This document shows positions 1 through 64,000 of a stretch of 64,000 nucleotides of DNA, in pieces; the first letter of the stretch is position 1; every line of letters starts with the position of its first letter. The notes beneath the pieces were generated by a model. It had not been told where the DNA came from. It was given only the letters and a program-made list of their open reading frames with translations, and made no database searches. This stretch comes from Haloarcula marismortui ATCC 43049 (GTDB lineage: Archaea > Halobacteriota > Halobacteria > Halobacteriales > Haloarculaceae): NCBI RefSeq assembly GCF_000011085.1, contig NC_006394.1, forward strand, positions 1 to 64,000, written 5' to 3'. Both the position numbers and the translations under genes were made by a program.

Positions 1-157
1 GTGTATACAGACAGTTGACTTAGTCATTTGGTATTTTAAAGAGGAGTTTAGTGTAACAGGTCTGGAGTTCGACTATGATATGCCCCTCTGGCCAATCTGA
101 CATCCAATCCGCCAACTATTAGCCATCTCTTTGTAGCTCCGATCAGACTCGGACAAT

Positions 158-721
158 ATGCCGAAGCCCGATATCGAAGTCTTCGACGACGGCGACGCCT
201 ATCCATATTCGTCGCATATCCGCGTAGCAGGTACAGAACTCCAGCTGGGCGATCTTCTTCTCGTGTTTGATTCTCCCGATGACAATAGTGTCAGCTTCTT
301 CGAGCGTGTCTATGGGTTCACTTGGCCGGGAATCATCACTCACGTCGTCGATGGGCCTGTTCCTGCTGAGTTTCACAATTTCGAGGACTTTGCTGCGGAT
401 CTCGACAGCGGGAAGATCGCGGTCGCCAGCAAACGCGAACAAACGAGCTTCTTCGTCGACGAAGACACCGTCCGGACTATCACGCTCTACCGATACCAGT
501 ACCAGGGCGGGTGGCAGCCGATCGTGATTGATGAGCGACGAGATCCACTTGAGAACACCCCCTTCAATGAATCAATTACTCTCTATGAGGATGGAGAGCA
601 GGTAATTGAAGAACTACTCGGGATGAGTTCCCCTGAAGAGAAGCAGGAGGTTGAGCATATCCGCGAATTTCTGCGGTCTGCTGGTTATCAACTAGATCCA
701 GTCCCTGATTCAGACGAATAA
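158..721 (+). CDS. Hypothetical acidic protein
   Basis: A 187-residue soluble acidic protein with no recognised domain. It has no signal peptide or membrane segment. It is rich in aromatic and acidic residues and ends in a short predicted helical tail. It converges on the short Argonaute gene, with 17 bases between the two stops, so it is probably not part of that operon. The ATG used is the first in frame. Codons here are less GC-rich than from about 7 kb onward, as in the rest of this block. Function unknown. Confidence 0.6.
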   Translation: MPKPDIEVFDDGDAYPYSSHIRVAGTELQLGDLLLVFDSPDDNSVSFFERVYGFTWPGIITHVVDGPVPAEFHNFEDFAADLDSGKIAVASKREQTSFFVDEDTVRTITLYRYQYQGGWQPIVIDERRDPLENTPFNESITLYEDGEQVIEELLGMSSPEEKQEVEHIREFLRSAGYQLDPVPDSDE

Positions 722-738
722 GCCTCTCACTCACCGAT

Positions 739-2157
739 TCACATATAGTAGAAATACTGTGGCCGAACCTCTGAAATGGACTCAGTATCTACTTCGGATA
801 GGATTGTACCGACACGCTTTGCAACACTCACGGTTGCTGGCATCCGAATTGCGTAGTCCGATGTATTCCAGTCGAGTTTTGTGAAAAAGAGAATCTCCTT
901 ACAGATCTCTAACGAAGGTGTCTCACAAATCTCGTCAGGTCGGATCTCAATCGGTGATGGTACTCCACTCCCCTGATAGGTCGTCTCTTCCGGGACATAT
1001 CCGGATGTGTAGAGATAGTGGACGTCGTCATCAGGGACGCTCAGGAGGGTTCCCCGCATGGCGGGATAATCCGTAGGTGGGAACAACCTGACCTTTGGCC
1101 GCCTACGAACCCAGACTAGATCTAAATCGCGAACACCGTCTGTGGCATCAAGCAACCCTTCACGTTCTTCTTCCCAGAAGACAGATGGCTTATGAAGGAC
1201 GAACCGGCTGGGACGTGTCCCTTTCTGAGCTTCGTAGTATTCCAGAATCTGCTCACCTACCTGTCTAGCCGCCTCATATGAGAGGTGGGGAGACCCATTC
1301 TCGTCCTCGGTGATATCCGGGAGTGGATCGCTCTGAAGGATAATATGGTCCCGTCCGTGAAAGACGTGAGCAAGAGCAGCTCGAATTACATCATCTCCTT
1401 CGTCTCGCTCTCTGTAGAACGAGAGCCCTGCGTAGCAGTGCCCATCTTCGATCTGTCGAGTTTTCCAGGGATGCCCTCGTTGAGACTTGTATAGAAGTCC
1501 AACTGTGAGATTCCAGGCCCGAGATGCTCGCTGTCGGTCAGTACGGATCGCAAGTGTGGATGGCTTAATCAGTTGTGTGGGGATTCGAGCCTCCATCCCG
1601 ATCAGTTTGATTCGATTTCGAAGATCAGAACCTTCCGACTGGATTCGCGCATGGTCTTGGTTCTCAGGAGTACACGCGTCCATCACTTCTTGCGGAATAC
1701 AGACGATGATTGCGTTCGGCTGAACCGAATCCCGTTCGATTATCTCTATGTCTTTCTGCACTAGCTTCAGGAATCGCTCCATCCGATCTCTGGGGGTCGA
1801 TTTACTCGTAACAGATTGGATGTCTCGTCGACGAATTTGGCGTCTCCAGCCCTTTTTTGCATTAATAGAGAGATTGAGCGGGGAACTCTTACCTAGCCCG
1901 GGATAGGGAACCTGCCACGGATTATCACTTGTTCCTGGATGGATCCCGACCTCCATATCATGAAGTAGTTCGGTCAACCGGCGGATTGAATCTCGATCGC
2001 CGATAATCCCGAGTTTGATTGTATGGTGTCCTTCCTCATAGAGGCGTGGACCATATCTGATAAGGCCTCGTTTGGGAGAGGTTTCAGTACCTCCTTCAAA
2101 CTGAATCTCTGGCTCCTCGAGGTGACGAAGCGTGAACGGGGTATCTTGGGGCGTCAT
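739..2157 (-). CDS. Short prokaryotic Argonaute (MID-PIWI)
   Basis: A 472-residue protein with the size and architecture of short prokaryotic Argonautes, which lack N and PAZ domains. The MID region (about 120-235) carries family-typical stretches: IPTQLI at 192-197, WNLTVGLLYK at 215-224 and PW at 230-231. The PIWI region (about 236-472) includes CYAGLSFY (241-248), where active enzymes have a catalytic Asp, FVLHK (319-323), FFTKLDWNTS (424-433) and a hydrophobic aromatic C-terminus. The catalytic tetrad appears lost, so the protein should bind guide and target without slicing. It overlaps the upstream nuclease-APAZ gene by ATGA, which implies one transcript and a heterodimeric complex. By analogy with SPARTA/SPARSA/SPARDA systems it would sense invading nucleic acid and activate its partner. 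Family call is strong; the activation mechanism is inference. Confidence 0.88.
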   Translation of the reverse strand: MTPQDTPFTLRHLEEPEIQFEGGTETSPKRGLIRYGPRLYEEGHHTIKLGIIGDRDSIRRLTELLHDMEVGIHPGTSDNPWQVPYPGLGKSSPLNLSINAKKGWRRQIRRRDIQSVTSKSTPRDRMERFLKLVQKDIEIIERDSVQPNAIIVCIPQEVMDACTPENQDHARIQSEGSDLRNRIKLIGMEARIPTQLIKPSTLAIRTDRQRASRAWNLTVGLLYKSQRGHPWKTRQIEDGHCYAGLSFYRERDEGDDVIRAALAHVFHGRDHIILQSDPLPDITEDENGSPHLSYEAARQVGEQILEYYEAQKGTRPSRFVLHKPSVFWEEEREGLLDATDGVRDLDLVWVRRRPKVRLFPPTDYPAMRGTLLSVPDDDVHYLYTSGYVPEETTYQGSGVPSPIEIRPDEICETPSLEICKEILFFTKLDWNTSDYAIRMPATVSVAKRVGTILSEVDTESISEVRPQYFYYM

Positions 2158-3578
2158 TGTTCAATTCCACCTGTGTTTTCGAGATCAGAAGCTGACTCGA
2201 TGAGCTCATCACGTTCGTCTCCGTCTTTGGGCGGGCGGACATTGAGGGACAGCGAGTCAACTCTGGTTACTTCGAGTTCCTTTACGACGGGTATCTTTTC
2301 ACCCATAAACCGGTCAAGCTGGGTCTGATCCGACATCAGCAACTCTTCCCAGACACGCAGTTGGCGGTCGTACTTACTATTCTGGGCGTGGAAACGATTT
2401 GGCGAGAAGTCGTTTTGGAGCCGTGATTTACGCTCGCCTGTTACAGGTCGACGACCATCTGAAGTGAAAACCTGTGTGGGTAGCAGAACGTAGTAGTATT
2501 CTCCCGCATAGCGCCGTACTCGTACTTTGACACCGCGGTGGATGACATCGGGGTAGGAGTCTAACTCCTTTGCAACCCATGATCGACCTAGTTTTCGTTC
2601 GGTACCGTGCTGTCTGCGATCTAGTTCCGGGTATACGGTTGTTCCTTTCTCACGGTCGATGAGACAATCGTTGTCTCTTGCAACGAGAGTGAAAATCCCC
2701 CTGAGAAGGGATCTTACGATGTTTTCACGCTCCTCTTCTTGAGCCCGCGTTCGGAGGAACTCCTCGAACTCTCGCGTTTCGAAACGGTCCTCGTGTATGT
2801 AATGACGAGTAGACCCCGGAAGATGGTCCGGATGAACGAGCGAATATAATTTCCGCTCGTGAAGCTTGATGGGGAACGCTTCGTTGTTGTAATTATAGAC
2901 GCGAGCAGATTCGGCTTCCTCTGTCGTCTCTATGATGTACAGTGTCTCTGGGTAGCGGGTTACCTGAAACAGATTCGTCGCATATTCTGTTTCCTCAGAA
3001 ACCGGTTCATACGAATGAAGATATGGTTCGTACTGGAACCGTTCTGTTTTCTCGAGCTGATGAGCTTGTTGACGGAGGTCGTCGTATGTACCTACGAAAA
3101 CATGGGTATCGATAGCAAAATCTCGGAACTCATCTACATCAGTATCATCTAGCCGATCTACGACCTCATCGTTAACGCTGTCTTTGAGCTTTTCGTAGAA
3201 GTCGACCAGTTTCTGATTATCGGTGACATCACGATCGAACAGGGCTTTCCAGAGCTGGTCATTAGAAAGTGTCTCCGTAAAAATATAGAAATCAAACCGG
3301 TGGGGTTGGGGTTGTTTGATATATTCGAGGAAATACCGGGCCAATTCGTCTCTAAAATCGTTCGGGCTGAGGCCTGTGGAATACGCTTTTGCCTCGGCTA
3401 CCACTTTATCGCCCGTAGCTTTGTTCACAAACTGAATATCGTCAAGCGTAGAGTGGAAGGCTGAATCCCGTTCGACCATATAATTCAGCCCTTCCATGTA
3501 CTCGATGACGACTTCCTTATAGTCCTCCCCGCGTCTCGCCGTCCCTTCCCGCTCTTTATATAGATTGTAGATGGGCAC
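2154..3578 (-). CDS. PD-(D/E)XK nuclease-like protein fused to APAZ domain
   Basis: A 474-residue protein and the first gene of the Argonaute operon. The N-terminus looks like a restriction-endonuclease fold: RRGEDY near 15-20, then D46/D47 and E62-A-K64, a plausible D...ExK active site. The C-terminal half fits an APAZ domain, the partner surface of short Argonautes: HRGVKVRVRR (347-356), a YYYVLLP strand, FTSDG (371-375), N400 and W410 before a helical tail. In described systems the effector is Sir2, TIR, Mrr-like or DUF4365; here the nuclease subtype is uncertain. It probably degrades nucleic acid when the Argonaute finds a target. It overlaps the downstream gene by four bases. A separate role as a conventional restriction enzyme is unlikely given the APAZ half. 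Confidence 0.82.
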   Translation of the reverse strand: MPIYNLYKEREGTARRGEDYKEVVIEYMEGLNYMVERDSAFHSTLDDIQFVNKATGDKVVAEAKAYSTGLSPNDFRDELARYFLEYIKQPQPHRFDFYIFTETLSNDQLWKALFDRDVTDNQKLVDFYEKLKDSVNDEVVDRLDDTDVDEFRDFAIDTHVFVGTYDDLRQQAHQLEKTERFQYEPYLHSYEPVSEETEYATNLFQVTRYPETLYIIETTEEAESARVYNYNNEAFPIKLHERKLYSLVHPDHLPGSTRHYIHEDRFETREFEEFLRTRAQEEERENIVRSLLRGIFTLVARDNDCLIDREKGTTVYPELDRRQHGTERKLGRSWVAKELDSYPDVIHRGVKVRVRRYAGEYYYVLLPTQVFTSDGRRPVTGERKSRLQNDFSPNRFHAQNSKYDRQLRVWEELLMSDQTQLDRFMGEKIPVVKELEVTRVDSLSLNVRPPKDGDERDELIESASDLENTGGIEQ

Positions 3579-3658
3579 GTTGTATCTCGTTACAAGGAAG
3601 TCTCGTGTGAATTACTTTTCCCTCAGTCGTTGGATAGTCTACTGGGATCCGACGGTAC

Positions 3659-3690
3659 TTCTATAAAACGAGCGGTATATATTGGAGATA
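3659..3690 (+). promoter_or_regulatory. TATA-like element and ribosome binding site for the PIN module
   Basis: CTATAAAACG begins near 3661 and GGAG sits at 3684-3687, seven bases before the ATG at 3691. This supports the ATG rather than the TTG at 3682 as the start. The region also separates the divergent Argonaute operon from the PIN pair. Confidence 0.4.
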
Positions 3691-4539
3691 ATGAATCGCG
3701 AGGACTTGGGAACGACTCTGCGCCTCCTCAATCGCGAACGTGGGGCCGCGGATGCGTTACCGAAAAAGTCGCTTCACAAGCTCCTCTACCGTATTGACGT
3801 CAAATCTGCCGAGCGAAATCTGGATATCTCGATCCCGTATTATTGGTATCTCTTTGGTACTGTCTCTCCAGCCACGCCCTCGACTGTCCCCTCAGCGAGT
3901 ATTAATGAGCCCGGACTTGAAGATCGCCTACGTTCTGTTGTCTCAGAGGCTCTCTCTGAATATTACGAACATGGATTAGAATGGCTCACAGACCGAATGT
4001 ATGATGATGCGCCGTATCAGGTTCAGCGGGATTTTCGGGAGTTAGATAAGAAAATACGAACGTTACATACGGAGTACCACGATTTCTTTGAGGTTGACCC
4101 AAGCAGAGAATCAGTACTCAGCTCCGTCCACGACACTTTTGAATCATTTCCAAACGACCGATTTCCGGAGTACGATCGACCACTAATCAAGTGGTATAAC
4201 GCGGTCACTCGAGAACTCCATTCTCATTCTCCTGATCCCTCCAGATTGATGACGGTGAATGTAACGTTCTGGCGTATCTTTGCACTCGAGCTTGCTCAAC
4301 GGCATGCCCAGGGAATGTCTCCGGAAGAGGTTCGTGGGAACCTCGGTATAACCTCGTTTGAGGAGGCTCGGAGTTCTGCGATTCAGAAACTTGACGAATT
4401 CGAAGAGGAAGACCTTGATGCGAAATTTTCTGGATTACCGACTGAACTCGAATCTGAACGGAGTGCAGCTGACGAACTTGTTGCTCCGATTCTTGAACGC
4501 CGGGGAATTGCGCACGAAGATCTCCATCCGGGCCAATGA
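3691..4539 (+). CDS. Hypothetical protein, first gene of a PIN-domain pair
   Basis: A protein of about 282 residues, mostly helical and charged, with no domain I can name. The ATG at 3691 follows a GGAG and is preferred over an in-frame TTG at 3682. It overlaps the following PIN gene by ATGA, the usual coupling of an antitoxin-like gene with its toxin. Near residues 210-225 a segment resembles a short helix-turn-helix (GMSPEEVRGNLGITSFEEA), which would allow autoregulation. It is far longer than typical VapB antitoxins, so this could also be an RNA-binding partner or a regulatory subunit. Antitoxin assignment is inference from gene order. Confidence 0.55.
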   Translation: MNREDLGTTLRLLNRERGAADALPKKSLHKLLYRIDVKSAERNLDISIPYYWYLFGTVSPATPSTVPSASINEPGLEDRLRSVVSEALSEYYEHGLEWLTDRMYDDAPYQVQRDFRELDKKIRTLHTEYHDFFEVDPSRESVLSSVHDTFESFPNDRFPEYDRPLIKWYNAVTRELHSHSPDPSRLMTVNVTFWRIFALELAQRHAQGMSPEEVRGNLGITSFEEARSSAIQKLDEFEEEDLDAKFSGLPTELESERSAADELVAPILERRGIAHEDLHPGQ

Positions 4540-5333
4540 CTCGATACTTCGTAGACACTAACGTCCTCATTGGACTCACGTTTTCTCACGATCGGTGGGC
4601 CGTAGAAGCAGAGCGTATCCTAGACGGTCATAACACACTCTTCACGAGTGAGTTTGTGATCTACGAGTATTGCAGCCGTCCACAAGGAGCGCCTCGAGTT
4701 GTGTCTGACCCCGATCAGCTACAGGTTGACCCTGACGATACCGATGGCGTGTTCGGGACCGTTCTTGAAGACTTTCAAGAGAACGTCGAGGATAATATCC
4801 CAATGTACAACCGAGAAATCGATTTACAGCGCTACGATGGGCTTTCCTTTGAGAGGATCTTAGAGATTTTCTTCGATAATATTGAGGTTCGAAGTCAGGC
4901 CAAGCCACACTTTGTTCGACACTTCCAGGACTACTTCTCCTCGCGTGAAATCACCCCACGGAATGCGAAACGGTGTGTCGAAGATCTTCGAGATCGTGTT
5001 CTCCACGACGCAAAGGAGCGGAAAGACGCACTAATGGATGCTGTCCACGTCATGTCGTCAACTTATGACGATCAGGAGCGCGCTCGCGGTCTAGTCAAGG
5101 AGCACATCGGAATTCGGGAGTCCCGGATTCCTCCAGTAGACTCTCAGTGGCTTCTTGACGCAATAGGGCTTGCAGAACGCGATGTGCTTCAGCGTATTGT
5201 GACCGGAGATAAGAAAGACATTGTCCGATATCAGCAACAGCTGACGTCATTATTTGATGTTTCAATCCTCTATATTTTGGATGAGTTTCATACGCGTTCC
5301 CAAGTCGGTCAGGATTCACACGAGATCCTCTGA
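4536..5333 (+). CDS. PIN-domain ribonuclease-like protein
   Basis: A 265-residue protein whose N-terminus, YFVDTNVLIG, carries the first catalytic Asp (D7) of the PIN fold. A conserved-looking acidic residue follows in FVIYEYCSR (about 40-48), and DALMDAVHVMSS fits the later acidic cluster. Usual VapC toxins are about 130 residues; this one has an extra C-terminal region ending in a predicted amphipathic segment. PIN proteins cleave RNA with metal ions at an acidic centre. Overlap with the preceding gene suggests a toxin-antitoxin-like unit. Lying next to, and divergent from, the Argonaute operon, it may be part of the same defence island. Confidence 0.7.
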   Translation: MTRYFVDTNVLIGLTFSHDRWAVEAERILDGHNTLFTSEFVIYEYCSRPQGAPRVVSDPDQLQVDPDDTDGVFGTVLEDFQENVEDNIPMYNREIDLQRYDGLSFERILEIFFDNIEVRSQAKPHFVRHFQDYFSSREITPRNAKRCVEDLRDRVLHDAKERKDALMDAVHVMSSTYDDQERARGLVKEHIGIRESRIPPVDSQWLLDAIGLAERDVLQRIVTGDKKDIVRYQQQLTSLFDVSILYILDEFHTRSQVGQDSHEIL

Positions 5334-5424
5334 TTACGCAACGACTGGTAAGAAGGTACACTGTCGCCGGAGCTGAGGTCCACTCTGACAGGAAGTACTT
5401 ATGGGTGCCCTCCGGACGAAGCGT

Positions 5425-5991
5425 ATGGGACTCTTTGAGACCTTATTTAGCTCATCCACTGGGGATACTGTCCCTCAGGCACAGCAACCGAGTCAGCACG
5501 AAATCTTCCCCGAGGACAAGTACAATGTCGCATACGCTGTAGCCGCTCGGCGTGAAGAAATTCGGGCGTTAGAACACCTTCTAGAAGCGGATCAGACCTC
5601 ACCTACCGCCCTGGAGGCTGAGCCTTTCCTTCAGGATATAATCGAAGAGATGGAGCGGGATCGGGAATACTCCCTCCGCCTTCGCACCTCTGGGGAGGAG
5701 CTCGTCGACGATCTCCGTGAACTCATAGAGCATTGGGACAATCAGGTAAATGAGCAGATAGGGACGATTTGGTGGCCTATCGGAGCAGATACGAGGTTCA
5801 GGTTGTACCTCCATTATCTGGAACTTCGTGCTGACGCGGAGGATGACCAATTTTCGTTCCCGGAGTCTGCTGGACAGGTTCACACTCTCGTCCAGCGTGG
5901 TCTCAGTGCAATAGACGATGATGACGACTCGAAGCTCGCTGTAGTCCACAAGCGAGACATTCCTTGGGAAGAACCAGTTGAGGACAGCTGA
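5425..5991 (+). CDS. Hypothetical acidic helical protein
   Basis: A 188-residue protein starting MGLFETLF; an alternative ATG lies at 5401. It is highly acidic, predicted largely helical, and has a run of aspartates near the C-terminus. No signal peptide or membrane segment is visible. No family recognised. It follows the PIN gene in the same direction after about 90 bases and may or may not share its transcript. Confidence 0.5.
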   Translation: MGLFETLFSSSTGDTVPQAQQPSQHEIFPEDKYNVAYAVAARREEIRALEHLLEADQTSPTALEAEPFLQDIIEEMERDREYSLRLRTSGEELVDDLRELIEHWDNQVNEQIGTIWWPIGADTRFRLYLHYLELRADAEDDQFSFPESAGQVHTLVQRGLSAIDDDDDSKLAVVHKRDIPWEEPVEDS

Positions 5992-6048
5992 TCCAGTTCG
6001 CTCCTTTGCAAAGAGACCGATTAATTGTATCCAGTATCAAACCCAGCT

Positions 6049-6483
6049 ATGGTAGAAATCTCAGACTCCCTGTGTTCCCTGTTCACTGCGAAAATTAAGA
6101 AGGAGAATGGCACATTCGTCATCGAGATTCCTTCGAGTGAGATCAAGCATGGGGCGCTGACAGTTGATGAAACGTACCGCATCGCTCTTCTTGATTCATC
6201 CTCCGAAGCGGAATCAACATCCCCACAGAGCCCACGGCATCCCGCCTCTCAGGGGAGCACGAGCCATGATTCATCTGGTCCTCCCGTTGATGAGGGAGAA
6301 GTGCGCGACGTGACAATCGAAACCGTCGGTGATCAAGGAGACGGTATTGCGAAAGTCGAACGGGGGTACGTCGTGATCGTTCCCGGCGCTCAGCCCGACG
6401 ACGAGCCAACAGTCGAAATCGAACAAGTTCAGGAGAACGTTGCGTTTGCGAGCATTGTCGATAGCGATCCGCGAGCACTCTAA
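6049..6483 (+). CDS. TRAM domain protein
   Basis: About 144 residues. The C-terminal 60 residues are a TRAM domain: DVTIETVGDQGDGIAKVERG, then YVVIVPGAQPDD and VENVAFASIV-like strands, a small OB-like RNA-binding barrel also fused to tRNA methylthiotransferases. The N-terminus (CSLFTAKIKKENGTFVIEIP) matches the usual start of haloarchaeal stand-alone TRAM proteins, with a Ser/Pro-rich linker between. Such proteins are thought to act as RNA chaperones. The ATG at 6049 is preferred over a TTG at 6025, which would add unrelated residues. Haloarchaea normally keep several chromosomal copies; this one has a longer low-complexity linker. Confidence 0.8.
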   Translation: MVEISDSLCSLFTAKIKKENGTFVIEIPSSEIKHGALTVDETYRIALLDSSSEAESTSPQSPRHPASQGSTSHDSSGPPVDEGEVRDVTIETVGDQGDGIAKVERGYVVIVPGAQPDDEPTVEIEQVQENVAFASIVDSDPRAL

Positions 6484-6606
6484 CCCATTCCCCTTCTGTG
6501 GATCAGTCTTCTTCTCGGTAAACCATCGGTGTGAGAAGGCTCCGTTCGCGTTTGTCTGATGGAGGTGGTTCTGAAAGTCACGTCACGTTTTCTTCACGCG
6601 CTCGCG

Positions 6607-6912
6607 ATGGCACAACCTTCCAAAGCCGAAATACAATCTATGACAAAGGAACCGATTGAGGTACTCGACGACCTGGCCAACCAGGTCGCCGATGAGTTTG
6701 AGGCGTATAGGCAGCCGGACGAATTCAAGGATGTCTCGCTCGTGATTGAGAACAGCGATGAGGAACATCCGACGCTGATCGTCCACGTTGATAGAGAGGA
6801 CGCGGAGTCCCTTGCCGACCGTATTGATGAGTTCCTCTGCGAGCATGGTGCTCGTACTGAACGGGAACGACACTCAGCTACGGATGTCCGTGTATTAGCG
6901 ACGGTCGACTGA
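6607..6912 (+). CDS. Hypothetical small acidic protein
   Basis: About 101 residues; other in-frame ATGs occur at 6559 and 6640 and the true start is unclear. The protein is acidic with an alternating strand/helix pattern (VSLVIEN, TLIVHVDRED, SLADRIDEFL). No family recognised. It stands alone on the plus strand before the convergent AbiE-like operon. Confidence 0.45.
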   Translation: MAQPSKAEIQSMTKEPIEVLDDLANQVADEFEAYRQPDEFKDVSLVIENSDEEHPTLIVHVDREDAESLADRIDEFLCEHGARTERERHSATDVRVLATVD

Positions 6913-6996
6913 CACCGCCCCTCCAATTTTTTGACTTACTGTAAACACCGCTGAAGGACCCTATCTTCATTTCCGATCAAGGGGGTCCCGACCGCT

Positions 6997-7692
6997 TCAG
7001 CTCAGGTGGTTAATCTGTACAGACAGATACTCTTGGAGAGCGGTGACCGTTTCTTCTGAGACTGCTGAGGCCCCGAAGTCACTCCGATACCCGTGCTTGA
7101 GTTCATCGCTCTCTATGATCTCCAGTCCACGCTCAAGCTGCTCCCGTAGCGCATCGTCGTCCCCTCGACGAAGGTGAGGCGTGACAGCGTCGAGATCGAT
7201 TTCTTCTGCTACTGCCAGGACGTCCCGGAGGTCCGTTTCACGGCCGCTATGGAGCTTTGCCGCGACGAGGACTGCTCCATCGATGACTCTGGCTGTGGTC
7301 GTCACTGTACCTCCGCTCACCTCCTGTTGGTGGCTGTGGTCGTACAGGTAGTCGAATGACCACTGTGCCTCCGTCTGGCGACACCCGAGTCCGTTTACCA
7401 GGAGATCGAAGCCGATCGGCTGCTGCGGCGTGAGCCGCTTCTCGTACTCGATTACTTCGGTGTCGTAGAACCATTCTTTGGCGTGGCTGTCCGTTTTCTC
7501 GAATCCCCGCTGTTCGAGGAACTCGACGAAGTCAGCCTTTGAGTCCGGCGCGACGACGATATCGAGGTCCGTGGAGAAGCGAGCATTGAACGCTGAGACA
7601 GCGTAGCCGCCAACAAGAACGTACTCGTGGCCCTCTTGGGTGAGCTCTTCGAGCAGTTCGATGAGCGCGTCACTTCGGTTGTTGAAGCTCAT
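6997..7692 (-). CDS. AbiEii-like nucleotidyltransferase (putative toxin)
   Basis: A 231-residue nucleotidyltransferase-fold protein. The active-site signature is visible: VLVGGYAVSAF (G28-G29) followed by STDLDIVV with D42 and D44. The start MSFNNRSDAL at 7692 is chosen because it overlaps the upstream gene by ATGA; the longer frame upstream is a shadow. In AbiE type systems this fold is the toxin that modifies tRNA or other targets, paired with a winged-helix AbiEi-like repressor, which is what precedes it here. Substrate cannot be told from the sequence. A housekeeping nucleotidyltransferase is possible but less likely given the pair. Confidence 0.72.
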   Translation of the reverse strand: MSFNNRSDALIELLEELTQEGHEYVLVGGYAVSAFNARFSTDLDIVVAPDSKADFVEFLEQRGFEKTDSHAKEWFYDTEVIEYEKRLTPQQPIGFDLLVNGLGCRQTEAQWSFDYLYDHSHQQEVSGGTVTTTARVIDGAVLVAAKLHSGRETDLRDVLAVAEEIDLDAVTPHLRRGDDDALREQLERGLEIIESDELKHGYRSDFGASAVSEETVTALQEYLSVQINHLS

Positions 7693-8363
7693 GGCTGCGC
7701 CCGTTCGGTCTCTCGATACGTGACGCCGAGATCGAGGTCCTCGTACATCCGGTCGAGCATCGCCAGCCCCGACTGGAACTGGGCGTAGTTCTCGCGCATA
7801 TACTCGATTGTCTCTGCTCTCGGGATCACCGGGTACCCTTCGACATGCTCGATATCGAGTAACGCGCGTGGCTCGAGGACGATCTGCAGCGGTCCGTCCA
7901 ACTCGTCTCGGGGCTGTCGCTCGAATGCGGTCGGGAGGTCGAACCACTCGAAAAATGTCTCCCAGGCGTCGACGTCATGCTCACGAACAGCGAGGAACAG
8001 TGGATAGTCGTCGGGCTCGCGACCGACCTGGTAGCCGCCCTGGGTCCACACGTAGACGGCGTCGATCCGTGTGAACGCGAACGGCCAGTCACCGAATTGT
8101 GGGATGACGTACGTTTCCTCGATGGAGGGTGGACTGACGCCAGCGCTGGCAGCGACGAGCTCTCGTGCTGCGTCTCTCACGTGTTCGTCGACGACTGAGA
8201 GGCCGTCGTCATAGGTGACGTAGCCTGCGTCTTCGAGTCGGTTAACGGCCTGTCTCACCGTCTCGTACGGCGTGTGGAGGTGCTGGGCGACACGACGGAT
8301 GGAGTCACCACTCTCGATCGCGAGGATGACCTGCGCCGCGGTGTCATCGAGTACCTCGTACAT
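7689..8363 (-). CDS. Winged-helix AbiEi-like regulator/antitoxin
   Basis: A 224-residue protein. Residues about 14-55 form a helix-turn-helix (DSIRRVAQHLHTPYETVRQA) followed by a wing. The remainder resembles a sensor or antitoxin domain, with YVIPQFGDWPFAFTRID and an effector-like C-terminal half. It sits directly upstream of the nucleotidyltransferase with a four-base overlap, as expected for an autoregulated type IV-like toxin-antitoxin pair. Assignment as antitoxin is from fold and gene order. Confidence 0.62.
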   Translation of the reverse strand: MYEVLDDTAAQVILAIESGDSIRRVAQHLHTPYETVRQAVNRLEDAGYVTYDDGLSVVDEHVRDAARELVAASAGVSPPSIEETYVIPQFGDWPFAFTRIDAVYVWTQGGYQVGREPDDYPLFLAVREHDVDAWETFFEWFDLPTAFERQPRDELDGPLQIVLEPRALLDIEHVEGYPVIPRAETIEYMRENYAQFQSGLAMLDRMYEDLDLGVTYRETERAQP

Positions 8364-8475
8364 CTGGTGGTTACCAATAATCCGGTAACAGTTAAAAGTC
8401 TTACTCGAATGGCCATGAACCCACTATCTCTCCATACTCTCGAAGGTAGTCCTGATTCCCGCTGAAAACACGGGG

Positions 8476-8525
8476 AACGACTATAACGAATTCAACGAAC
8501 AAAACGAACAGAACGAGAAAAACGA
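8476..8525. repeat. Phased AACGANNNN array I
   Basis: AACGA begins at 8476, 8485, 8494, 8503, 8512 and 8521, exactly nine bases apart. The spacing and position upstream of parA point to a protein-binding array (centromere or operator), not a coding repeat. Confidence 0.85.
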
Positions 8526-8578
8526 ATGAATTGAACGCATTCTGGGGAACGAACTGGCACCCTCTACTCGATGAACAA

Positions 8579-8655
8579 AACGAAGAAAACGAACGTAACG
8601 AACAGAACGAATGAGTTGATGGCAACGAGTGCGTTTGCTTCAACGAGTGTAACGA
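8579..8655. repeat. Phased AACGANNNN array II
   Basis: AACGA begins at 8579, 8588, 8597, 8606, 8624, 8642 and 8651, all on one 9-bp register with two degenerate slots (8615, 8633). It is out of register with array I (103 bases apart). Confidence 0.85.
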
Positions 8656-8687
8656 ACAGTTGGTTTTAACACTGTAGTAATCCTCTC

Positions 8688-8764
8688 ACCGAGTGAAACA
8701 CCCTCACCGAACGCACCGAACTAAACGACCATAACGAACGAAACGAACACAACGAGAGAAACGA
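8688..8764. repeat. Phased A(A/C)CGA array III, abutting parA
   Basis: ACCGA at 8688, 8706 and 8715, then AACGA at 8724, 8733, 8742, 8751 and 8760, on one 9-bp register that runs to within six bases of the parA start at 8770. It likely overlaps the parA promoter, so occupancy would also regulate the operon. Confidence 0.85.
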
Positions 8765-8769
8765 AGATA

Positions 8770-9588
8770 ATGACCGACACCAATACCGCACGAATCACGG
8801 TGGCGAATCAGAAGGGAGGCGCGGGGAAGACGACCGACGTCATTCATACAGGCGGCGCACTCTCTGCCAGAGGCCACGACGTCCTCCTGGTCGATATCGA
8901 CTACCACGGAGGACTCACCTGCTCGCTTGGCTACAACGACCTGTACTACGATACCGACCGCACAACGCTGTTCGACGTCCTCGACTTCGATCAGATGGAG
9001 TCGGTGAACGACATCATCGTCGAGCACGAGGAATTCGACATCCTCCCCGCCAGTGAGAAGCTCGCGAACAACAAGAACATCCAGACGTTGCTTGAGGCGC
9101 CGAAGAGTCGCGAGCGTTTGGAGATGACACTCGACGAACTCGACAATGACTACGACTACATCATCGTCGACACGCCGCCATCCCTGAACGTTCTCACCGA
9201 CAACGCCCTCGTCGCGACCGGCAACGTCGTCATCCCCGTCATCCCCGAGAAGCTCAACGCCAACAGCCTCCAAATTTTCGCAAAGCAGCTGAGCTCCCTC
9301 GAACAGGCGTACGGAGACATCAATCGGCTCGCGATTGTCTGTAACCGTGTCGAGCAGAACGCCGAACACCGCGACACCATCGAGGAGATCAAGTCGGCGT
9401 ACTCCCTTCCAGTGTTCGAGATCCCGAAGCGGACTGACCTCTCCCAGTCGATCGGCGAGGGGGTGTCCGTCTTCGGCTTCGGCAAGGAGAACCAGCGCGT
9501 CGAGGATGCACGCGACTTGTTCAACGAGATCGCCGACCTGTTCGACGAGACGTTCGAGAAGACCGCGCCTGAGGAGGTGAAAGCATGA
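8770..9588 (+). CDS. parA: ParA-family partition ATPase
   Basis: A 272-residue ParA/Soj/MinD-superfamily ATPase. The deviant Walker A motif KGGAGKTT is at residues 15-22, Walker A' is LLVDIDYHGGLT (normally D-P-Q-G-N), and Walker B is YIIVDTPPS. It would drive segregation of the replicon by ATP-dependent DNA binding. The three phased repeat arrays lie directly upstream and the partner gene overlaps by ATGA downstream. The atypical switch residues (Tyr-His-Gly-Gly in place of Pro-Gln-Gly) are shared by some haloarchaeal plasmid ParAs. Role in partition is well supported by context. Confidence 0.88.
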   Translation: MTDTNTARITVANQKGGAGKTTDVIHTGGALSARGHDVLLVDIDYHGGLTCSLGYNDLYYDTDRTTLFDVLDFDQMESVNDIIVEHEEFDILPASEKLANNKNIQTLLEAPKSRERLEMTLDELDNDYDYIIVDTPPSLNVLTDNALVATGNVVIPVIPEKLNANSLQIFAKQLSSLEQAYGDINRLAIVCNRVEQNAEHRDTIEEIKSAYSLPVFEIPKRTDLSQSIGEGVSVFGFGKENQRVEDARDLFNEIADLFDETFEKTAPEEVKA

Positions 9589-9992
9589 GCGACGGCTGGG
9601 GCGATGCTTCCGGCATCGAGGGCAATTACGAAGAGGAGGACGATGAGGTCGATTCCGGTGAAACGAGCGAGATGAGTGAAACGGTGGAAACCAGTTCATC
9701 GACCGAAACGACCGAATCGACTTCAACGAGTGAAACGAACGAAACGAGCAAAACGAAGACAAACATCAAGGACGAGTGGAACGGGCGGACGATCTATATT
9801 CCCGACGATGTCCTCGACGAGATGGAGGATACCTACCTCGAGTCCCAGCTGAAGCTCCGCAAGGCGGGGCAGGACGAGTTCAAGAAGAACCGCCACTTCT
9901 ACCCGCTACTCGTCCAGTTCGGTGTTGAGGCGCTCTCTGATGCGGATGCTGAGGAAATTCAGGCTCGGCTTTCGGAACTCGGAGACGAATGA
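9585..9992 (+). CDS. Small ParA partner with Ser/Thr/Glu tripeptide repeat
   Basis: A 135-residue protein translated by coupling to parA: the ATG lies in the parA stop (ATGA) and follows a strong GGAGGTGA at 9572-9579. Residues about 25-60 are a low-complexity E-T-S-like tripeptide repeat; the C-terminal half (about 60-135) is a compact helical domain (RTIYIPDDVLDEMEDTYLE) resembling ribbon-helix-helix-type DNA-binding proteins. No ParB homology is visible. It is the likely centromere-binding adaptor for this ParA. The repeat codons form the same 9-bp DNA array found upstream. Confidence 0.75.
   Translation: MSDGWGDASGIEGNYEEEDDEVDSGETSEMSETVETSSSTETTESTSTSETNETSKTKTNIKDEWNGRTIYIPDDVLDEMEDTYLESQLKLRKAGQDEFKKNRHFYPLLVQFGVEALSDADAEEIQARLSELGDE
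9662..9756. repeat. Phased AACGA array inside the partner gene
   Basis: AACGA at 9662, 9707, 9725, 9734, 9743 and 9752 with related pentamers at 9680, 9689, 9698 and 9716, all on one 9-bp register. It encodes the E-T-S-like tripeptides. The match to the upstream noncoding arrays suggests a DNA-level function. Confidence 0.8.
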
Positions 9993-10020
9993 CCTCGCGC
10001 AGAACGAGGACCGAGTTTTT

Positions 10021-10048
10021 GTATAGCGATATACGATATACAATATTC
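10021..10048. repeat. AT-rich tandem heptamer
   Basis: GATATAC at 10028-10034 and 10035-10041, then AATATTC, preceded by GTATAG. It lies in the gap between the partition genes and the recombinase. It could be an operator, an unwinding element or an attachment site; nothing decides between these. Confidence 0.35.
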
Positions 10049-10265
10049 TGAAGTGCGGAGTTCCGGCGCTAAGAGACTCTAGACCCCCGAATTCTCCCGA
10101 TGGCTCGAAAACAACAAGTGGTCCTGATTATGCTCGTAATCACGACCACTTTGAAGTACCCCGGCGCCGTCGGTGAAGCACGAATGCTGCAACCGCCTCA
10201 CGACGACGCTTCCCCCAGGGTAGAGGACCCGAGACCGGGGCTGCAGGACGGTGGAGGGCCGGTGA

Positions 10266-11498
10266 ATGCCTGACCGAGCGCTTTCGACGCCGCTCGACGA
10301 CAGCTTCGAGCGCTACCTCCAAGACAAGGGGAAAGGCCGGGGCGGCGGCGGTGGGAACTATCGACGTAACGCTGCACGCGAGCTCGAACGGTTCGCCGAG
10401 TGGGCCGCCGGCGACCGCGGCGCCGACGACTGGACCGGGATCGCCGACGACGTCGGCCGCGAGCCGACCTTCGACGATCTCGACGAACGCGTGTTCCGGG
10501 AGTACGCCCGACATCTCGGTGGAGATCGGGGACTCAAGCAGAACACAGTACAAACCTATTACCGCTATATCTCTGCGTGGTGTGGCTGGTGCGTCAACGA
10601 GGGATATCTTGAGGCCCACTACGCGCAGCGAGCGAGTGCGATGGCGCCGCTGCCGGAGGACGACGGCCGCAAGCCCGGCGACCAGCAGGCCTGGACGTCT
10701 GAACAGCGCCACGCCCTCACCCGCCACGTCGACGAACGGGCCCGCGACGCTGTCGAGGCGTACACGACACTCCCAGAGGATACTGACCCCCTCGACAAGC
10801 AGCGAGCACGCTACGCGGCGCTGAAGGCGACTCGTGACCGGGCTCTGGTGTTCGTTCTCGCGTACACAGCTGTCCGCGTCGGCGAACTGCTCCGGGATCC
10901 GAACGACCCGCGCCGGCGCGGCGTCCGCTGGGAGGACCTCTCGCTCGACGACGGGAGCATGGACGTCTACCGGAAGAAACAGCAGTGGGACGCCGCCAGT
11001 CTTCCCGATCCGGTGATCTCGCCGCTCCGGAGCTATCGCCAGCTGATGGATCCGCCGACGGAGCGCTGGCCGGTGTTTCCGACGTTTGACCAACGGACGC
11101 TCGCAGAGCTCGTCCGGGAAGAGCTAGCCGAACGAGGGGAACGCCCAGAAGCAATCACTAAACGCCGTGCGGAGTACGCTCGCGACCTGCTGCTGGCGCT
11201 CGATGTGGACATTCGGCCGCCGTCGATCACGACGGACGGCGCACGGTCGATTCTCCAACGACTCTCGGAGGCCGCGGAGATCGACATCGACCATCCGAAA
11301 CACGATTATCTTGCTCCGCACGGTGGCCGTCGTGGCATGGGCGAGGTTCTGGTCCGGGCATTCGGATATACTGTGGCGGCCCGATATCTCGATAATTCTG
11401 AGGAGATGGTTCGTGAGCGGTACTCGCATATCGAGGCTGGTGAGTTAGGTGATGTCGCTACTGAGGCCCTTGAGGAGATCGATAGTGTACCGCAGTAA
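10266..11498 (+). CDS. Tyrosine recombinase/integrase
   Basis: A 410-residue tyrosine recombinase. The N-terminal 125 residues form a SAM-like core-binding domain (tandem helices to AWCGWCVNEGYLEAHY). Catalytic residues visible: R204 in YTAVRVGELLR, HGGR (H352, R355) and the nucleophile Y386 in RERYSHI. Haloarchaeal integrases of this type resolve dimers or integrate elements at tRNA genes. It lies just after the partition genes, suggesting replicon dimer resolution or integration. A purine-rich GGAGGG precedes the ATG. The second conserved His/Trp before the nucleophile is replaced by Asp-Asn, as in several archaeal integrases. Confidence 0.88.
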   Translation: MPDRALSTPLDDSFERYLQDKGKGRGGGGGNYRRNAARELERFAEWAAGDRGADDWTGIADDVGREPTFDDLDERVFREYARHLGGDRGLKQNTVQTYYRYISAWCGWCVNEGYLEAHYAQRASAMAPLPEDDGRKPGDQQAWTSEQRHALTRHVDERARDAVEAYTTLPEDTDPLDKQRARYAALKATRDRALVFVLAYTAVRVGELLRDPNDPRRRGVRWEDLSLDDGSMDVYRKKQQWDAASLPDPVISPLRSYRQLMDPPTERWPVFPTFDQRTLAELVREELAERGERPEAITKRRAEYARDLLLALDVDIRPPSITTDGARSILQRLSEAAEIDIDHPKHDYLAPHGGRRGMGEVLVRAFGYTVAARYLDNSEEMVRERYSHIEAGELGDVATEALEEIDSVPQ

Positions 11499-11531
11499 CT
11501 TATTTCGAGTGAGAGGGGTAGACCGTCGCGT

Positions 11532-12185
11532 TCACACCGCGTCGACGGTGAACAGCGAGTCGTCGCTGAGGACGACCTGTACCCGGCGGTGCCAGGCGTC
11601 AGCGAAAGCCTCTCGTTGCTGGTCAGTTGCCGATTCGTCGAGAATCCCTTGGAGGTTCCCGATTGCGGGTCCACCGTCAGGAACGTCGCTGACGTGGTAG
11701 GTCACTTCGACGGTCTCGTCCGTGTCGGTTCGCCGGAACCGGAACGTCGGGTCCGCCGTGTCCGGGTCGAACGCGTCGAAGCGCAGGAGGTCGCGGCGGC
11801 CGCCATAGCCGCCGGCGAGCCCGCTGAATCCGTCATCGCCGGTCGCGCCAGTCACGTACGAGATGATGCGGCTCATCACGCCGTACGCGGCATCGTCCTG
11901 CGGGCCGGCCGTCTGGACCTCGATTTCGCTCCGGACTGGATAGTCGTCGGGATACAGGGCGTCGAGCCCGAGCTGGACGATCCGATAGGCACCCGAGGCT
12001 GTCGGACAGGAGTGTCCGGCTTCTTTCACCGCGTCCCGGTAGGTGACGACGAACGGCTCGCCCGGTTCGAGGACGCCGAGGGCCTCCGCGACGGGGTCGC
12101 GGATTTCGATCGGGTCGGCGTCGTAGTCGACCTGCCAATTGGTTCTCGTCTGGGTCGTGTCAGTCGCAGTCGAATTCGATGTCAT
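11532..12185 (-). CDS. FmdE-like hypothetical protein
   Basis: A 217-residue soluble protein. The segment around residues 50-65 (AGHSCPTASGAYR) resembles the FmdE-type motif in which a Cys sits in a loop after a His. The rest has no recognised domain; the central part is Gly-rich (GFSGLAGGYGGRR). It directly follows the P-type ATPase gene in the same direction, 28 bases apart, so it is probably co-transcribed and may bind or sense the same metal. FmdE resemblance is weak and by eye. Confidence 0.5.
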   Translation of the reverse strand: MTSNSTATDTTQTRTNWQVDYDADPIEIRDPVAEALGVLEPGEPFVVTYRDAVKEAGHSCPTASGAYRIVQLGLDALYPDDYPVRSEIEVQTAGPQDDAAYGVMSRIISYVTGATGDDGFSGLAGGYGGRRDLLRFDAFDPDTADPTFRFRRTDTDETVEVTYHVSDVPDGGPAIGNLQGILDESATDQQREAFADAWHRRVQVVLSDDSLFTVDAV

Positions 12186-12213
12186 GAGTTGTGGTTGTGA
12201 TCGTGTCTCGTGG

Positions 12214-14133
12214 TCAGTAGCGGAGCAGTCGCATCCCGTTGAGGATGACGAGGAGGACGCTGGCCTCGTGGACCAGCATTCCCGACGCGAGGGTGACGTA
12301 GCTGGTGAGCACGCCCGCGAGGAGGACGGTCACGGTCAGCACCGCGAGCCCGACGTTCTCGAGGACGTTCCAGCGCGTCGCCTTGCTGAGTTTGACCGCG
12401 TACGGGATGCGTTCGAGGTCGTCGGCCATCAACGCCATGTCAGCCGTTTCGATAGCGGTGTCCGTTCCCGCAGCACCCATCGCGATGCCGACATCGGCAG
12501 TGGCCAGCGATGGCGCGTCGTTGATGCCGTCGCCGACCATCGCGACGACGTGGCCGTCGGCCTGGTAGCCCTCGATGACGGACTGCTTGTCCTCGGGGAG
12601 GAGTTCGGCACGGTACTCGTCGATACCGACCTCCTCGGCAACGGCAGCGGCCGTCCGCTCGTTGTCGCCGGTGAGCATCACCGTCTCGATGCCAGCGTCT
12701 TGGAGCGCCGCGACGACCCCAGAAGCGGCCTCCCGGAGCTCGTCCCGCATCGCAATCGCGCCGATGATGTCCCCGTCCCGAACGACGTGGACGACTGTCT
12801 CGCCGCGCCCCTCACGCTCGCGGACGTAGTCGGCGACCCGATCGGGGACATCGACGTCGCGGTCGTCCAGCAGCGCGCGGTTGCCGACGACGACTTCCTG
12901 GCCATCGGCATGGGCGATGACGCCCTTGCCGGCGACCACGTCGAAGTCGTCGGGATCGGGGACCGACCTGCGCCCCACGTCCGTATCGTCCGCTTGGGCG
13001 ACCGTCGCTCCACCGTCCGTCGCAGCCGTCTGGCGTTCGCGGGCCATGTCGACGATGGCGTCCGCGAGGTGGTGTTCGCTCTTCTTCTCGGCGGTCGCTG
13101 CGAGCGAGAGGACGTCGGCGGCGGCGACGCCGAACCCCTCGATACCGGAGACGGTGGTCTCGCCCTTCGTGAGCGTCCCCGTCTTGTCGAAGGCGACGAG
13201 ATCGATCTTGCCGGCGCGTTCGAGGTGTTCGCCGCCCTTCATCAGCACGCCCGACCGGGCGGCGTTACCGATGGCCGAGACGATGCTGACCGGTGGCCCG
13301 ATGACCAGCGCGCCCGGACAGCCGATGACCAGCAGCGTCAGCGACAGGATCGCGTTCTGCGTGACCGCGTACGCGCCGATAGCCAGGGCAATGACGGCCG
13401 GCGTGTAGTACTTCGCGAACCGGTCGATGAGACTCTCCGTGGGCGACTGAGCCTCCTGGGCCTCCTCGACGCGACGGATGATCCGTTCGAGAGTCGTATC
13501 CGATCCCGCTCCCGTCGTCCGGATTTCTAGCGCGCCCTCCTGGTTGACCGTCCCGGCGTACACCTCGTCGCTGTCGGCCTTGTGGACGGGCGCGCTCTCG
13601 CCGGTGACCGGCGCCTGGTTGACTGCGCTCTCGCCGTCAACGACGGTTCCGTCGACCGGGATCTTCCCGCCCGGCTTTACGACGACGACTTCGCCCTCTT
13701 CGACATCGCGGGCGGAGACCTTTTGGAGTGTCCCGTCGCGACGGACGGTCGCCGTGTCGGGCGTCATCTCCAGTAGCTCCTGAAGTGCCGTCCGGGTCTT
13801 CCGCATCGTCCGGCCTTCGAGGTAGCTGCCAAGGCTGAACAGGAAGACGACGGCGGCGGCTTCCCAGTACTCCCCGATGACGATAGCACCGATGGCGGCC
13901 AGCGTCACCAGCGTCTTGATGCCGAGCGTCCGGTTGGTGACCTCGTGGTAAGCGGTCTTGGCGATGTCGTAGCCACCCACGACCGTCGCGAGGACGAGGA
14001 TGGCGGCGCTTGCCATCTCGAAACTCGTGAGGTAGCCGAGACTCCAGCCACCGCCGTACAGCAGGCCGCTTGTCGCCGTGACGATGGCCTTCCGGTGGTT
14101 CCGGTAGTACTGCGTGATCGATTGTTTGTTCAT
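12214..14133 (-). CDS. P1B-type metal-transporting ATPase with CPG motif
   Basis: A 639-residue heavy-metal ATPase with no N-terminal HMA domain. It has TM helices, TGES (177-180), C272-P-G274 in the transport helix, DKTGT with phosphorylated D316, a TGDN motif and GDGINDAP. Most P1B pumps have CPC, CPH or SPC; CPG is unusual and leaves the metal preference open. The overall sequence is nearest to Zn/Cd/Pb-type pumps (QELLEMTPDTATV, MGAAGTDTAIETADMALM). It would export soft metal ions across the membrane. The metal-binding domain is encoded separately by the adjacent upstream HMA gene, four bases away. Confidence 0.9.
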   Translation of the reverse strand: MNKQSITQYYRNHRKAIVTATSGLLYGGGWSLGYLTSFEMASAAILVLATVVGGYDIAKTAYHEVTNRTLGIKTLVTLAAIGAIVIGEYWEAAAVVFLFSLGSYLEGRTMRKTRTALQELLEMTPDTATVRRDGTLQKVSARDVEEGEVVVVKPGGKIPVDGTVVDGESAVNQAPVTGESAPVHKADSDEVYAGTVNQEGALEIRTTGAGSDTTLERIIRRVEEAQEAQSPTESLIDRFAKYYTPAVIALAIGAYAVTQNAILSLTLLVIGCPGALVIGPPVSIVSAIGNAARSGVLMKGGEHLERAGKIDLVAFDKTGTLTKGETTVSGIEGFGVAAADVLSLAATAEKKSEHHLADAIVDMARERQTAATDGGATVAQADDTDVGRRSVPDPDDFDVVAGKGVIAHADGQEVVVGNRALLDDRDVDVPDRVADYVREREGRGETVVHVVRDGDIIGAIAMRDELREAASGVVAALQDAGIETVMLTGDNERTAAAVAEEVGIDEYRAELLPEDKQSVIEGYQADGHVVAMVGDGINDAPSLATADVGIAMGAAGTDTAIETADMALMADDLERIPYAVKLSKATRWNVLENVGLAVLTVTVLLAGVLTSYVTLASGMLVHEASVLLVILNGMRLLRY

Positions 14134-14137
14134 AGTG

Positions 14138-14353
14138 TTAGGCGGGCTGGGGAGTGTACCCCTGGTTTTCGATGGTCTCTGCGAAGGCGTCGGGGTCAGC
14201 GACGCTGTCGTCGTACTCGATCTCGACGCGGCCGGTCGCGTAGTGGACTTCGACGTGCTGGACGCCGTCGACGTTCGACAGGGCGCGTTCGACGGTACTC
14301 GCGCAGGTCGGGCAGTCGAAGTCGAGGACGCGGAATTGGGTTGTGTCGCTCAT
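14138..14353 (-). CDS. Stand-alone HMA-domain metal chaperone
   Basis: A 71-residue heavy-metal-associated domain with the metal-binding loop FDCPTCASTVERAL (CxxC) and the ferredoxin-like beta-alpha-beta-beta-alpha-beta length. It lies four bases upstream of the CPG ATPase and acts as the detached N-terminal domain or delivery protein for it. First gene of the operon, start ATG at 14353. Confidence 0.88.
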   Translation of the reverse strand: MSDTTQFRVLDFDCPTCASTVERALSNVDGVQHVEVHYATGRVEIEYDDSVADPDAFAETIENQGYTPQPA

Positions 14354-14379
14354 TACAGTTTGAGATAGTGCCCGTACCT

Positions 14380-14400
14380 CAATAAGTATTTTTTATATGA
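14380..14400 (-). promoter_or_regulatory. Putative TATA element for the HMA-ATPase operon
   Basis: Read on the minus strand, a TATAAAAAATAC-type AT-rich stretch lies about 30-45 bases before the ATG of the HMA gene. It is the only strongly AT-rich run in the divergent region, and the regulator at 14555 probably binds nearby. Confidence 0.45.
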
Positions 14401-14554
14401 TATGTTTGAATTCGGATACGAGTCGTTGGAACAGTCAAACGGGTCGTCTAGGGCTTTCGCTATCGCGGGTCCATCCTGTACTGGATACCTCGACAGACAC
14501 CTACCCGACTCCTGCCCCGCTACCTTTTCCCGCGTGCTCGCGCTCAGTCCTCGT

Positions 14555-15079
14555 ATGAGTGATTCCGATACCGACCACCGTCTCGACGACATCGCGGTGC
14601 GAGACACTCGGATTTCGGACGCCATCGACGAGCCGATGCGGGCGATGGTCCTCGACATTCTGTCCGAGGAAGCCCTAACTGCGACCGAGGTCCACGAACG
14701 CCTCGACGATCGCGGCATCGACCGGACGGAGAACACGGTCCGCCATCACATCAACGAGCTCCGGGATGCGGGCCTCGTCGACGTCGTTCGCTTCGAGGAG
14801 GGGCGTGGTGGGACGACGAAGTACTACCACGCGAACACGATCGTCCTCTCGTACTCACTACCAGATTCGGCCGACGCCGCCGTCGAGGAGATGATCGACG
14901 CTGCCCAGCCCCAGATCACGGACGCGCTCACTACGCTCACCGACGAGTACGACGACGCTATTGAGGAGATCGTCGAGGATATGCAGCCCTGCGAGCACTG
15001 CCAGACCCAGAAGTACGAGACGTACGTTCTTCTGACCGTCCTGCGACGTGCGTTCGTTCGCGCCCACAGAAATTCCTGA
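14555..15079 (+). CDS. ArsR-like winged-helix regulator with C-terminal CxxC
   Basis: About 174 residues. Residues about 20-95 form a winged helix (LTATEVHERLDDRG, TVRHHINELRDAGLVDVV). The C-terminus has PCEHCQTQKYE, a CxxC that could bind metal. It is divergent from the HMA-ATPase operon, so it probably represses that operon and releases on metal binding. The ATG at 14555 (MSDSDTDH) is preferred; the longer frame from 14402 runs through the promoter region. Confidence 0.75.
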   Translation: MSDSDTDHRLDDIAVRDTRISDAIDEPMRAMVLDILSEEALTATEVHERLDDRGIDRTENTVRHHINELRDAGLVDVVRFEEGRGGTTKYYHANTIVLSYSLPDSADAAVEEMIDAAQPQITDALTTLTDEYDDAIEEIVEDMQPCEHCQTQKYETYVLLTVLRRAFVRAHRNS

Positions 15080-15108
15080 GGGGGAACCACCCCTACGCTG
15101 GCAGGGTC

Positions 15109-16575
15109 TTAGAAGGAGAACCGATCACGCGCGGATTGCATCGCGAGGCGAGTCAGGAGTCGCGCAGGGCCACGCTTTGGGAGGTCCCGTACAGTCTCGA
15201 TGCTGGTCGGCGGTTCACTACCACCAATGTCTAACTCCCAGCCTGTCTCGTCCATGAAGCGTTCGACAGCCTGATTTACTCGCTGTCGCACGTCGTCCGA
15301 GTCCATTGTCTCGGGCACACCATTCCGGAGGACGACGTCGCCGTCAACGATCACTGTCTCGACGTCGGCCGGGACCGCGTTGTTCACGACGTGTGCGGGA
15401 ACGTTGGTCAGTGGCGTGAACTTCGGTTTGTCGACGTCGAGGAGGATAATATCCGCGCGCTTTCCCGCTTCGATACTGCCGATCTCGTCGCCCATCCCCA
15501 GCGCGCGTGCGCCCTCGATAGTGAGCATTCGTATCAGTTCCATCGAGTCGAACTGCCCGGCTGAACGCTTGAGATTTGCCGCCAGCCGAGCTTGCCGCGC
15601 TTCACCGAACATGCTGTACGAGTCGTGCCAGTAGTGGTCGTCAATCCCTACTCCGACGTCGACGCCGGCGGCTCGAAGCTCGGGAACGGGCGTCCACTGC
15701 GTCTCCCCGTCCGGATTCCAGTAACAGAAGACGGACGGGCAGTGCGCAACAGCCGCGTCCGCCTCGGCGGTTCGCTGGATGTCCTCTTCGTCGCCGAGGC
15801 GGAAGTGAGCAGCGACCAGTCGGTCGTCCAGGAGTCCAACGTCGTCGAGCAATCCTACCGAGTCCTCGCCACCGTTCGCTCGTGCCATCGTGTTACTCTC
15901 CTCGAGTTCGAGCAAGTGCGTGTGGACGAGCAGGTCCGGATACTCTGCGGCGAGGGATGCGGTCCGTTCCCACAGCTGCCGGGTACACGACCAGTCGTCG
16001 TGCGGGCAGATCGTCGCCCTGATTCGGCCGTCGTACGTGTCGTGGTACGTTTCGACGAACTCGCGAGCACGGGAGAACTGCTGATCGACTGGTTGGTCCC
16101 AGAAGAGGTCCGAGATCGCCGGGCCGAAAAATCCGCGGAGCCCTGCTTCCCCGAACGCCTCTGCACCTGCGGCAGGCCGTGCGTCCATCGAGTTCACGGT
16201 TGTGACACCGCCCAAGAGGAAATTGAGCGCTGCGAGCTCGACGCCTGCCTCGACGAGGTACTCGAATTCGCCGTTCCCTAATCTGTTAAACAAGGCCGTC
16301 CCACTCCCAAGCATCTCCGTCAGCTCGAGTTCGCTAAACGCACCGATGAGCGGTGTCATCTCCAAGTGCGTGTGGGCGTTCACCAACCCCGGCATCACCA
16401 GTTTCCCGTTCCCGTCGATAACGGTGGACGCTTCTAATTCTCCGTCTCCTGCACGTGATGGTCGGACTTCTTCGATACAGCCATCGGTGATGCATACTGT
16501 GCCGCGCTCGTACAGGCGGTTCCGCTCGTCGGCTGTGAGAACGAGTGCATCATGGATTGCCAGATCGACAGCCAT
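15109..16575 (-). CDS. Amidohydrolase (SAH/MTA-deaminase or TrzN-like)
   Basis: A 488-residue amidohydrolase. The metal-binding signature HTHLEM follows PGLVNA near residue 65; later HTHLLE, HFRLGDE and GIDDHYWHD supply the His/Asp ligands of the (beta-alpha)8 barrel. The C-terminus has the usual GSIEAGKRADIILLD. It removes an amino or chloride group from a heterocyclic substrate; S-adenosylhomocysteine/methylthioadenosine deaminase is one possibility, a guanine- or triazine-type substrate another. It is convergent with the winged-helix gene and has no evident tie to metal resistance. Confidence 0.8.
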   Translation of the reverse strand: MAVDLAIHDALVLTADERNRLYERGTVCITDGCIEEVRPSRAGDGELEASTVIDGNGKLVMPGLVNAHTHLEMTPLIGAFSELELTEMLGSGTALFNRLGNGEFEYLVEAGVELAALNFLLGGVTTVNSMDARPAAGAEAFGEAGLRGFFGPAISDLFWDQPVDQQFSRAREFVETYHDTYDGRIRATICPHDDWSCTRQLWERTASLAAEYPDLLVHTHLLELEESNTMARANGGEDSVGLLDDVGLLDDRLVAAHFRLGDEEDIQRTAEADAAVAHCPSVFCYWNPDGETQWTPVPELRAAGVDVGVGIDDHYWHDSYSMFGEARQARLAANLKRSAGQFDSMELIRMLTIEGARALGMGDEIGSIEAGKRADIILLDVDKPKFTPLTNVPAHVVNNAVPADVETVIVDGDVVLRNGVPETMDSDDVRQRVNQAVERFMDETGWELDIGGSEPPTSIETVRDLPKRGPARLLTRLAMQSARDRFSF

Positions 16576-16903
16576 CGTAAATTAGGAAGTGGATGTGACA
16601 GTTACCGTACTGGACAACCGAGCAGGCCGGCGAAGGCTGTTCTTCCAGGTGGTGTTCCCCTCATTTGGGATATCATCGGTCTCTACTGGTCCCATTAGCC
16701 TCTAATACGTCGGCGTGATTTAATCAGATTCCCCTTTTGAATCTGAAGTCGGATTCCGTGGAGCTTGTGGAGGTTTGCAATGTTTTCCCCTCTTCACGAT
16801 AGATCATCTATGGCCGACGGTTACGATGCCATAGTACTGATACCCTCATAGGCAGTATATTCTAATCAAAACCGCAATAGATGATCCCTACAATGATACA
16901 CCT
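16576..16903. other. Intergenic region between divergent amidohydrolase and permease
   Basis: Besides the inverted repeat at 16724-16746 there is an AT-rich stretch near 16855-16875 that could serve the permease promoter. No gene seen. Confidence 0.4.
16724..16746. promoter_or_regulatory. Perfect 8-bp inverted repeat between divergent genes
   Basis: Arms TCAGATTC and GAATCTGA flank a 7-base CCCTTTT spacer. It lies about 150 bases from the starts of both the amidohydrolase and the permease, so it could be a shared operator. The GAATCTGAA half resembles the copper dyads elsewhere in the window. Confidence 0.4.
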
Positions 16904-18298
16904 ATGCAGGCGACGATAATCGACGGAGTTCTTGAATCCCTTCGTATCGGTGTCGGATTTCTCTGGACGGCGGCGTGGGCGATCATCATGGGCCTCACGA
17001 TTACGAGTCTCGTCCAGGTCTACGTCTCGAAGGAGCGGATGGCACAGGTGCTGGGTGAGGGCGATCTAACTGGACTTACCAAGGCGACTGTGTTCGGAGC
17101 AGCAAGCAGTGGCTGTAGTTTCGGCGCCGTCGCCATCGGGAAGGGCCTGTTCAAGAAGGGGGCGCACGCGGTGAACTTCCTCGCGTTCATGTTCGCGTCG
17201 ACGAACCTCATCGTCGAACTAGGGCTGATGATTCTCATCCTGCTTGGCTGGGAGTTCCTCGTCGCGGAACTGCTCGGCGGCCTGATTCTCATCGCCGTCA
17301 TGGCCGCCATCGTCCACCTCACGCTTCCCGAAAACCTGTTTAACGAAGTCCGCGAGAAGCTCAACGAGCGCGACCACCAGGCGGGCGTCACGGAAGATCC
17401 CACCTGCGGGATGGAGGGGAAAGACGAGTACACGCTCACGACCGACGGCGGTGAGACGCTCAAATTCTGCTCGGAGGGCTGTATGGAGACCTATCGCCAG
17501 GAGACGTCGAGTAGCGGCGGGTGGCGTGACGAGTTGCTGTCGTGGGGTGGCTGGTACAAGGTCGGGAATCAGTACCGCAAGGAGTGGTCGATGATCTGGA
17601 AAGACATCGTCGCCGGCTTCCTTATTTCTGGGTTCGTCATCGTCTTCGTCCCGCAGTGGGTGTGGAACACGCTGTTCATTCAGGGCGACGGCCTGCTCGT
17701 GACTGCCGAGAACGCCGTCATGGGCGTCATCATCGCCGTCCTCAGTTTCGTCGGCAGTATGGGCAACGTCCCGTTCGCCGTCGCGCTCTGGGGTGGTGGC
17801 GTCAGCTTCGCCGGGATCATCGCGTTCGTCTACGCCGACCTCATCACCGTGCCCGTCCTGAACGTCTACCGGAAGTACTACGGCTGGAAGGTGATGCTGT
17901 ACATCCTCGGCGTCTTCTTCGTCACGATGGCGTTCACCGGCTTCCTCATGGAGCTGCTGTTCGACGCGCTGGGTATCGTTCCAGATCTGGCGGGCGGCGA
18001 GACGGCGACTGAACAGACGTACTTCGAGCTCAACTACACGTTCTACCTCAATATTATCGCCTTTGCGCTCTCCGGGTTCCTTCTGTATGTCTACCGGCGG
18101 GGACTCGGCGCACCAGGTCAGTATCGAGATCCGGTGTGCGGGATGCGAACCGACGATGAGGGCCCGAGTGCGTCCCACGATGGGACGACGTACTATTTTT
18201 GCTCAAAGAAATGCAAGCGTACGTTCGAAGAAGAACCAACGGAATTTACTAATCAAAGCCCGCAAATATCGAGCCACGATCACGATCATGACCACTGA
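16904..18298 (+). CDS. DUF318-type permease with two YHS domains
   Basis: A 464-residue membrane protein. Two blocks of about four TM helices match the UPF0718/DUF318 permease fold (GAASSGCSFGAVAIGKGLF and a second FVGSMGNVPFAVALWGGG repeat). Between the blocks is a YHS/TRASH-type zinc- or copper-binding module (DPTCGM ... KFCSEGCMETY), and a second (DPVCGM ... YYFCSKKCKRTF) follows the last helix, ending in a His-Asp-rich tail. Permeases of this family are linked to arsenic and other metal export. The fused YHS domains may gate or feed the channel. No operon partner on the same strand is immediately adjacent. Confidence 0.78.
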   Translation: MQATIIDGVLESLRIGVGFLWTAAWAIIMGLTITSLVQVYVSKERMAQVLGEGDLTGLTKATVFGAASSGCSFGAVAIGKGLFKKGAHAVNFLAFMFASTNLIVELGLMILILLGWEFLVAELLGGLILIAVMAAIVHLTLPENLFNEVREKLNERDHQAGVTEDPTCGMEGKDEYTLTTDGGETLKFCSEGCMETYRQETSSSGGWRDELLSWGGWYKVGNQYRKEWSMIWKDIVAGFLISGFVIVFVPQWVWNTLFIQGDGLLVTAENAVMGVIIAVLSFVGSMGNVPFAVALWGGGVSFAGIIAFVYADLITVPVLNVYRKYYGWKVMLYILGVFFVTMAFTGFLMELLFDALGIVPDLAGGETATEQTYFELNYTFYLNIIAFALSGFLLYVYRRGLGAPGQYRDPVCGMRTDDEGPSASHDGTTYYFCSKKCKRTFEEEPTEFTNQSPQISSHDHDHDH

Positions 18299-18423
18299 TG
18301 ATCGCACTGTGGTTCATCCGCTGTGATGGGGTTCATCATCACAGTTTCAATCCGCAATTGTCACACCTACTGCGCTCAAATAGACGGTATGAATAGTCAA
18401 ATCCCGCAACTCGGGGCTGTCAT

Positions 18424-19023
18424 ATGAATCGCCGTCGAGCAGATACTGTCGTCGGTGTGCTTCTCGGGTTCGTTCTCCTGGCCGGCGGGGTACTCAGTTG
18501 GCGGGCCTATCAACAGCGTCGGGCTATCGAGCAATCGATGGGGTCAATGATGGGTTCATCTATGGGAACGATGCACGGCCCAGACCCCCTCTGGTACGTG
18601 GTTGGAACCCTGCTGGTTGCTGGCGTTATCGGTGGCGTCTATTACGTGGTCCGGGGAGAACTCACCGATCCAGAAGTGGCCGACACAACGGCGCCTGTCG
18701 ATCCTGCACAGACATCGGCGGCAACAGCTACGTCGATGGATGATGACGCTGCACCGGCGACGTCTATCAATCCTGAATCGGACCCCCAAGCACGCGTTCT
18801 CGATCTCTTACCGGATGATGAACGACGCGTCCTCGAACCCGTCCTGAACTCCCCCGGAATCACGCAGATTGAACTTCGGGATCGATCTGAGTTCTCGAAG
18901 AGTAAAGTAAGCCAGACCGTGAGTTCACTCGAGGAGCGAGGTCTGCTGTATCGGGAACGACAGGGTCGGACCTATCGTGTGTATCCGAGTGATGACCTTC
19001 GGCAGCAACAACCGGGAAAATAG
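18424..19023 (+). CDS. Membrane-anchored winged-helix regulator
   Basis: A 199-residue protein with two predicted TM helices (about 8-27 and 57-77) joined by a short extracytoplasmic Met-rich loop (SMGSMMGSSMGTMHG). A linker then leads to a MarR-like winged helix (about 120-190: GITQIELRDRSEFSKSKVSQTVSSLEERGLL). The Met-rich outer loop could bind copper(I) or silver, so a membrane one-component metal sensor is a reasonable inference. It precedes a run of Met/His-rich exported proteins. Confidence 0.7.
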   Translation: MNRRRADTVVGVLLGFVLLAGGVLSWRAYQQRRAIEQSMGSMMGSSMGTMHGPDPLWYVVGTLLVAGVIGGVYYVVRGELTDPEVADTTAPVDPAQTSAATATSMDDDAAPATSINPESDPQARVLDLLPDDERRVLEPVLNSPGITQIELRDRSEFSKSKVSQTVSSLEERGLLYRERQGRTYRVYPSDDLRQQQPGK

Positions 19024-19191
19024 TCGCTATCTATCGGGCGCTCTCCCTCTCGAATTCCGTAGGTATGAACGGTCTCCCTCGAGCAAAACGGTTAGAAGAT
19101 GTTATAGACGTTCTCGAACGTTCTCCTGTATGGATTCACACCCATGTCGATAACTCCCGAGCAGGCCTACGAGTAACCGAGGAGAGAGACA

Positions 19192-19512
19192 ATGACCAAC
19201 TTCAAACTCGGCCGGTGGCTGCTCGTGGCGCTCGCGATTGTCGGACTCGCGTTCGCCGCACCGGCAGTCAGCGCACACGACAACGCAACGACCGCTGACG
19301 ACGCGCCTACGGACAATGCCACCGCAGATGAATGGGCCACTTGGATGGAGGCACAGATGACCGAACACATGGGCCCGGGTAGCGTCGAGTGGATGGAGTC
19401 GCACATGGGTGTGACCGTCGACGAGATGGCCCAGGACATGGCTGACGGGGAATACCACGACGGGGCTGACGACGGCTACAACGGCGGGATGTACGGGCAG
19501 GGCCACTGCTGA
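19192..19512 (+). CDS. Exported Met/His-rich acidic protein
   Basis: A 106-residue protein with a cleavable signal (LLVALAIVGLAFAAPAVSA, cut before HDNATT). The mature part is acidic with many Met and His (TEHMGPG, ESHMGVT, NGGMYGQGHC) and one C-terminal Cys. It may sequester copper or silver outside the cell. Function is inferred from composition and its place in the metal cluster. Confidence 0.65.
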   Translation: MTNFKLGRWLLVALAIVGLAFAAPAVSAHDNATTADDAPTDNATADEWATWMEAQMTEHMGPGSVEWMESHMGVTVDEMAQDMADGEYHDGADDGYNGGMYGQGHC

Positions 19513-19569
19513 CGGCTCTGGCCGTTTCGATCGCTCCAATCGAACACCACAACTCACCAACGCAAGATA

Positions 19570-19923
19570 ATGACGCAACTCACCACTCACATCGGACGCA
19601 CTGCTCGGCGACTCGCGATCCTCGCCGTCCCGCTGCTAGTTGCGGCGACTGGACCGGCTGTTGCCCACGGTAGTGGGAGCTACGGCGGCGGCATGATGGG
19701 GGGCGGCTGGGGCCTCTTCGGTGGAGCGATGGGGCTCTGGGGGTTCCTCTGGATGGGGCTCCTCATCGCCGTTCCGCTCTACATTGTCTATGCGCTCCTC
19801 AATCGAGGCTCCGGTGGGAACGAAGAGCAGTCGCTGTCGGTTCTCCGTGAGCGCTACGCCCGCGGAGAGCTCTCGGATGACGAATTCGATCGGCGGCGAG
19901 AACAGCTCGAACGCACCGGATGA
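19570..19923 (+). CDS. SHOCT-domain membrane protein
   Basis: A 117-residue protein: signal-like N-terminus, Gly/Met-rich loop (YGGGMMGGGW), one or two TM helices (about 47-77), then a C-terminal SHOCT domain (LSVLRERYARGELSDDEFDRRREQL). SHOCT is a short oligomerisation module. Two similar proteins lie at 20439 and 39354, and a halocyanin fusion at 21244. Probably an envelope component of metal stress response. Confidence 0.72.
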   Translation: MTQLTTHIGRTARRLAILAVPLLVAATGPAVAHGSGSYGGGMMGGGWGLFGGAMGLWGFLWMGLLIAVPLYIVYALLNRGSGGNEEQSLSVLRERYARGELSDDEFDRRREQLERTG

Positions 19924-20018
19924 CTGGAGCAGCTGCTGTTCCAGCCGATACATCATATTCCCAACGGCCGCCGTTGCGGCACCCAACCGTTAACCCCGTA
20001 GACGGGGTATGATACTTC

Positions 20019-20435
20019 ATGGAATACACAATACAGACTTCAGTCACCGGTGAGTTCGACGACGTCGTCGACACGACGATTGCGGCGCTCAAAGACGAAG
20101 GATTCGGCGTCCTCTGTGACATCGACGTCCAAGCGACGCTCGAGGAGAAACTCGGCGAGGAGTTTCGACAGTACTGCATCCTCGGTGCGTGCAACCCGGG
20201 GCTGGCACACGAGGGCCTGAACGAAGAGATCGAACTCGGCGCACTCCTCCCGTGTAACGTCATTGTCTACGAAACCGACGGCGGCGAGGTCATGGTGAGT
20301 GCCGTCGACCCACAACAGCTCGTCGGCATCGCCGACAACGAGGCACTCGACTCGATCGCGAACGAGGTCCACGACCGGTTCGAACGCGTTCTCGCCAGCG
20401 TCGCGGACGAACTCGAATCATCGACCGAGATCTGA
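20019..20435 (+). CDS. DUF302 domain protein
   Basis: A 138-residue cytoplasmic DUF302 protein (TTIAALKDEGFGVLCDIDVQATLEEKLGEEFRQYCILGACNP...). DUF302 proteins are commonly found next to sulfur and metal genes; their activity is unknown. Four residues separate it from the following SHOCT gene start, so the two are probably co-transcribed. Confidence 0.78.
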   Translation: MEYTIQTSVTGEFDDVVDTTIAALKDEGFGVLCDIDVQATLEEKLGEEFRQYCILGACNPGLAHEGLNEEIELGALLPCNVIVYETDGGEVMVSAVDPQQLVGIADNEALDSIANEVHDRFERVLASVADELESSTEI

Positions 20436-20438
20436 ACC

Positions 20439-20792
20439 ATGACATCATCAAACCAACTCGACACCACAACCATCGTCCTCCTCATCCTCGGGGCGATCAT
20501 CGTCCTCCCCTTGCTCACGATGGGGATGGGATTCGGCGGGATGATGGGATACGGTGGAATGATGGGTGGATACGGGACGACCAGCGGCTGGTGGCCACTC
20601 GTCGGGATGCTCGTCCAGCTGGTCTTCCTCCTCCTCCTGCTCGGTGGCGGATATCTCGTCTTCCGTCGCGTGACGGCATCGCAGTCGTCGCGGAATCCCG
20701 CAATGGAGGAGCTGCGTATGGCATACGCCCGCGGAGATCTCACCGAGGAAGAGTTCGAGGCGCGTCGGAACAAGCTCGAACGCTCGGAGTGA
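20439..20792 (+). CDS. SHOCT-domain membrane protein
   Basis: A 117-residue protein with two TM helices (about 11-27 and 53-76) separated by a Gly/Met loop (MGMGFGGMMGYGGMMGGYG), and a C-terminal SHOCT (MEELRMAYARGDLTEEEFEARRNKL). Follows the DUF302 gene by three bases. Paralogue of the SHOCT proteins at 19570 and 39354. Confidence 0.72.
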   Translation: MTSSNQLDTTTIVLLILGAIIVLPLLTMGMGFGGMMGYGGMMGGYGTTSGWWPLVGMLVQLVFLLLLLGGGYLVFRRVTASQSSRNPAMEELRMAYARGDLTEEEFEARRNKLERSE

Positions 20793-20833
20793 CGGTCCGA
20801 CCACCAACCTCCGGCGTTACTCACGTCCGGCCC

Positions 20834-20849
20834 CTTGGAATCCGAAATC
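20834..20849 (+). promoter_or_regulatory. Putative copper-regulon dyad upstream of the thioredoxin gene
   Basis: CTTGGAATCCGAAATC lies 67 bases before the thioredoxin start. It matches the dyads upstream of copA and the copZ-like genes. Confidence 0.45.
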
Positions 20850-20915
20850 TGTGACCCTCACAGCTTTCGGATGTGAATAGAAGTGTGCTAAAAGCATAAG
20901 ACCATACTAGCTACT

Positions 20916-21224
20916 ATGACGGAAGTTATCCTGTTCACACAGGAGACTTGTGGAGCGTGCGCAACGCAGCGAGAGAAAAACGAGGGTATCGAAGATGCGT
21001 ATCCGGATGTCGAGTTCCGGGAGGTTGACATCCAGACCGATCTGGAGACGGCCGAGGAGTACGGTGTCCGAAAGACGCCAACGACGCTCGTGTATGCAAA
21101 CGGGGAACAGACGGCCGAGTTCATCGGCATCGTCGACCGGGACGAATTGGAGGCTGCCATCGAGAGCGCCGGCCAGCAATCGCCCGGACTCACGAACCGG
21201 CTCGCCAGCATCATCCGTGGATAA
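20916..21224 (+). CDS. Thioredoxin/glutaredoxin-like protein
   Basis: A 102-residue thioredoxin-fold protein with the redox motif C-G-A-C near residue 11 and the cis-Pro motif KTPTTLVYANG. Catalyses thiol-disulfide exchange; in a copper cluster it may supply reduced thiols for the chaperones or the exported halocyanin that follows 19 bases later. First gene after the CTTGGAATCC dyad. Confidence 0.8.
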   Translation: MTEVILFTQETCGACATQREKNEGIEDAYPDVEFREVDIQTDLETAEEYGVRKTPTTLVYANGEQTAEFIGIVDRDELEAAIESAGQQSPGLTNRLASIIRG

Positions 21225-21243
21225 CAGAAGCCAACCAGCTACA

Positions 21244-21990
21244 ATGACAGACTACAGTAGACGCCAGTTCCTGGGAGCGCTCGGTGCTGGCACAGTCGCG
21301 AGTGCGGGATTCACCCAACCAGTCGCCGCACAGGAGACGCCCGTCGTGAAGATGGGCAACAACTACTTCGACCCGATCGGGCTCCACGTCGAACCTGGCA
21401 CGACCGTCCGCTTCGAGATAGCAGCCGGAGCTCACTCGGCGACGGCCTATCCGGACCGCGTTCCCGCCGACGCCACCGCCTTCGACAGCGGGACCATCTC
21501 GCAGGGGAGCTTCGAGCACACGTTCGAGGTGCCCGGAACGTACGACTACTACTGCATCCCTCACAAGACGGTCGGCATGGTCGGTCGCATCGTCGTTGGT
21601 AGCCCTGGCGGTCCAGCTGAAGACAGCCCGATCCCGGACGGCGAGGTCCCAGACAGCGAAACGATCGTCCAGAACGGCGCCGTTGCCGTCGGCTCGGACG
21701 TCGACGGCAGTGGGAGTACCGATGGCGGAATGATGGGTCCAGGGATGATGCACGGCCGGAACGGTGGATGGTTCGGTGGGCTGCCGTTCGTCGGCGGGGC
21801 ACTCGGGATGCTGGGGCTGGTCGGCGGCTTCCTCTACTGGGCAATGGGTCGAGGCGATGCACCTCCAGAGAGTGACGATTCCGCTATGGAAACCCTCCAA
21901 CGTCGTTACGCACGAGGCGAGATCGACGAAGAAGAGTTCCAGAAGCGTCGTGAACGGTTGGAGACTGGGAGTGAAGACCCATCTCGGTAA
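21244..21990 (+). CDS. Halocyanin-transmembrane-SHOCT fusion
   Basis: A 248-residue protein. A Tat signal (SRRQFLG) leads to a halocyanin blue-copper domain with ligands H64, C104, H107 and M112 (YYCIPHKTVGM), then a Met-rich stretch (GGMMGPGMMHG), one TM helix (about 179-201) and a SHOCT domain (about 214-242). Halocyanins carry electrons to oxidases; fused to a membrane anchor and SHOCT this one probably assembles with the SHOCT membrane proteins nearby. The start at 21244 is set by the Tat motif. Confidence 0.85.
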   Translation: MTDYSRRQFLGALGAGTVASAGFTQPVAAQETPVVKMGNNYFDPIGLHVEPGTTVRFEIAAGAHSATAYPDRVPADATAFDSGTISQGSFEHTFEVPGTYDYYCIPHKTVGMVGRIVVGSPGGPAEDSPIPDGEVPDSETIVQNGAVAVGSDVDGSGSTDGGMMGPGMMHGRNGGWFGGLPFVGGALGMLGLVGGFLYWAMGRGDAPPESDDSAMETLQRRYARGEIDEEEFQKRRERLETGSEDPSR

Positions 21991-22274
21991 GGCGCGGTGT
22001 CGTCGCCATTTCTACACGCCTGAGGTCCCTCGCTCAGGAGTCCTTCGAAGACCTGTTCCTACGCCGCGGCACTTCTCCGCGGAACGTAAGCCGCACTCAT
22101 CGGTGCCCAGAGAACGAGGGACACAGCAGCAACCAGAGTCCACCGAACCGTTTGCCCGATCAGACGGTCGTAGTGAAATCCGAGTCAAACTATCCAATTG
22201 AGCGAAGCTGGATATAGTGCTGTTTGGGTCTTCTCCCCTACAGTTACCGGAGTAAGTAGTCTACTGGCCTGATC

Positions 22275-23027
22275 TTACTTCTCCTGTGTAATTCGGTAGT
22301 AGACGCCGATTGTGAGGACAGCTACGAGGAGGAGGTATCCAGTAGCCCACACCAATGAGAGAGTCGTATCTACGTCCGTTGTGAGTCCGGTATCGACCAT
22401 CACACGGACGGGCCAATAGCCGGGGAGTAGTTTCATCCACCATTCGGGCTCGGACTGGATGAACAGCGGATCCTGGAAGAGTCCGATATCGAGCATCGGG
22501 AGAATCAGCATTAGCCACATCCCGGCTAGGCGGTCGAAAACGGCCCCGACGAGCATCCCGATGAGACCATACGTGACCGAGACGACGAGCATCGCTGCGA
22601 CGAACCACCAGAGATGCTCAGGCTGGAAATCGACGAGCATCACGCCGACTGAGACGCCGGTAACGATGAGAGTGATTGCTGCGAGGACCCCAAACCGGGC
22701 AGTGATTACCTGTCGTGCACGATAGCCGGCGACTGCCAGACGACCGTCTGTGTCTTTGGCTTCTCGCATCAGGAACAACCCGGCGAGTCCCGCGATGAGG
22801 GCGCTCGTAATCGGCGTCATAATCACGCCGTGGACCTCAGGCATCCCTCGCATGACCGTCACCGTCTCACCGTCGACGAGCGTCCGAACCGGCATCTCGA
22901 CGTCCTGGGTGACTGCGAACGCCAACGTGATGAACGAGACCGGTAGGACGACCAGTAGAGCGACGAGGACGTAGTTTCGCGCCTGTTCTTTGATGCCGAT
23001 TGTGAACGCCGTTGTCGTACGACTCAT
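22275..23027 (-). CDS. ABC transporter permease
   Basis: A 250-residue membrane protein with about six TM helices, of the ABC-2/lantibiotic-export type (SFITLAFAVTQDVEMPVRTLVDGE, later LLPGYWPVRVMVDTG). Start ATG at 23027 overlaps the preceding permease by ATGA; a GTG at 23036 is possible. With the second permease and the ATPase it forms one three-gene exporter. Cargo unknown. Confidence 0.82.
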   Translation of the reverse strand: MSRTTTAFTIGIKEQARNYVLVALLVVLPVSFITLAFAVTQDVEMPVRTLVDGETVTVMRGMPEVHGVIMTPITSALIAGLAGLFLMREAKDTDGRLAVAGYRARQVITARFGVLAAITLIVTGVSVGVMLVDFQPEHLWWFVAAMLVVSVTYGLIGMLVGAVFDRLAGMWLMLILPMLDIGLFQDPLFIQSEPEWWMKLLPGYWPVRVMVDTGLTTDVDTTLSLVWATGYLLLVAVLTIGVYYRITQEK

Positions 23028-23761
23028 GCGGACCACCCACCACTGGTGCGCATCGTCACTCCGAACACTGCGGTGACGAGTACAAGCAGGACTAGCAGGT
23101 ATCCGGCGACGAAGCCGAGATCACCCGTCGTATATGTGCCTTGGAACATCGCCTCCTGAAGGAGTTCCTTTGGATGATAGAGCGGGAAGTATTCCACGAA
23201 CTCGGGAACGTCGGCGGCCAGCGGACTGTCGCCACTGAGGAACGCATCCATCATTGCAAGGAACACCACGACGAGCGAGCCTTCGAACAGTCGTGGAAGG
23301 AGCGCCCCGACGAGTGCGCCAAGAAACGCATAGACGAGGCCGGCAAGTACGAGGAATACGAACGTCAGGACAGGGGCTCCCGGTGAAATCGTCAGCCAGA
23401 GAACGCCGTAGTTTACGGCAGCCACGACAACGGTCACTCCTCCGAGCGCCGCTAATCGAGTCGCAAGCAGTGTTCGGGGTGGATAGCCTGTCTGAACGAG
23501 TCGCCGATCGGCTGCACGCGCACTAATCATCTGCGCGAGTCCCATCAGGCCGGCAATGATGGCGACCCCGAATATCGCTCCGAGAAGGCGACCTAGCTCG
23601 ATCGGAATCGCCTCGACCGTCGGCATACTTGGTAACCCAGCCATTGCTTGTCCCCAGCCTTCGATAACGACAATCGGAAGGAGAAGTGCTAGGACAACAT
23701 TCAGGGGGGTTCTGAGGAAGGTGGAGACGTTCGCCCGAATCCCCGTCCAAACCCTATTCAT
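23024..23761 (-). CDS. ABC transporter permease
   Basis: A 245-residue paralogous permease with about six TM helices and a large extracytoplasmic loop after the first helix. The ATG at 23761 overlaps the end of the ATPase gene by eight bases (GATGAATAG). Pairs with the permease at 22275 as a heterodimeric channel. Confidence 0.82.
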   Translation of the reverse strand: MNRVWTGIRANVSTFLRTPLNVVLALLLPIVVIEGWGQAMAGLPSMPTVEAIPIELGRLLGAIFGVAIIAGLMGLAQMISARAADRRLVQTGYPPRTLLATRLAALGGVTVVVAAVNYGVLWLTISPGAPVLTFVFLVLAGLVYAFLGALVGALLPRLFEGSLVVVFLAMMDAFLSGDSPLAADVPEFVEYFPLYHPKELLQEAMFQGTYTTGDLGFVAGYLLVLLVLVTAVFGVTMRTSGGWSA

Positions 23762-24485
23762 CGGTCTCTTCCCCCCGTTCACTGGCCGTTGCATCAGTCT
23801 CGCCTTCCTGGTCAGTCACGTCGTAGACCTGTCCGTCACGAACCTCATAGATGCGGTCGAGACGACTTTGCTCTTCGATCAGGTGTGAAATCATCGTGAC
23901 AGCTGTTCCGTCGGCAGCGAGTTCCTCGGCGAGATCCCAGAACGTGAGATACGTTTCCCAGTCGAATCCAGTGTAGGGCTCGTCCAGCATGAGGACGTCC
24001 GGATCGTGCATCAGGGCGATACTGAGATTGATTTTCTGCCGGTTTCCACCACTGAGTTGGTCGATTCGGTAGTCAAGGTACTGCTCGAAATCGAGTTTCG
24101 ACGCCAAGCGGTGTTTGGCCTCGTCGATTTCTTCGGCGGTCATTCCGTATCCGGAACCGAACAGTCGGAACGTCTCTCCGACCGTCAAGCGGTCGTAAAG
24201 CAGTGGTTCCTGTGGACACCAGCCAACGGTTCCCGTCCGTTCGACTGTTCCGGAATCCTGTTCGAGGACACCGACGAGGATGTTCATGAGCGTGGATTTG
24301 CCCGACCCGTTCGCGCCGACGATCCCGACGATTTCCCCCGTCCGAATTTCGAGATCGGCATCGGTGAGGACGGTCACTGACCGCGTAAATGGAAAACTCG
24401 ATCCGTACGTTTTTTCAATCTCATTAGCACGGACGAGTACCTTGTTGCTTGTAGCTTCTCCTTTGGTGGTTGTGGACGCTTCCAT
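23754..24485 (-). CDS. ABC transporter ATP-binding protein
   Basis: A 243-residue ABC ATPase: Walker A GANGSGKST, Q-loop PQEPLLYDRL, signature LSGGNRQK, Walker B VLMLDEPYTGFD and a switch H in ISHL. It energises the two permeases immediately downstream. Start ATG at 24485 is preferred over 24497. The gene is 108 bases downstream of the Lrp-TRASH regulator on the same strand, so metal control is plausible but not shown. Confidence 0.9.
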   Translation of the reverse strand: MEASTTTKGEATSNKVLVRANEIEKTYGSSFPFTRSVTVLTDADLEIRTGEIVGIVGANGSGKSTLMNILVGVLEQDSGTVERTGTVGWCPQEPLLYDRLTVGETFRLFGSGYGMTAEEIDEAKHRLASKLDFEQYLDYRIDQLSGGNRQKINLSIALMHDPDVLMLDEPYTGFDWETYLTFWDLAEELAADGTAVTMISHLIEEQSRLDRIYEVRDGQVYDVTDQEGETDATASERGEETDE

Positions 24486-24593
24486 AGGTGTATACACACG
24501 CTTCTAATTCACTGCGATTACTGTTTCAAATCAAAACTATTTGCAGCAAACTCGTAAGCAATCAGGAATTGAGTATACAGCTAATGCTAGACT

Positions 24594-25196
24594 CTAAGCA
24601 TCAGATTTCTCTTGACTTTCTGTATACTGTTCCCTATACGTTGTTTCACAGTTCTCACTGCAAAACTGCTGGAGTGAACCACCGACACGGGTGGCTAGTC
24701 CGTCTTCACCGACAGTAGTTCCGCAATTTGCACATTTGAGTGCGGATTCAGTCCCCTCGGCATACGCTGATTGAGCAGCGTTCGACAGCAGTTGTACGTC
24801 GTATCGCCGCACGTCAGTCAGTGGTAGATATTGCTGCGCCCAGTTTCCGACTGTATTCCGCGGCGGCGTCGCAACAGCTACGATTTCGCCCTCCGCAGTT
24901 GTGAATACGTGTTCTACGGCTGGGGTCTCGAGGATCGATTCTCGAAGAGAATCCGTCTTTCCGAGCTCAGGCTGGAGGCGTACCATGACGTGTATCCGGT
25001 TTTCGTACTGTGTGAGGTCGAGATCAACGGTGAATCGACGAATGACATCTTCTTGCTCCAACTGACGGACGCGTGCTGAAACGGACGGGGGTGAAAGATT
25101 TACAGCCTCAGCAATAGTGCTGTAGGGTCGTCTCGCGTTCTCCGCTAAAAGACGGAGGATTTCGCGATCCGTGTCGTCAAGTTCTGGTTGGGTCAT
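24594..25196 (-). CDS. Lrp/AsnC-TRASH metal regulator
   Basis: A 200-residue regulator: an AsnC helix-turn-helix (about 5-60, DREILRLLAENARRPYSTIAEAV), an AsnC ligand-binding-like middle, and a TRASH zinc/copper-binding C-terminus (CANCG ... QFCSENCETTY). Related Lrp-TRASH proteins control copper ATPase genes in halophiles. It follows a 46-residue YHS protein on the same strand, and the two probably form one transcript. Confidence 0.85.
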   Translation of the reverse strand: MTQPELDDTDREILRLLAENARRPYSTIAEAVNLSPPSVSARVRQLEQEDVIRRFTVDLDLTQYENRIHVMVRLQPELGKTDSLRESILETPAVEHVFTTAEGEIVAVATPPRNTVGNWAQQYLPLTDVRRYDVQLLSNAAQSAYAEGTESALKCANCGTTVGEDGLATRVGGSLQQFCSENCETTYREQYTESQEKSDA

Positions 25197-25255
25197 CGAA
25201 AGGCGGAATGGGGGTGGGTGTGGGGGAGCTACGACGCAGGTGTGGGGTGTGACGG

Positions 25256-25396
25256 TTAGACGTACTCCTCCGGTGTCGAGGTGAACGTCTCCTTGCAGCC
25301 CTCGGCACAGAAGTAGTACGTCTGACCGTCGTACTCAGCTGTGGCCGCCGGATCACTTTCATCGACGTCCATTCCACAGACTGGATCAGTTGCCAT
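25256..25396 (-). CDS. 46-residue YHS-domain protein
   Basis: ATG at 25396 to TAA at 25256: a complete YHS domain on its own (DPVCGM, YYFCAEGCKETF, ending EEYV). YHS domains bind metal through paired Cys. It lies 59 bases upstream of the Lrp-TRASH gene, in the same orientation, and is preceded by a possible copper dyad. Too small to be found without looking for it; the fold match makes it a real gene. Confidence 0.82.
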   Translation of the reverse strand: MATDPVCGMDVDESDPAATAEYDGQTYYFCAEGCKETFTSTPEEYV

Positions 25397-25745
25397 TCGG
25401 TTTCACCCCACATCAATGGTACGAGGGCCTGAATCAAGCAATTTGTTCTTAGCAATCCAAAGTCGGGATACATAGCGATTTGAGCCGTGCTGCACGGTTT
25501 GGCTTTTCTGACTCCACAATCAACGGTTAGTACCTCACAATCCCGAACTATCGTTCGAGTATACCAACGGATTCCTATCTGTGTCCTATATAAATACTGG
25601 AGTCTGAACCAATTCTAAACCTATGGGTCACGATCCACCACACGACAATCACGAGCAGTGAAGACCCCACAGGTCCATCCAAATTCGTGGATGCTCAAGC
25701 GTCGACGTGACGATCCGATTCTTTCTTGCGCCGTGCAAGTAGCAG
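25397..25745. other. Intergenic region
   Basis: Contains the dyad at 25448-25462 and, on the plus strand, an AT-rich TATATAAATAC at about 25587-25597 in front of a 12-codon frame at 25623-25661 (MGHDPPHDNHEQ). No larger gene seen. Confidence 0.35.
25448..25462 (-). promoter_or_regulatory. Possible copper-regulon dyad upstream of the YHS gene
   Basis: On the minus strand CTTTGGATTGCTAAG, a one-base-longer relative of the dyads upstream of copA and copZ. About 50-65 bases before the YHS start. Confidence 0.35.
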
Positions 25746-26627
25746 TCAAGTAGTCTCTAGTTCCGCAACGAAGATAACGTGTCGCAGGAACGGCAGCGCG
25801 TGGTGAGCCTTCCGTACCTGCTCAGTAATCGCTGGGGGATCGAGATCATACGCTCCTAACAGTCGTTCAATGAGAGCCCGGAGCGGGCTCGTGAGTAGCT
25901 GGAGGTACAGCGTCGTCCACTTTCGGAAGCGTCCGACGCTGTGTTTCGTGATATCTTCGACCGCTTTGAGCTCAAAGCTCGTCTCGTCGAGAGCAGCTTT
26001 GTATCCTTCAACAGTACCCAAGGACGGCATATCCCACGCATCCGCAAATGAATCGACCAATCTCCGTTCCGTTTCAGTCACGTCTGACTGCATCACGAGA
26101 TCGGAGACTACGAGAACCCCCTCGGGTTCGAGGGTATCTGCGACTGTAGCGAAAACGCGATTCCGCTCGGGGAGGTATACGAGTGCGTCGATGGCTGTAC
26201 ACGCGGTAAACGAGTCCCTGGTAAACGGGAGTTGTGTCGCGTCACCGATGATGAACTCGGAATCGAGGTGCTTACCCCGTGCGTTCTCGGTTGCCATCTG
26301 GATGTTGTACGGAACGAGGTCGACACCAGTGACGTTGAAGCCGAACTGATAGGCGAGGTGGAGGGCTGGACCCCCCCGACCGCAGCCGACATCGAGGAGG
26401 CGCACTCCGTCGGTTGTGGGTAGATGCGACGCGACCCTTGAGCCGACTTCCGTGACGAGGCGACGTTGACTCGAACCGGCTATATGTGGCTGGTACCACT
26501 CCGAGTAGCCGAGATTGAGGAACTCGTCAGTATCGAACAGGAGGTCGAACGCCCGCCAGATATCGGCTCGCTCGCCGCGGTAAGAAAACTGGTCGGTGAT
26601 TCGGTGGCGGAGAGTACTCTGATCCAT
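25746..26627 (-). CDS. SAM-dependent methyltransferase
   Basis: A 293-residue class I methyltransferase: motif I LLDVGCGRGG, then NVTGVDLVPYNIQMA, IIGDATQLPF and a later VVSDLVM. The C-terminus (about 210-293) contains amphipathic and hydrophobic segments that could bind lipid. It resembles the ubiquinone/sterol/tocopherol methyltransferase group. ATG at 26627 is preferred. Overlaps nothing; the Cys-rich gene upstream is eight bases away, so the two are probably co-transcribed. Confidence 0.8.
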   Translation of the reverse strand: MDQSTLRHRITDQFSYRGERADIWRAFDLLFDTDEFLNLGYSEWYQPHIAGSSQRRLVTEVGSRVASHLPTTDGVRLLDVGCGRGGPALHLAYQFGFNVTGVDLVPYNIQMATENARGKHLDSEFIIGDATQLPFTRDSFTACTAIDALVYLPERNRVFATVADTLEPEGVLVVSDLVMQSDVTETERRLVDSFADAWDMPSLGTVEGYKAALDETSFELKAVEDITKHSVGRFRKWTTLYLQLLTSPLRALIERLLGAYDLDPPAITEQVRKAHHALPFLRHVIFVAELETT

Positions 26628-26634
26628 CGGCCAC

Positions 26635-27006
26635 CTACTCGAGTTCGGAAACCTCCGAATAGCAGTACTCGGATTCGTCGCAGTACGCGAGGTCGGCACA
26701 CCCGCGAGGACGCTGGTAGTCGATTCCCTTGTGCCGTCGGAGATACGTCACGTATCCGTCGTCGACGCGGTCCAGGATGTCGTGACAGATCCACTTCTCC
26801 CTAACCCACGTAGTGCCCAGATTTCGGTACGGACACAGGAAGATCGTCCGTTCGACCGAATCAACCTGTGGCGTCTCGACGATCCGGACACCGACAAGGC
26901 GATAGGCGATGCGAAGACGGGTAACGACCGATTCTGGCGTATTCGCGCCGAGGAAAAGGACGTATGCAAGCACGTATCCGAGATCGTGGAGGAGTCGTCG
27001 AATCAT
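26635..27006 (-). CDS. Cys-rich hypothetical protein
   Basis: A 123-residue protein with a short hydrophobic N-terminal segment (DLGYVLAYVLFLGA) and six Cys in the C-terminal half (IFLCPYRN, WICHDIL, GCADLAYC, YCYSE). The Cys pattern could bind iron-sulfur or another metal. It precedes and likely pairs with the methyltransferase. No family named. Confidence 0.6.
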   Translation of the reverse strand: MIRRLLHDLGYVLAYVLFLGANTPESVVTRLRIAYRLVGVRIVETPQVDSVERTIFLCPYRNLGTTWVREKWICHDILDRVDDGYVTYLRRHKGIDYQRPRGCADLAYCDESEYCYSEVSELE

Positions 27007-27058
27007 TGTTTAGGGTGTCGACTGCCGTCCCAAAGTATCTTGACCAGGTGTTTTCTGT

Positions 27059-27553
27059 TCAGATTTCGGTGTACACGTCACCTGTCTTTCCGCCGCCGAG
27101 TTTGTAGACGGTGAATGTGTCGGACTTCGTCCCGCCCATCCCCGGCGATCCAGCCGGCATCCCGGGCAACGCGATGCCGTCAATCGCCGGCTCTTCCTCG
27201 AGCATCGTCGCGATAACCTCGGCAGGAACATGTCCTTCGACGACGTACTCGTCGAGGACGAGTGTGTGACAGCTCTGTAGATCCGATGGAATACCGTGTT
27301 GGCGCTTGAGATCCGTCACGTCCTCGGTTTCGGTTTCCCCGAGCGTCGTGTCGAGCTGTTCCCGCAGGTACGACGCATATTTTCCACAACAGCTACAGCC
27401 TGGTGAACTGTATTGTTGGGCGTTCGTCACCGCTAGCGTTCCCTCGATATCCCACTCATCCCCACTCGATGACCCCAAACAACCGGCGGTTCCGAGTGCG
27501 ACTGTCGTCGCACCGACCCGTAGTAGTTCGCGACGAGTTACGGCCCGTTCCAT
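27059..27553 (-). CDS. DUF411 metal-binding lipoprotein
   Basis: A 164-residue DUF411 protein. N-terminal twin-arginine/lipobox signal (TRRELLRVGATTVALGTAGC) and a mature DUF411 core with CSCC and CH metal-type residues (SSPGCSCCGKYASYL, SDLQSCHTLVLDEYVVEGHVPAEVI). DUF411 proteins are linked to copper/metal handling and often sit in copper islands. Start ATG at 27553; a TTG at 27583 is less likely. Confidence 0.82.
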   Translation of the reverse strand: MERAVTRRELLRVGATTVALGTAGCLGSSSGDEWDIEGTLAVTNAQQYSSPGCSCCGKYASYLREQLDTTLGETETEDVTDLKRQHGIPSDLQSCHTLVLDEYVVEGHVPAEVIATMLEEEPAIDGIALPGMPAGSPGMGGTKSDTFTVYKLGGGKTGDVYTEI

Positions 27554-27583
27554 ATGCTCGTCACTTGGCTCGGAAGTATTCAA

Positions 27584-28009
27584 TTGTACGTCGACCTTTC
27601 CTGTGTATTGAGAACGGATTCAAGCACGACGGGGAAGGTGACTTTCAGTTCTGAGGAGGAAACCCCAAAGGTCAGAGTCCCGTATTCGTCTCTATGTGGC
27701 GACCCTCATCGGTCGAGGGTGCTGCCGTGACGGTTTTCCGTCAACGAGCATATCGGCCTTAAATTGCGCCCAACATGACCCAGAGCATGACTCGTCGCAC
27801 CGACTCCGACACTTCACTCCTCGAAACTGTGGGAAATACGCTCTCGTCGAACTGATGCGACTCCAAACGACGTCTCCACTCTTTTCGAAATAGACGTGCT
27901 ATAGCGAGTTACTTGCGATAAAAGCCTCAAGTCACCACCCCAGAGACTGTTCTCCCGGTTTCGATTCTTAACAGAAAGCACGGTAAATCGTCGTTACGTA
28001 TAGATATGT
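27584..28009. other. Intergenic region
   Basis: A 426-base gap with no gene I can support. A 26-codon frame at 27775-27855 shows no family features. AT-rich stretches near 27990-28005 fit a promoter for the UspA gene. Confidence 0.35.
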
Positions 28010-29008
28010 ATGAACTCCCCCAGCCATCTAGAAGTTCGAGAAGGTGCGGACATCAACCTGTACAACCAGATCCTCATTCCACTCTACGGAGCTGATATAA
28101 GGGACTCAGTGGTCCAATATGGCCTATCACTTGCAGAAACGTATGATGCGGCTCTCCACGTGTTATATATTCAAGATGAGGAACGCACGGAGGTGGAATC
28201 CGATCAAGTCACTAAACAAGAGGAATGGGACGCAGCAGCGGTAATTGAACCCGTGGTGGATCAGGCCCACTCGCTCGGACTCAATGTGATACCAGCAGTG
28301 GATAGTGGGCACTCTCCAGGTGTTATTCGGGAATACGCTGAGGAGAATGATATCGATTTGCTTGTCCACCAGAAACCTACACAGACTAGATTAGCACGAA
28401 TTCTCCGGAGAGACGTCTCCAGCCACATCATTCAAAATATCTCTCTTCCTGTCTTGACGATACCTGATATGGATCCCTCTGATCCGGTAGGAGAGTTATC
28501 TACTAGTCAGTTCACAGATATTCTCGTGCCTACGGATGGATACGACGAGGCATCTGTGGCCTTCAAACATGGGCTACAAATTGCTAAACGGTATGATGCA
28601 ACCCTACATGGACTTTTTATCATTTCCGAACAGTCCTATTCGAGTCGGCCTGGATTCACGTGGGAAGAGGTCACTGACTCTTGGGAACAGCGGGGAACTC
28701 GGCTCTTGGAGGACATTACGGAGAAGGCAGCGACCTTGGACGTTCCTGTCCGAACTACGTTGAGATTTGGTCAACCTCAGCAGGAGATTCTCAAATACAC
28801 TGAGGTGACTGACATCGACCTTGTTACAATGGGGACACGAGGATTGACTGGCATTCGTCGGCTATTACAGGGAAGCGTCGCAGCTCAAGTGATCGAGGAA
28901 GCAGATTACCCCGTTCTAACGATTAACCGAAGGACAGCTGAATTGAAAAAACACCCGTACACCTTTCTTCGAAAGACAAACCAGAATCGGAAGTCAAGGC
29001 TATATTGA
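28010..29008 (+). CDS. Tandem universal stress protein (UspA)
   Basis: A 332-residue protein made of two UspA domains. The first (about 20-150) has a degenerate nucleotide loop (HQKPTQTRLARILRRDVSSHI); the second (about 165-310) has the ATP-binding GTRG...GS motif (MGTRGLTGIRRLLQGSVAA). Stress proteins of this type bind ATP or AMP. Codons here are less GC-rich than in the copper core. Stands alone. Confidence 0.85.
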   Translation: MNSPSHLEVREGADINLYNQILIPLYGADIRDSVVQYGLSLAETYDAALHVLYIQDEERTEVESDQVTKQEEWDAAAVIEPVVDQAHSLGLNVIPAVDSGHSPGVIREYAEENDIDLLVHQKPTQTRLARILRRDVSSHIIQNISLPVLTIPDMDPSDPVGELSTSQFTDILVPTDGYDEASVAFKHGLQIAKRYDATLHGLFIISEQSYSSRPGFTWEEVTDSWEQRGTRLLEDITEKAATLDVPVRTTLRFGQPQQEILKYTEVTDIDLVTMGTRGLTGIRRLLQGSVAAQVIEEADYPVLTINRRTAELKKHPYTFLRKTNQNRKSRLY

Positions 29009-29272
29009 AATATTATTTGTAATATACTAATTTCAGTCTTAAATTCGGAAATTCTAATTGCGTATTAATCCCCGTTTCTTCTACCAAACCAAAGAGTGTT
29101 AAGTTCGTTCTGCTGAATAAAGCGCGCGTACTGACCAGAAGGAAAACCAAGAAACGACAGGGCTACTCCTAAAAATCGTGTTTGTCTTCACGTTTAGGTG
29201 CATCAGATGGACGTTAGTGCGAGCAACGCGAAAAGTTAACTGGCAAATGGCTCCACGGACTGAGTTGTTGAA

Positions 29273-29560
29273 CTAGTCGTCCATGCCGGATGGGGTTTGG
29301 CCCGTAGTCGATCCCGACGGTGCCGACCCTGCGGCAAACTTGTAAACGGCGACGAGTCCCCAAATCACCAAGCCGAGCAGGATGATGCCCGCCCTAATGT
29401 CGATGGGGACCACTGCAGCGTGTTCGATTGCTCCCTCGCTATCGACTGGGTGCCCGGCTCCCAGTAGCATGTCGAGCAGGCCGATCACGACGACGCCCAA
29501 GACAACCAGGCCACCGCCGACGTACATGGCGATTTGGTCTGCCGTTGATAAGTCACTCAT
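29273..29560 (-). CDS. Small membrane protein
   Basis: A 95-residue protein with two TM helices (about 10-30 and 57-74) and a Ser/Gly-rich tail. It directly follows the DoxX gene (six bases apart), suggesting a subunit or helper of DoxX. No family named. Confidence 0.6.
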   Translation of the reverse strand: MSDLSTADQIAMYVGGGLVVLGVVVIGLLDMLLGAGHPVDSEGAIEHAAVVPIDIRAGIILLGLVIWGLVAVYKFAAGSAPSGSTTGQTPSGMDD

Positions 29561-29566
29561 TGGTAG

Positions 29567-30100
29567 TCACCCGAGGAGTTTCCGTAATCGCGTGTTCTCG
29601 AACAGTTCCATCTCACGCAGGCGGTTATCGACTGCCAGGACGCCGCCCGCTCCAAGTGCCACAATGGTTCCGAAGACCATGATCCCAAGGAGTTCACCCG
29701 TGACCATACCGTTGGCCCAGCCGCCACCGTAGCCGTTGATGAAGTAGAAGAACAGCATCATGAAGGCACCAAAGAAGGCGGCGGTCCTCGTGAGGACACC
29801 GAGTATCAGCCCGAGACCGATGGCGGTTTGCCCAAGCGGTACCGCCACGTTGACGAACGCCAACAGGATGCCGTCGCTGAACGGCGTGACGAAGGGGGCG
29901 AGAATCGTGCCCTGAGCGGCTCCGCCGACGAACCAGCTGGCGTCGAAGGGCCACGCCCAGATTTTGTCAAGGCCAGCGTGGAGCATCCACCACCCGGCGG
30001 TCAGCCGGAGCAGCAGGATCCAATACGACAACCAGGCTCCCGAGACCGAGAACGACGTCTCGGTTCCGAGAAAATTCGTACGGATGGATTGAGTTGACAT
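29567..30100 (-). CDS. doxX: DoxX-family membrane protein
   Basis: A 177-residue membrane protein with four TM helices and DoxX/DoxD features (LRLTAGWWMLHAGLDKIWAW, PLGQTAIGLGLILGVLTRTAAFFGAFMMLFFY). DoxX proteins resemble the small subunit of thiosulfate:quinone oxidoreductase. ATG at 30100 is preferred over 30112. A second DoxX lies at 39781. Confidence 0.8.
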   Translation of the reverse strand: MSTQSIRTNFLGTETSFSVSGAWLSYWILLLRLTAGWWMLHAGLDKIWAWPFDASWFVGGAAQGTILAPFVTPFSDGILLAFVNVAVPLGQTAIGLGLILGVLTRTAAFFGAFMMLFFYFINGYGGGWANGMVTGELLGIMVFGTIVALGAGGVLAVDNRLREMELFENTRLRKLLG

Positions 30101-30112
30101 GGCATACTTCAC

Positions 30113-30419
30113 CTCACGGCTGATTTTGTCAGATGTAGTAAAAAAGATTGATGGTGTTCGTGATTTCTAAGAGTCGGGGCTCATTTCAGGAACGCGGATA
30201 TCCGAGGTGAGTTGGATGATTCTCAAGAAGGAATTCGGTCACCCTCTACGGACTGATTGTGTGCTGGGGCGTGTAAGCGGGAACACTGATGAAGCCGAGC
30301 CCACCGAATTCTGGATCTCGGAAAATTCGCTTGAGGGACTCCATTTGCTGATTTAATCCTCTGTACTTACCGATCCTCCCAGTAGCTAACAGATTCTGAG
30401 AATTTAACTCGAGCGGATG
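30113..30419. other. Intergenic region
   Basis: A 307-base gap. No gene or clear repeat seen. Confidence 0.35.
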
Positions 30420-31595
30420 TCAATTAATCAACTCCCATTGGTTAGTCATTCCTCCATAGACACGGTTTAAAACTCGTCGTCTCGAGAAAATACGGGCAAA
30501 CAAAACAGGGTGGCGGAGGAGACGCAGTAGAACTGTACTCGGAGACCGGTCAACGTCTTCAATATCGATCCCGGCAGCGGCACGAATTGCTGCTCCCAGA
30601 ACCTTGGGATTACGAGTTTCAAGAAAGTATCTCACAACTGTGGCGAAAATGTACTCCGTTTTCATCCTCTGATATAAACTGTCAGGAAAATTGTGTAATT
30701 GGCCGCTGTTAGCCAACTCTGCGGCCAAGAATCCCGATTCAACGGCCTGTGAAATTCCTTTTCCAGTGAGTCGGTTTGCGATCCCCGCAGCATCACCAAC
30801 CCGTACGACGGAATGCTCCGGTAGATAGGTTCTGTCGGGATCGAGACTGGGTCCCTCGGGAATGATTGCGACGTTCGTCCGTTCCTGCGACGGGACTGGC
30901 CACCCATTCCGCTTACAGGCTTCCCTCAATGCCTTCATATAATCACTAGGCCGGTCACTGACCGTCCAGCCGATACCAACGTTGGCTCGTTGCGATGTCT
31001 TCGGGAATGCCCACGAGTACCCTGTATAGTTCTCCAGAATTATCCGGCTGTTCGGGTACAACTCGGTGAAGTCCCCTTCGACATCACTGTTAAGCGCTAC
31101 CATATATCCTGAATACTCGTTGGTTGTTCCGAGCGCTTTACTAGAGAGTGATGGCTGACCGGTTGCATCAACGACGAGATCATACTCATCGGTGAACTCG
31201 TGGAAATCTGTCCGTGTGATAGACTGGTTTTCGTGGATGTCAACACCCTTCTCTGAGAGTTGTTCTGCCCAGGACTGCTCAACGACATTTCGGTCCGTTA
31301 TATATGTATCCGCAGCAGGAAAGGTGCCGGCTCCAGTGCGGTGGCGATCGGCGTCGATTCCGTCATACACCTCCACTTCCATCGCTGGCAGCGGATTGAG
31401 AAAGCCGTTCTCTACAGTCGGCTCGAGTGGGATCTTCGATACCGCTGTCATCGCTTCTCCGCAATTAACGCGTTTGCTATCGTAGGACTGCCGCTCATAT
31501 AGTTCGACGACGAATCCAGCGTCGTCGAATCCAGCAGCTGCTGCAAGCCCGGCCATCCCTCCACCTATTACCGCAATTTTGGACGTTCGTGTCAT
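30420..31595 (-). CDS. Geranylgeranyl-reductase-like FAD oxidoreductase
   Basis: A 391-residue flavoprotein. N-terminal FAD-binding GxGxxG (IAVIGGGMAGLAAAAGF), a middle DLVVDATG, and a late RVGDAAGIANRLTGKGI typical of geranylgeranyl reductases, which saturate isoprenoid chains of archaeal lipids or quinones. ATG at 31595. It follows the DUF63 gene by 28 bases on the same strand. Confidence 0.82.
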   Translation of the reverse strand: MTRTSKIAVIGGGMAGLAAAAGFDDAGFVVELYERQSYDSKRVNCGEAMTAVSKIPLEPTVENGFLNPLPAMEVEVYDGIDADRHRTGAGTFPAADTYITDRNVVEQSWAEQLSEKGVDIHENQSITRTDFHEFTDEYDLVVDATGQPSLSSKALGTTNEYSGYMVALNSDVEGDFTELYPNSRIILENYTGYSWAFPKTSQRANVGIGWTVSDRPSDYMKALREACKRNGWPVPSQERTNVAIIPEGPSLDPDRTYLPEHSVVRVGDAAGIANRLTGKGISQAVESGFLAAELANSGQLHNFPDSLYQRMKTEYIFATVVRYFLETRNPKVLGAAIRAAAGIDIEDVDRSPSTVLLRLLRHPVLFARIFSRRRVLNRVYGGMTNQWELIN

Positions 31596-31623
31596 CGGTT
31601 TTTGCCAATCTTTGAGGCCATCG

Positions 31624-32625
31624 TTAAGCTCCCAACAGCATCCGAAGTGACCCACGAACGCCCATCGGGAGTCCGATCGCTCCGATGAAGAACGTCATAA
31701 GCCACCACCACGTGTGATTCATCTCCTCTTTCGCATCGGCGAGATACCACACGATGCCGACAGTCACGACGAGTTTCAGCACGAACGTCGATCCGGAGAA
31801 TCCAGTCGCCTGGTACACGAGATTCGTCACGACCAGCTTTGGGGAGTAGCCGAGGAACGTCACACCGATGAGATTCTGCGCAGCGTCCCACAACTGGCCG
31901 AAAACGGCCAGCAGAATTAGCGGGTGTCGAAGGTGTGTGATATTGACGAAACTCGCGCCCCAGTAGTAGAGTGCGGTTACGCCGAGCGCTATCCCCGTCG
32001 TCGCGACAGGAACCCATAGGCGGAGTGGGGTCGATGTCGAGAGGCCGTGCCAAACAGCCCACCAGACGGCCCCGACAGCCCACACCGACCCGACGAGCCC
32101 GACTGTTAGCGGGATAGATCCGATATTTTGGTCACGCAAGAGTGCACCGACACCGAGCGCGAGGATGGTGACAGCGGTGACGACGATGTAAATCGATGGC
32201 GTGATGAACCACACCGCGTAGTCCCCGAGCAGCCCGAGATCCTCGAGGGCGCGCATCGCCCCACCTGCGATGATGATCGGAGCGAACCCGTAGGCCAGTC
32301 GTGCGTCGAACGTGACGTCGAGTTGGTCGAGATACGCACGTAGTCCGGGGAGGCTGTATACGACTGCCGCGAGGTAGATTACCGTGTTCACCGCGTTGTA
32401 GCCCTGGACAGCACGAACCCCCTCGTGCGTGACTGGCTGACCGGCCGCATCGGCGACGACTGGTCCCCAGAGATACTGCCAGATGAACCGGTCGTAGACC
32501 AACGTCGGAAACACGAGGATGCCCCCACCGAGGAGGACGAGCGGGGCCAGCAGGTACAGCGCCCACCACTCGCGTGAGCCGGTCTCCGGAAGGACAGTCT
32601 CGACGCGGCGGGTGACAGTACTCAC
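31624..32625 (-). CDS. DUF63 family membrane protein
   Basis: A 333-residue polytopic membrane protein with about eight TM helices and DUF63 features (EWWALYLLAPLVLLGGG, WWLMTFFIGAIGLPMGVRGSLR). Function unknown. A GTG at 32625 overlaps the stop of the upstream small winged-helix gene by GTGA, which indicates that start and translational coupling. Confidence 0.78.
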   Translation of the reverse strand: MSTVTRRVETVLPETGSREWWALYLLAPLVLLGGGILVFPTLVYDRFIWQYLWGPVVADAAGQPVTHEGVRAVQGYNAVNTVIYLAAVVYSLPGLRAYLDQLDVTFDARLAYGFAPIIIAGGAMRALEDLGLLGDYAVWFITPSIYIVVTAVTILALGVGALLRDQNIGSIPLTVGLVGSVWAVGAVWWAVWHGLSTSTPLRLWVPVATTGIALGVTALYYWGASFVNITHLRHPLILLAVFGQLWDAAQNLIGVTFLGYSPKLVVTNLVYQATGFSGSTFVLKLVVTVGIVWYLADAKEEMNHTWWWLMTFFIGAIGLPMGVRGSLRMLLGA

Positions 32626-32846
32626 GACCCGTTCACCTCCAATCGCCACGTCGTGCTTTTCGAGCGCCCCCACTGTTCGAGTGAAACGATTGTGAGTTCG
32701 TCCTGGAGCTGGCTGAGATACTGCGCGACTGCCTTGGGAGATCCGTCGAGGTCGCTGGCAATCTCGCGAGCCCGGAGGTATGTCGGTTCGCTACTGGCTG
32801 TCTCGACGAGGTACCTTCGAACCGTGTGCCGGGAAATATTCGACAT
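32622..32846 (-). CDS. Small winged-helix protein
   Basis: A 74-residue winged helix (TVRRYLVETASSEPTYLRAREIASDLDGSPKAVAQYLSQL cut here to its HTH core). Likely a DNA-binding regulator of the haloarchaeal DUF7123 type, though that family match is by eye. Start at 32846, 17 bases downstream of the copA stop, so it may be co-transcribed with copA. Overlaps the DUF63 gene by four bases. Confidence 0.65.
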   Translation of the reverse strand: MSNISRHTVRRYLVETASSEPTYLRAREIASDLDGSPKAVAQYLSQLQDELTIVSLEQWGRSKSTTWRLEVNGS

Positions 32847-32863
32847 TGATCTAGAGGTGACGG

Positions 32864-35470
32864 TTAGCGAAGAAATCCGAAGAGCTTGTAGTCGTGATCG
32901 GGGGTGTACCGCCGGAACAGGAGACTGTTCGTCAGCACCGACACCGACGAGAACGCCATTGCTGCTGCAGCGAGCACGGGCTGGAGGAGGCCGAGCGACG
33001 CTAACGGAATCATCGCCGTGTTGTAACCGAGCGCCCACACGAGGTTCTGTTTGATCTTCTGGAGTGTCGCGTCTGAGATTCGGATCGCCTTTACCACGTC
33101 GAGCGGGTCGTCTCGCATCAGCGTGACGTCTGCAGCTTCGATGGCGACGTCGGTGCCGGAGCCGATTGCTGTCCCGACGTGTGCGACCGCGAGTGCCGGA
33201 GCGTCGTTGACGCCGTCACCGACCATCATCGCCTGCCGGCCCTCGTCTTGAATACTGTCGACCGCGTTGGACTTGTCCTCAGGAAGGACTCCTGCGCGGA
33301 CGTTCTTCGGGTCGATACCCACCTGTTTAGCGACCGCACGGGCAGTTCGCTCGTTGTCGCCCGTAATCATCATCACGTCAACTCCCCGCTCTTGGAGTGC
33401 TGTGACAGCCTGCTTGGAGCTTTCCTTCACTGTGTCGGCGTCGGCGACCACACCCACGAGCTCCCCCTCGTAGGCGACCAGCATCGCCGTCTTCCCCTCG
33501 TTCTCGAGGCGTTCCATCGTCTCCTCAGCGGGAGAGGGGTCGATCCCGTTGTCCCGCAGCAGCTTGCGGTTGCCGACCAGCACCTCGCTGTCACCAATGA
33601 CTGCTTTGATCCCGTGGCCCGGAACGTTCTCGAAGTCGTCAGGCTCAGTCACGTCCAGGCCGCGTTCTTCGGCCCCTTCGACGATTGCACGGGCGAGCGG
33701 GTGTTCGCTGCCGCTTTCAGCTATCGCCGCCAGTCGAAGCACATCATCCTCTGAGAGGCGCTCACGGGTGCTGAGCTGTCCACCATCTGGGGTCGGCTCG
33801 CCACCGTCAGTCACCACATTTCCATCGCTATCAAAGACGACCACGTCGGTGAGTTCCATTTCACCCTCCGTGAGGGTGCCCGTCTTGTCGAAGACGACCG
33901 TGTCGACGTCTTTTGCGCGTTCGAGGATGTCACCGCCCTTGAACAGGACGCCGTTCTGGGCACCAATCGTCGTCCCGACCATCGTCGCTGCGGGCGTCGC
34001 CAGCCCCAGCGCACAGGGACAGGCGATGAGGATCGAGGACGCGAAGACAATTATCGCGAACTCGAAGACTGAAACGGTCCCACCGACCGGGGCCGGGCCG
34101 CCAGCAACCTGACCCCACAGCGGGAGCCAGTCGACGAAGCCAGCGAGAGCCTCGGGGAACAGGAACCAGACGACACCCCAGAGAAGGGCGTTCGCGATGA
34201 CCGCAGGCACGAAGTACGCGGAGATGCGGTCGGCGAGATTCTGGATGTCGGGCTGGCGCGACTGGGCCTCCTTGACTGTCTGGACGATCTGTTGGAGGGC
34301 CGTGTCTTCTCCAACCTTCGTCGCCTCCACGACAAGGACGCCGTTCTCGTTAATCGTCGAGCCGACGACCTCATCGCCCTCCTCTTTCTCGACAGGCACA
34401 GATTCGCCAGTGACCATTGACTCGTCGACGGCAGACTGACCGTCGACAACGACACCGTCTGTGGGAATCTTCTCACCTGGACGAATTTTCATCCGGTCAC
34501 CAGTTGTGACCTCTTCGAGTGGAACTTCTTCTTCACTGCCGTCCTCGCGGACAATGGTCGCCGTTTCGGCTTCCATTTCGAGGAGCTTTCGGAGGGCCTC
34601 ACCCGCTTGGCCCTTCGACCGAGCTTCGAGATAGTTACCCAACGTGATGAACACGAGGATGAGGGCTGCCGTGTCGAAATAAAGTCCACCTGCAATGAGT
34701 TCAGCAAGGACTGCCACAGAGTATAGATAGGCCGTTGTTGAACCGATCGCAATCAGCACGTCCATATTGGCGCGGCCGTTCTTCACGATCGCCTTGTACG
34801 AGTTCTTATAGAACGGCCAGCCGAGGATCGCCTGTACCGGCGTGGCGAGGAGGAACTCAACCCAGCCAAGTTCCACACCGAAGACGGCTTCAGGGACGAT
34901 CGCGCCACCGAGCAGATAATTGTCGATGAGGAAGAAGAGCAACGGTGCCGATAACACTGCCCCAAAGAGGGTCAACCTGAGTTGTTTCCGAGTTTCGGCT
35001 TGACGGGCGGCATCTCGTGCGTCCTGGCCCGACTCTTCGTCGGCACCATCTTCGCGGACGGGCGAGTAGCCAGCCTCCTCGATAGCATCGTACAGCGCAC
35101 CAATAGATACTTCCGCAGGATTGTAGGTGACCTGTGCTTCGTCGGTTGCGTAATTGACCTCCGCATTAACGACGCCCGGAATATTTTCAAGAGCGGTTTG
35201 GTTGGTCTCGGCGCAGTTGGCACAGGTCATATCGGAGATGGCAATCGTTACCGTCTCAGAGACTGCGCCGTACCCGGCCTCGTCGATCGCGTCGTAGATT
35301 TCTTTGAGCGATACCTCTTCAGGGTCGTAGGTGACGGAACCCTCGTCGGTGGCGAAGTTCGCATCCGCCTCCGATACCCCGTCGAGCGATTCGAGAGTGT
35401 CCTGGATCGTCGCCGAACAGTTGGCGCAGGACATTCCCGTGATATCAAGATGGATTGTTTGGCTTGTCAT
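32864..35470 (-). CDS. copA: Copper-exporting P1B ATPase (two HMA domains, CPC)
   Basis: An 868-residue CopA. Two N-terminal HMA domains ([12 protein letters not shown] and [12 protein letters not shown], both CxxC), TM helices, TGES, the CPC metal site ([14 protein letters not shown] near residue 483), DKTGTLT with the phosphorylated Asp, TGDN and GDGVNDAP. It pumps Cu(I) out of the cytoplasm. A CTTTGGAATCCAAA dyad lies 75 bases upstream. The Lrp-TRASH regulator and an HMA chaperone lie just upstream, the usual copper operon neighbourhood. Confidence 0.95.
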
Positions 35471-35544
35471 GCTTGTTCTACTATACGGGGTCTAGGTTTA
35501 GGCGATTTACTGCTTCGAGAGGCGGGGTTTCGACTGCAGGAAAA

Positions 35545-35558
35545 TTTGGATTCCAAAG
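35545..35558 (-). promoter_or_regulatory. Putative copper dyad upstream of copA
   Basis: On the minus strand CTTTGGAATCCAAA, 75 bases before the copA ATG. Close to the dyads upstream of the copZ-like genes and the thioredoxin. Confidence 0.5.
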
Positions 35559-35564
35559 ACAGCG

Positions 35565-36155
35565 TTACGCTCCCTCTTCGAGTCGCTGATACCGATCGTC
35601 GAACCGTGTGAGACAGGACGGACAACAGAAGTGATAGATCTCTCCGTCGATTCTCGTCGTTTCACCTTGATTATCAACGGTATTGTTACATTCAGCACAG
35701 GTGAGTGCAAATTCGACGCCATCAACGGACGGCGTCCATTCAAGCTCGTCAATTAGTGTGACGGTGTAATCTGCTACATCGATCTCGTTAAAGAGTCCAT
35801 CTACCCACTGACGTACGTTCTGGGCTTCAACACGGGCATAGAACCAAAGATCTCCTTCGGAGGTCGTGAAGACGTGTTCAACGCCATCTGACTCTCGAGC
35901 CCGCTCGCGGGCGGCCTCCAACGACGCTGAGCCGATTTCGGCCTGAATAAATACCGGTACACCAGCTCGGAGATGAGCCCGGTTGACGTCAATCGTGAAG
36001 TTGTTAATGATGCCAGCTTCCTGTAATCGCTTTACCCGGTCAGAAACGGCTGGCCCCGACAAGTCGACCTCCTCGCCAATATCGCTGAACGGGCGGCGGG
36101 CGTCATCAGCGAGTAACGAGAGGATTTCTAAGTCGGTTTCATCCAAATCGCGCAT
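35565..36155 (-). CDS. Lrp/AsnC-TRASH metal regulator
   Basis: A 196-residue regulator with an AsnC HTH (DLEILSLLADDARRPFSDIGEEV), a ligand-binding-like middle and a TRASH C-terminus (CAECNN ... HFCCPSCLTRF). Homologous to the one at 24594. It lies between copA and a divergent copZ-like gene, the expected place of the copper regulator. ATG at 36155 is preferred; the longer upstream frame lacks support. Confidence 0.87.
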   Translation of the reverse strand: MRDLDETDLEILSLLADDARRPFSDIGEEVDLSGPAVSDRVKRLQEAGIINNFTIDVNRAHLRAGVPVFIQAEIGSASLEAARERARESDGVEHVFTTSEGDLWFYARVEAQNVRQWVDGLFNEIDVADYTVTLIDELEWTPSVDGVEFALTCAECNNTVDNQGETTRIDGEIYHFCCPSCLTRFDDRYQRLEEGA

Positions 36156-36235
36156 ACGACCGCTTCGTCTCGCAGGATACATTATTGTTGCCCACAACAC
36201 ACCTTCGAAATCGGTGATCTAGGGCTGCGACAACA

Positions 36236-36246
36236 TTGGATTCTAA
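36236..36246 (+). promoter_or_regulatory. Putative copper dyad upstream of the HMA gene and the regulator
   Basis: TTGGATTCTAA, 44 bases before the HMA start and on the shared divergent promoter with the Lrp-TRASH gene. Reverse complement CTTAGAATCCAA matches the other dyads. Confidence 0.45.
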
Positions 36247-36289
36247 GCAGAAAACCACATAGAATACTCGCCCCTATCTACGAATGGAT

Positions 36290-36487
36290 ATGACTCAGAC
36301 AATCACCGTCGAAGGAATGACCTGTGAACATTGCGAGCAGACCGTCGAAGAGGCACTCGAAGAAGTTGAGGGGGTTACGTCCGCTACTGCGGATCGTGAC
36401 TCAGAATCCGCGACGGTCGAGGGGTCCGCTGAACGGGATGAGCTTGTGACTGTGGTCGAAGACGCTGGATACGATGCCTCTGCGTAA
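36290..36487 (+). CDS. copZ: CopZ-like copper chaperone (HMA domain)
   Basis: A 65-residue HMA protein with [15 protein letters not shown] (CxxC with the extra His typical of copper chaperones). Transfers Cu(I) to CopA. ATG at 36290 is preferred over 36284. Almost identical in the first half to the copZ-like gene at 41764. Confidence 0.9.
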   Translation: MTQTITVEGMTCEHCEQTVEEALEEVEGVTSATADRDSESATVEGSAERDELVTVVEDAGYDASA

Positions 36488-36504
36488 CAAATCCCGATTC
36501 TCGT

Positions 36505-36517
36505 CGAATCGGATTCG
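36505..36517. promoter_or_regulatory. Palindrome before the aconitase gene
   Basis: CGAATC-G-GATTCG, a perfect 6-bp dyad, 42 bases before the aconitase ATG. It shares GAATC with the copper dyads but is otherwise different. Confidence 0.3.
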
Positions 36518-36558
36518 GAGAGGGATTGATACGACTGCCAATCCCAGGTGTAGATACT

Positions 36559-39342
36559 ATGACTGATACACTTCCGTTCGATGCCGTCCGCGAGCTCGAC
36601 GTCGACGGGACGACGTACAAGATGGCCGATCTTCGAGCACTCGAAGAGCAGGGGCTCTGTGACCTCGACACGCTCCCTGTGAGCATCCGTATTCTGCTTG
36701 AGTCGGTGCTCCGGAACGCCGACGGCGAAACTGTTACTGCAGCGGATGTCAAGAATGCTGCTGGCTGGAAGCCAGACGTACCGGACGCAGAGGTTCCGTT
36801 CTCTCCATCACGAGTCGTCCTGCAAGATCTCACCGGTGTACCCGCAGTCGTCGACCTGGCGGCCCTTCGATCCGAGGTCGACCGCAAAGACCGAGATCCC
36901 ACCCTGGTCGAACCGGAGATTCCTATTGATCTCGTGATCGACCACAGCGTCCAGGTCGACTACTTCGACTCCGAGGACGCCTACGAGAAGAACGTCGAAC
37001 TGGAGTACGAGCGAAACGCCGAACGGTATCGCGCGATCAAGTGGGCGCAGAACGCCTTCGAGAACTTCAACGTCGTCCCGCCGGGGACCGGTATCGTCCA
37101 CCAGGTGAATCTCGAACATCTGGGTCGGGTCGTCCACGCCCGCGAGCAAGACGGCGAGAACTGGCTCCTGCCGGACACGCTCGTCGGCACGGACAGCCAC
37201 ACCCCGATGATCGGTGGCATCGGTGTGGTCGGTTGGGGCGTCGGCGGCATCGAAGCGGAAGCGGCGATGCTCGGTCAACCGGTCACGATGAAACTCCCCG
37301 AGGTCGTCGGCGTCCGTCTCGAAGGCGAATTACCCGAGGGCGCGACGGCTACGGATCTCGTGCTCCACATCACCGAACGACTCCGCGAGGTCGGCGTCGT
37401 CGACCGGTTCGTGGAGTTCTTCGGTCCCGGTGTGGAGAATCTCACAGTCCCCGACCGGGCCACGATCGCCAATATGGCGCCCGAACAGGGCTCGACGATC
37501 AGTATGTTCCCGGTCGACGAGCAGACGCTCGAGTATCTCGAACTCACCGGGCGTGATCCCGACCACGTCGACCTCGTTCGCGAGTACCTCGAAGCCCAAG
37601 GGCTGTTCGGGGAACAGGAACCAGAATATACTGAGGTCGTCGAGTTCGACCTCTCGACAGTCGAACCGAGTCTGGCCGGACACAAGCGGCCACAGGACCG
37701 GATTCCGATGGGGGACGTGAAACAGAGCTTCCGGGGACTTCTCCACGGGGAGTTCGAGGACGACCTCGATGATGTCGACGAGGACGCCTTGCAGCGGTGG
37801 CTCGGTGAGGGTGGTGCAGCTGATGCGGAGACCGACGGTGGCGTTCAGGTCGAACCCGAATCGGAACTGCACCCGTTAACCAAACGTGTCGAGGTCGACC
37901 TCGACGGTGAGACGGTCGAAATCGGACACGGAGACGTCCTCGTCAGCGCCATCACGAGCTGTACGAACACGTCGAACCCGTCGGTGATGATCGCTGCTGG
38001 ACTGCTCGCCCAGAACGCCGTCGAGAAAGGCCTAGACGTCCCGCCGTACGTCAAGACGAGTCTCGCACCGGGTAGCCGTGTCGTCACGCAGTATCTCGAA
38101 GAATCGGGGCTGCTTCCGTATCTCGAAGAGCTCGGGTACGCCGTCGTCGGCTACGGCTGTACCACCTGTATCGGTAACGCTGGGCCGCTTCCCGATCCCA
38201 TCGAGCAGGCAATCGACGACCACGACCTCTGGACGACGAGCGTTCTCTCCGGGAACCGGAACTTCGAGGCGCGTATCCACCCGAAGATCCGCGCGAACTA
38301 CCTCGCGAGCCCGCCGCTCGTCGTCGCCTACGGGCTCGCAGGGCGGATGGACATCGATCTCGAACACGAGCCGCTGGGCACTGACGATGAGGGTAACCCA
38401 GTCTATCTGGCGGACATCTGGCCGGACGCAGCGGACGTGCAGGCCGCAATCCACGAGAACGTCTCTCCGGAGATGTTCGAGGAGAAGTACGCCTCCGTGT
38501 TCGAGGGCGATGAGCGATGGGCTGCTCTCGACGCGCCCACGGGTGACGTCTACGAGTGGGATGAGGACTCGACATACATCCGTGAACCGCCGTTCTTCAA
38601 GGACTTCCCGGTAGAGAAACCCGGCGTCGCCGATATCGAGGACGCACGCTGTCTACTGACGCTCGGCGATACCGTTACGACCGACCACATCAGTCCAGCC
38701 GGCCCGTTCGGTCCCGACCTCCCCGCAGGTCAGTGGCTGCTCGATCACGGTGTCGAGCCACACGAGTTCAACACCTACGGCGCACGTCGGGGCAATCACG
38801 AGGTGATGATGCGGGGGACGTTCGCCAACGTCCGAATCGAGAACGAGATGCTCGACGACGTCGAGGGTGGCTACACGATCCACCACCCGACCGACGAACA
38901 AACCACGGTGTTCGAAGCCAGTCGCCGCTATCGGGACGAGGGGATACCGCTCGTCGTGATGGCTGGCGAGGAGTTCGGAACTGGGTCTAGCCGGGACTGG
39001 GCGGCGAAAGGAACGGACCTGCTCGGTGTCCGCGCAACCATCGCCGAGAGTTACGAGCGCATCTACCGCGACAACCTCGTCGGCATGGGTGTGCTTCCCC
39101 TGCAGTTCGATGATGGCGACTCGTGGGAATCTCTCGGTCTGGATGGGTCGGAGGTCTTCACGATCCACGGCCTCGATGACGGGCTCGACGTGATGGACGA
39201 ACTGACCGTTATCGCCGAGCGTGCGGACGGGTCGACTGTCGAGTTCCCGGTCACAGCACAGGTCGGCACGCCGGCCGCCGTAACCTATATCGAACACGGC
39301 GGAATCCTCCACTACGTCCTCAGACGCCTCCTCAGACAGTAA
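36559..39342 (+). CDS. acnA: Aconitate hydratase
   Basis: A 927-residue AcnA-type aconitase. The [4Fe-4S] ligands are visible: C in SAITSCTNTSNPSV and the pair in GYGCTTCIGNAG. The swivelling domain has GSSRDWAAKGTDLLGVRATIAESYERIYRDNL. It interconverts citrate and isocitrate. Its iron-sulfur cluster is a known target of copper, so its place inside a copper cluster is notable. ATG at 36559. Confidence 0.93.
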   Translation: MTDTLPFDAVRELDVDGTTYKMADLRALEEQGLCDLDTLPVSIRILLESVLRNADGETVTAADVKNAAGWKPDVPDAEVPFSPSRVVLQDLTGVPAVVDLAALRSEVDRKDRDPTLVEPEIPIDLVIDHSVQVDYFDSEDAYEKNVELEYERNAERYRAIKWAQNAFENFNVVPPGTGIVHQVNLEHLGRVVHAREQDGENWLLPDTLVGTDSHTPMIGGIGVVGWGVGGIEAEAAMLGQPVTMKLPEVVGVRLEGELPEGATATDLVLHITERLREVGVVDRFVEFFGPGVENLTVPDRATIANMAPEQGSTISMFPVDEQTLEYLELTGRDPDHVDLVREYLEAQGLFGEQEPEYTEVVEFDLSTVEPSLAGHKRPQDRIPMGDVKQSFRGLLHGEFEDDLDDVDEDALQRWLGEGGAADAETDGGVQVEPESELHPLTKRVEVDLDGETVEIGHGDVLVSAITSCTNTSNPSVMIAAGLLAQNAVEKGLDVPPYVKTSLAPGSRVVTQYLEESGLLPYLEELGYAVVGYGCTTCIGNAGPLPDPIEQAIDDHDLWTTSVLSGNRNFEARIHPKIRANYLASPPLVVAYGLAGRMDIDLEHEPLGTDDEGNPVYLADIWPDAADVQAAIHENVSPEMFEEKYASVFEGDERWAALDAPTGDVYEWDEDSTYIREPPFFKDFPVEKPGVADIEDARCLLTLGDTVTTDHISPAGPFGPDLPAGQWLLDHGVEPHEFNTYGARRGNHEVMMRGTFANVRIENEMLDDVEGGYTIHHPTDEQTTVFEASRRYRDEGIPLVVMAGEEFGTGSSRDWAAKGTDLLGVRATIAESYERIYRDNLVGMGVLPLQFDDGDSWESLGLDGSEVFTIHGLDDGLDVMDELTVIAERADGSTVEFPVTAQVGTPAAVTYIEHGGILHYVLRRLLRQ

Positions 39343-39353
39343 CACCAACGCGG

Positions 39354-39752
39354 TCAGAAACGATCGTCGTCGGACACCAGGCGGGCGCGACGGTGATCAA
39401 ACTCCTCGTCGTCGATTTCGCCACGAGCGTACCGTTCTTGGAGAACAGCGAGTGCGCTGTCATCAGTATGGCCGTCCGTAGGGGACCGCGTTGTCAGCCA
39501 GTAAACGGCGTAGACTGGGAGGGCGATCAGAAGTGCCATCCACAGGAGCCCGAACAGTATCATCCCCCAGCCCCAGCCACCCCAGCCGGCTATGTGGCCG
39601 CTGTTCCACATGCCGTCGTGCCAGCTCCACATCATTGATTCTGGGACGGTCGCGTGCGTTAGCGCCATTCCGGCGACGACGGCCAGAGTCAGTGCCCCAA
39701 CGACGATGAATCCCAGAGAACGAATCCCGCGTGCTTGAATTGGATTTTGCAT
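39354..39752 (-). CDS. SHOCT-domain membrane protein
   Basis: A 132-residue protein with TM helices (about 12-31 and 62-86) separated by a Met/Trp/His loop (SMMWSWHDGMWNSGHIAG), and a C-terminal SHOCT (LAVLQERYARGEIDDEEFDHRRARL). Third stand-alone SHOCT protein in the window. It converges on the aconitase gene and follows the DoxX gene on the same strand. Confidence 0.75.
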   Translation of the reverse strand: MQNPIQARGIRSLGFIVVGALTLAVVAGMALTHATVPESMMWSWHDGMWNSGHIAGWGGWGWGMILFGLLWMALLIALPVYAVYWLTTRSPTDGHTDDSALAVLQERYARGEIDDEEFDHRRARLVSDDDRF

Positions 39753-39780
39753 TGTTGTACTCCCAACGGTCTCGGCGTGG

Positions 39781-40341
39781 TTAGCCGAGGATGTATTCGA
39801 GGGCGGGGTAGCGCTCGACGAGCGTCTCGCCGCCGACGTCGTAGTTCTCGATGTACTGGTCGAGGCCCAGGATGCGGCCCGCGGCGAACGCGGCGACCGC
39901 GAGGAACACGAGCATGTACGCGAAGTCCCCGTTGATGAACCCGTGACCCATGTCCCAGTTGCCGAAGTAGAACATGAGCATCATCAGCGCGCCGAAGAAC
40001 GCCGCGAGGCGGACGAACGCGCCGACGAGGAGGCCGAGGCCGATGAACAGCTCGCCGTACGGCACGGCGACGTTCGCGAACTCGACAAACCACGGCGTCG
40101 AACCCATCCACGCGAACAGGCCCGCCAGCGGGTTGCCGTTCGTCGCCGCAACGTTCGAGAGGTAGCCGCCGGCCGCGAACTCGCCGGTGATCTTCGTGAA
40201 GCCGGAGTACGCGAACGCGTAGCCCATCATGAGACGGAGCGCCAGCACGAACCACGCGCTGAGGCTGTGGACTTTCCCGCCGACGGTCAGGCCGCCGACT
40301 CTGCTCTCAAGCTGGTTCATGCCGGAGTCGAGTGTGGACAT
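39781..40341 (-). CDS. doxX: DoxX-family membrane protein
   Basis: A 186-residue DoxX paralogue (VLALRLMMGYAFAYSGFTKITGEF, PYGELFIGLGLLVGAFVRLAAFFGALMMLMFYFGNW) with four TM helices. Same family as the gene at 29567. Followed on the same strand by the SHOCT protein, 28 bases apart. Confidence 0.82.
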   Translation of the reverse strand: MSTLDSGMNQLESRVGGLTVGGKVHSLSAWFVLALRLMMGYAFAYSGFTKITGEFAAGGYLSNVAATNGNPLAGLFAWMGSTPWFVEFANVAVPYGELFIGLGLLVGAFVRLAAFFGALMMLMFYFGNWDMGHGFINGDFAYMLVFLAVAAFAAGRILGLDQYIENYDVGGETLVERYPALEYILG

Positions 40342-40455
40342 AATTATTGCACCTTCAACTATCAGTAGGCGGGTAGAGACGATATAATAGCGAGCCGGCG
40401 TTCTGAGTCAGAAAACCGGCGGGCTATATTACCCTCCTGTAGCGAGTACGGACGT

Positions 40456-40806
40456 GTGACTGAGGAGGCCGACCCGTCGGACATCTTCGCCACACTCGAC
40501 GACGAGTACGCCCGCAACATCCTCGTGGCGACGAAGACCGACCGACTCTCCGCGAAGGAGCTCAGCGAGGAATGCGATATGTCACGCCCGACCGTCTCGC
40601 GGCGTGTCACCCGCCTCGTCGAGCAGGGCCTCCTCGAGGAGTACACGCACGTCGACCCCGGCGGACGGCACTACAGCGAGTACGAGGCGCGACTCGAGCG
40701 TGTCGAAGTACTCCTCCAAGCAGAGGGCTTCGACGTGCAGATCGATGTTCGGCCGGACCCCGCCGACCGGATTACGTCCATCTTCGAGGAAATGCGGGGA
40801 GACTGA
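40456..40806 (+). CDS. Winged-helix regulator of the DUF7521 pair
   Basis: A 116-residue ArsR-like winged helix (FATLDDEYARNILVATK, LSAKELSEECDMSRPTVSRRVTRLVEQGLL). GTG start. It precedes the DUF7521 membrane gene by three bases and would regulate it. The same two-gene arrangement recurs at 58792-59444. Confidence 0.72.
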   Translation: MTEEADPSDIFATLDDEYARNILVATKTDRLSAKELSEECDMSRPTVSRRVTRLVEQGLLEEYTHVDPGGRHYSEYEARLERVEVLLQAEGFDVQIDVRPDPADRITSIFEEMRGD

Positions 40807-40809
40807 CTC

Positions 40810-41085
40810 ATGGAACACACGTTATTCGTCATCGGCAAGCTGTTCACGACCGCCCTGGCGCTGGTGATCGCCTACCAGGCCTATCGCGGATACCAACGGC
40901 ATCACACGCAGTTACTCCTGTACGTCGCGGCTGGCTTCGCGCTGGTCGGGCTCGGCGGCCTCCTCGAGGGCGTGCTCTTCGAACTCCTCCAAGTGTCGAT
41001 TTTCGAAGCAGGATTCGTCGCAGCACTCGTCACCGCCGCCGGGATGCTGTCGATCCTCTACGCCCTGTATGCCCCGAACCCCTGA
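40810..41085 (+). CDS. DUF7521-like small membrane protein
   Basis: A 91-residue protein with three TM helices (IGKLFTTALALVIAYQAYRGY, LLLYVAAGFALVGLGGL, FVAALVTAAGMLSILYALYAP). Paired with the winged-helix gene. Paralogue of 59166. Function unknown. Confidence 0.72.
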   Translation: MEHTLFVIGKLFTTALALVIAYQAYRGYQRHHTQLLLYVAAGFALVGLGGLLEGVLFELLQVSIFEAGFVAALVTAAGMLSILYALYAPNP

Positions 41086-41222
41086 GGATTCGGGACGTTC
41101 ATTCGAGAAGCGGCCTCTGGGCGTTGTTCCTCATTCGAAGTCGCTATTGTTCGGATTCCCCTTATTCTCACCAGTGTAGGGTCGCAGCGGGAATTATGTC
41201 CGTACCGGTCGTACAGTATCGT

Positions 41223-41618
41223 ATGATTCGAACACTCGTGGGTGTCCTTGGCGCTCTCTCAGCGCTGTTCCCGGACAAAATCGTCAGTCTCTTCGAGAAA
41301 CTTGCGATTGCGAATCGAAGCGGGGGAACAGTGAGAGGGTGGGTCCGCCCAGCTATCCGGTCTGAGGGCGTTCTGATAGCTGCGATTTCCCTCCTCAATG
41401 GGCGAGCATACGCGTGGCTGATGAATCTTACCGGTGTGTTCGGCGCTATCGTCTTCCTGTTTCCCGATCTGTATCGAAGATTTGCCACCACGTTCCTGTA
41501 CGAGCGTCCGGAGTCGGTCGAATGGAACGAGCGATTCCGCTCGGGTATTCGGGCTATCGGCGCACTATACGTCTTTTTAGCGGCGAAGACGTATCTGGAG
41601 CGCCACAACGGTACCTGA
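41223..41618 (+). CDS. Small membrane protein
   Basis: A 131-residue protein with two to three TM segments (TLVGVLGALSALFPDKIVSLF, AYAWLMNLTGVFGAIVFLFP, AIGALYVFLAAKTYLERH). ATG at 41223. The longer frame upstream shows no homologous features. No family named. Confidence 0.6.
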   Translation: MIRTLVGVLGALSALFPDKIVSLFEKLAIANRSGGTVRGWVRPAIRSEGVLIAAISLLNGRAYAWLMNLTGVFGAIVFLFPDLYRRFATTFLYERPESVEWNERFRSGIRAIGALYVFLAAKTYLERHNGT

Positions 41619-41678
41619 GTCTTCCCGCATCGTCAGTTGCTGAATCTGAAATTTGGTTCGTTTCGGCTGCACGTATCA

Positions 41679-41692
41679 CTTGGAATCTAAAG
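41679..41692 (+). promoter_or_regulatory. Putative copper dyad upstream of the second HMA gene
   Basis: CTTGGAATCTAAAG, about 75 bases before the HMA ATG at 41764. One of the closest matches to the copA dyad. Confidence 0.5.
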
Positions 41693-41763
41693 TTTGACCC
41701 CCAAGAGACCAGTATAATCGAAGGGGAAATCCGCTAAAGAGAGGGAGCCGTATGTACCTCTGT

Positions 41764-41961
41764 ATGACGACGACCATCACCGTGGAAGGAATGTCGTGCG
41801 GTCACTGTGAGCAGACGGTCGAAGAGGCCCTCGAAGAGGTATCCGGCGTGACTGACGTGACCGTCGACAGGGAGAGCGAACAGGCGAGCGTCGATGGTGA
41901 GGCAAATGTCACAGCTCTCGTGGAGGCCGTCGAAGACGCCGGGTACACCGCTTACGCCTGA
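41764..41961 (+). CDS. copZ: CopZ-like copper chaperone (HMA domain)
   Basis: A 65-residue HMA protein with [18 protein letters not shown]. Paralogue of the one at 36290. It precedes the CopB ATPase by 131 bases and likely feeds it. ATG at 41764 is preferred over 41752. Confidence 0.9.
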
Positions 41962-42092
41962 GAATCGCGCGGACCACTCCGAGACAACGGCCAACCGTTG
42001 TCTTTGAAGCTTCGCTACGCTGGTCCTGCTGTACAGTTCAGTGGGGAAGATTCAGGGGGCCAGCGGATCCACCTCTACAGAGAATATGGGCT

Positions 42093-44375
42093 ATGGACGA
42101 CCACAAAGATACAAATGAGAATCTCCCTGGAGGGGAACACCAGCAGGACGACAGCAGTCACCAGCACGAACACGGCGAGCAGGATGAATCGGACGCCGAG
42201 TCGGACGAGCAGCGGGTAGAACAGGACCTACTGGAAGAAGAGGCACACCCTGCTGCGGAGAGTGAGACAGTGCTCGACGAGCAGCACGAGCACGCTGGAC
42301 ACGAGGGCGAAGGACACGACCACGGTTCCCATGAGGGCCACGGTGAGGGGCATGGCGGGATGCACAAGGGCCACGAGCAGATGTTCCGCCGGCGCTTCTT
42401 CGTCTCGACGCTCCTGTCGATCCCAGTCCTGCTATACAGCGAAATGCTGCAGGAGTGGCTCGGGTTCTCCGTCCCCGCGTTCCCGGGCAGCGAGTGGATC
42501 AACCCCGTCTTCGCGGTCATCGTCTTCGCGTACGGTGGGATGCCGTTCCTCCAGATGGCGGTACCGGAGCTGAAAGATCGGTCGCCGGGGATGATGACGC
42601 TCATCTCGATGGCGATCACCGTCGCGTTCGTCTACAGCCTCGCGAGCGTGGTCTTCCCGACGCAGTCGGCGTTCTTCTGGGAACTCGTCACCCTGATCGA
42701 CATTATGCTGCTGGGGCACTGGATCGAGATGCGGTCGGTGCGACGGGCCTCGAGTGCGGTCGACGAACTGGCGAAGCTGATGCCGGACACCGCCGAGCGG
42801 ATTACCGACGGCGGCGACACTGAGGAGGTCCCGGTGAGTGAACTCTCCGAGGGCGACCTCGTACTCGTCCGGCCGGGTGCGAGTGTCCCTGCTGACGGCG
42901 TCGTCGAAGAGGGAGACTCCGACGTCAACGAGTCCATGATCACGGGCGAATCGAAACCGGTCTCGAAAGACCCCGGCGACGAGGTCATCGGTGGGACGAT
43001 CAACGGCGACGGCAGCCTCCGCGTGCGCGTCGGTGCGACGGGCGAGGAGACGACGCTCGCGGGAATCATGCGCCTCGTCGAGGAAGCCCAGCAGAGCAAA
43101 TCCAAGACACAGGTACTGGCCGACAGAGCGGCAGGCTGGCTGTTCTACGTCGCCCTCGCGGCGGCAGTCGTGACAGCAATCGCGTGGACGCTCGCGGTCT
43201 CATTCGACGCAACGGTCATCGAGCGCGTCGTCACAGTGCTCGTCATCGCCTGCCCGCACGCACTCGGGCTCGCCATCCCCCTAGTGGTCGCAATCAACAC
43301 GTCATTGGCGGCTCGCAACGGGATGCTGGTCCGGGACCGTATCGCGATGGAGGAGGCGCGGAACCTGGACGCCATCATCTTCGACAAGACGGGGACGCTC
43401 ACCGAAGGCGAACACGGCGTCGTCGACATGGCGACCGTCGAGGGCGTGGAAGAAGACGACGCTCTCGCGCTGGCAGCAGCCGTCGAAAGCGACTCCGAAC
43501 ACATGATCGCGCGAGCCATACGCGAGGCCGCCGACGAGCAGGACCTCACCGCACCTGACGCGACCGACTTCGAGGCGATCAAAGGCCGAGGCGTCCGTGC
43601 GAACGTCGACGGAAATGAGGTGTACGTCGGCGGGCCAAACCTGTTAACCCAACTCGATAGCGAGATACCCGACCATCTCCGCCGCTTCGCTGACGAGGCG
43701 GGACAGAACGCTCAGACGGTGGTATACCTTGTTCGTGAAGGCGAGCTGATTGCCGCGTTCGCGATGGCTGACGTAATCCGTGAGGAGAGTTTCCGTGTCG
43801 TCGATACCCTCCACGATCTGGGCATCGAGGTGGCGATGTTGACTGGGGACTCCCAGGATGTCGCCAACGCTGTCGCCGACGAACTGGGCATCGACACGGT
43901 GTTCGCGGAGGTCCTCCCCGAAGACAAGGACGAGAAAGTTCAGGAGCTTCAGGACCAGGGCAAGCTCGTCGGGATGGTCGGCGACGGGGTGAACGACGCG
44001 CCGGCGCTGACGCGGGCCGACGTCGGTATCGCGATCGGGAGCGGCACCGACGTCGCCGTCCAGTCGGCCGACGTCATCCTCGTCCAGAACAACCCGATGG
44101 ACGTCGTTCGGCTCGTGAAACTCAGTAAGGCGAGCTACCGGAAGATGCAGGAGAACATCGTCTGGGCGGCCGGCTACAACGTGTTCGCAATTCCGCTCGC
44201 AGCAGGCGTCTTGGCACCGATCGGGATTCTGCTCTCCCCCGCTGTGGGTGCGCTCCTGATGTCGTTGAGTACAGTAATCGTCGCGATCAACGCTCAGCTG
44301 CTCCGCCGCGTGGACCTGTCCATCCCCGAGCTTCCAAGCGGGACACCAGCGACTGACGCACAACCTGCAGACTGA
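42093..44375 (+). CDS. copB: CopB-type copper ATPase (CPH)
   Basis: A 760-residue P1B-3-type ATPase. The N-terminus is very rich in His, Asp and Glu and lacks an HMA domain. TGES, C387-P-H389, [10 protein letters not shown] and GDGVNDAP are visible. CPH pumps of this type export Cu(I)/Cu(II) or Ag(I). It is the second copper ATPase in the window and follows a copZ-like gene with the copper dyad. Confidence 0.93.
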
Positions 44376-44591
44376 AACGCTCCCGATCGCTTCGGAGCTT
44401 CTTTCAATTGAGTTCGGTTGATGGACAGCAAATGGCGACACTGCGTGATTTCGGTGGGTATCGCTATGCAGTCACCGATTCCACAGTTTTCCCGAGGGAT
44501 ACGTAGTTTGGTATACACAGACGCTTCCTCTGATGGACTACATTGTTGCACCAGCACTAGGTTTATACCGCTTGACGGACTTCTTTCCACC

Positions 44592-44696
44592 ATGAGCCTC
44601 GAAGAGACAGTTGACTACCTCGCCGAGGAACTCGACCTCGAGCGAAGTGAACACGTTCGCGAGGTCGGACAGTCGGTCGCCGAGCTTCGCGACTGA
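44592..44696 (+). CDS. 34-residue acidic small protein
   Basis: ATG at 44592, preceded by TTTATAC about 20 bases earlier, a good leaderless TATA spacing. The 34 residues (MSLEETVDYLAEELDLERS, then HVREVGQSVAELRD) form an amphipathic acidic helix pair. It ends against the convergent Doc-like gene. Could be an antitoxin or a regulatory peptide; function unknown. Confidence 0.5.
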   Translation: MSLEETVDYLAEELDLERSEHVREVGQSVAELRD

Positions 44697-45584
44697 TCAG
44701 AACATTTCTCTGAAGTCCCGTTCGACCAGTCCGTTCTCCAGATACGTGAGGAACTCTTGTTTCGTTGGTCCTTGACGGTCAAGTAGATCGTCCCGTCCTG
44801 CTCGTTCGAGAACTGCCTGCGCGAAGTCCGTACAGTGAGATTCGTGCTGCCCAGCATACTCTGTGAGGGCTTCTCTCCAGTGCATATCCAGCTCGAACTC
44901 GGCTAATCGGATTTGGATCCCGTCTTTCCGTTCGACGACGTCGACGTCCAAGTCTTCGAGTTGCTTGAAACGGAGGTTGTTCCGGCGGACAGTAATGAGC
45001 CGTTTGGAATCGACGATATAGGGATCGACCCACTCTCGCCAGGAATCGTCGTCGACGTGCGTTCGTGGCATCTCAAAATCCGGGTCCACACTCTCAATAC
45101 AGAACTGCAGCATCGCGATGCCAGTTCGATGATTCGCATTCGGGAGGGAATGTCGGAGGATCAAATTCGACATCACCTCTCCAGCGACGGTCGGAAGCGG
45201 TGCTTCCCAGGAGACGTGATCGAGTGCCTGCTGGATCTTTTGTGGTTCGAACTCCTTGTAGAGCCGGAACTCATCCTCATCTCGAACATCGACCGCGGCT
45301 TCGAGCAACTCTACTAATCGGAATGCGACAACCTGCCCAGCACGGGGGAGGTCACGAATACGATCGCTCAGCCATTCCTGATCAAAGTCGATATCTTGCG
45401 CTGATTCGATCTCTGAATCGCCTTCATAGAGCACATAGACCGGAGCTTCGAAGGGGTACCCGATGAGCTTTGTCGACTCGTCGGATTGCTCTTGCTGAGA
45501 CCGGATCTCTGCTACCGATGCCGAGCTATATTTGAGTGAGAAATTCTCGGCCTGTGGGTGATGATAGAAGACGAGCCGAGCCAT
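44697..45584 (-). CDS. Fic/Doc-like protein
   Basis: A 295-residue protein. The Fic-type loop is LRHSLPNANHRTGIAML (H145 and NANHRTG 149-155), close to the Doc/Fic HxFx(N/D)xNxR motif but with Leu-Pro where Phe-x is usual. Fic proteins transfer AMP or phosphate to proteins; Doc toxins phosphorylate EF-Tu. The N-terminal half looks like a separate acidic domain. The 34-residue gene immediately convergent is a possible antitoxin partner. Fic assignment is from the motif alone. Confidence 0.62.
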   Translation of the reverse strand: MARLVFYHHPQAENFSLKYSSASVAEIRSQQEQSDESTKLIGYPFEAPVYVLYEGDSEIESAQDIDFDQEWLSDRIRDLPRAGQVVAFRLVELLEAAVDVRDEDEFRLYKEFEPQKIQQALDHVSWEAPLPTVAGEVMSNLILRHSLPNANHRTGIAMLQFCIESVDPDFEMPRTHVDDDSWREWVDPYIVDSKRLITVRRNNLRFKQLEDLDVDVVERKDGIQIRLAEFELDMHWREALTEYAGQHESHCTDFAQAVLERAGRDDLLDRQGPTKQEFLTYLENGLVERDFREMF

Positions 45585-45652
45585 CTCAATGCGTATTCGT
45601 GGGAAGTGGGTAAAGCAGTCCCGCTTTGATATTGAGTTCTACTCGCCTGGTT

Positions 45653-45949
45653 CTACGACGTAGTGGGTGCGTTCACGTCCTCTAAATACTGGCTTTCCCA
45701 CTCACGTCGCGCCTCGATCTCCCGCACTCCGCGTTGTGTGACCGTGTACACGTTCGTCCGTTTGTCGAGTTCACCTTTCTCCAGGAGGCCTTTGCCGACG
45801 AGGTCGTCGAGGTTTGGATAGAGCCGCCCATGATTGATCTCTTGTTCGTAGTAGTCGTCGAGTTCGGCCTTTACTGCGAGCCCGTGTGGTTCCTCGAGCC
45901 CGGCGATAACGTACAAGACGTCCCGCTGGAACCCGGTTAGATCGTGCAT
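45653..45949 (-). CDS. PadR-family regulator
   Basis: A 98-residue PadR winged helix (DLTGFQRDVLYVIAGLEE, GLAVKAELDDYYEQEINHGRLYPNLDDLVGKGLLEKG). Haloarchaea use many such small regulators. Target unknown; the divergent P1B ATPase is a candidate. Confidence 0.85.
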   Translation of the reverse strand: MHDLTGFQRDVLYVIAGLEEPHGLAVKAELDDYYEQEINHGRLYPNLDDLVGKGLLEKGELDKRTNVYTVTQRGVREIEARREWESQYLEDVNAPTTS

Positions 45950-46158
45950 CCGTCTGCTCCCTATTTTTGAGGGATGGCATATGTTCTCTCTGGTACTCAG
46001 AAGCAGAGCTTCGGATCGAGGATATCTACCAGTACACTCGTCTCCAAACAGCGCTTAATACCCATGCCTCTGTATCACCGGTAATGGCGCTTCGGCCGAG
46101 GTCGCCGTTGAGGTTCCATGGCTGTGCTCGGTCAGCTGTCAGCCGGTGGTAATCAATT

Positions 46159-48684
46159 GTGTCTTCATCTCAATCCTCATCTTCCACGTGCGCGCTTTGT
46201 GGTAGGGCTGTCCCTGACGATAGAGTCGTGGGTGAGAACGACACCGTCTTCTGCTGTGATGGATGTCGAAACGTCCATCGAGTACTCGGTGGCGATGGAG
46301 TCCACAGTCGGATGGACCCGACAGACGACCCCATGCGCGAGTCCGGTGCTGGGGCGGGCGAACGCGATGCGGATACCCCTCGATTAGGGTCTGAGGAACG
46401 AGCTTTCTTTCAGGTCGACGGGATGCACTGTGCGACGTGTGAAGCATTTCTTGAATCAGTCGCCGAGGACTGCGAGGGTGTTGTAGACGTGGCAGCAAGC
46501 TACGTCACCGAGACGGTTCGTATCACATACGACCCTGATCGCGTCTCGAAGGAAACTCTCTGTGATACCCTGAGTACACTCGGCTATTCGGCAACCCTCC
46601 GTGCTGGAGGGAGCGATGACACACCGACTATAATCGGACAGTCGCGCCGGTCGGACGAGCCGAATGAACGAGGGATTGACGAGGTGCTGGGATTCCGTTA
46701 CGCTGCTGGCGTCATTTTCGGGACGTTCATGCTCCTCCCATATGCGGTCCTCCTCTATCCGGCGCAGCTCTCGTCGTTCTTTGGTGAGGGGACGCTCGAT
46801 ATGTACGCGAGTACGTCCGGGATCGGCGGTGGAGATGGCCTGTTGATCCTCCCGCTCTTTCTCGTTCTGACGGGTGTCGTCCTCGTGTTTACCGGCCTGC
46901 CGCTGTTACAGGGTGCGTATGTCAGTCTGAAGATGCGACAGCCGAATACGGACTTTCTCGTCGCGATCACCGTGGTGAGCGCCTACGTGTACAGCACGAT
47001 TGCCTTTCTCCTCGGTCGACTCGACGTTTTCTACGACCTCACGATCGTGGTTGCCGCGAGTGTGGTGGCCGCCATCTTCTACGAATCACTGAGCAAGCAG
47101 CGAGCGATGGATCGCCTGACGAATCTCACTATCTCCCACGTCACCGAAGCCAGGCGGTATGGCGCCGATGGGACGACGATGGTCGACGTACACAGTCTGG
47201 AACCCGGGGAACGGGTTCTCGTCCGTGAGGGCGAACGCATCCCAGTCGATGGTGTTCTCGCTGAGAGTGAGTGCACGGTCGATGAAGCGATCGTGACGGG
47301 CGAGTCGCTCCCGGTATCGAAACAAGCTGGGGACGAGGTCGTCGGCGGGGCGGTCGTCACAAATGGGGCTGCTGTCCTCACGGTGAGCGATGGGACAACC
47401 AGTAGTATCGATCGCCTCGTCACCTCTGTCTGGAATCTCCAGAGTGGGGATCACGGTGTCCAGCGGCAGGCCGATAAGCTCGCGTCAGTCATCATCCCGG
47501 TCGTCGTCGGTGGGGCGGTACTCGCTGGATTGGGGTCGCTTCTGGTGGGGACTGGTATTCCCGTCGCCGTCCTGACGGCGCTGGTAGTTCTCTTAGTGGG
47601 ATGTCCGTGGGCACTTGGCCTGGCAACCCCGCTCTCGGTGGCAACCAGTATCGAACAAGCGGTAGAGCGGGGCATCGTCATCTTCGACGAGACAGTCTTC
47701 GAGCGCCTTCGGAACGTCGACGTCGTCGTCTTCGACAAAACAGGGACTCTCACGACCGGCCAGATGGATGTCCTCGAGGTGGATGCACCGTCGGATCTCC
47801 TTGAAACCGTCGCGGCCCTCGAACAGCGAGCATCCCACCCAGCGGCCGACGCAATCGTGAATACGTTTGCACAAAGGAATCAGGAGGGCGATCGCTCAAG
47901 AGCCGATGGGGGGGTTGCCGATGGCAGTGACCACGAGTACGCAGCGGACATCACCGAATTCACGAGCCACGCGACCGGCGTCGAAGGAGTCGTCGAGGAC
48001 ACGCGCGTTCTCGTCGGGAATCTCGATCTCTTCGCGGAACTTGGGTGGTCGGTGAGCGAGCAGATCGAGACGCGTGCCGCAGAGGCACGAACGGCCGGTC
48101 ACCTTCCGGTCGTCGTCGGTCGTGACGGTCATGCAGAGGGCGTCGTCGTCGTGGGGGACGAACCACGGGCAGGTTGGGATGACACACTCACGCAGCTGAA
48201 TGACCGTGATATCGAGATCGTTGTTCTGACCGGTGATGACGAGGCTGCTACTGACTTTCTCGACAGTCATCCTGCCGTCGATCACGTGTTTGCGGGGGTC
48301 CCGCCGGCAGGCAAGACCGCGACGATCCGGCGGTTACAGTCCCGGGGACAGGTTACAATGGTTGGTGATGGAACGAACGATGCACCGGCTCTTGCGACCG
48401 CAGACCTGGGAATCTCGCTCGGTGGTGGAACGGCACTCGCGTCCGATGCCGCGGATATTTCTATCGTCGATGATGACCTCGCGGCGGTGGAGACGACGTT
48501 CGATCTCGCAGATGCAGCTCGTCGGCGTGTCAAACAGAACAACGGGCTAGCGCTGCTCTATAATGGGGTCACGATGCCACTCGCAGCGACGGGGTTGCTG
48601 AATCCGGTGTTCGCGATGGGTGCGGTCGTGGCGACCGGCGGTCTCCTCGCAGCGAATTCGTTTCGAGACCTGCTTCACGAGTAG
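46159..48684 (+). CDS. P1B ATPase with CPW motif and N-terminal Cys cluster
   Basis: An 841-residue heavy-metal ATPase. N-terminus: CALC (11-14) and FCCDGC (31-36), like the FixI/CcoI-type Cys cluster, then an HMA domain with HCATC (90-94). TM helices, TGES, C482-P-W484 in the transport helix, DKTGT (D526), a degraded TGDD and GDGTNDAP. CPW is very unusual; CPC would be expected for a copper pump of the CcoI kind. It may load copper into an extracytoplasmic oxidase; the downstream genes fit this. GTG start with a GGTGGT upstream. Confidence 0.85.
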   Translation: MSSSQSSSSTCALCGRAVPDDRVVGENDTVFCCDGCRNVHRVLGGDGVHSRMDPTDDPMRESGAGAGERDADTPRLGSEERAFFQVDGMHCATCEAFLESVAEDCEGVVDVAASYVTETVRITYDPDRVSKETLCDTLSTLGYSATLRAGGSDDTPTIIGQSRRSDEPNERGIDEVLGFRYAAGVIFGTFMLLPYAVLLYPAQLSSFFGEGTLDMYASTSGIGGGDGLLILPLFLVLTGVVLVFTGLPLLQGAYVSLKMRQPNTDFLVAITVVSAYVYSTIAFLLGRLDVFYDLTIVVAASVVAAIFYESLSKQRAMDRLTNLTISHVTEARRYGADGTTMVDVHSLEPGERVLVREGERIPVDGVLAESECTVDEAIVTGESLPVSKQAGDEVVGGAVVTNGAAVLTVSDGTTSSIDRLVTSVWNLQSGDHGVQRQADKLASVIIPVVVGGAVLAGLGSLLVGTGIPVAVLTALVVLLVGCPWALGLATPLSVATSIEQAVERGIVIFDETVFERLRNVDVVVFDKTGTLTTGQMDVLEVDAPSDLLETVAALEQRASHPAADAIVNTFAQRNQEGDRSRADGGVADGSDHEYAADITEFTSHATGVEGVVEDTRVLVGNLDLFAELGWSVSEQIETRAAEARTAGHLPVVVGRDGHAEGVVVVGDEPRAGWDDTLTQLNDRDIEIVVLTGDDEAATDFLDSHPAVDHVFAGVPPAGKTATIRRLQSRGQVTMVGDGTNDAPALATADLGISLGGGTALASDAADISIVDDDLAAVETTFDLADAARRRVKQNNGLALLYNGVTMPLAATGLLNPVFAMGAVVATGGLLAANSFRDLLHE

Positions 48685-48747
48685 CGGCACCAACCCAGCG
48701 AAGCGGCAGATACCTGCTGTAACCGGGTGAAGACGATTCCTATCGCT

Positions 48748-48942
48748 TCATTCGAGCAATTCAAAGGCACCGAGCCCCGCGTACCCGACCGCAAAGCCCG
48801 CAACGATGATGCCTCCGGAGAGGACTTGGTAGAACGGCGTCGACGGGAGGAAGCCGGTTGCGAAGGTGCCGACAACGATCAGTACCGCTGCCAGTTCCAA
48901 AAACACGTACTGACGACGTTTTCCCCTCATATATTGAGGCAT
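48748..48942 (-). CDS. Small two-helix membrane protein
   Basis: About 64 residues, two TM helices (LELAAVLIVVGTFATGFL, VLSGGIIVAGFAVGYAGLG). Starts at 48930 or 48969 are also possible. Convergent with the CPW ATPase. Probably a subunit or helper of a membrane complex; no family named. Confidence 0.5.
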   Translation of the reverse strand: MPQYMRGKRRQYVFLELAAVLIVVGTFATGFLPSTPFYQVLSGGIIVAGFAVGYAGLGAFELLE

Positions 48943-48984
48943 TTGTCCCCCTAGGTACCGTGAGATCACAGTAGATACCTTACC

Positions 48985-50196
48985 TCAGTCCGCCGGGATG
49001 ATGGCAGCCGATTGATCGGGCTGTCGGGCTGCTTGGACCGAGTAGATTAGGCTCCCCGTGAAGAGGACGAAGCTTCCAACGATGAATACTGCACTGAGCG
49101 GCGAGGCCGAATCGACGAACACCCAGTAGAGAGGGGCGGCAATCGATGGCCCGGCAGCAAGTACCGCGATCTTCGCGACGAGTGGCCCACAGCATCCACA
49201 GGTACACGTCCCGACGATTGCAGCGCTTCCGGCGGTCCCTTCGGTCATGCCGGCTCGTTCCTCGACGCGCCAGTGACGGGCGATGAGAGCGGCGTTTAAC
49301 CCGATGAGTGCGCTTAGCATCCCGACGACGATGACCTGGCCGGGTGACAGGGCTAGGAAGAACGGGATATGTATGAACGGGAGATGCGGAATCGCGATTT
49401 CGAGCGTCGGCCACGATACTAGCTGATAGATTGCGGGTAGAACGACGACCGTCACCTCTTCGGGGAAGCCCTCCTCGGGGAAAAACGAGAGGTATCCTGT
49501 TATAGAGACGAAAAAGAGTGCTAACACGACACCGACGCCGATGCCGAAGCGACGCGCAACCGGATCACGCATGACTGCGCGAATGACACTCCCTGCGTCC
49601 TTCCAGACAACGTAGCCGACTAGAATTGGTGTTCCGAGGACGATTGCGTACCCAAGTGGGTGTGTATCACTTGCCAGTCCAGGAATGAGGTAGGGGTACG
49701 AGATCCACAATCCCATGAGGATGCCGAGGAACGTGTATCGTGGGCGGGATGGCCAGCGGAGCCACCCAACGATGAAGCTCGCGACCATGATGCCCAAGCC
49801 ACTCAGTAGGGCCAACGGCTGATACCACGACCGGGGGAACGGCATCGAACTCGCAGTATATGTCGGATCTGGGGAGAGCCCTTCGAAGAGAATTGCTCCG
49901 AGTGCCGTGATGGAGATCCCGACAAATACGCCGTAAAGGGCGGTTGTTGAGGTGATGCGATCGGTCCGTTTGAGAAGGATGAAGCCGCCGAGAATAACGG
50001 CACCAACGAAAGCAAGAAGTACACCGTGTCCTTGCGAGAGTCCACCGCTTCCGGTTGTACCGTGGGCGGACGCGACGGGAACCTGAGTGAGCGTAACAAT
50101 TGCGGCAAGAAGTACAGAGAGTGGCCGAACAGACCCGATTCGAGTGGTCTGTCCACGGGAGGGATCTCCACGTGGGTGACGCTCTTCCGGTGACAT
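48985..50196 (-). CDS. Polytopic membrane protein with Cys cluster
   Basis: A 403-residue membrane protein with about ten TM helices and a signal-like N-terminus. Near the C-terminus a helix begins with GTCTCGCCGPLVAKIAVLAAG: four Cys (C-x-C-x-C-C) in a membrane context, a good metal or sulfur site. Extracytoplasmic His occur in HGTTG, HLPFIHIPFF. Lies between the CPW ATPase and the halocyanin, so a copper-related role is likely. No family named. Confidence 0.6.
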   Translation of the reverse strand: MSPEERHPRGDPSRGQTTRIGSVRPLSVLLAAIVTLTQVPVASAHGTTGSGGLSQGHGVLLAFVGAVILGGFILLKRTDRITSTTALYGVFVGISITALGAILFEGLSPDPTYTASSMPFPRSWYQPLALLSGLGIMVASFIVGWLRWPSRPRYTFLGILMGLWISYPYLIPGLASDTHPLGYAIVLGTPILVGYVVWKDAGSVIRAVMRDPVARRFGIGVGVVLALFFVSITGYLSFFPEEGFPEEVTVVVLPAIYQLVSWPTLEIAIPHLPFIHIPFFLALSPGQVIVVGMLSALIGLNAALIARHWRVEERAGMTEGTAGSAAIVGTCTCGCCGPLVAKIAVLAAGPSIAAPLYWVFVDSASPLSAVFIVGSFVLFTGSLIYSVQAARQPDQSAAIIPAD

Positions 50197-50324
50197 TATT
50201 CTGTCTTGGACAGAGAGGCACTTCTACCTGACTGATTTACCTCTGATATCCTGGGCTTGACTGTCGTTAGATCCTGCTGGCTGTGGAAATATCCCCCTCC
50301 GAAAGTACGATCGGCACGGTGAAT

Positions 50325-50744
50325 TCACTCGCCGTCCAGAAATACGAGGAACTGTATATGCTTGAAGAACCAGACCGGAAGAACGGCTCCAACCCCTGCA
50401 GCGAGTAGGAGACTATTCGATGCTGTCCACACGATCTGTCCAAGTACGGTGCCAATAATCAAGACGCCGTTGTATGCAATCGCATTCACCGCTAAATCGC
50501 CTCTTGACTCAGCCCGGGGCCATTTGATGAGACTGGGCCTGATTGCTGACGTCCGGCCGGATACTACTGCGATGAGAAGTCCGAGTAGGCCGGATACAAA
50601 CCAGCCGAGTACAGCCGGTGGCCAGTTGTATACAACCGTTGCGGTGGCAAGAACAATCAGACACGGACTGGTGATTGTACCGATCTCTACGGAGGCATAG
50701 CGGGTCAAAATGTGTTCCTCAGTCCCTTGTTGTGCGGTAGCCAT
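50325..50744 (-). CDS. Small membrane protein
   Basis: A 139-residue protein with four predicted TM helices. It is upstream of, and on the same strand as, the Cys-cluster protein. No family named. Confidence 0.55.
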   Translation of the reverse strand: MATAQQGTEEHILTRYASVEIGTITSPCLIVLATATVVYNWPPAVLGWFVSGLLGLLIAVVSGRTSAIRPSLIKWPRAESRGDLAVNAIAYNGVLIIGTVLGQIVWTASNSLLLAAGVGAVLPVWFFKHIQFLVFLDGE

Positions 50745-50784
50745 CTGTGAGGGTTATGGGTAGGGCAGTGGATCAGATCGGGGA

Positions 50785-50859
50785 TGCTCCGTCGAGGATT
50801 TGAACCTCGGTCCTCGACGTGAGATGCCGAGATGGTTGGCCGAGCTACACCAACGGAGC
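50785..50859 (-). tRNA. tRNA-Glu (anticodon CTC)
   Basis: Minus strand, 75 bases with the discriminator A. The 7-bp acceptor stem GCTCCGT/ACGGAGC, the T arm CGAGG-TTCAAAT-CCTCG and the anticodon loop ATCTCAC in a TCGGC/GTCGA stem are all clear. CTC reads GAG codons. No CCA is encoded. tRNA genes are common integration sites for haloarchaeal elements. Confidence 0.93.
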
Positions 50860-50957
50860 AGCTTCAACTTGGAGCTTCAGTACTTCAGGTCTGGTCGGTG
50901 TCCTATTCAGTGGGAATCCGCCGTTTCCCCTTATGTTGGGGTCTTTGATAATGTGGT

Positions 50958-51521
50958 ATGGAGCGTCGACAGGTTCTCAAGACAGCCGGAATTCTCGCAA
51001 CAGGTGGCGTAACTGGTCTCGCTGGATGCAGTAGTTCGGGGAACGGAGACGGTGGCGGTGAGCCGACCACGACTGAAACGCAGGAGACAGCTGGTGGGTC
51101 TGGAGACTCGAATACTGTTATGATGGTCACTGACGGGAGCGAGTATTATTTCGATCCCATTGGTCTGTTCATCGAATCCGGGGAAACTGTGACATTCGAA
51201 ATCCAGAGCGGCAGTCACTCGGCAACCGCCTACAAAGAGGGAACGAGCTCAGCATCAGTTACCCGGATTCCCGAAAGCGCAGAAACGTTCAATAGCGAAA
51301 CGCTGAGTGAACAGGGCGCAACGTTCGAGCACACGTTCGAGACCACGGGGACGTACGATTACTTCTGTATCCCGCACAAGACTCTGGGGATGGTCGGTCG
51401 GATCGTCGTTGGCGAACCCGGCGGTCCCGCGGAGGGGAGTATGCCGCCGGACGGAGACGTCCCCGAAAGCCAGACCATCGTTGATCAAGGCAGCGTCTCG
51501 TACAGCTCGTTCTCCGGGTAG
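50958..51521 (+). CDS. Halocyanin (blue-copper lipoprotein)
   Basis: A 187-residue halocyanin. Lipobox LAGC near residue 23, an acidic/Thr-rich linker, then a plastocyanin fold with ligands in GSHSATAY and YFCIPHKTLGM (His, Cys, His, Met). It carries electrons on the outer face of the membrane, with the nearby oxidase and multicopper oxidase as possible partners. Confidence 0.9.
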   Translation: MERRQVLKTAGILATGGVTGLAGCSSSGNGDGGGEPTTTETQETAGGSGDSNTVMMVTDGSEYYFDPIGLFIESGETVTFEIQSGSHSATAYKEGTSSASVTRIPESAETFNSETLSEQGATFEHTFETTGTYDYFCIPHKTLGMVGRIVVGEPGGPAEGSMPPDGDVPESQTIVDQGSVSYSSFSG

Positions 51522-51624
51522 GCGGCCGCGTATACTGCGAGCTGTGCGCTCCGGAATCGCTTGTACACCATATGGCCGACATTGACTGTGCTTCGGACCG
51601 ACAGTATGGAGACATACGCTGTCG

Positions 51625-52377
51625 ATGACACTCGCACAAGGCCCGTGGCCGACATACACGGATGCTGCCCTCGATAGTGTTCTACGAGAACGACGTGAGG
51701 TTGAGCGCGAATGTCAAGCCTTCCAACGGTTTCGCCAGCGTATCCAGACCGTCGACACACAGACTCCTCGGTTCGAACGGTCCGTTGTTGGAGTGGATCA
51801 GAACCTTACATCCGAAGAGAAGTCGGTCCGTAATACCATCGAGCCGTGGTATCATGATACTGTGATGGCGGTCGACCACTACGGCGACGTGTACGGTGAT
51901 TCGTTCGAGGCGAGCCTCAGTGCCGAATTCGGGGCCGATGTGTTGCTCCTGATCTCAGAAGCGACTACGTTCTCACCGCTCATCAAACAACGGCTCCTCG
52001 AGGCCGCACAGCAGTGTATTGACAACCGCCGAGTCTTTCTGGAGAGCCTCCAGGATGAATTCACTACCCTCAAAGACGTGCAATCTACAGTTCAAGAGAT
52101 TCGAGAGGCGATAGCAGAACTTGATTCTACGAAATTACAGGGGAACTCAGATATTGAACTAACCGACCGATACGAGACGCTTCATACGTTGAATGATGAA
52201 TGTAAGAGTTGGATCCAGCAACGGCAGGAGGAAATCCACGCTCATCGAATCGATCGGTCGGCAGACGTGGATGCCTACACTGACCTCTGTTCATATCTCT
52301 ATGAGGGTCTGGAGGTTGATTATCCGGTATTGGCGACGTTTGTCGATATCTTGGAGATCATCTCCCAATATGAGTAG
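51625..52377 (+). CDS. Hypothetical helical protein (haloarchaeal DUF7260-like)
   Basis: A 250-residue protein predicted as mostly coiled coil (RERREVERECQAFQRFRQRI, TVQEIREAIAEL). Similar haloarchaeal proteins are classed as DUF7260; the match is by eye. No TM helix. Function unknown. Confidence 0.55.
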   Translation: MTLAQGPWPTYTDAALDSVLRERREVERECQAFQRFRQRIQTVDTQTPRFERSVVGVDQNLTSEEKSVRNTIEPWYHDTVMAVDHYGDVYGDSFEASLSAEFGADVLLLISEATTFSPLIKQRLLEAAQQCIDNRRVFLESLQDEFTTLKDVQSTVQEIREAIAELDSTKLQGNSDIELTDRYETLHTLNDECKSWIQQRQEEIHAHRIDRSADVDAYTDLCSYLYEGLEVDYPVLATFVDILEIISQYE

Positions 52378-52660
52378 TCCTCTCTTTTACCTCCTACTCT
52401 GTCTTGACGTCGTCCTATGGCTGAACAGTAGTTGCTGATTTGGCTGCGATTAGTGCTGGCAAACTCAGCGATGGAATCGAGGAACTCCGTGCACCGGGTG
52501 CACGGCTTTCAGAATCGGCGTGAGTGGGCGTCGAACATGTTAGATAATCGACTCCGGCAATGACTGTGAAAGGGTGGGCTTCCGCTCGCACCGTGTCAAT
52601 ACCGGCTTCCAGCAAATCTACTTTGTTAACGGTTTTGTCTATCCGGTCACAACTGTACAT

Positions 52661-52846
52661 ATGGAATTCGACTTTGTGCGCTCGGTGGCCCCCCTTGTCG
52701 TAATTGTCGCCGTCGCGGCGATTGCGCTCACGACCGTGATGACCTCCTCGACGGTCTTTATGATGGTTCTGCCCTCGATGATTATCTTCTCGGTCATCGC
52801 GTTCTTCCTGGGAATGAAACATGGCGAGTTCCGCGCCAGTGCATAA
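52661..52846 (+). CDS. Small membrane protein
   Basis: A 61-residue protein with two TM helices (VAPLVVIVAVAAIALTTVM and TVFMMVLPSMIIFSVIAFFLG). ATG at 52661 fits better than the longer frame. Related to short haloarchaeal membrane proteins next to respiratory genes. Confidence 0.6.
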   Translation: MEFDFVRSVAPLVVIVAVAAIALTTVMTSSTVFMMVLPSMIIFSVIAFFLGMKHGEFRASA

Positions 52847-53050
52847 TAGGCCGACCCAGTAGCCGGAATCCGCTGTGTTGCGGTCCATGCTAGCCCCCAG
52901 CTGTGTTGATTCAGATTATTTCGATGACCGGTTCGCAGTCCTAGCGACGGCTGTTTTAGCGGGGTGATGTCGAACCAACAGGAGTCCACCTGGGTTGGGT
53001 AACCCCTATCGTTCAGTTAGATCCTGTCCTGGTCGTGGTGTAGAGGGTCT

Positions 53051-54205
53051 CTACGTGGAGTAGCCAGCGTACTCCATAAGTTGGTTGAAAATGTCAGTAT
53101 CCATGACGGACCGATAGACCACGCCGGTGAGCATCCCGCCGGGATAGAACGTGCCGTTCATCACGTGGTTGACCTTGTGGCAGTGCATCAGGTAGATGCC
53201 GGGGTCTGCATCGGCAGTAAATTCGATCGTGTGTCGTTCAGCGGGGGCGACGTTCGTGACGTCCATGTCGTGGCGGGCAGCCTCTGGAATCGTCCCGCCG
53301 TCCTTTTCGACACGCTGGAAGCGGTGGTTATGGATATGCATCGGGTGCGACATGTATCCACCGTTGACGAGGTGGATGCGAACTGAGTCGCCCTCGTCGA
53401 CGATGATCGGTGAGCCTTCTTCGGGGTGCAGCGTTCGGGGTGCGCTCTTCCCGTTGACGGTGAACACGTCCGGATTGCGACTGGCCGAATTGTATGTGAA
53501 GTCCGCCTCACCGGCCCACTTCCGCGGAACCCGCGAATCCCAGTCCTTGATCGTCATGAAGTATTCGCGGTCCGCCGGTTCGTAGCCTTCGGGATCAACT
53601 CGGTAGATCCCGTACATGCCCATGTCGATATGCCGGTGGGTCTGGAAGTGGCAATGGTAGAAATGCGTTCCAGGGACGTTAGCGGGAATCTCGTAGGTGT
53701 GTGTCTCCCCTGGCGGGACCTGAATCCCGGTCGTCGTCGGGACGCCGTCGTTCTCCCACGTCTTGCGAATTCCGTGGAAGTGAATCGTGTGGGGACGTCG
53801 GCCATCGGTGTTGTCGAGTGTCACCTCCATCGCGTTACCCTCGGTCGTTCTGAGAATTGGGCCTGGGACGCTGGGGTCGTTGTCGTCGGCCTGGAACGCC
53901 CAGACGCGTGGGAATTCGACGGGCCCACCCATTGTATCGAGCGGGTGGACGGCGTGGCGGGCCTGTTGAGTCCGCATCGTCACTCCACCACCCTGCTCGT
54001 CGACGTTGACGACTGTTGGAGGGCTGGTGTAGGGGAGATTAGGCGAGTCAGTTTGTGTCTGCGTGGCCGTATCGCTCGTTGCTGCTGGCTCGTTAGCTCC
54101 GCCCGCCGAACAGCCTGCTAACGAAGCGATACCCGTCGCGCCAGTTGCCGCGAGAAACTCACGCCGGGACAGTCCGGTTCCGGGTGCGCCGAAACGTGTG
54201 GTCAT
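53051..54205 (-). CDS. Two-domain multicopper oxidase
   Basis: A 384-residue exported multicopper oxidase with a Tat-type signal and lipobox (SRREFLAATGATGIASLAGC). Trinuclear-centre and type 1 copper motifs: HFHG, HCHFQTH, HPMHIHNH and HCHKVNH. Its length indicates two cupredoxin domains rather than three. It oxidises Cu(I), phenols or other small donors, using oxygen. Lies among copper and oxidase-assembly genes. Confidence 0.88.
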   Translation of the reverse strand: MTTRFGAPGTGLSRREFLAATGATGIASLAGCSAGGANEPAATSDTATQTQTDSPNLPYTSPPTVVNVDEQGGGVTMRTQQARHAVHPLDTMGGPVEFPRVWAFQADDNDPSVPGPILRTTEGNAMEVTLDNTDGRRPHTIHFHGIRKTWENDGVPTTTGIQVPPGETHTYEIPANVPGTHFYHCHFQTHRHIDMGMYGIYRVDPEGYEPADREYFMTIKDWDSRVPRKWAGEADFTYNSASRNPDVFTVNGKSAPRTLHPEEGSPIIVDEGDSVRIHLVNGGYMSHPMHIHNHRFQRVEKDGGTIPEAARHDMDVTNVAPAERHTIEFTADADPGIYLMHCHKVNHVMNGTFYPGGMLTGVVYRSVMDTDIFNQLMEYAGYST

Positions 54206-54373
54206 GATACACTCGGCATTTTGGTTGGCCTAAACATAGGGCGACTGCGGTGTCCCAATTCACGGGACAGTGCGTGGATATGTTCGGCAAAAGGCGAATG
54301 GAGATGGCGGCTTTTTATTTATACTTGTTCGCCGTTAGGAGTCTGAAATTGAGACGACAAAGTGGTCAGATTT

Positions 54374-55099
54374 TTAGAGTCCGCCCGTCGCCGTCAGATA
54401 GGCCCCTGCAAACTGCACCGCGTTATACGTCCCGTGAATCACAGCCGGCACTGTGAGGTTGTCCGTATACTCGTACGCTGCTCCCAGTACTAAGGCCAGG
54501 ACGAATGCGATACCGATGTACACCAGTTTGCCTTCCCCTGACAACGAGAAGAGATGGATCGATGCGAACAGAGCGCTTGCGAGGATGATTGCACGAGCCG
54601 GATGGAGACTTTCACGGAGGGTGCCCTGTACGAGGCCCCGGAACAACAGCTCTTCTCCCGGGCCGACTAACAGGAATTGAAGGGGGATCAGAAGAAGGAA
54701 TACACTCGGATTTTGTCGCCCGACCTCGACGATCTGATTCTGAGCCGAGTTCAGACCGAGGGCTGTGATTACTGAGGACGCCACAAAGAGCAACCCCAGG
54801 ATCGCTATACTCCCGCCAACAATCACTGCTCCATCACGCTTGTCAGGTGAACGAACTGGAACGAATCCCAATCCGAGATCACGGCCTTTGAGATAAAGGA
54901 TGGCGATGCCCCCAAACGTCACTCCTTGGAGGAAGAACGTGCTCACAACCAGTCTGAGGGCTGGGCGCGACGCGAGGTCGACTCCGAACAACCCGACTAC
55001 CGTCGCGACGGCAAGGATTACGATAGCCCCCGCGACGTATGATCCATACGTGAGACCAATCGCCGAGGCGACAGACCGGAAACGAGATATCGACGACAT
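54374..55099 (-). CDS. CPBP-family intramembrane protease
   Basis: A 241-residue membrane protein with eight TM helices. The CPBP motifs EELLFRG and FASIHLF supply the metal site. It belongs to the CAAX-protease/bacteriocin-processing family; in archaea substrates are unknown. Confidence 0.85.
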   Translation of the reverse strand: MSSISRFRSVASAIGLTYGSYVAGAIVILAVATVVGLFGVDLASRPALRLVVSTFFLQGVTFGGIAILYLKGRDLGLGFVPVRSPDKRDGAVIVGGSIAILGLLFVASSVITALGLNSAQNQIVEVGRQNPSVFLLLIPLQFLLVGPGEELLFRGLVQGTLRESLHPARAIILASALFASIHLFSLSGEGKLVYIGIAFVLALVLGAAYEYTDNLTVPAVIHGTYNAVQFAGAYLTATGGL

Positions 55100-55197
55100 T
55101 AATCAGATGTGAGCGTAGGGCTCCACCCTACAAGCTGGCTTCGATAGGTCGATTCCGGCGCTATTCATTCCAAGACATCCCGCGGTAGTGATTTTGT

Positions 55198-55641
55198 TCA
55201 TAGCTGACGTTCAGGTTCGACGAGGTTGGATCCAGCGAGGACTGTAATTATCACGAGCACGAACGCGATGAGTGAGAGATTCGGAATTGTAAGTCCGAGC
55301 ACCGGAGCCTGCCACTGGACAACTGCACAGGGGCCAGCAAAGGTGCATGAGGCCGTCGTTGCTTGGAGTACGGAGTGATATCCCGCGATTGAAGCTCCCA
55401 CCACGGATAGTGGCACGACTGTTCGCCAGATTGTGTTGTGGCTCTCGAGGGCGGCAACGCCGAGAACGACGACAAGCGGATACATGAGGATACGTTGGTA
55501 CCAGCAGAGGGTACACGGAACGAGACCGAGGCCGAGACTGAACCAGAGGCTTCCCAGGGTTGCAATCGCCGCGACGCCTGCCCCGCCTGCAAGCCAGAAT
55601 CGTCCGTCGGACATCCATGACTCAGTTTGATCCAGCTGCAT
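55198..55641 (-). CDS. dsbB: DsbB-like disulfide oxidase
   Basis: A 147-residue four-helix membrane protein with the quinone-side CTLC and the outer Cys pair C-x6-C (SCTFAGPC). Re-oxidises DsbA. Overlaps the DsbA stop by 20 bases; the ATG at 55614 is an alternative. Same transcript as dsbA. Confidence 0.85.
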   Translation of the reverse strand: MQLDQTESWMSDGRFWLAGGAGVAAIATLGSLWFSLGLGLVPCTLCWYQRILMYPLVVVLGVAALESHNTIWRTVVPLSVVGASIAGYHSVLQATTASCTFAGPCAVVQWQAPVLGLTIPNLSLIAFVLVIITVLAGSNLVEPERQL

Positions 55642-56608
55642 CTTCGATCAGCTGTCTTACTCGCTCTTCGTTTCCGAGTGGATTGACCGTCATGCCATCG
55701 ATGAGGAGCGTGGGTGTGGCATCGACACCGACATCGCTCGCAGCCCTGTCAGTCGCCCGCAGCGCGTCGTCATACTGATTTTCTTGGATGGCCGTGCGGA
55801 CCGACGCTGTCTCGGAGACGCCTGCGGCCTGAGCAAACTCGACCAATCTCTCGGCGGTCGCCCACTGGTCGCTCTCGGGTGGTTGATTCCCGAACACGTA
55901 TTCGTGAAACGCCCAGTATGAGGCTGGGTCGGTGTTCCAGACGGCTAATCCGGCCTGACCGGCTGCCGGTGCATCGGGGCCCAAAAATGGGTCGCCACCG
56001 ATATATGCCAGATTGCGGAACTCGAGCGCAATTGTTCCTGGTTCCACGTAGTCCGTCACGAGTTGTGAAAGCATCTCCGTACTGAACTGGGCGCAGTACG
56101 GACACTTCCAGCTCCCGAAGTATGTGACCATGACATCGGCATCAGCAGACCCCATCGTCGCATAGCGGAAGTCTCCAGGCGAGTCGGGAATCGGGGCAGT
56201 GGTAACGGCACCCGTATCACCTCCAGCAGTCGCGCCGTCATCCGGCTCAGTGCTCGTATTGTTAGAGAGAGCGGTGGCGCCGATCACGAGACCGGCAGTG
56301 GCGGCACCACCACCGCCGAGGAGAAGCTGTCGGCGGGTTAGTCCTCCGACAGCAGCTCCAACACCTCCCTCGGAGAGCCGCTCTGAGAACGTGAGTGAAT
56401 CAACGGCTGTCTCAGCCCGTTTGTAATCCACACCTGAGAGGTCGTCGGGGTGCGCGACGAGCCAGTGTCTGTAGAGCTGCTCGTCAGTCTCGTCACCGAG
56501 TTGTTCGCCACAATAATGGCAGGCGCTGTGAACGTTCCATGTGTGGTCACGCGCTGCTCCAGCTGTTTCGAATTGATCTGTACAGATCGGGCAGGTATGG
56601 GCAGTCAT
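55622..56608 (-). CDS. dsbA: DsbA-family thioredoxin with N-terminal zinc fingers
   Basis: A 328-residue protein. Two C2H2-type fingers (C6, C9, H22, H27; C30, C33, H48, H53), then a Tat-like signal (R92-R93, GGLTRRQLLLGGGG) and a TM segment, and a DsbA domain with C169-P-Y-C172 and VDATPTLLIDG. It forms disulfides in exported proteins. The cytoplasmic-type zinc fingers before the export signal are unexpected. DsbB follows in the same operon. Confidence 0.85.
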   Translation of the reverse strand: MTAHTCPICTDQFETAGAARDHTWNVHSACHYCGEQLGDETDEQLYRHWLVAHPDDLSGVDYKRAETAVDSLTFSERLSEGGVGAAVGGLTRRQLLLGGGGAATAGLVIGATALSNNTSTEPDDGATAGGDTGAVTTAPIPDSPGDFRYATMGSADADVMVTYFGSWKCPYCAQFSTEMLSQLVTDYVEPGTIALEFRNLAYIGGDPFLGPDAPAAGQAGLAVWNTDPASYWAFHEYVFGNQPPESDQWATAERLVEFAQAAGVSETASVRTAIQENQYDDALRATDRAASDVGVDATPTLLIDGMTVNPLGNEERVRQLIEDAAGSN

Positions 56609-56712
56609 TCGTGATCACTACTCCAAGTGTAGATTTCATAGGCTCCGTGTTCTGCTCTCATAGTGAGCTGAATCGTCGGTATCTGTGGCATTGTGTTATA
56701 CGCAAGGGGTCA

Positions 56713-57228
56713 TCAGCGGCGGAGATATGCGACGAGGCAGGTCGTCAGGAGACAGAGGAGAATGAGAATTGCCACGCCCAGATGCGTCGTCACGATGGTC
56801 GGTTGGAGATCTTCCGTGACGGTCAATCCTCCGAGGATAACCTGTAACGGAAGGAGGACGAGAGCGGCCGTGGCCGACCATTTGACAATCGGGGTATTAC
56901 GGTGTGTCACCCACGCTCCAAGGGTCGTGCCGACGATCAGAACCCCGGCCGTCATCGCCAGTCCACGGTGAGCCCACTCAGCGAAGATTTGGAGTGCAGA
57001 GTATGGCGAGTTAGCAATGATCTCGGGTTGAAGGAAGGGGACCCACGTCCCGTAGCAGGTCGGCCAATCGGGACAGGAAAGTCCAGCACCGATTGCACTG
57101 GTGTAGGCTCCAAGAAGCATCACAATATACGTCACTAGTAGCGTCAAACTGGCGATATGCCTGTACTCGACCGGAATCCTTGAAATCGCGGTTCGTATAT
57201 CGTGCCTGCGGAGTCGGGCTTGAGACAT
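56713..57228 (-). CDS. ctaA: Half-size heme A synthase (CtaA)
   Basis: A 171-residue membrane protein with four TM helices and CtaA features (GAGLSCPDWPTCYGTWVP, HRGLAMTAGVLIVG, HLGVAILILL). Full-length CtaA has eight helices; half-size forms are known in archaea. It supplies heme A to cytochrome oxidase. ATG at 57228. With the DsbAB pair and the CPW ATPase it suggests local oxidase biogenesis. Confidence 0.85.
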   Translation of the reverse strand: MSQARLRRHDIRTAISRIPVEYRHIASLTLLVTYIVMLLGAYTSAIGAGLSCPDWPTCYGTWVPFLQPEIIANSPYSALQIFAEWAHRGLAMTAGVLIVGTTLGAWVTHRNTPIVKWSATAALVLLPLQVILGGLTVTEDLQPTIVTTHLGVAILILLCLLTTCLVAYLRR

Positions 57229-57400
57229 AATATTGGGTAGGGACGTTGACTTGCGGTGTGACGAGTTGATGTCTTGGAGACAAAGTGTTAAGCCGGATTC
57301 CCAGCGAGTGGGACACCGCCTGCTATTCATTGAGGAGCCGTCTCATGATACTGTTAAGAAGACACACGGTTTGTAGGGAAAACCCCTATATGCCAATAGT

Positions 57401-58363
57401 ATGATGGCTCAAGAACATACCCAGGAACGGTCAATAGATGAACGCGACCGCGAGGTGAAGTCTGCCAACGACAACATCTGTCCCGAGTGTCAGGGTCATA
57501 TTACACGGACTAGCGACAGCGGTGAGGCGACCTGCGAAAGCTGTGGGTTGGTTTTTGAAGATAATCCAATCGACCACGGTCCTGAGTGGCGTGCGTTCAC
57601 TTCAGAGGAACGCGATGAAAAGAGTCGGGTCGGGGCTCCGACGACGCAGCTGATGCACGATAAGGGTCTGAGTACGACTATCGGCTGGCAGGACAAGGAT
57701 GCCTACGGACAGGCTGTCTCTGGTCGCAAACGTGCTCAATTACAGCGCCTCCGGACGTGGGACGAGCGGTTCCGTACGAAGGATGCTCACGAGCGGAATC
57801 TCAAGCAAGCGCTCGGGGAGATCAGCCGCATGGCGTCCGCTCTGGGACTTCCTGAATCGGTTCGGGAAACTGCAGGCGTCCTGTACCGGCGTGCTGTGGA
57901 GCAGAACCTGCTCCCCGGTCGCTCGATCGAGGGTATGTCGACGGCGTCGTTGTATGCGGCTGCTCGACAGCACGGAATGCCACGGCCGCTGACGGAGTTC
58001 GCCGATGTCAGCCGTGTCGAGAAAATCCGGATCCAGCGAGCGTACCGATATCTGTCCCGAGAACTTGGGCTGGAGATCGAGCCGGAGGATCCCATGCAAT
58101 ATATTCCACAATTCGCGTCATCGCTCGACGTGAGCGACGAAGCAGAACGGCGCTCTCGAGAACTGCTTGAGGTAGCTACAGATAATGCCGTCCACAGTGG
58201 AAAGAGTCCAGCCGGGTTGGCGGCTGCCGCTCTGTATGCTGCGACCCACCTCACGAACGAACAGCTCACACAGGAGACGGTGAGTGAGGTCGCCCACGTC
58301 AGTCGAGTCACGATCCGAAATCGATACCAAGAGCTTCTCGAGGTGTACGCGCAGTATGACTGA
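57401..58363 (+). CDS. tfb: Transcription factor B (TFB)
   Basis: A 320-residue TFB. The zinc ribbon (CPECQGHITRTSDSGEATCESCG) at the N-terminus and two cyclin folds follow. Haloarchaea have several TFBs that pair with different TBPs, so this one may direct a specific gene set. Start at the first of two adjacent ATGs; a TATATGCC-like element lies about 20 bases before. Confidence 0.92.
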   Translation: MMAQEHTQERSIDERDREVKSANDNICPECQGHITRTSDSGEATCESCGLVFEDNPIDHGPEWRAFTSEERDEKSRVGAPTTQLMHDKGLSTTIGWQDKDAYGQAVSGRKRAQLQRLRTWDERFRTKDAHERNLKQALGEISRMASALGLPESVRETAGVLYRRAVEQNLLPGRSIEGMSTASLYAAARQHGMPRPLTEFADVSRVEKIRIQRAYRYLSRELGLEIEPEDPMQYIPQFASSLDVSDEAERRSRELLEVATDNAVHSGKSPAGLAAAALYAATHLTNEQLTQETVSEVAHVSRVTIRNRYQELLEVYAQYD

Positions 58364-58423
58364 CCGGATAGCCCCTGCCGGGCGAAATCCAGCTACTGAG
58401 TGGGTCATGATACGATATTTACC

Positions 58424-58651
58424 ATGAGCGAGTTCTCAATACAGACCGAGGTCGAGATATTGGAGCTGCTCGTTGATGAGTCACCGTGCCATGTGATGGA
58501 GATCACTAACGCCGTCGATGGACACCCGATCACCATTGACCAAACGTGTGCTCACCTCCATAGTGAGGGCTGTATTGTTCCACTGGGGAGGGGTCTCTAC
58601 GAGATCACAGACGCAGGCGAACAACGACTCGAAATTCAGCACGATTCATAA
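58424..58651 (+). CDS. Small winged-helix protein
   Basis: A 75-residue HTH protein (EVEILELLVDESPCHVMEITNAV, TIDQTCAHLHSEGCIVPLGRGLYEITDAGEQRL). It resembles short PhiH1-repressor-like regulators of haloarchaeal plasmids and viruses. ATG at 58424. Confidence 0.65.
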   Translation: MSEFSIQTEVEILELLVDESPCHVMEITNAVDGHPITIDQTCAHLHSEGCIVPLGRGLYEITDAGEQRLEIQHDS

Positions 58652-58791
58652 TTGTGTCACCATGTCTCCCCTCTTTCGATGGATCGACCGTCATGACTCT
58701 GGAACCACGATCCCGACTGAGTTCGTGGGACCAATGGGATGCCTCTCCAGCAATCGGACACCATATCCCGAGGACCACGTATTATCGAATA

Positions 58792-59169
58792 ATGGGAGAT
58801 GATTCAGTGTCGTCCGAGGACACTCCGGAGGTACAGGATGTCCTTGATGCGCTGGATGATCCCGCGTGTCGGGCTATTCTCCAGGAAACTATCGAACCAA
58901 TGACTGCGAACGAACTCCTCGACGCATGTGACATCCCCAAGTCGACGCTGTATCGAAAATTAGAACTCCTCAGTTCCGCTTCCCTCGTTCGAGAACAGGA
59001 GACGATCAACCCCGGAGGTGGACGGGTTACCTACTACGAGCGGTCGTTCGAGGACGTCACGATCTCTATGGACGACACAGGTACGTTTTCGGTGAGCGTC
59101 GATCGGCCGCCGAAATCTACAGACGAACGGCTTGCAGATATCTGGTCGATGATGGGGGACGAAGTATGA
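58792..59169 (+). CDS. Winged-helix regulator of the second DUF7521 pair
   Basis: A 125-residue ArsR-like regulator (VLDALDDPACRAILQETIEP, MTANELLDACDIPKSTLYRKLELLSSASLV). Overlaps the DUF7521 gene by ATGA. Paralogue of the module at 40456. Confidence 0.75.
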   Translation: MGDDSVSSEDTPEVQDVLDALDDPACRAILQETIEPMTANELLDACDIPKSTLYRKLELLSSASLVREQETINPGGGRVTYYERSFEDVTISMDDTGTFSVSVDRPPKSTDERLADIWSMMGDEV

Positions 59170-59444
59170 ACGGCGTCATCACGGCGATTGCAGTCGTCAA
59201 GTTCGTAATCCTGCTTCTCGGTGGCGGGATTACCTATATTGCATTTAAAGCCTATCGACGTACGGGTGCGGATTCGCTACGTGTCCTTGGTGTCGGGTTC
59301 GGTATCATCACACTCGGGGCAATTCTAACTGGCGTGGCCAACCAGTTCTTTTCTGTCGGATTGGCCCTCGGCGTGCTCATCAACAGCCTGTTCGTCGCCC
59401 TTGGCCTCGCGGTCATCATGTACTCGCTGTATATCCAGAAATGA
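59166..59444 (+). CDS. DUF7521-like small membrane protein
   Basis: A 92-residue protein with three TM helices. Same family as 40810. Overlaps both the winged-helix gene and the following beta-propeller gene by ATGA, so three genes are coupled. Confidence 0.75.
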   Translation: MNGVITAIAVVKFVILLLGGGITYIAFKAYRRTGADSLRVLGVGFGIITLGAILTGVANQFFSVGLALGVLINSLFVALGLAVIMYSLYIQK

Positions 59445-60763
59445 ACCCCGTTCCGAATGTTGCCGTTCCTGATCTCCGTCGGGGTAGCTACCTAATCCTT
59501 TTCGGCGTTGTTCTGTTCGTTCTCACGCTTGTTAGCAGTGCAATGCTCGCCCCTGCGATTGGGACGGCTTCGGAGACAGACCAGACGTCCCGAACCTTGG
59601 TCGGGTCTCAGGGGGGTGGCCCAGGCTGGCACGAATACGGCAGCGTCTATCTTCTCAACGGGACGAACACTACCTGGCGTGAATCGAGTGCTGATAGCTA
59701 TTTTGACGTCACACAAACGGAGAACGGAACAGTGTTAGCCGGGTTCATGGACAGCGGGTACGCTTCGTGCGGACCGTACGAGTCTCCCTGTACCCGAACG
59801 GGATTCCGAGTCATTGACCCCGGGAAAGACCTGCAGGTGGTTTCGGAGTATAGCTTCCCGGTGCGAACGAACAAGAACAGCGAAGTCCACGATGTCGAAC
59901 GACTCGAATCGGGAGAATACTTGGTCACCGATATGGAGTACGAGCGTATCTTTACTGTCAAGAACGGCGAAGTCACGTGGCAGTGGAATGCGAGTTCGTT
60001 CTACGACGCCCCACAAGATCCGACGACGACCGACTGGCTGCACATCAACGACGTGGACGTCATCGGCTCTGGGCGCTATCTCGTCTCAGTACGGAATGCC
60101 AACCAGCTACTCGTTATCGAGCGCGGCGAGGGCGTCGTTGAGGTTATCAATGAGGATACGACCGATTCGAACGATGCCAATTGCCGGAAATCCGGCCAGT
60201 TGAACGACTATGACAATGATGGCGATATTCGATGCGGTGACCCCGACGTGCTCAACCACCAGCACAACCCCCAGTGGCTCGGGGATGGTGCCGTCCTCGT
60301 TGCCGACAGCGAGAACGACCGAGTCGTGGAACTGCATCGAACGGAGGGCGGTAAATGGGAGCCAGCGTGGGCTCTTGATCGGGCAGCGGGTGTCGAGCTC
60401 GATTGGCCCCGGGATGCGGATCGCCTCCCGAACGGAAACACGCTTATCACCGACACGCTCAACCGGCGACTCGTAGAGGTCGACGAATCCGGGACTGTCG
60501 TCTGGAGCGTTCGAACAGAGCGTATCCCATACGAAGCCGACCGACTGCCCTACGGTGAGTCTGTCGGAGCCCCGAAGTACACGACTAACGGAAGCAGCGT
60601 CGACAGCCCTGACGCCGGCGTGCCGGTTCTCTCACTACTGCTGGTCGGGCTTCGGGCAGTCGTTCCGTCAACGCCATTCTGGTTCCGGGAACCACAACTT
60701 GGACTGACGCTTGTCTCTACACTCCTCATTGTCGTCGGCGGAGTTGATCGTATTCGTAACTAA
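59441..60763 (+). CDS. Beta-propeller membrane protein (arylsulfotransferase-like)
   Basis: A 440-residue protein with N- and C-terminal TM segments and a large extracytoplasmic domain built of repeated WxHxND/DADRLPNGNTLI-type blades. The blade motifs resemble arylsulfotransferase-family proteins (HINDVDVIGSGRYLVSVRN, HQHNPQWLGDGAVLVADSENDRVVEL). Enzyme activity not established. Overlaps the DUF7521 gene by four bases. Its stop overlaps the stop of the convergent SpoIIAA-like gene. Confidence 0.75.
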   Translation: MNPVPNVAVPDLRRGSYLILFGVVLFVLTLVSSAMLAPAIGTASETDQTSRTLVGSQGGGPGWHEYGSVYLLNGTNTTWRESSADSYFDVTQTENGTVLAGFMDSGYASCGPYESPCTRTGFRVIDPGKDLQVVSEYSFPVRTNKNSEVHDVERLESGEYLVTDMEYERIFTVKNGEVTWQWNASSFYDAPQDPTTTDWLHINDVDVIGSGRYLVSVRNANQLLVIERGEGVVEVINEDTTDSNDANCRKSGQLNDYDNDGDIRCGDPDVLNHQHNPQWLGDGAVLVADSENDRVVELHRTEGGKWEPAWALDRAAGVELDWPRDADRLPNGNTLITDTLNRRLVEVDESGTVVWSVRTERIPYEADRLPYGESVGAPKYTTNGSSVDSPDAGVPVLSLLLVGLRAVVPSTPFWFREPQLGLTLVSTLLIVVGGVDRIRN

Positions 60764-61167
60764 ATTTCCTCTCGAAGCCAGTCGAGAGCTCGCTCGCGTT
60801 TCTTGATGTCGAAATATCGCATTTCGTTGGGGGCGACTGGCCAGATCGGTCGGATTGCATACCACCAGTCGAACAGGAGTTTTGCCCATCGTGTATCGCC
60901 GACTGCGGCGTACCGGTCGATATCGAACTCAGGGCCGTACCGGAGATCGGGAACCACCCCGTGGAGGTGTGTGAGAAACGCCCTGAACGTCCAGTTCGGA
61001 ACTTCCTCGTACACGTGGATGTACCCGTGCTTATCGCTCTTTTCGACGAGGAGTGAGTACAGCTCTTGATAGCCTGTTCGCGTGCCCTTCCCGACGCGAA
61101 TCGCAATGAGGTTCTCGTTCGTCTCGTCCAACACCTCGAACATTTGATCGGGTGCTGTGTGGGACAT
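60760..61167 (-). CDS. SpoIIAA-like (STAS) protein
   Basis: A 135-residue single-domain protein of the SpoIIAA-like/STAS-fold group (GYQELYSLLVEKSDKHGYIHVYEEVPNW, LTHLHGVVPDLRY, RYAAVGDTRWAKLLFDWWYAIRP). Usually cytoplasmic; function uncertain. Two bases from the CDF stop, so part of the zinc efflux operon. Confidence 0.7.
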   Translation of the reverse strand: MSHTAPDQMFEVLDETNENLIAIRVGKGTRTGYQELYSLLVEKSDKHGYIHVYEEVPNWTFRAFLTHLHGVVPDLRYGPEFDIDRYAAVGDTRWAKLLFDWWYAIRPIWPVAPNEMRYFDIKKRERALDWLREEI

Positions 61168-61169
61168 CG

Positions 61170-62105
61170 TTAGTGGGAGTGATTCGTCGTACCGACAGGG
61201 TCAGTATCGGGATCGGTACGCCCGACGAGCTCCACGGTTGCGTGGTCGATTCCTCGATTCGTGAGATAGTCGTGAACCCGTGACTGGATTCTCCGTTGCT
61301 CCTCGAGTGTGGTCGACGTATCTGTCAGTCGGACGGTTGCGACGGTGAGTTGACTACAGACTTGCCAGACGTGGAGATCCTCAATCTGGTCGACGCCATC
61401 GAGTGTCGTCAATTCATCCCGGAGTTCTTCGGACGACACCGGGCTCCGTTCCAACAGGATCGAGGTGCTTTCCCGGAGGACGTTCCCGGCCGACGCGAGC
61501 ACCAGCAGCCCAATGAGTACGGCCGCCACAGGGTCTGCGATGGGGAGATCGAACACTGCGACGGCGGCGGTCGAGACGATTACCGCAACAGAGCCACCGG
61601 CGTCACCGAGCAGGTGGTAGAACGCCCCGCGCTCGTTGAGACTCATCTCACCACCCTGCAACACGTACACGGAGCCGATGTTTACCAGCAGGCCACCCGT
61701 AGCGATGATCAGCGTCAACTCGGGATTGATCGCCACTGGCTCAAGGAACCGCTGGTAGGACTCCCAGACGATGTATCCGACCATTGGAAGGAGCAAGACG
61801 CCGTTCAGGAAGGCCGCAACCGGCTCCAGTCGGTGGAGACCGTACGACCACGCCTCGCCACCCTCGAACCGTTCGGCGGTGTAGCTCGCGCCGAACGCCA
61901 TCGCGTACGCCAGCATATCGAACAGCATGTGGAGTGCGTCGCTGATAAGCGCGACCGACCCGAACAGGAGTCCACCAGCCAGTTCGATGACGAATCCAAA
62001 GAAATTGACGACCGCGACGAGCGCAAGCCGACGCGTACTGCCACTTGATTTAGACGGGAGGTTGTGCTCTGCGGTCTCCTCATCAGTATGCTCGTGAAGG
62101 GTCAT
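61170..62105 (-). CDS. CDF-family zinc/cadmium exporter
   Basis: A 311-residue cation diffusion facilitator with six TM helices. Metal-site motifs: SDALHMLFDML (HxxxD) and HLLGDAGGSVAV (HxxxD), plus a cytoplasmic domain DLHVWQVCSQLTVATV. It exports Zn(II) or Cd(II) in exchange for protons. Forms an operon with the P1B ATPase upstream. Confidence 0.92.
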   Translation of the reverse strand: MTLHEHTDEETAEHNLPSKSSGSTRRLALVAVVNFFGFVIELAGGLLFGSVALISDALHMLFDMLAYAMAFGASYTAERFEGGEAWSYGLHRLEPVAAFLNGVLLLPMVGYIVWESYQRFLEPVAINPELTLIIATGGLLVNIGSVYVLQGGEMSLNERGAFYHLLGDAGGSVAVIVSTAAVAVFDLPIADPVAAVLIGLLVLASAGNVLRESTSILLERSPVSSEELRDELTTLDGVDQIEDLHVWQVCSQLTVATVRLTDTSTTLEEQRRIQSRVHDYLTNRGIDHATVELVGRTDPDTDPVGTTNHSH

Positions 62106-62126
62106 AAGTTCACATTAGAGGGGGTT

Positions 62127-62564
62127 CTATTTCGAATCTGAGGATTCCGGTTGTTCCTGGGTAGATTCCTGGGCCCCGTCTTCACTCGTCACCATCGAAT
62201 CCTGCGCCGTTGATTCAGTGCTATCCGAAGAGGTAATCTCCTCATCGGCTCCCTCCGGTTCTGGTTTGGACCGCTCCGATTCTTCGGAGAGTGATGTATC
62301 TTGGGCGGAGGAGCCCGCGAAATCGAGCGGACGAAGCCAGATGAACCAAACCACAAATACGGTTGTGCCATAGCCGACGATCCACACGAGGTCAGCAACT
62401 GCAGAGAGGTTCGCCTGTTCGAAGGTGTATACCAACAAACCGGGCCCGATGAGCCCAATGAGCACAACGAGGACGGCAAACTGCGGAGACGAGAGTCCGA
62501 ACGGGTATCGTTGCTGATCTGCCTCCGTATGGGATGTTGCGTTTCCCTCATTCTCTGCACCCAT
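62127..62564 (-). CDS. Small membrane protein of the zinc efflux operon
   Basis: A 145-residue protein with two TM helices (FAVLVVLIGLIGPGLLVYTF, LVWIVGYGTTVFVVWFIWL) and an acidic, Ser/Glu-rich tail. Two bases after the ATPase stop and 21 before the CDF gene. No family named. Confidence 0.65.
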   Translation of the reverse strand: MGAENEGNATSHTEADQQRYPFGLSSPQFAVLVVLIGLIGPGLLVYTFEQANLSAVADLVWIVGYGTTVFVVWFIWLRPLDFAGSSAQDTSLSEESERSKPEPEGADEEITSSDSTESTAQDSMVTSEDGAQESTQEQPESSDSK

Positions 62565-62565
62565 C

Positions 62566-64000
62566 TTACCCCTCCGAAGCGCTGGTTTCGGTGTCTGTCT
62601 CCGGCGTGATTCGAGAGAGTCGCATCGCGTTCCCGGTGACGGCCGTCGTCATTCCGGCATCGCCAGCGAGGACGGCGAGCCAGATCGGGACGTATCCGAA
62701 CGGGACTGCGACTGCCAGCCCGGCTTTGACAGCGAGACTCGACCAGATGTTCTGTCGGATGACCCCGTTCGCATCGTGTGCGAGTTCGTAGAGGTACGGG
62801 AGCTTTGCGAGGTCATCACCCATCAAGGCGATGTCGGCGGTCTCCAATGCGGTATCAGTCCCGGCAGCCCCCATCGCCACGCCGACTGTGGCGGTGGCGA
62901 GCGCCGGTGCGTCGTTGATGCCGTCACCGACCATCGCAACGCCGTCGTACTCCTCGACGAGCTCCTCGATCGCCGTCACCTTGTCCTCGGGGAGTAATTC
63001 GGCCTGGTACTCGTCGACGCCGACCTGTTCGGCGATCGCGCGGGCAGTCCGCTCATTGTCACCCGTCAGCATCACCGTTCGGGAGACGCCGAGTTGCTTG
63101 AGTCGCGTCACTGTTCGCTTCGCTTCGGGTCGGATCTCGTCGGCGACTGCGATGACGCCTTCGAGTTCGTCTTCGGTTCCAACGAGGACAACGGTCTTCC
63201 CTTCTGCTTGGAGTTCGGGAACGGTCTCGTCGAGAAGGTCGAGGCAGTTGTTCCGGTCGCATATCTGCCGAGCTGTCTGGGTGACGACACCGCCGTCAGT
63301 GGTCGCGTGGACGTGTGATAGGTCGAATCCCAGCTCCTCGAACAGCCCCGGCTTGCCAGCGAAGTGGGGCGTCCCGTCGAGGTCGGCCCGGACGCCCTTG
63401 CCGGTGATGCTCTCGAAATCATCGATCTCGCGCTCGGCGACTCCCATGCTGCCGGCCTCAGCGACGATCGCCTCGCCGATGGGATGTTCGCTCCGTTGTT
63501 CGAGCCCGCGGGCACACCGGAGGACGTCTTCCTCCGAATTTTCGTTTAATGGAACGACGTCAGTGACGGTGAGCTCACCTTTCGTGAGCGTCCCCGTTTT
63601 GTCGAAGGCGACGACGTCGACGGCCCCCATCGCTTCGAGGTGGTTGCCGCCCTTGATCAGGACGCCGTTCTTCGCGGCGCTCGTAATTCCCGACACGACG
63701 GACACGGGTGTCGAGATGACGAACGCACACGGGCAGGCCAGTACCAGTAACGTCAACCCGTAGACGACGGCCGTGGGCCAGGTCGTGCCGAGAACGTACG
63801 GGCTTCCCACCGTCGTCAAAATGGCGAAGGCAACGACGACTGGCGTGTAGTACGTTGAGAAGCGTTCGACGAATTGCTCGCGCTCGGTCTTGTTCGACTG
63901 GGCATCCTCGACCATCTCCACGATTCGCGAGAGCGTGTTATCACCGGCTTCAGAGGTAACCTCTACCTCAAGATAGCCCTCTTCGTTGATCGTGCCGGCG
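62566..64000 (-). CDS. Zn/Cd-type P1B ATPase, 5' end cut by window
   Basis: Only the C-terminal about 478 residues lie in the window; the 5' end is beyond 64000. CPC (LLVLACPCAFVISTPVSVVSGI), [20 protein letters not shown] and GDGINDAPALA are visible. The CPC helix sequence (CPCAFVISTPV) is like ZntA/CadA rather than CopA. It exports zinc, cadmium or lead. First gene of the operon with the CDF exporter. Fifth P1B ATPase in the window. Confidence 0.9.
   Translation of the reverse strand, partial: AGTINEEGYLEVEVTSEAGDNTLSRIVEMVEDAQSNKTEREQFVERFSTYYTPVVVAFAILTTVGSPYVLGTTWPTAVVYGLTLLVLACPCAFVISTPVSVVSGITSAAKNGVLIKGGNHLEAMGAVDVVAFDKTGTLTKGELTVTDVVPLNENSEEDVLRCARGLEQRSEHPIGEAIVAEAGSMGVAEREIDDFESITGKGVRADLDGTPHFAGKPGLFEELGFDLSHVHATTDGGVVTQTARQICDRNNCLDLLDETVPELQAEGKTVVLVGTEDELEGVIAVADEIRPEAKRTVTRLKQLGVSRTVMLTGDNERTARAIAEQVGVDEYQAELLPEDKVTAIEELVEEYDGVAMVGDGINDAPALATATVGVAMGAAGTDTALETADIALMGDDLAKLPYLYELAHDANGVIRQNIWSSLAVKAGLAVAVPFGYVPIWLAVLAGDAGMTTAVTGNAMRLSRITPETDTETSASEG

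Follow-up and report, generated by a model that had tools for sequence, protein, structure and literature searches.

A haloarchaeal short Argonaute operon and its divergent P285–PIN gene pair point to an undescribed four-gene defence system

The window, a 64,000-nucleotide stretch of Haloarcula marismortui DNA whose first 16 kb is plasmid pHMA155, carries two gene pairs that diverge from a short intergenic region (Table 1). On the minus strand, the open reading frames (ORFs) for a REase-APAZ protein and a MID-PIWI protein overlap by four bases, ATGA, at exactly the coordinates given in a first-pass annotation made from the sequence; this short Argonaute operon is confirmed, far beyond chance. 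On the plus strand, a gene of an unnamed family, P285, is followed by a PIN gene whose start overlaps its end. P285 has an alternative TTG start at 3682, giving 285 residues, and a TATAAAA sequence read by eye at 3662–3668 lies 23–29 nt upstream of its ATG. The first-pass annotation missed the P285–PIN pair, which is the real novelty of the locus.

Table 1. Features of the short Argonaute locus
Feature	Position	Strand	Basis
Short Argonaute, MID-PIWI, 472 aa, ATG start	739–2157	minus	ORF; PADLOC pAgo; solved short Agos
REase-APAZ protein, 474 aa, GTG start	2154–3578	minus	ORF; PADLOC Aga_REase_Archaea
PD-(D/E)XK nuclease half of REase-APAZ, aa 1–185	3024–3578	minus	alignments; structure match
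APAZ half of REase-APAZ, aa 190–461	2196–3011	minus	profile search; structure match
Divergent intergenic region, REase-APAZ to P285	3579–3690		103 bp between ORFs as called
P285, 282 aa from ATG at 3691	3691–4539	plus	unnamed family
PIN-domain protein, 265 aa	4536–5333	plus	near-cut-off Pfam PIN match; aligned acidic residues

The MID-PIWI protein matches the PADLOC pAgo model PDLC02392 (1e-216) and, in a PDB sequence search, the solved short Argonautes of SPARHA (9om4_B, 2.6e-55) and SPARDA (9qbl_B, 4.6e-51). Because residues 13–472 are collinear with the 471-residue 9om4_B, the protein has no PAZ domain, as the first-pass annotation proposed. A length of about 470 residues, the lack of N and PAZ domains and an APAZ protein in the same operon are the traits of a class I short pAgo. 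We compared the active site with four long haloarchaeal Argonautes, one of which has AFD for GID; at the two DEDX tetrad positions that this comparison resolves, the catalytic aspartate is lost, the Asp of GID being replaced by Ser and HRDG by HKPS. The protein is predicted to be catalytically inactive. In a tree built from short pAgos alone, the family of the window forms its own clade, separate from the DUF4365/SMEK, HNH, SIR2 and TIR rows with support of 100/99. No PIWI match occurred in 50,697 phage records.

The REase-APAZ protein matches the PADLOC model Aga_REase_Archaea (PDLC02417) with an E-value of 3.4e-171 over residues 28–466. Its N-terminal half has the element order of a PD-(D/E)XK fold and a corresponding structure match, and the triad D47/E62/K64 is invariant in both 18-row alignments, kept in the haloarchaeal rows and in five rows from outside the named haloarchaea; the nuclease active-site motif is shown to be intact. 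The half fused to it is APAZ: in the family profile this region matches the solved APAZ chains 9om4_A (8.8e-11) and 9qbl_A (3.9e-10), and the structure model superposes on the SPARDA APAZ 9qbq_C with Z 19.2 and rmsd 4.7 over 246 residues. ORFs, PADLOC, PDB matches and structure match thus agree on what had been proposed from the sequence, a haloarchaeal short Argonaute operon with a nuclease-APAZ partner. The profile and structure matches rule out a partner outside the APAZ fold, and the two lost aspartates and the short-pAgo relatives rule out a long catalytic Argonaute.

One of the closest known systems is SPARDA (NbaSPARDA, XauSPARDA), which likewise encodes an inactive MID-PIWI protein and a PD-(D/E)XK-APAZ partner in one operon. 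The catalytic D..(E/Q)xK pattern is as in NbaSPARDA, for which D41/Q60/K62 are given (PMC12205087). Both halves of the REase-APAZ protein align in order with SPARDA 9qcc_A (Z 19.4, 332 residues), but the rmsd of 21.9 means that the domains sit differently. The SPARDA partner is DREN/DUF4365-APAZ; even at an E limit of 1, Pfam gives the window protein no DUF4365 or SMEK match, and the sequence match of its family profile to SPARDA chains leaves out the nuclease half. Because of this missing match and the separate PIWI clade, we file the system as SPARDA-like, not SPARDA proper. SPARDA also works with an RNA guide, a DNA target, a filament and a collateral nuclease, traits that the window system may share. 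In PDB sequence searches both proteins match SPARHA (9om4) best, but its partner carries HNH in place of PD-(D/E)XK and its PIWI clade is separate. The haloarchaeal APAP system combines a long-A catalytic Argonaute with PLD (PMC11442185); here the Argonaute is short and inactive and stands with REase-APAZ and P285–PIN. The pair belongs to the family of the PADLOC models PDLC02417 and PDLC02392, which cover two proteins only.

P285 has no such ready assignment. The family found nothing credible in Pfam, PADLOC, NCBIfam or PDB sequences: matches were confined to single members (eIF-5_eIF-2B, 0.0038; GrpE, 0.0072; Cas12u3, 0.028, the best PADLOC hit, in 1 of 16), with a best PDB value of 0.31. 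A Foldseek search of the structure model against the PDB gave no confident match (best E 0.91), and matches to helical bundles, with Z reaching 10.2, were set aside, as unrelated bundles can attain such values. Relatives in viral contigs were sought and none was confirmed. By profile comparison, the N-terminal ~110 residues appear to resemble the Panacea antitoxin domain, followed by a large helical C-terminal part that sets P285 apart from Panacea (PanA) antitoxins. With wide alignments, hhalign gave a probability of 89–91%, a level that 0 of 60 shuffles attained in each case, the best shuffle scoring 0.8%; the narrow 16-row alignment gave 26% only, and none of 16 members matched Pfam Panacea (PF13274) at E up to 5.

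The PIN protein of the window matches Pfam PIN at 9.8e-5, its 23.4 bits lying just under the cut-off of 23.6; this is the best of the nine among 16 family members that match PF01850 at an E limit of 5. D202 and D225 are invariant across the 16 rows, and D7 and E44 are each kept in 15, the exceptions being an E and a D, respectively. By analogy with other PIN domains these acidic residues are the putative catalytic ones, and on this alignment the active-site motif is shown to be intact. The family profile found nothing credible among PDB sequences, and PADLOC has no model for the window protein. As in VapC-type toxins, the PIN gene lies downstream of its partner with an overlapping start, but at mostly 245–273 residues the proteins are longer than a typical VapC.

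The P285–PIN pair travels with the short Argonaute across distant haloarchaea. In a survey of 391 haloarchaeal genomes, the APAZ ORF reaches 400 residues or more in 33 of 35 loci. All 33 of these near-full-length genes have a full-length, divergent P285 beside them; PIN is full-length at 32 of the loci and PIWI at 30. Conversely, P285 matches strongly (E at most 6e-54) at 36 places in these genomes, of which 34 adjoin REase-APAZ, one of them decayed, and two adjoin a split Argonaute. A second, named collection, overlapping the survey in species, has P285 and PIN ORFs in 23 of 25 loci. Among 72,556 plasmids, the records with P285 and those with PIN are the same 18, all with a REase-APAZ match; REase-APAZ itself matches 20 records, and the two lacking P285 and PIN match residues 332–462 only. 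All four genes are present in 14 of 14 compared loci, where, among further ORFs of 120 residues or more, none is common to four or more loci (E 1e-10). Distance matrices of the four genes over 14 loci correlate at r 0.90–0.97, with 0 of 2000 permutations as high; the neighbour and co-divergence sets share 13 loci, were chosen partly for intact genes and include some closely related loci. Values of pN/pS (0.054, 0.061, 0.130 and 0.122) indicate purifying selection on all four genes, those of P285 and PIN being about twice those of PIWI and APAZ. Plasmids carry the association and so do multi-megabase contigs or chromosomes, and APAZ identity to the window falls to 22% among the aligned loci. 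Together, these observations point to the four-gene set as an undescribed defence system.

In the passages of open-licence papers that were consulted, neither P285 nor PIN is described in association with a short Argonaute. Short Argonautes have been described as one- or two-protein systems, in fused and operon forms, and the main pAgo survey counted same-strand genes only as operon members (PMC6299218), so a divergent pair was easily overlooked. The Argonaute branch itself is not undescribed, since PADLOC 2023 has a dedicated model for it, nor is it private to haloarchaea: members occur in DPANN, Thermoplasmatales, a Levybacteria MAG and one IMG/VR viral contig. The first-pass interpretation is supported in part. 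The closest non-haloarchaeal relatives (L169, L172, L176, L180 and the viral contig L198) encode REase-APAZ and PIWI with no detectable P285–PIN; the Argonaute arm thus does not need the pair everywhere. Two further loci (L142, L146) and the remnants L143–L145 have a PIWI of the window's family with no detectable APAZ, P285 or PIN in the stretches read. Ten bacterial plasmid loci, eight of which encode a DUF4365, SMEK or SIR2 partner, were checked for P285–PIN, and it was found in none. We keep the view that the Argonaute-linked form of the pair is confined to haloarchaea.

P285–PIN is a two-gene unit elsewhere too. A PIN detected by profile lies next to P285 in 9 of 13 distant haloarchaeal loci, those fetched out of 23 weaker places in the 391 genomes, and in six of eight loci from other classes of the same phylum. 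The pair also stands alone with no detected Argonaute, including on chromosomes. In L130 and L131 it accompanies a split Argonaute, all on one strand, and in the DISARM locus L134 it is flanked by drmE and drmA. Given these last two settings, P285–PIN may mark other archaeal defence loci.

The best explanation, which we hold with slightly more belief than doubt, is a plasmid-borne four-gene defence in which a SPARDA-like collateral nuclease is coupled to a toxin–antitoxin-like PIN module. REase-APAZ and the inactive MID-PIWI protein would form a SPARDA-like heterodimer, with APAZ and MID-PIWI standing in for a long Argonaute. By homology with SPARDA and its mechanism (PMC12205087), we infer that it loads a small guide, probably RNA, and recognises complementary invader DNA; recognition would drive assembly and switch on the PD-(D/E)XK domain, which would degrade DNA, perhaps RNA, non-specifically, leading to cell death, dormancy or invader clearance. 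In the divergent operon, Panacea-like P285 would restrain the PIN RNase. The pair would be a functional part of the system. Its most likely role would be that of a guard or of an additional effector directed at RNA, set free once the Argonaute arm fails or is triggered; it might also, or instead, act as a regulator keeping the nuclease arm safe. We infer this toxin–antitoxin role, and the coupling, purely from genomic context. The near-invariant presence of a divergent operon that encodes a PIN nuclease suggests that the short Argonautes of one branch require or exploit an RNase partner. Two questions thereby become testable, where short-Argonaute guides originate and by what means a lethal collateral nuclease is guarded or made safe; Haloarcula and Haloferax are tractable hosts.

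A further reading, possible but tentative, is that P285–PIN is a new, modular archaeal immune unit, a Panacea-like sensor with a PIN RNase, wired obligately to the haloarchaeal short Argonaute. The two would make a dual effector of DNA nuclease and RNase, each arm or one of them sensing the failure or activation of the other, and the unit would have been plugged independently into split Argonaute and DISARM loci. Rather unlikely, in our estimate, is a two-gene SPARDA-like system beside which P285–PIN is an independent addiction module that stabilises the plasmid or cassette with no mechanistic tie to the Argonaute. The many plasmid copies, the solitary pairs on chromosomes and in other classes, and the Argonaute relatives that lack the pair are what such a hitchhiker would leave. 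Loss or exchange for other modules would also be expected of it, yet the pair is there in 33 of 33 near-full-length loci, always divergent, down to the lowest APAZ identity, on plasmids and large replicons alike, and no other neighbour recurs. Less probable again is a guide-making role, in which PIN would cut invader transcripts into small RNAs for MID-PIWI, with P285 as adaptor or specificity factor. The near-obligate neighbourhood in haloarchaea, the conserved acidic residues of the PIN-like protein and the second Argonaute type with P285–PIN on one strand would suit it, but the pair also occurs with no detected Argonaute and inside DISARM, and the closest non-haloarchaeal Argonautes manage without it. 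That plasmids merely carry a decayed or non-functional cassette is very improbable. Breaks or truncations do affect several copies (L042, L044, L156, L161, L162 and L177), but that of the window is intact, pN/pS shows purifying selection across the four genes, and both the nuclease and the PIN motifs have been conserved.

Returning to the favoured coupling of a nuclease arm to a toxin–antitoxin-like module, we looked for the decay signature of such a pair, in which the toxin may break but the antitoxin may not, and did not clearly see it among the loci compared. One locus (L151) keeps P285 with PIN cut to 124 residues close to a contig end, but two show the reverse. In L155, P285 is shortened at its 3′ end beside an intact PIN. 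In L068, P285 is split in two next to a PIN of 253 residues, which speaks against a strict antitoxin, since a broken P285 with an intact PIN should then not occur.

The window forms the beginning of a 155,300-bp contig; it was compared with the Haloarcula marismortui ATCC 43049 plasmid pHMA155 over the initial 16 kb, which are 100% identical. Near its beginning lies a cassette of four genes, all annotated 'hypothetical protein' in the plasmid record. Two encode an Argonaute arm, comprising a nuclease-APAZ protein (REase-APAZ) and a MID-PIWI short Argonaute (PIWI); the divergent pair, P285 (an unnamed family) and a PIN-domain protein, is the part that the first-pass annotation missed. The pHMA155 record puts the PIN gene start at 11199; the conserved start, at 11034, lies 165 bp further upstream, so the annotated gene lacks the N-terminal PIN motif.

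Genes of the four-gene cassette in window coordinates
Feature	Position	Strand or orientation	Remarks
REase-APAZ gene, 474 aa	2154-3578	-	ORF
PIWI gene, 472 aa	739-2157	-	ORF, 3' of REase-APAZ gene, 4-base ATGA overlap
P285	ATG at 3691	divergent from REase-APAZ	103 bp between P285 and REase-APAZ
PIN protein	4536-5333	divergent from REase-APAZ	ORF

The PIWI protein matches PADLOC pAgo models (PDLC02392, 1e-216) and solved short Argonautes from SPARHA (HNH-APAZ) and SPARDA (DUF4365-APAZ) complexes, and its partner matches the PADLOC model Aga_REase_Archaea at 3.4e-171. These matches uphold the short Argonaute operon with an overlapping APAZ-partner gene that had been proposed, and by them the Argonaute arm is assigned to an already catalogued family. 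The reading of the partner's C-terminal half as APAZ also stands: a search with that half of an 18-row family profile retrieved SPARHA and SPARDA APAZ chains (E 9e-11 to 1.5e-8), and an AlphaFold2 model of the protein (mean pLDDT 72.8) aligned to the SPARDA APAZ chain 9qbq_C with Z 19.2 and rmsd 4.7 over 246 residues. For NbaSPARDA, PMC12205087 gives D41, Q60 and K62 as nuclease residues. The PIWI protein has lost the aspartates of GID (GLS) and HRDG (HKPS), both of which are retained in the four long Argonautes of haloarchaea used for comparison (one with AFD replacing GID). On these two resolved tetrad positions the protein should be unable to cleave, and cleavage by it is not expected.

To place the family, we built a PIWI tree from short pAgos only. 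Once six loci that were partial or repeats, and a Nostoc plasmid locus, had been set aside, 53 rows remained, and removal of those more than 95% identical reduced them to 41; partner types came from plasmid annotation or from protein starts judged by eye. One clade (100/99) unites haloarchaea with one Pacearchaeota and one Nanoarchaeia genome, a Thermoplasmatales MAG on a long branch, a Levybacteria MAG and one viral contig, and lies apart from a DUF4365+SMEK clade (100/99), an HNH clade (99/98), the SIR2 rows and the TIR row. Within it, the viral contig groups with the haloarchaeal rows (95/91), in a set of unsettled inner order. By its separation from the other clades the family is a distinct branch, its sequence already catalogued in PADLOC. 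Of the 'uncharacterised branch' first suggested, the separate clade survives, and no experimental study of an Aga_REase_Archaea-type family was found in the literature searched; its novelty does not, given the PADLOC entry, and its restriction to haloarchaea was not borne out by the clade's membership. On an IMG/VR viral contig (L198 3630-9431), REase-APAZ and PIWI lie near a gene with a TIR-like start, by eye.

A search with REase-APAZ alone matched 34 of 391 haloarchaeal genomes, giving, with the window, 35 survey loci that are not independent, as 8 nearly duplicate the window cassette. In 33 of the 35 the APAZ ORF is 400 aa or longer, accompanied by full divergent P285 in 33/33, full PIN in 32/33 and full PIWI in 30/33; of the remaining two, L068 is decayed and L069 is an APAZ fragment alone. 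Counted from P285, strong matches (E 6e-54 or lower) lie at 36 places in the 391 genomes, of which 34 adjoin REase-APAZ (one decayed) and 2 a split Argonaute. The link is looser when counted from PIWI: its profile matches 39 of 391 genomes, long Argonautes and remnants included, and the family PIWI ORFs L142 and L146 have no APAZ, P285 or PIN within the stretch examined. L142 (6887-9813) has a 555-aa open frame with a family PIWI and a small gene nearby whose start is PIN-like by eye; in L146 (7899-15442), a full-length family PIWI is followed by a large ATPase-like and a methylase-like gene, by eye reminiscent of Hma. In a second, named genome collection, overlapping the first in species (48 loci, 25 haloarchaeal), P285 and PIN accompany 23 of the 25, some truncated (L151, L156); L160 ends at a contig edge and L177 has a truncated APAZ. 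Among 72,556 plasmid records, P285 and PIN were found in the identical 18 (E limit 1e-3). REase-APAZ matched 20 records (E limit 1e-5): these 18, plus 2 in which the match spans residues 332-462 only. Ten bacterial plasmid loci gave no P285 or PIN match better than E 0.4.

In 14 loci, picked partly for intact genes and some mutually close, all four genes were present in 14/14, and no other ORF of at least 120 aa was common to at least 4 loci (BLASTP E 1e-10). Pairwise distances of the four proteins in a similarly chosen set of 14, 13 of them the same, correlated with r 0.90-0.97; for no pair did any of 2000 permutations reach the observed value. Among 10-11 near-identical copies, pN/pS was 0.054 for PIWI, 0.061 for APAZ, 0.130 for P285 and 0.122 for PIN.

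P285 also occurs away from the short Argonaute, and its distant relatives usually have a PIN protein right after: in haloarchaea in 9 of 13 loci fetched (of 23 weaker places) by profile and 2 more by eye, and in other classes of the phylum in 6/8. Two loci (L130 2941-8391, L131 3120-8509) carry P285-PIN and, after it on one strand, two proteins, one of 331-332 aa and a PIWI protein of 436 aa, whose matches to a class II pAgo model follow one another along it; a 432-438-aa protein without assignment is also present. We assign the two by sequence to a split Argonaute, accompanied here too by P285-PIN. In L134 (7608-9258), a distant P285-PIN pair is flanked by drmE and drmA within a DISARM locus.

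At an E limit of 5, nine of 16 PIN members match Pfam PIN; the window protein has the best match (9.8e-5), slightly below the cut-off. The 16 rows conserve D7 (E in one), E44 (D in one), D202 and D225. P285 has no credible match in Pfam, PADLOC or NCBIfam, and its model (pLDDT 83.6) none that is confident in the PDB. Its N-terminal ~110 residues align with six Panacea-like haloarchaeal proteins with a probability of 26% in a narrow alignment and 89-91% in wide ones; in a column-shuffle control, 0/60 shuffles of each were as high (best 0.8%).

Taken alone, the Argonaute arm would very probably be a SPARDA-like, guide-dependent nuclease. The fuller reading, in which P285-PIN would be a toxin-antitoxin-like module coupled to it, has slightly better than even chances; in it, we infer the guide type, the targeting, collateral cleavage by the nuclease arm and the role of P285-PIN. 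Against the coupling, the pair was not seen beside the Argonaute arm in the closest non-haloarchaeal relatives (L169, L172, L176, L198, L180), a broken P285 lies beside an intact PIN in at least one locus (L068), and the Panacea match varies with alignment breadth. No description of the four-gene architecture came up in the literature searched; the main pAgo survey defines operons by same-strand genes (PMC6299218), so a divergent pair would be left out.

A block spanning window 118-8405, cassette included, recurs at ~95-97% identity on plasmids of Natrinema, Haloplanus, Halorussus and Halosimplex, and in a Halorarius plasmid from 535 onward, which suggests recent spread between haloarchaeal genera. 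One Halosimplex and one Haloferacaceae plasmid each carry two cassette copies. An HmaC-like ATPase (1.7e-86) adjoins the cassette in pHMA155 (L032 12771-16064, to the left of window position 1 on the circular plasmid), and in the Natrinema copy (L033 16694-19421) an HmaB-like DUF1156 methylase (3.6e-58) follows, so the cassette lies beside an Hma-type system. At window 6997-8363, conserved within the same block, a weakly AbiEii-like nucleotidyltransferase (1e-4) overlaps an HTH gene, possibly a further toxin-antitoxin pair.
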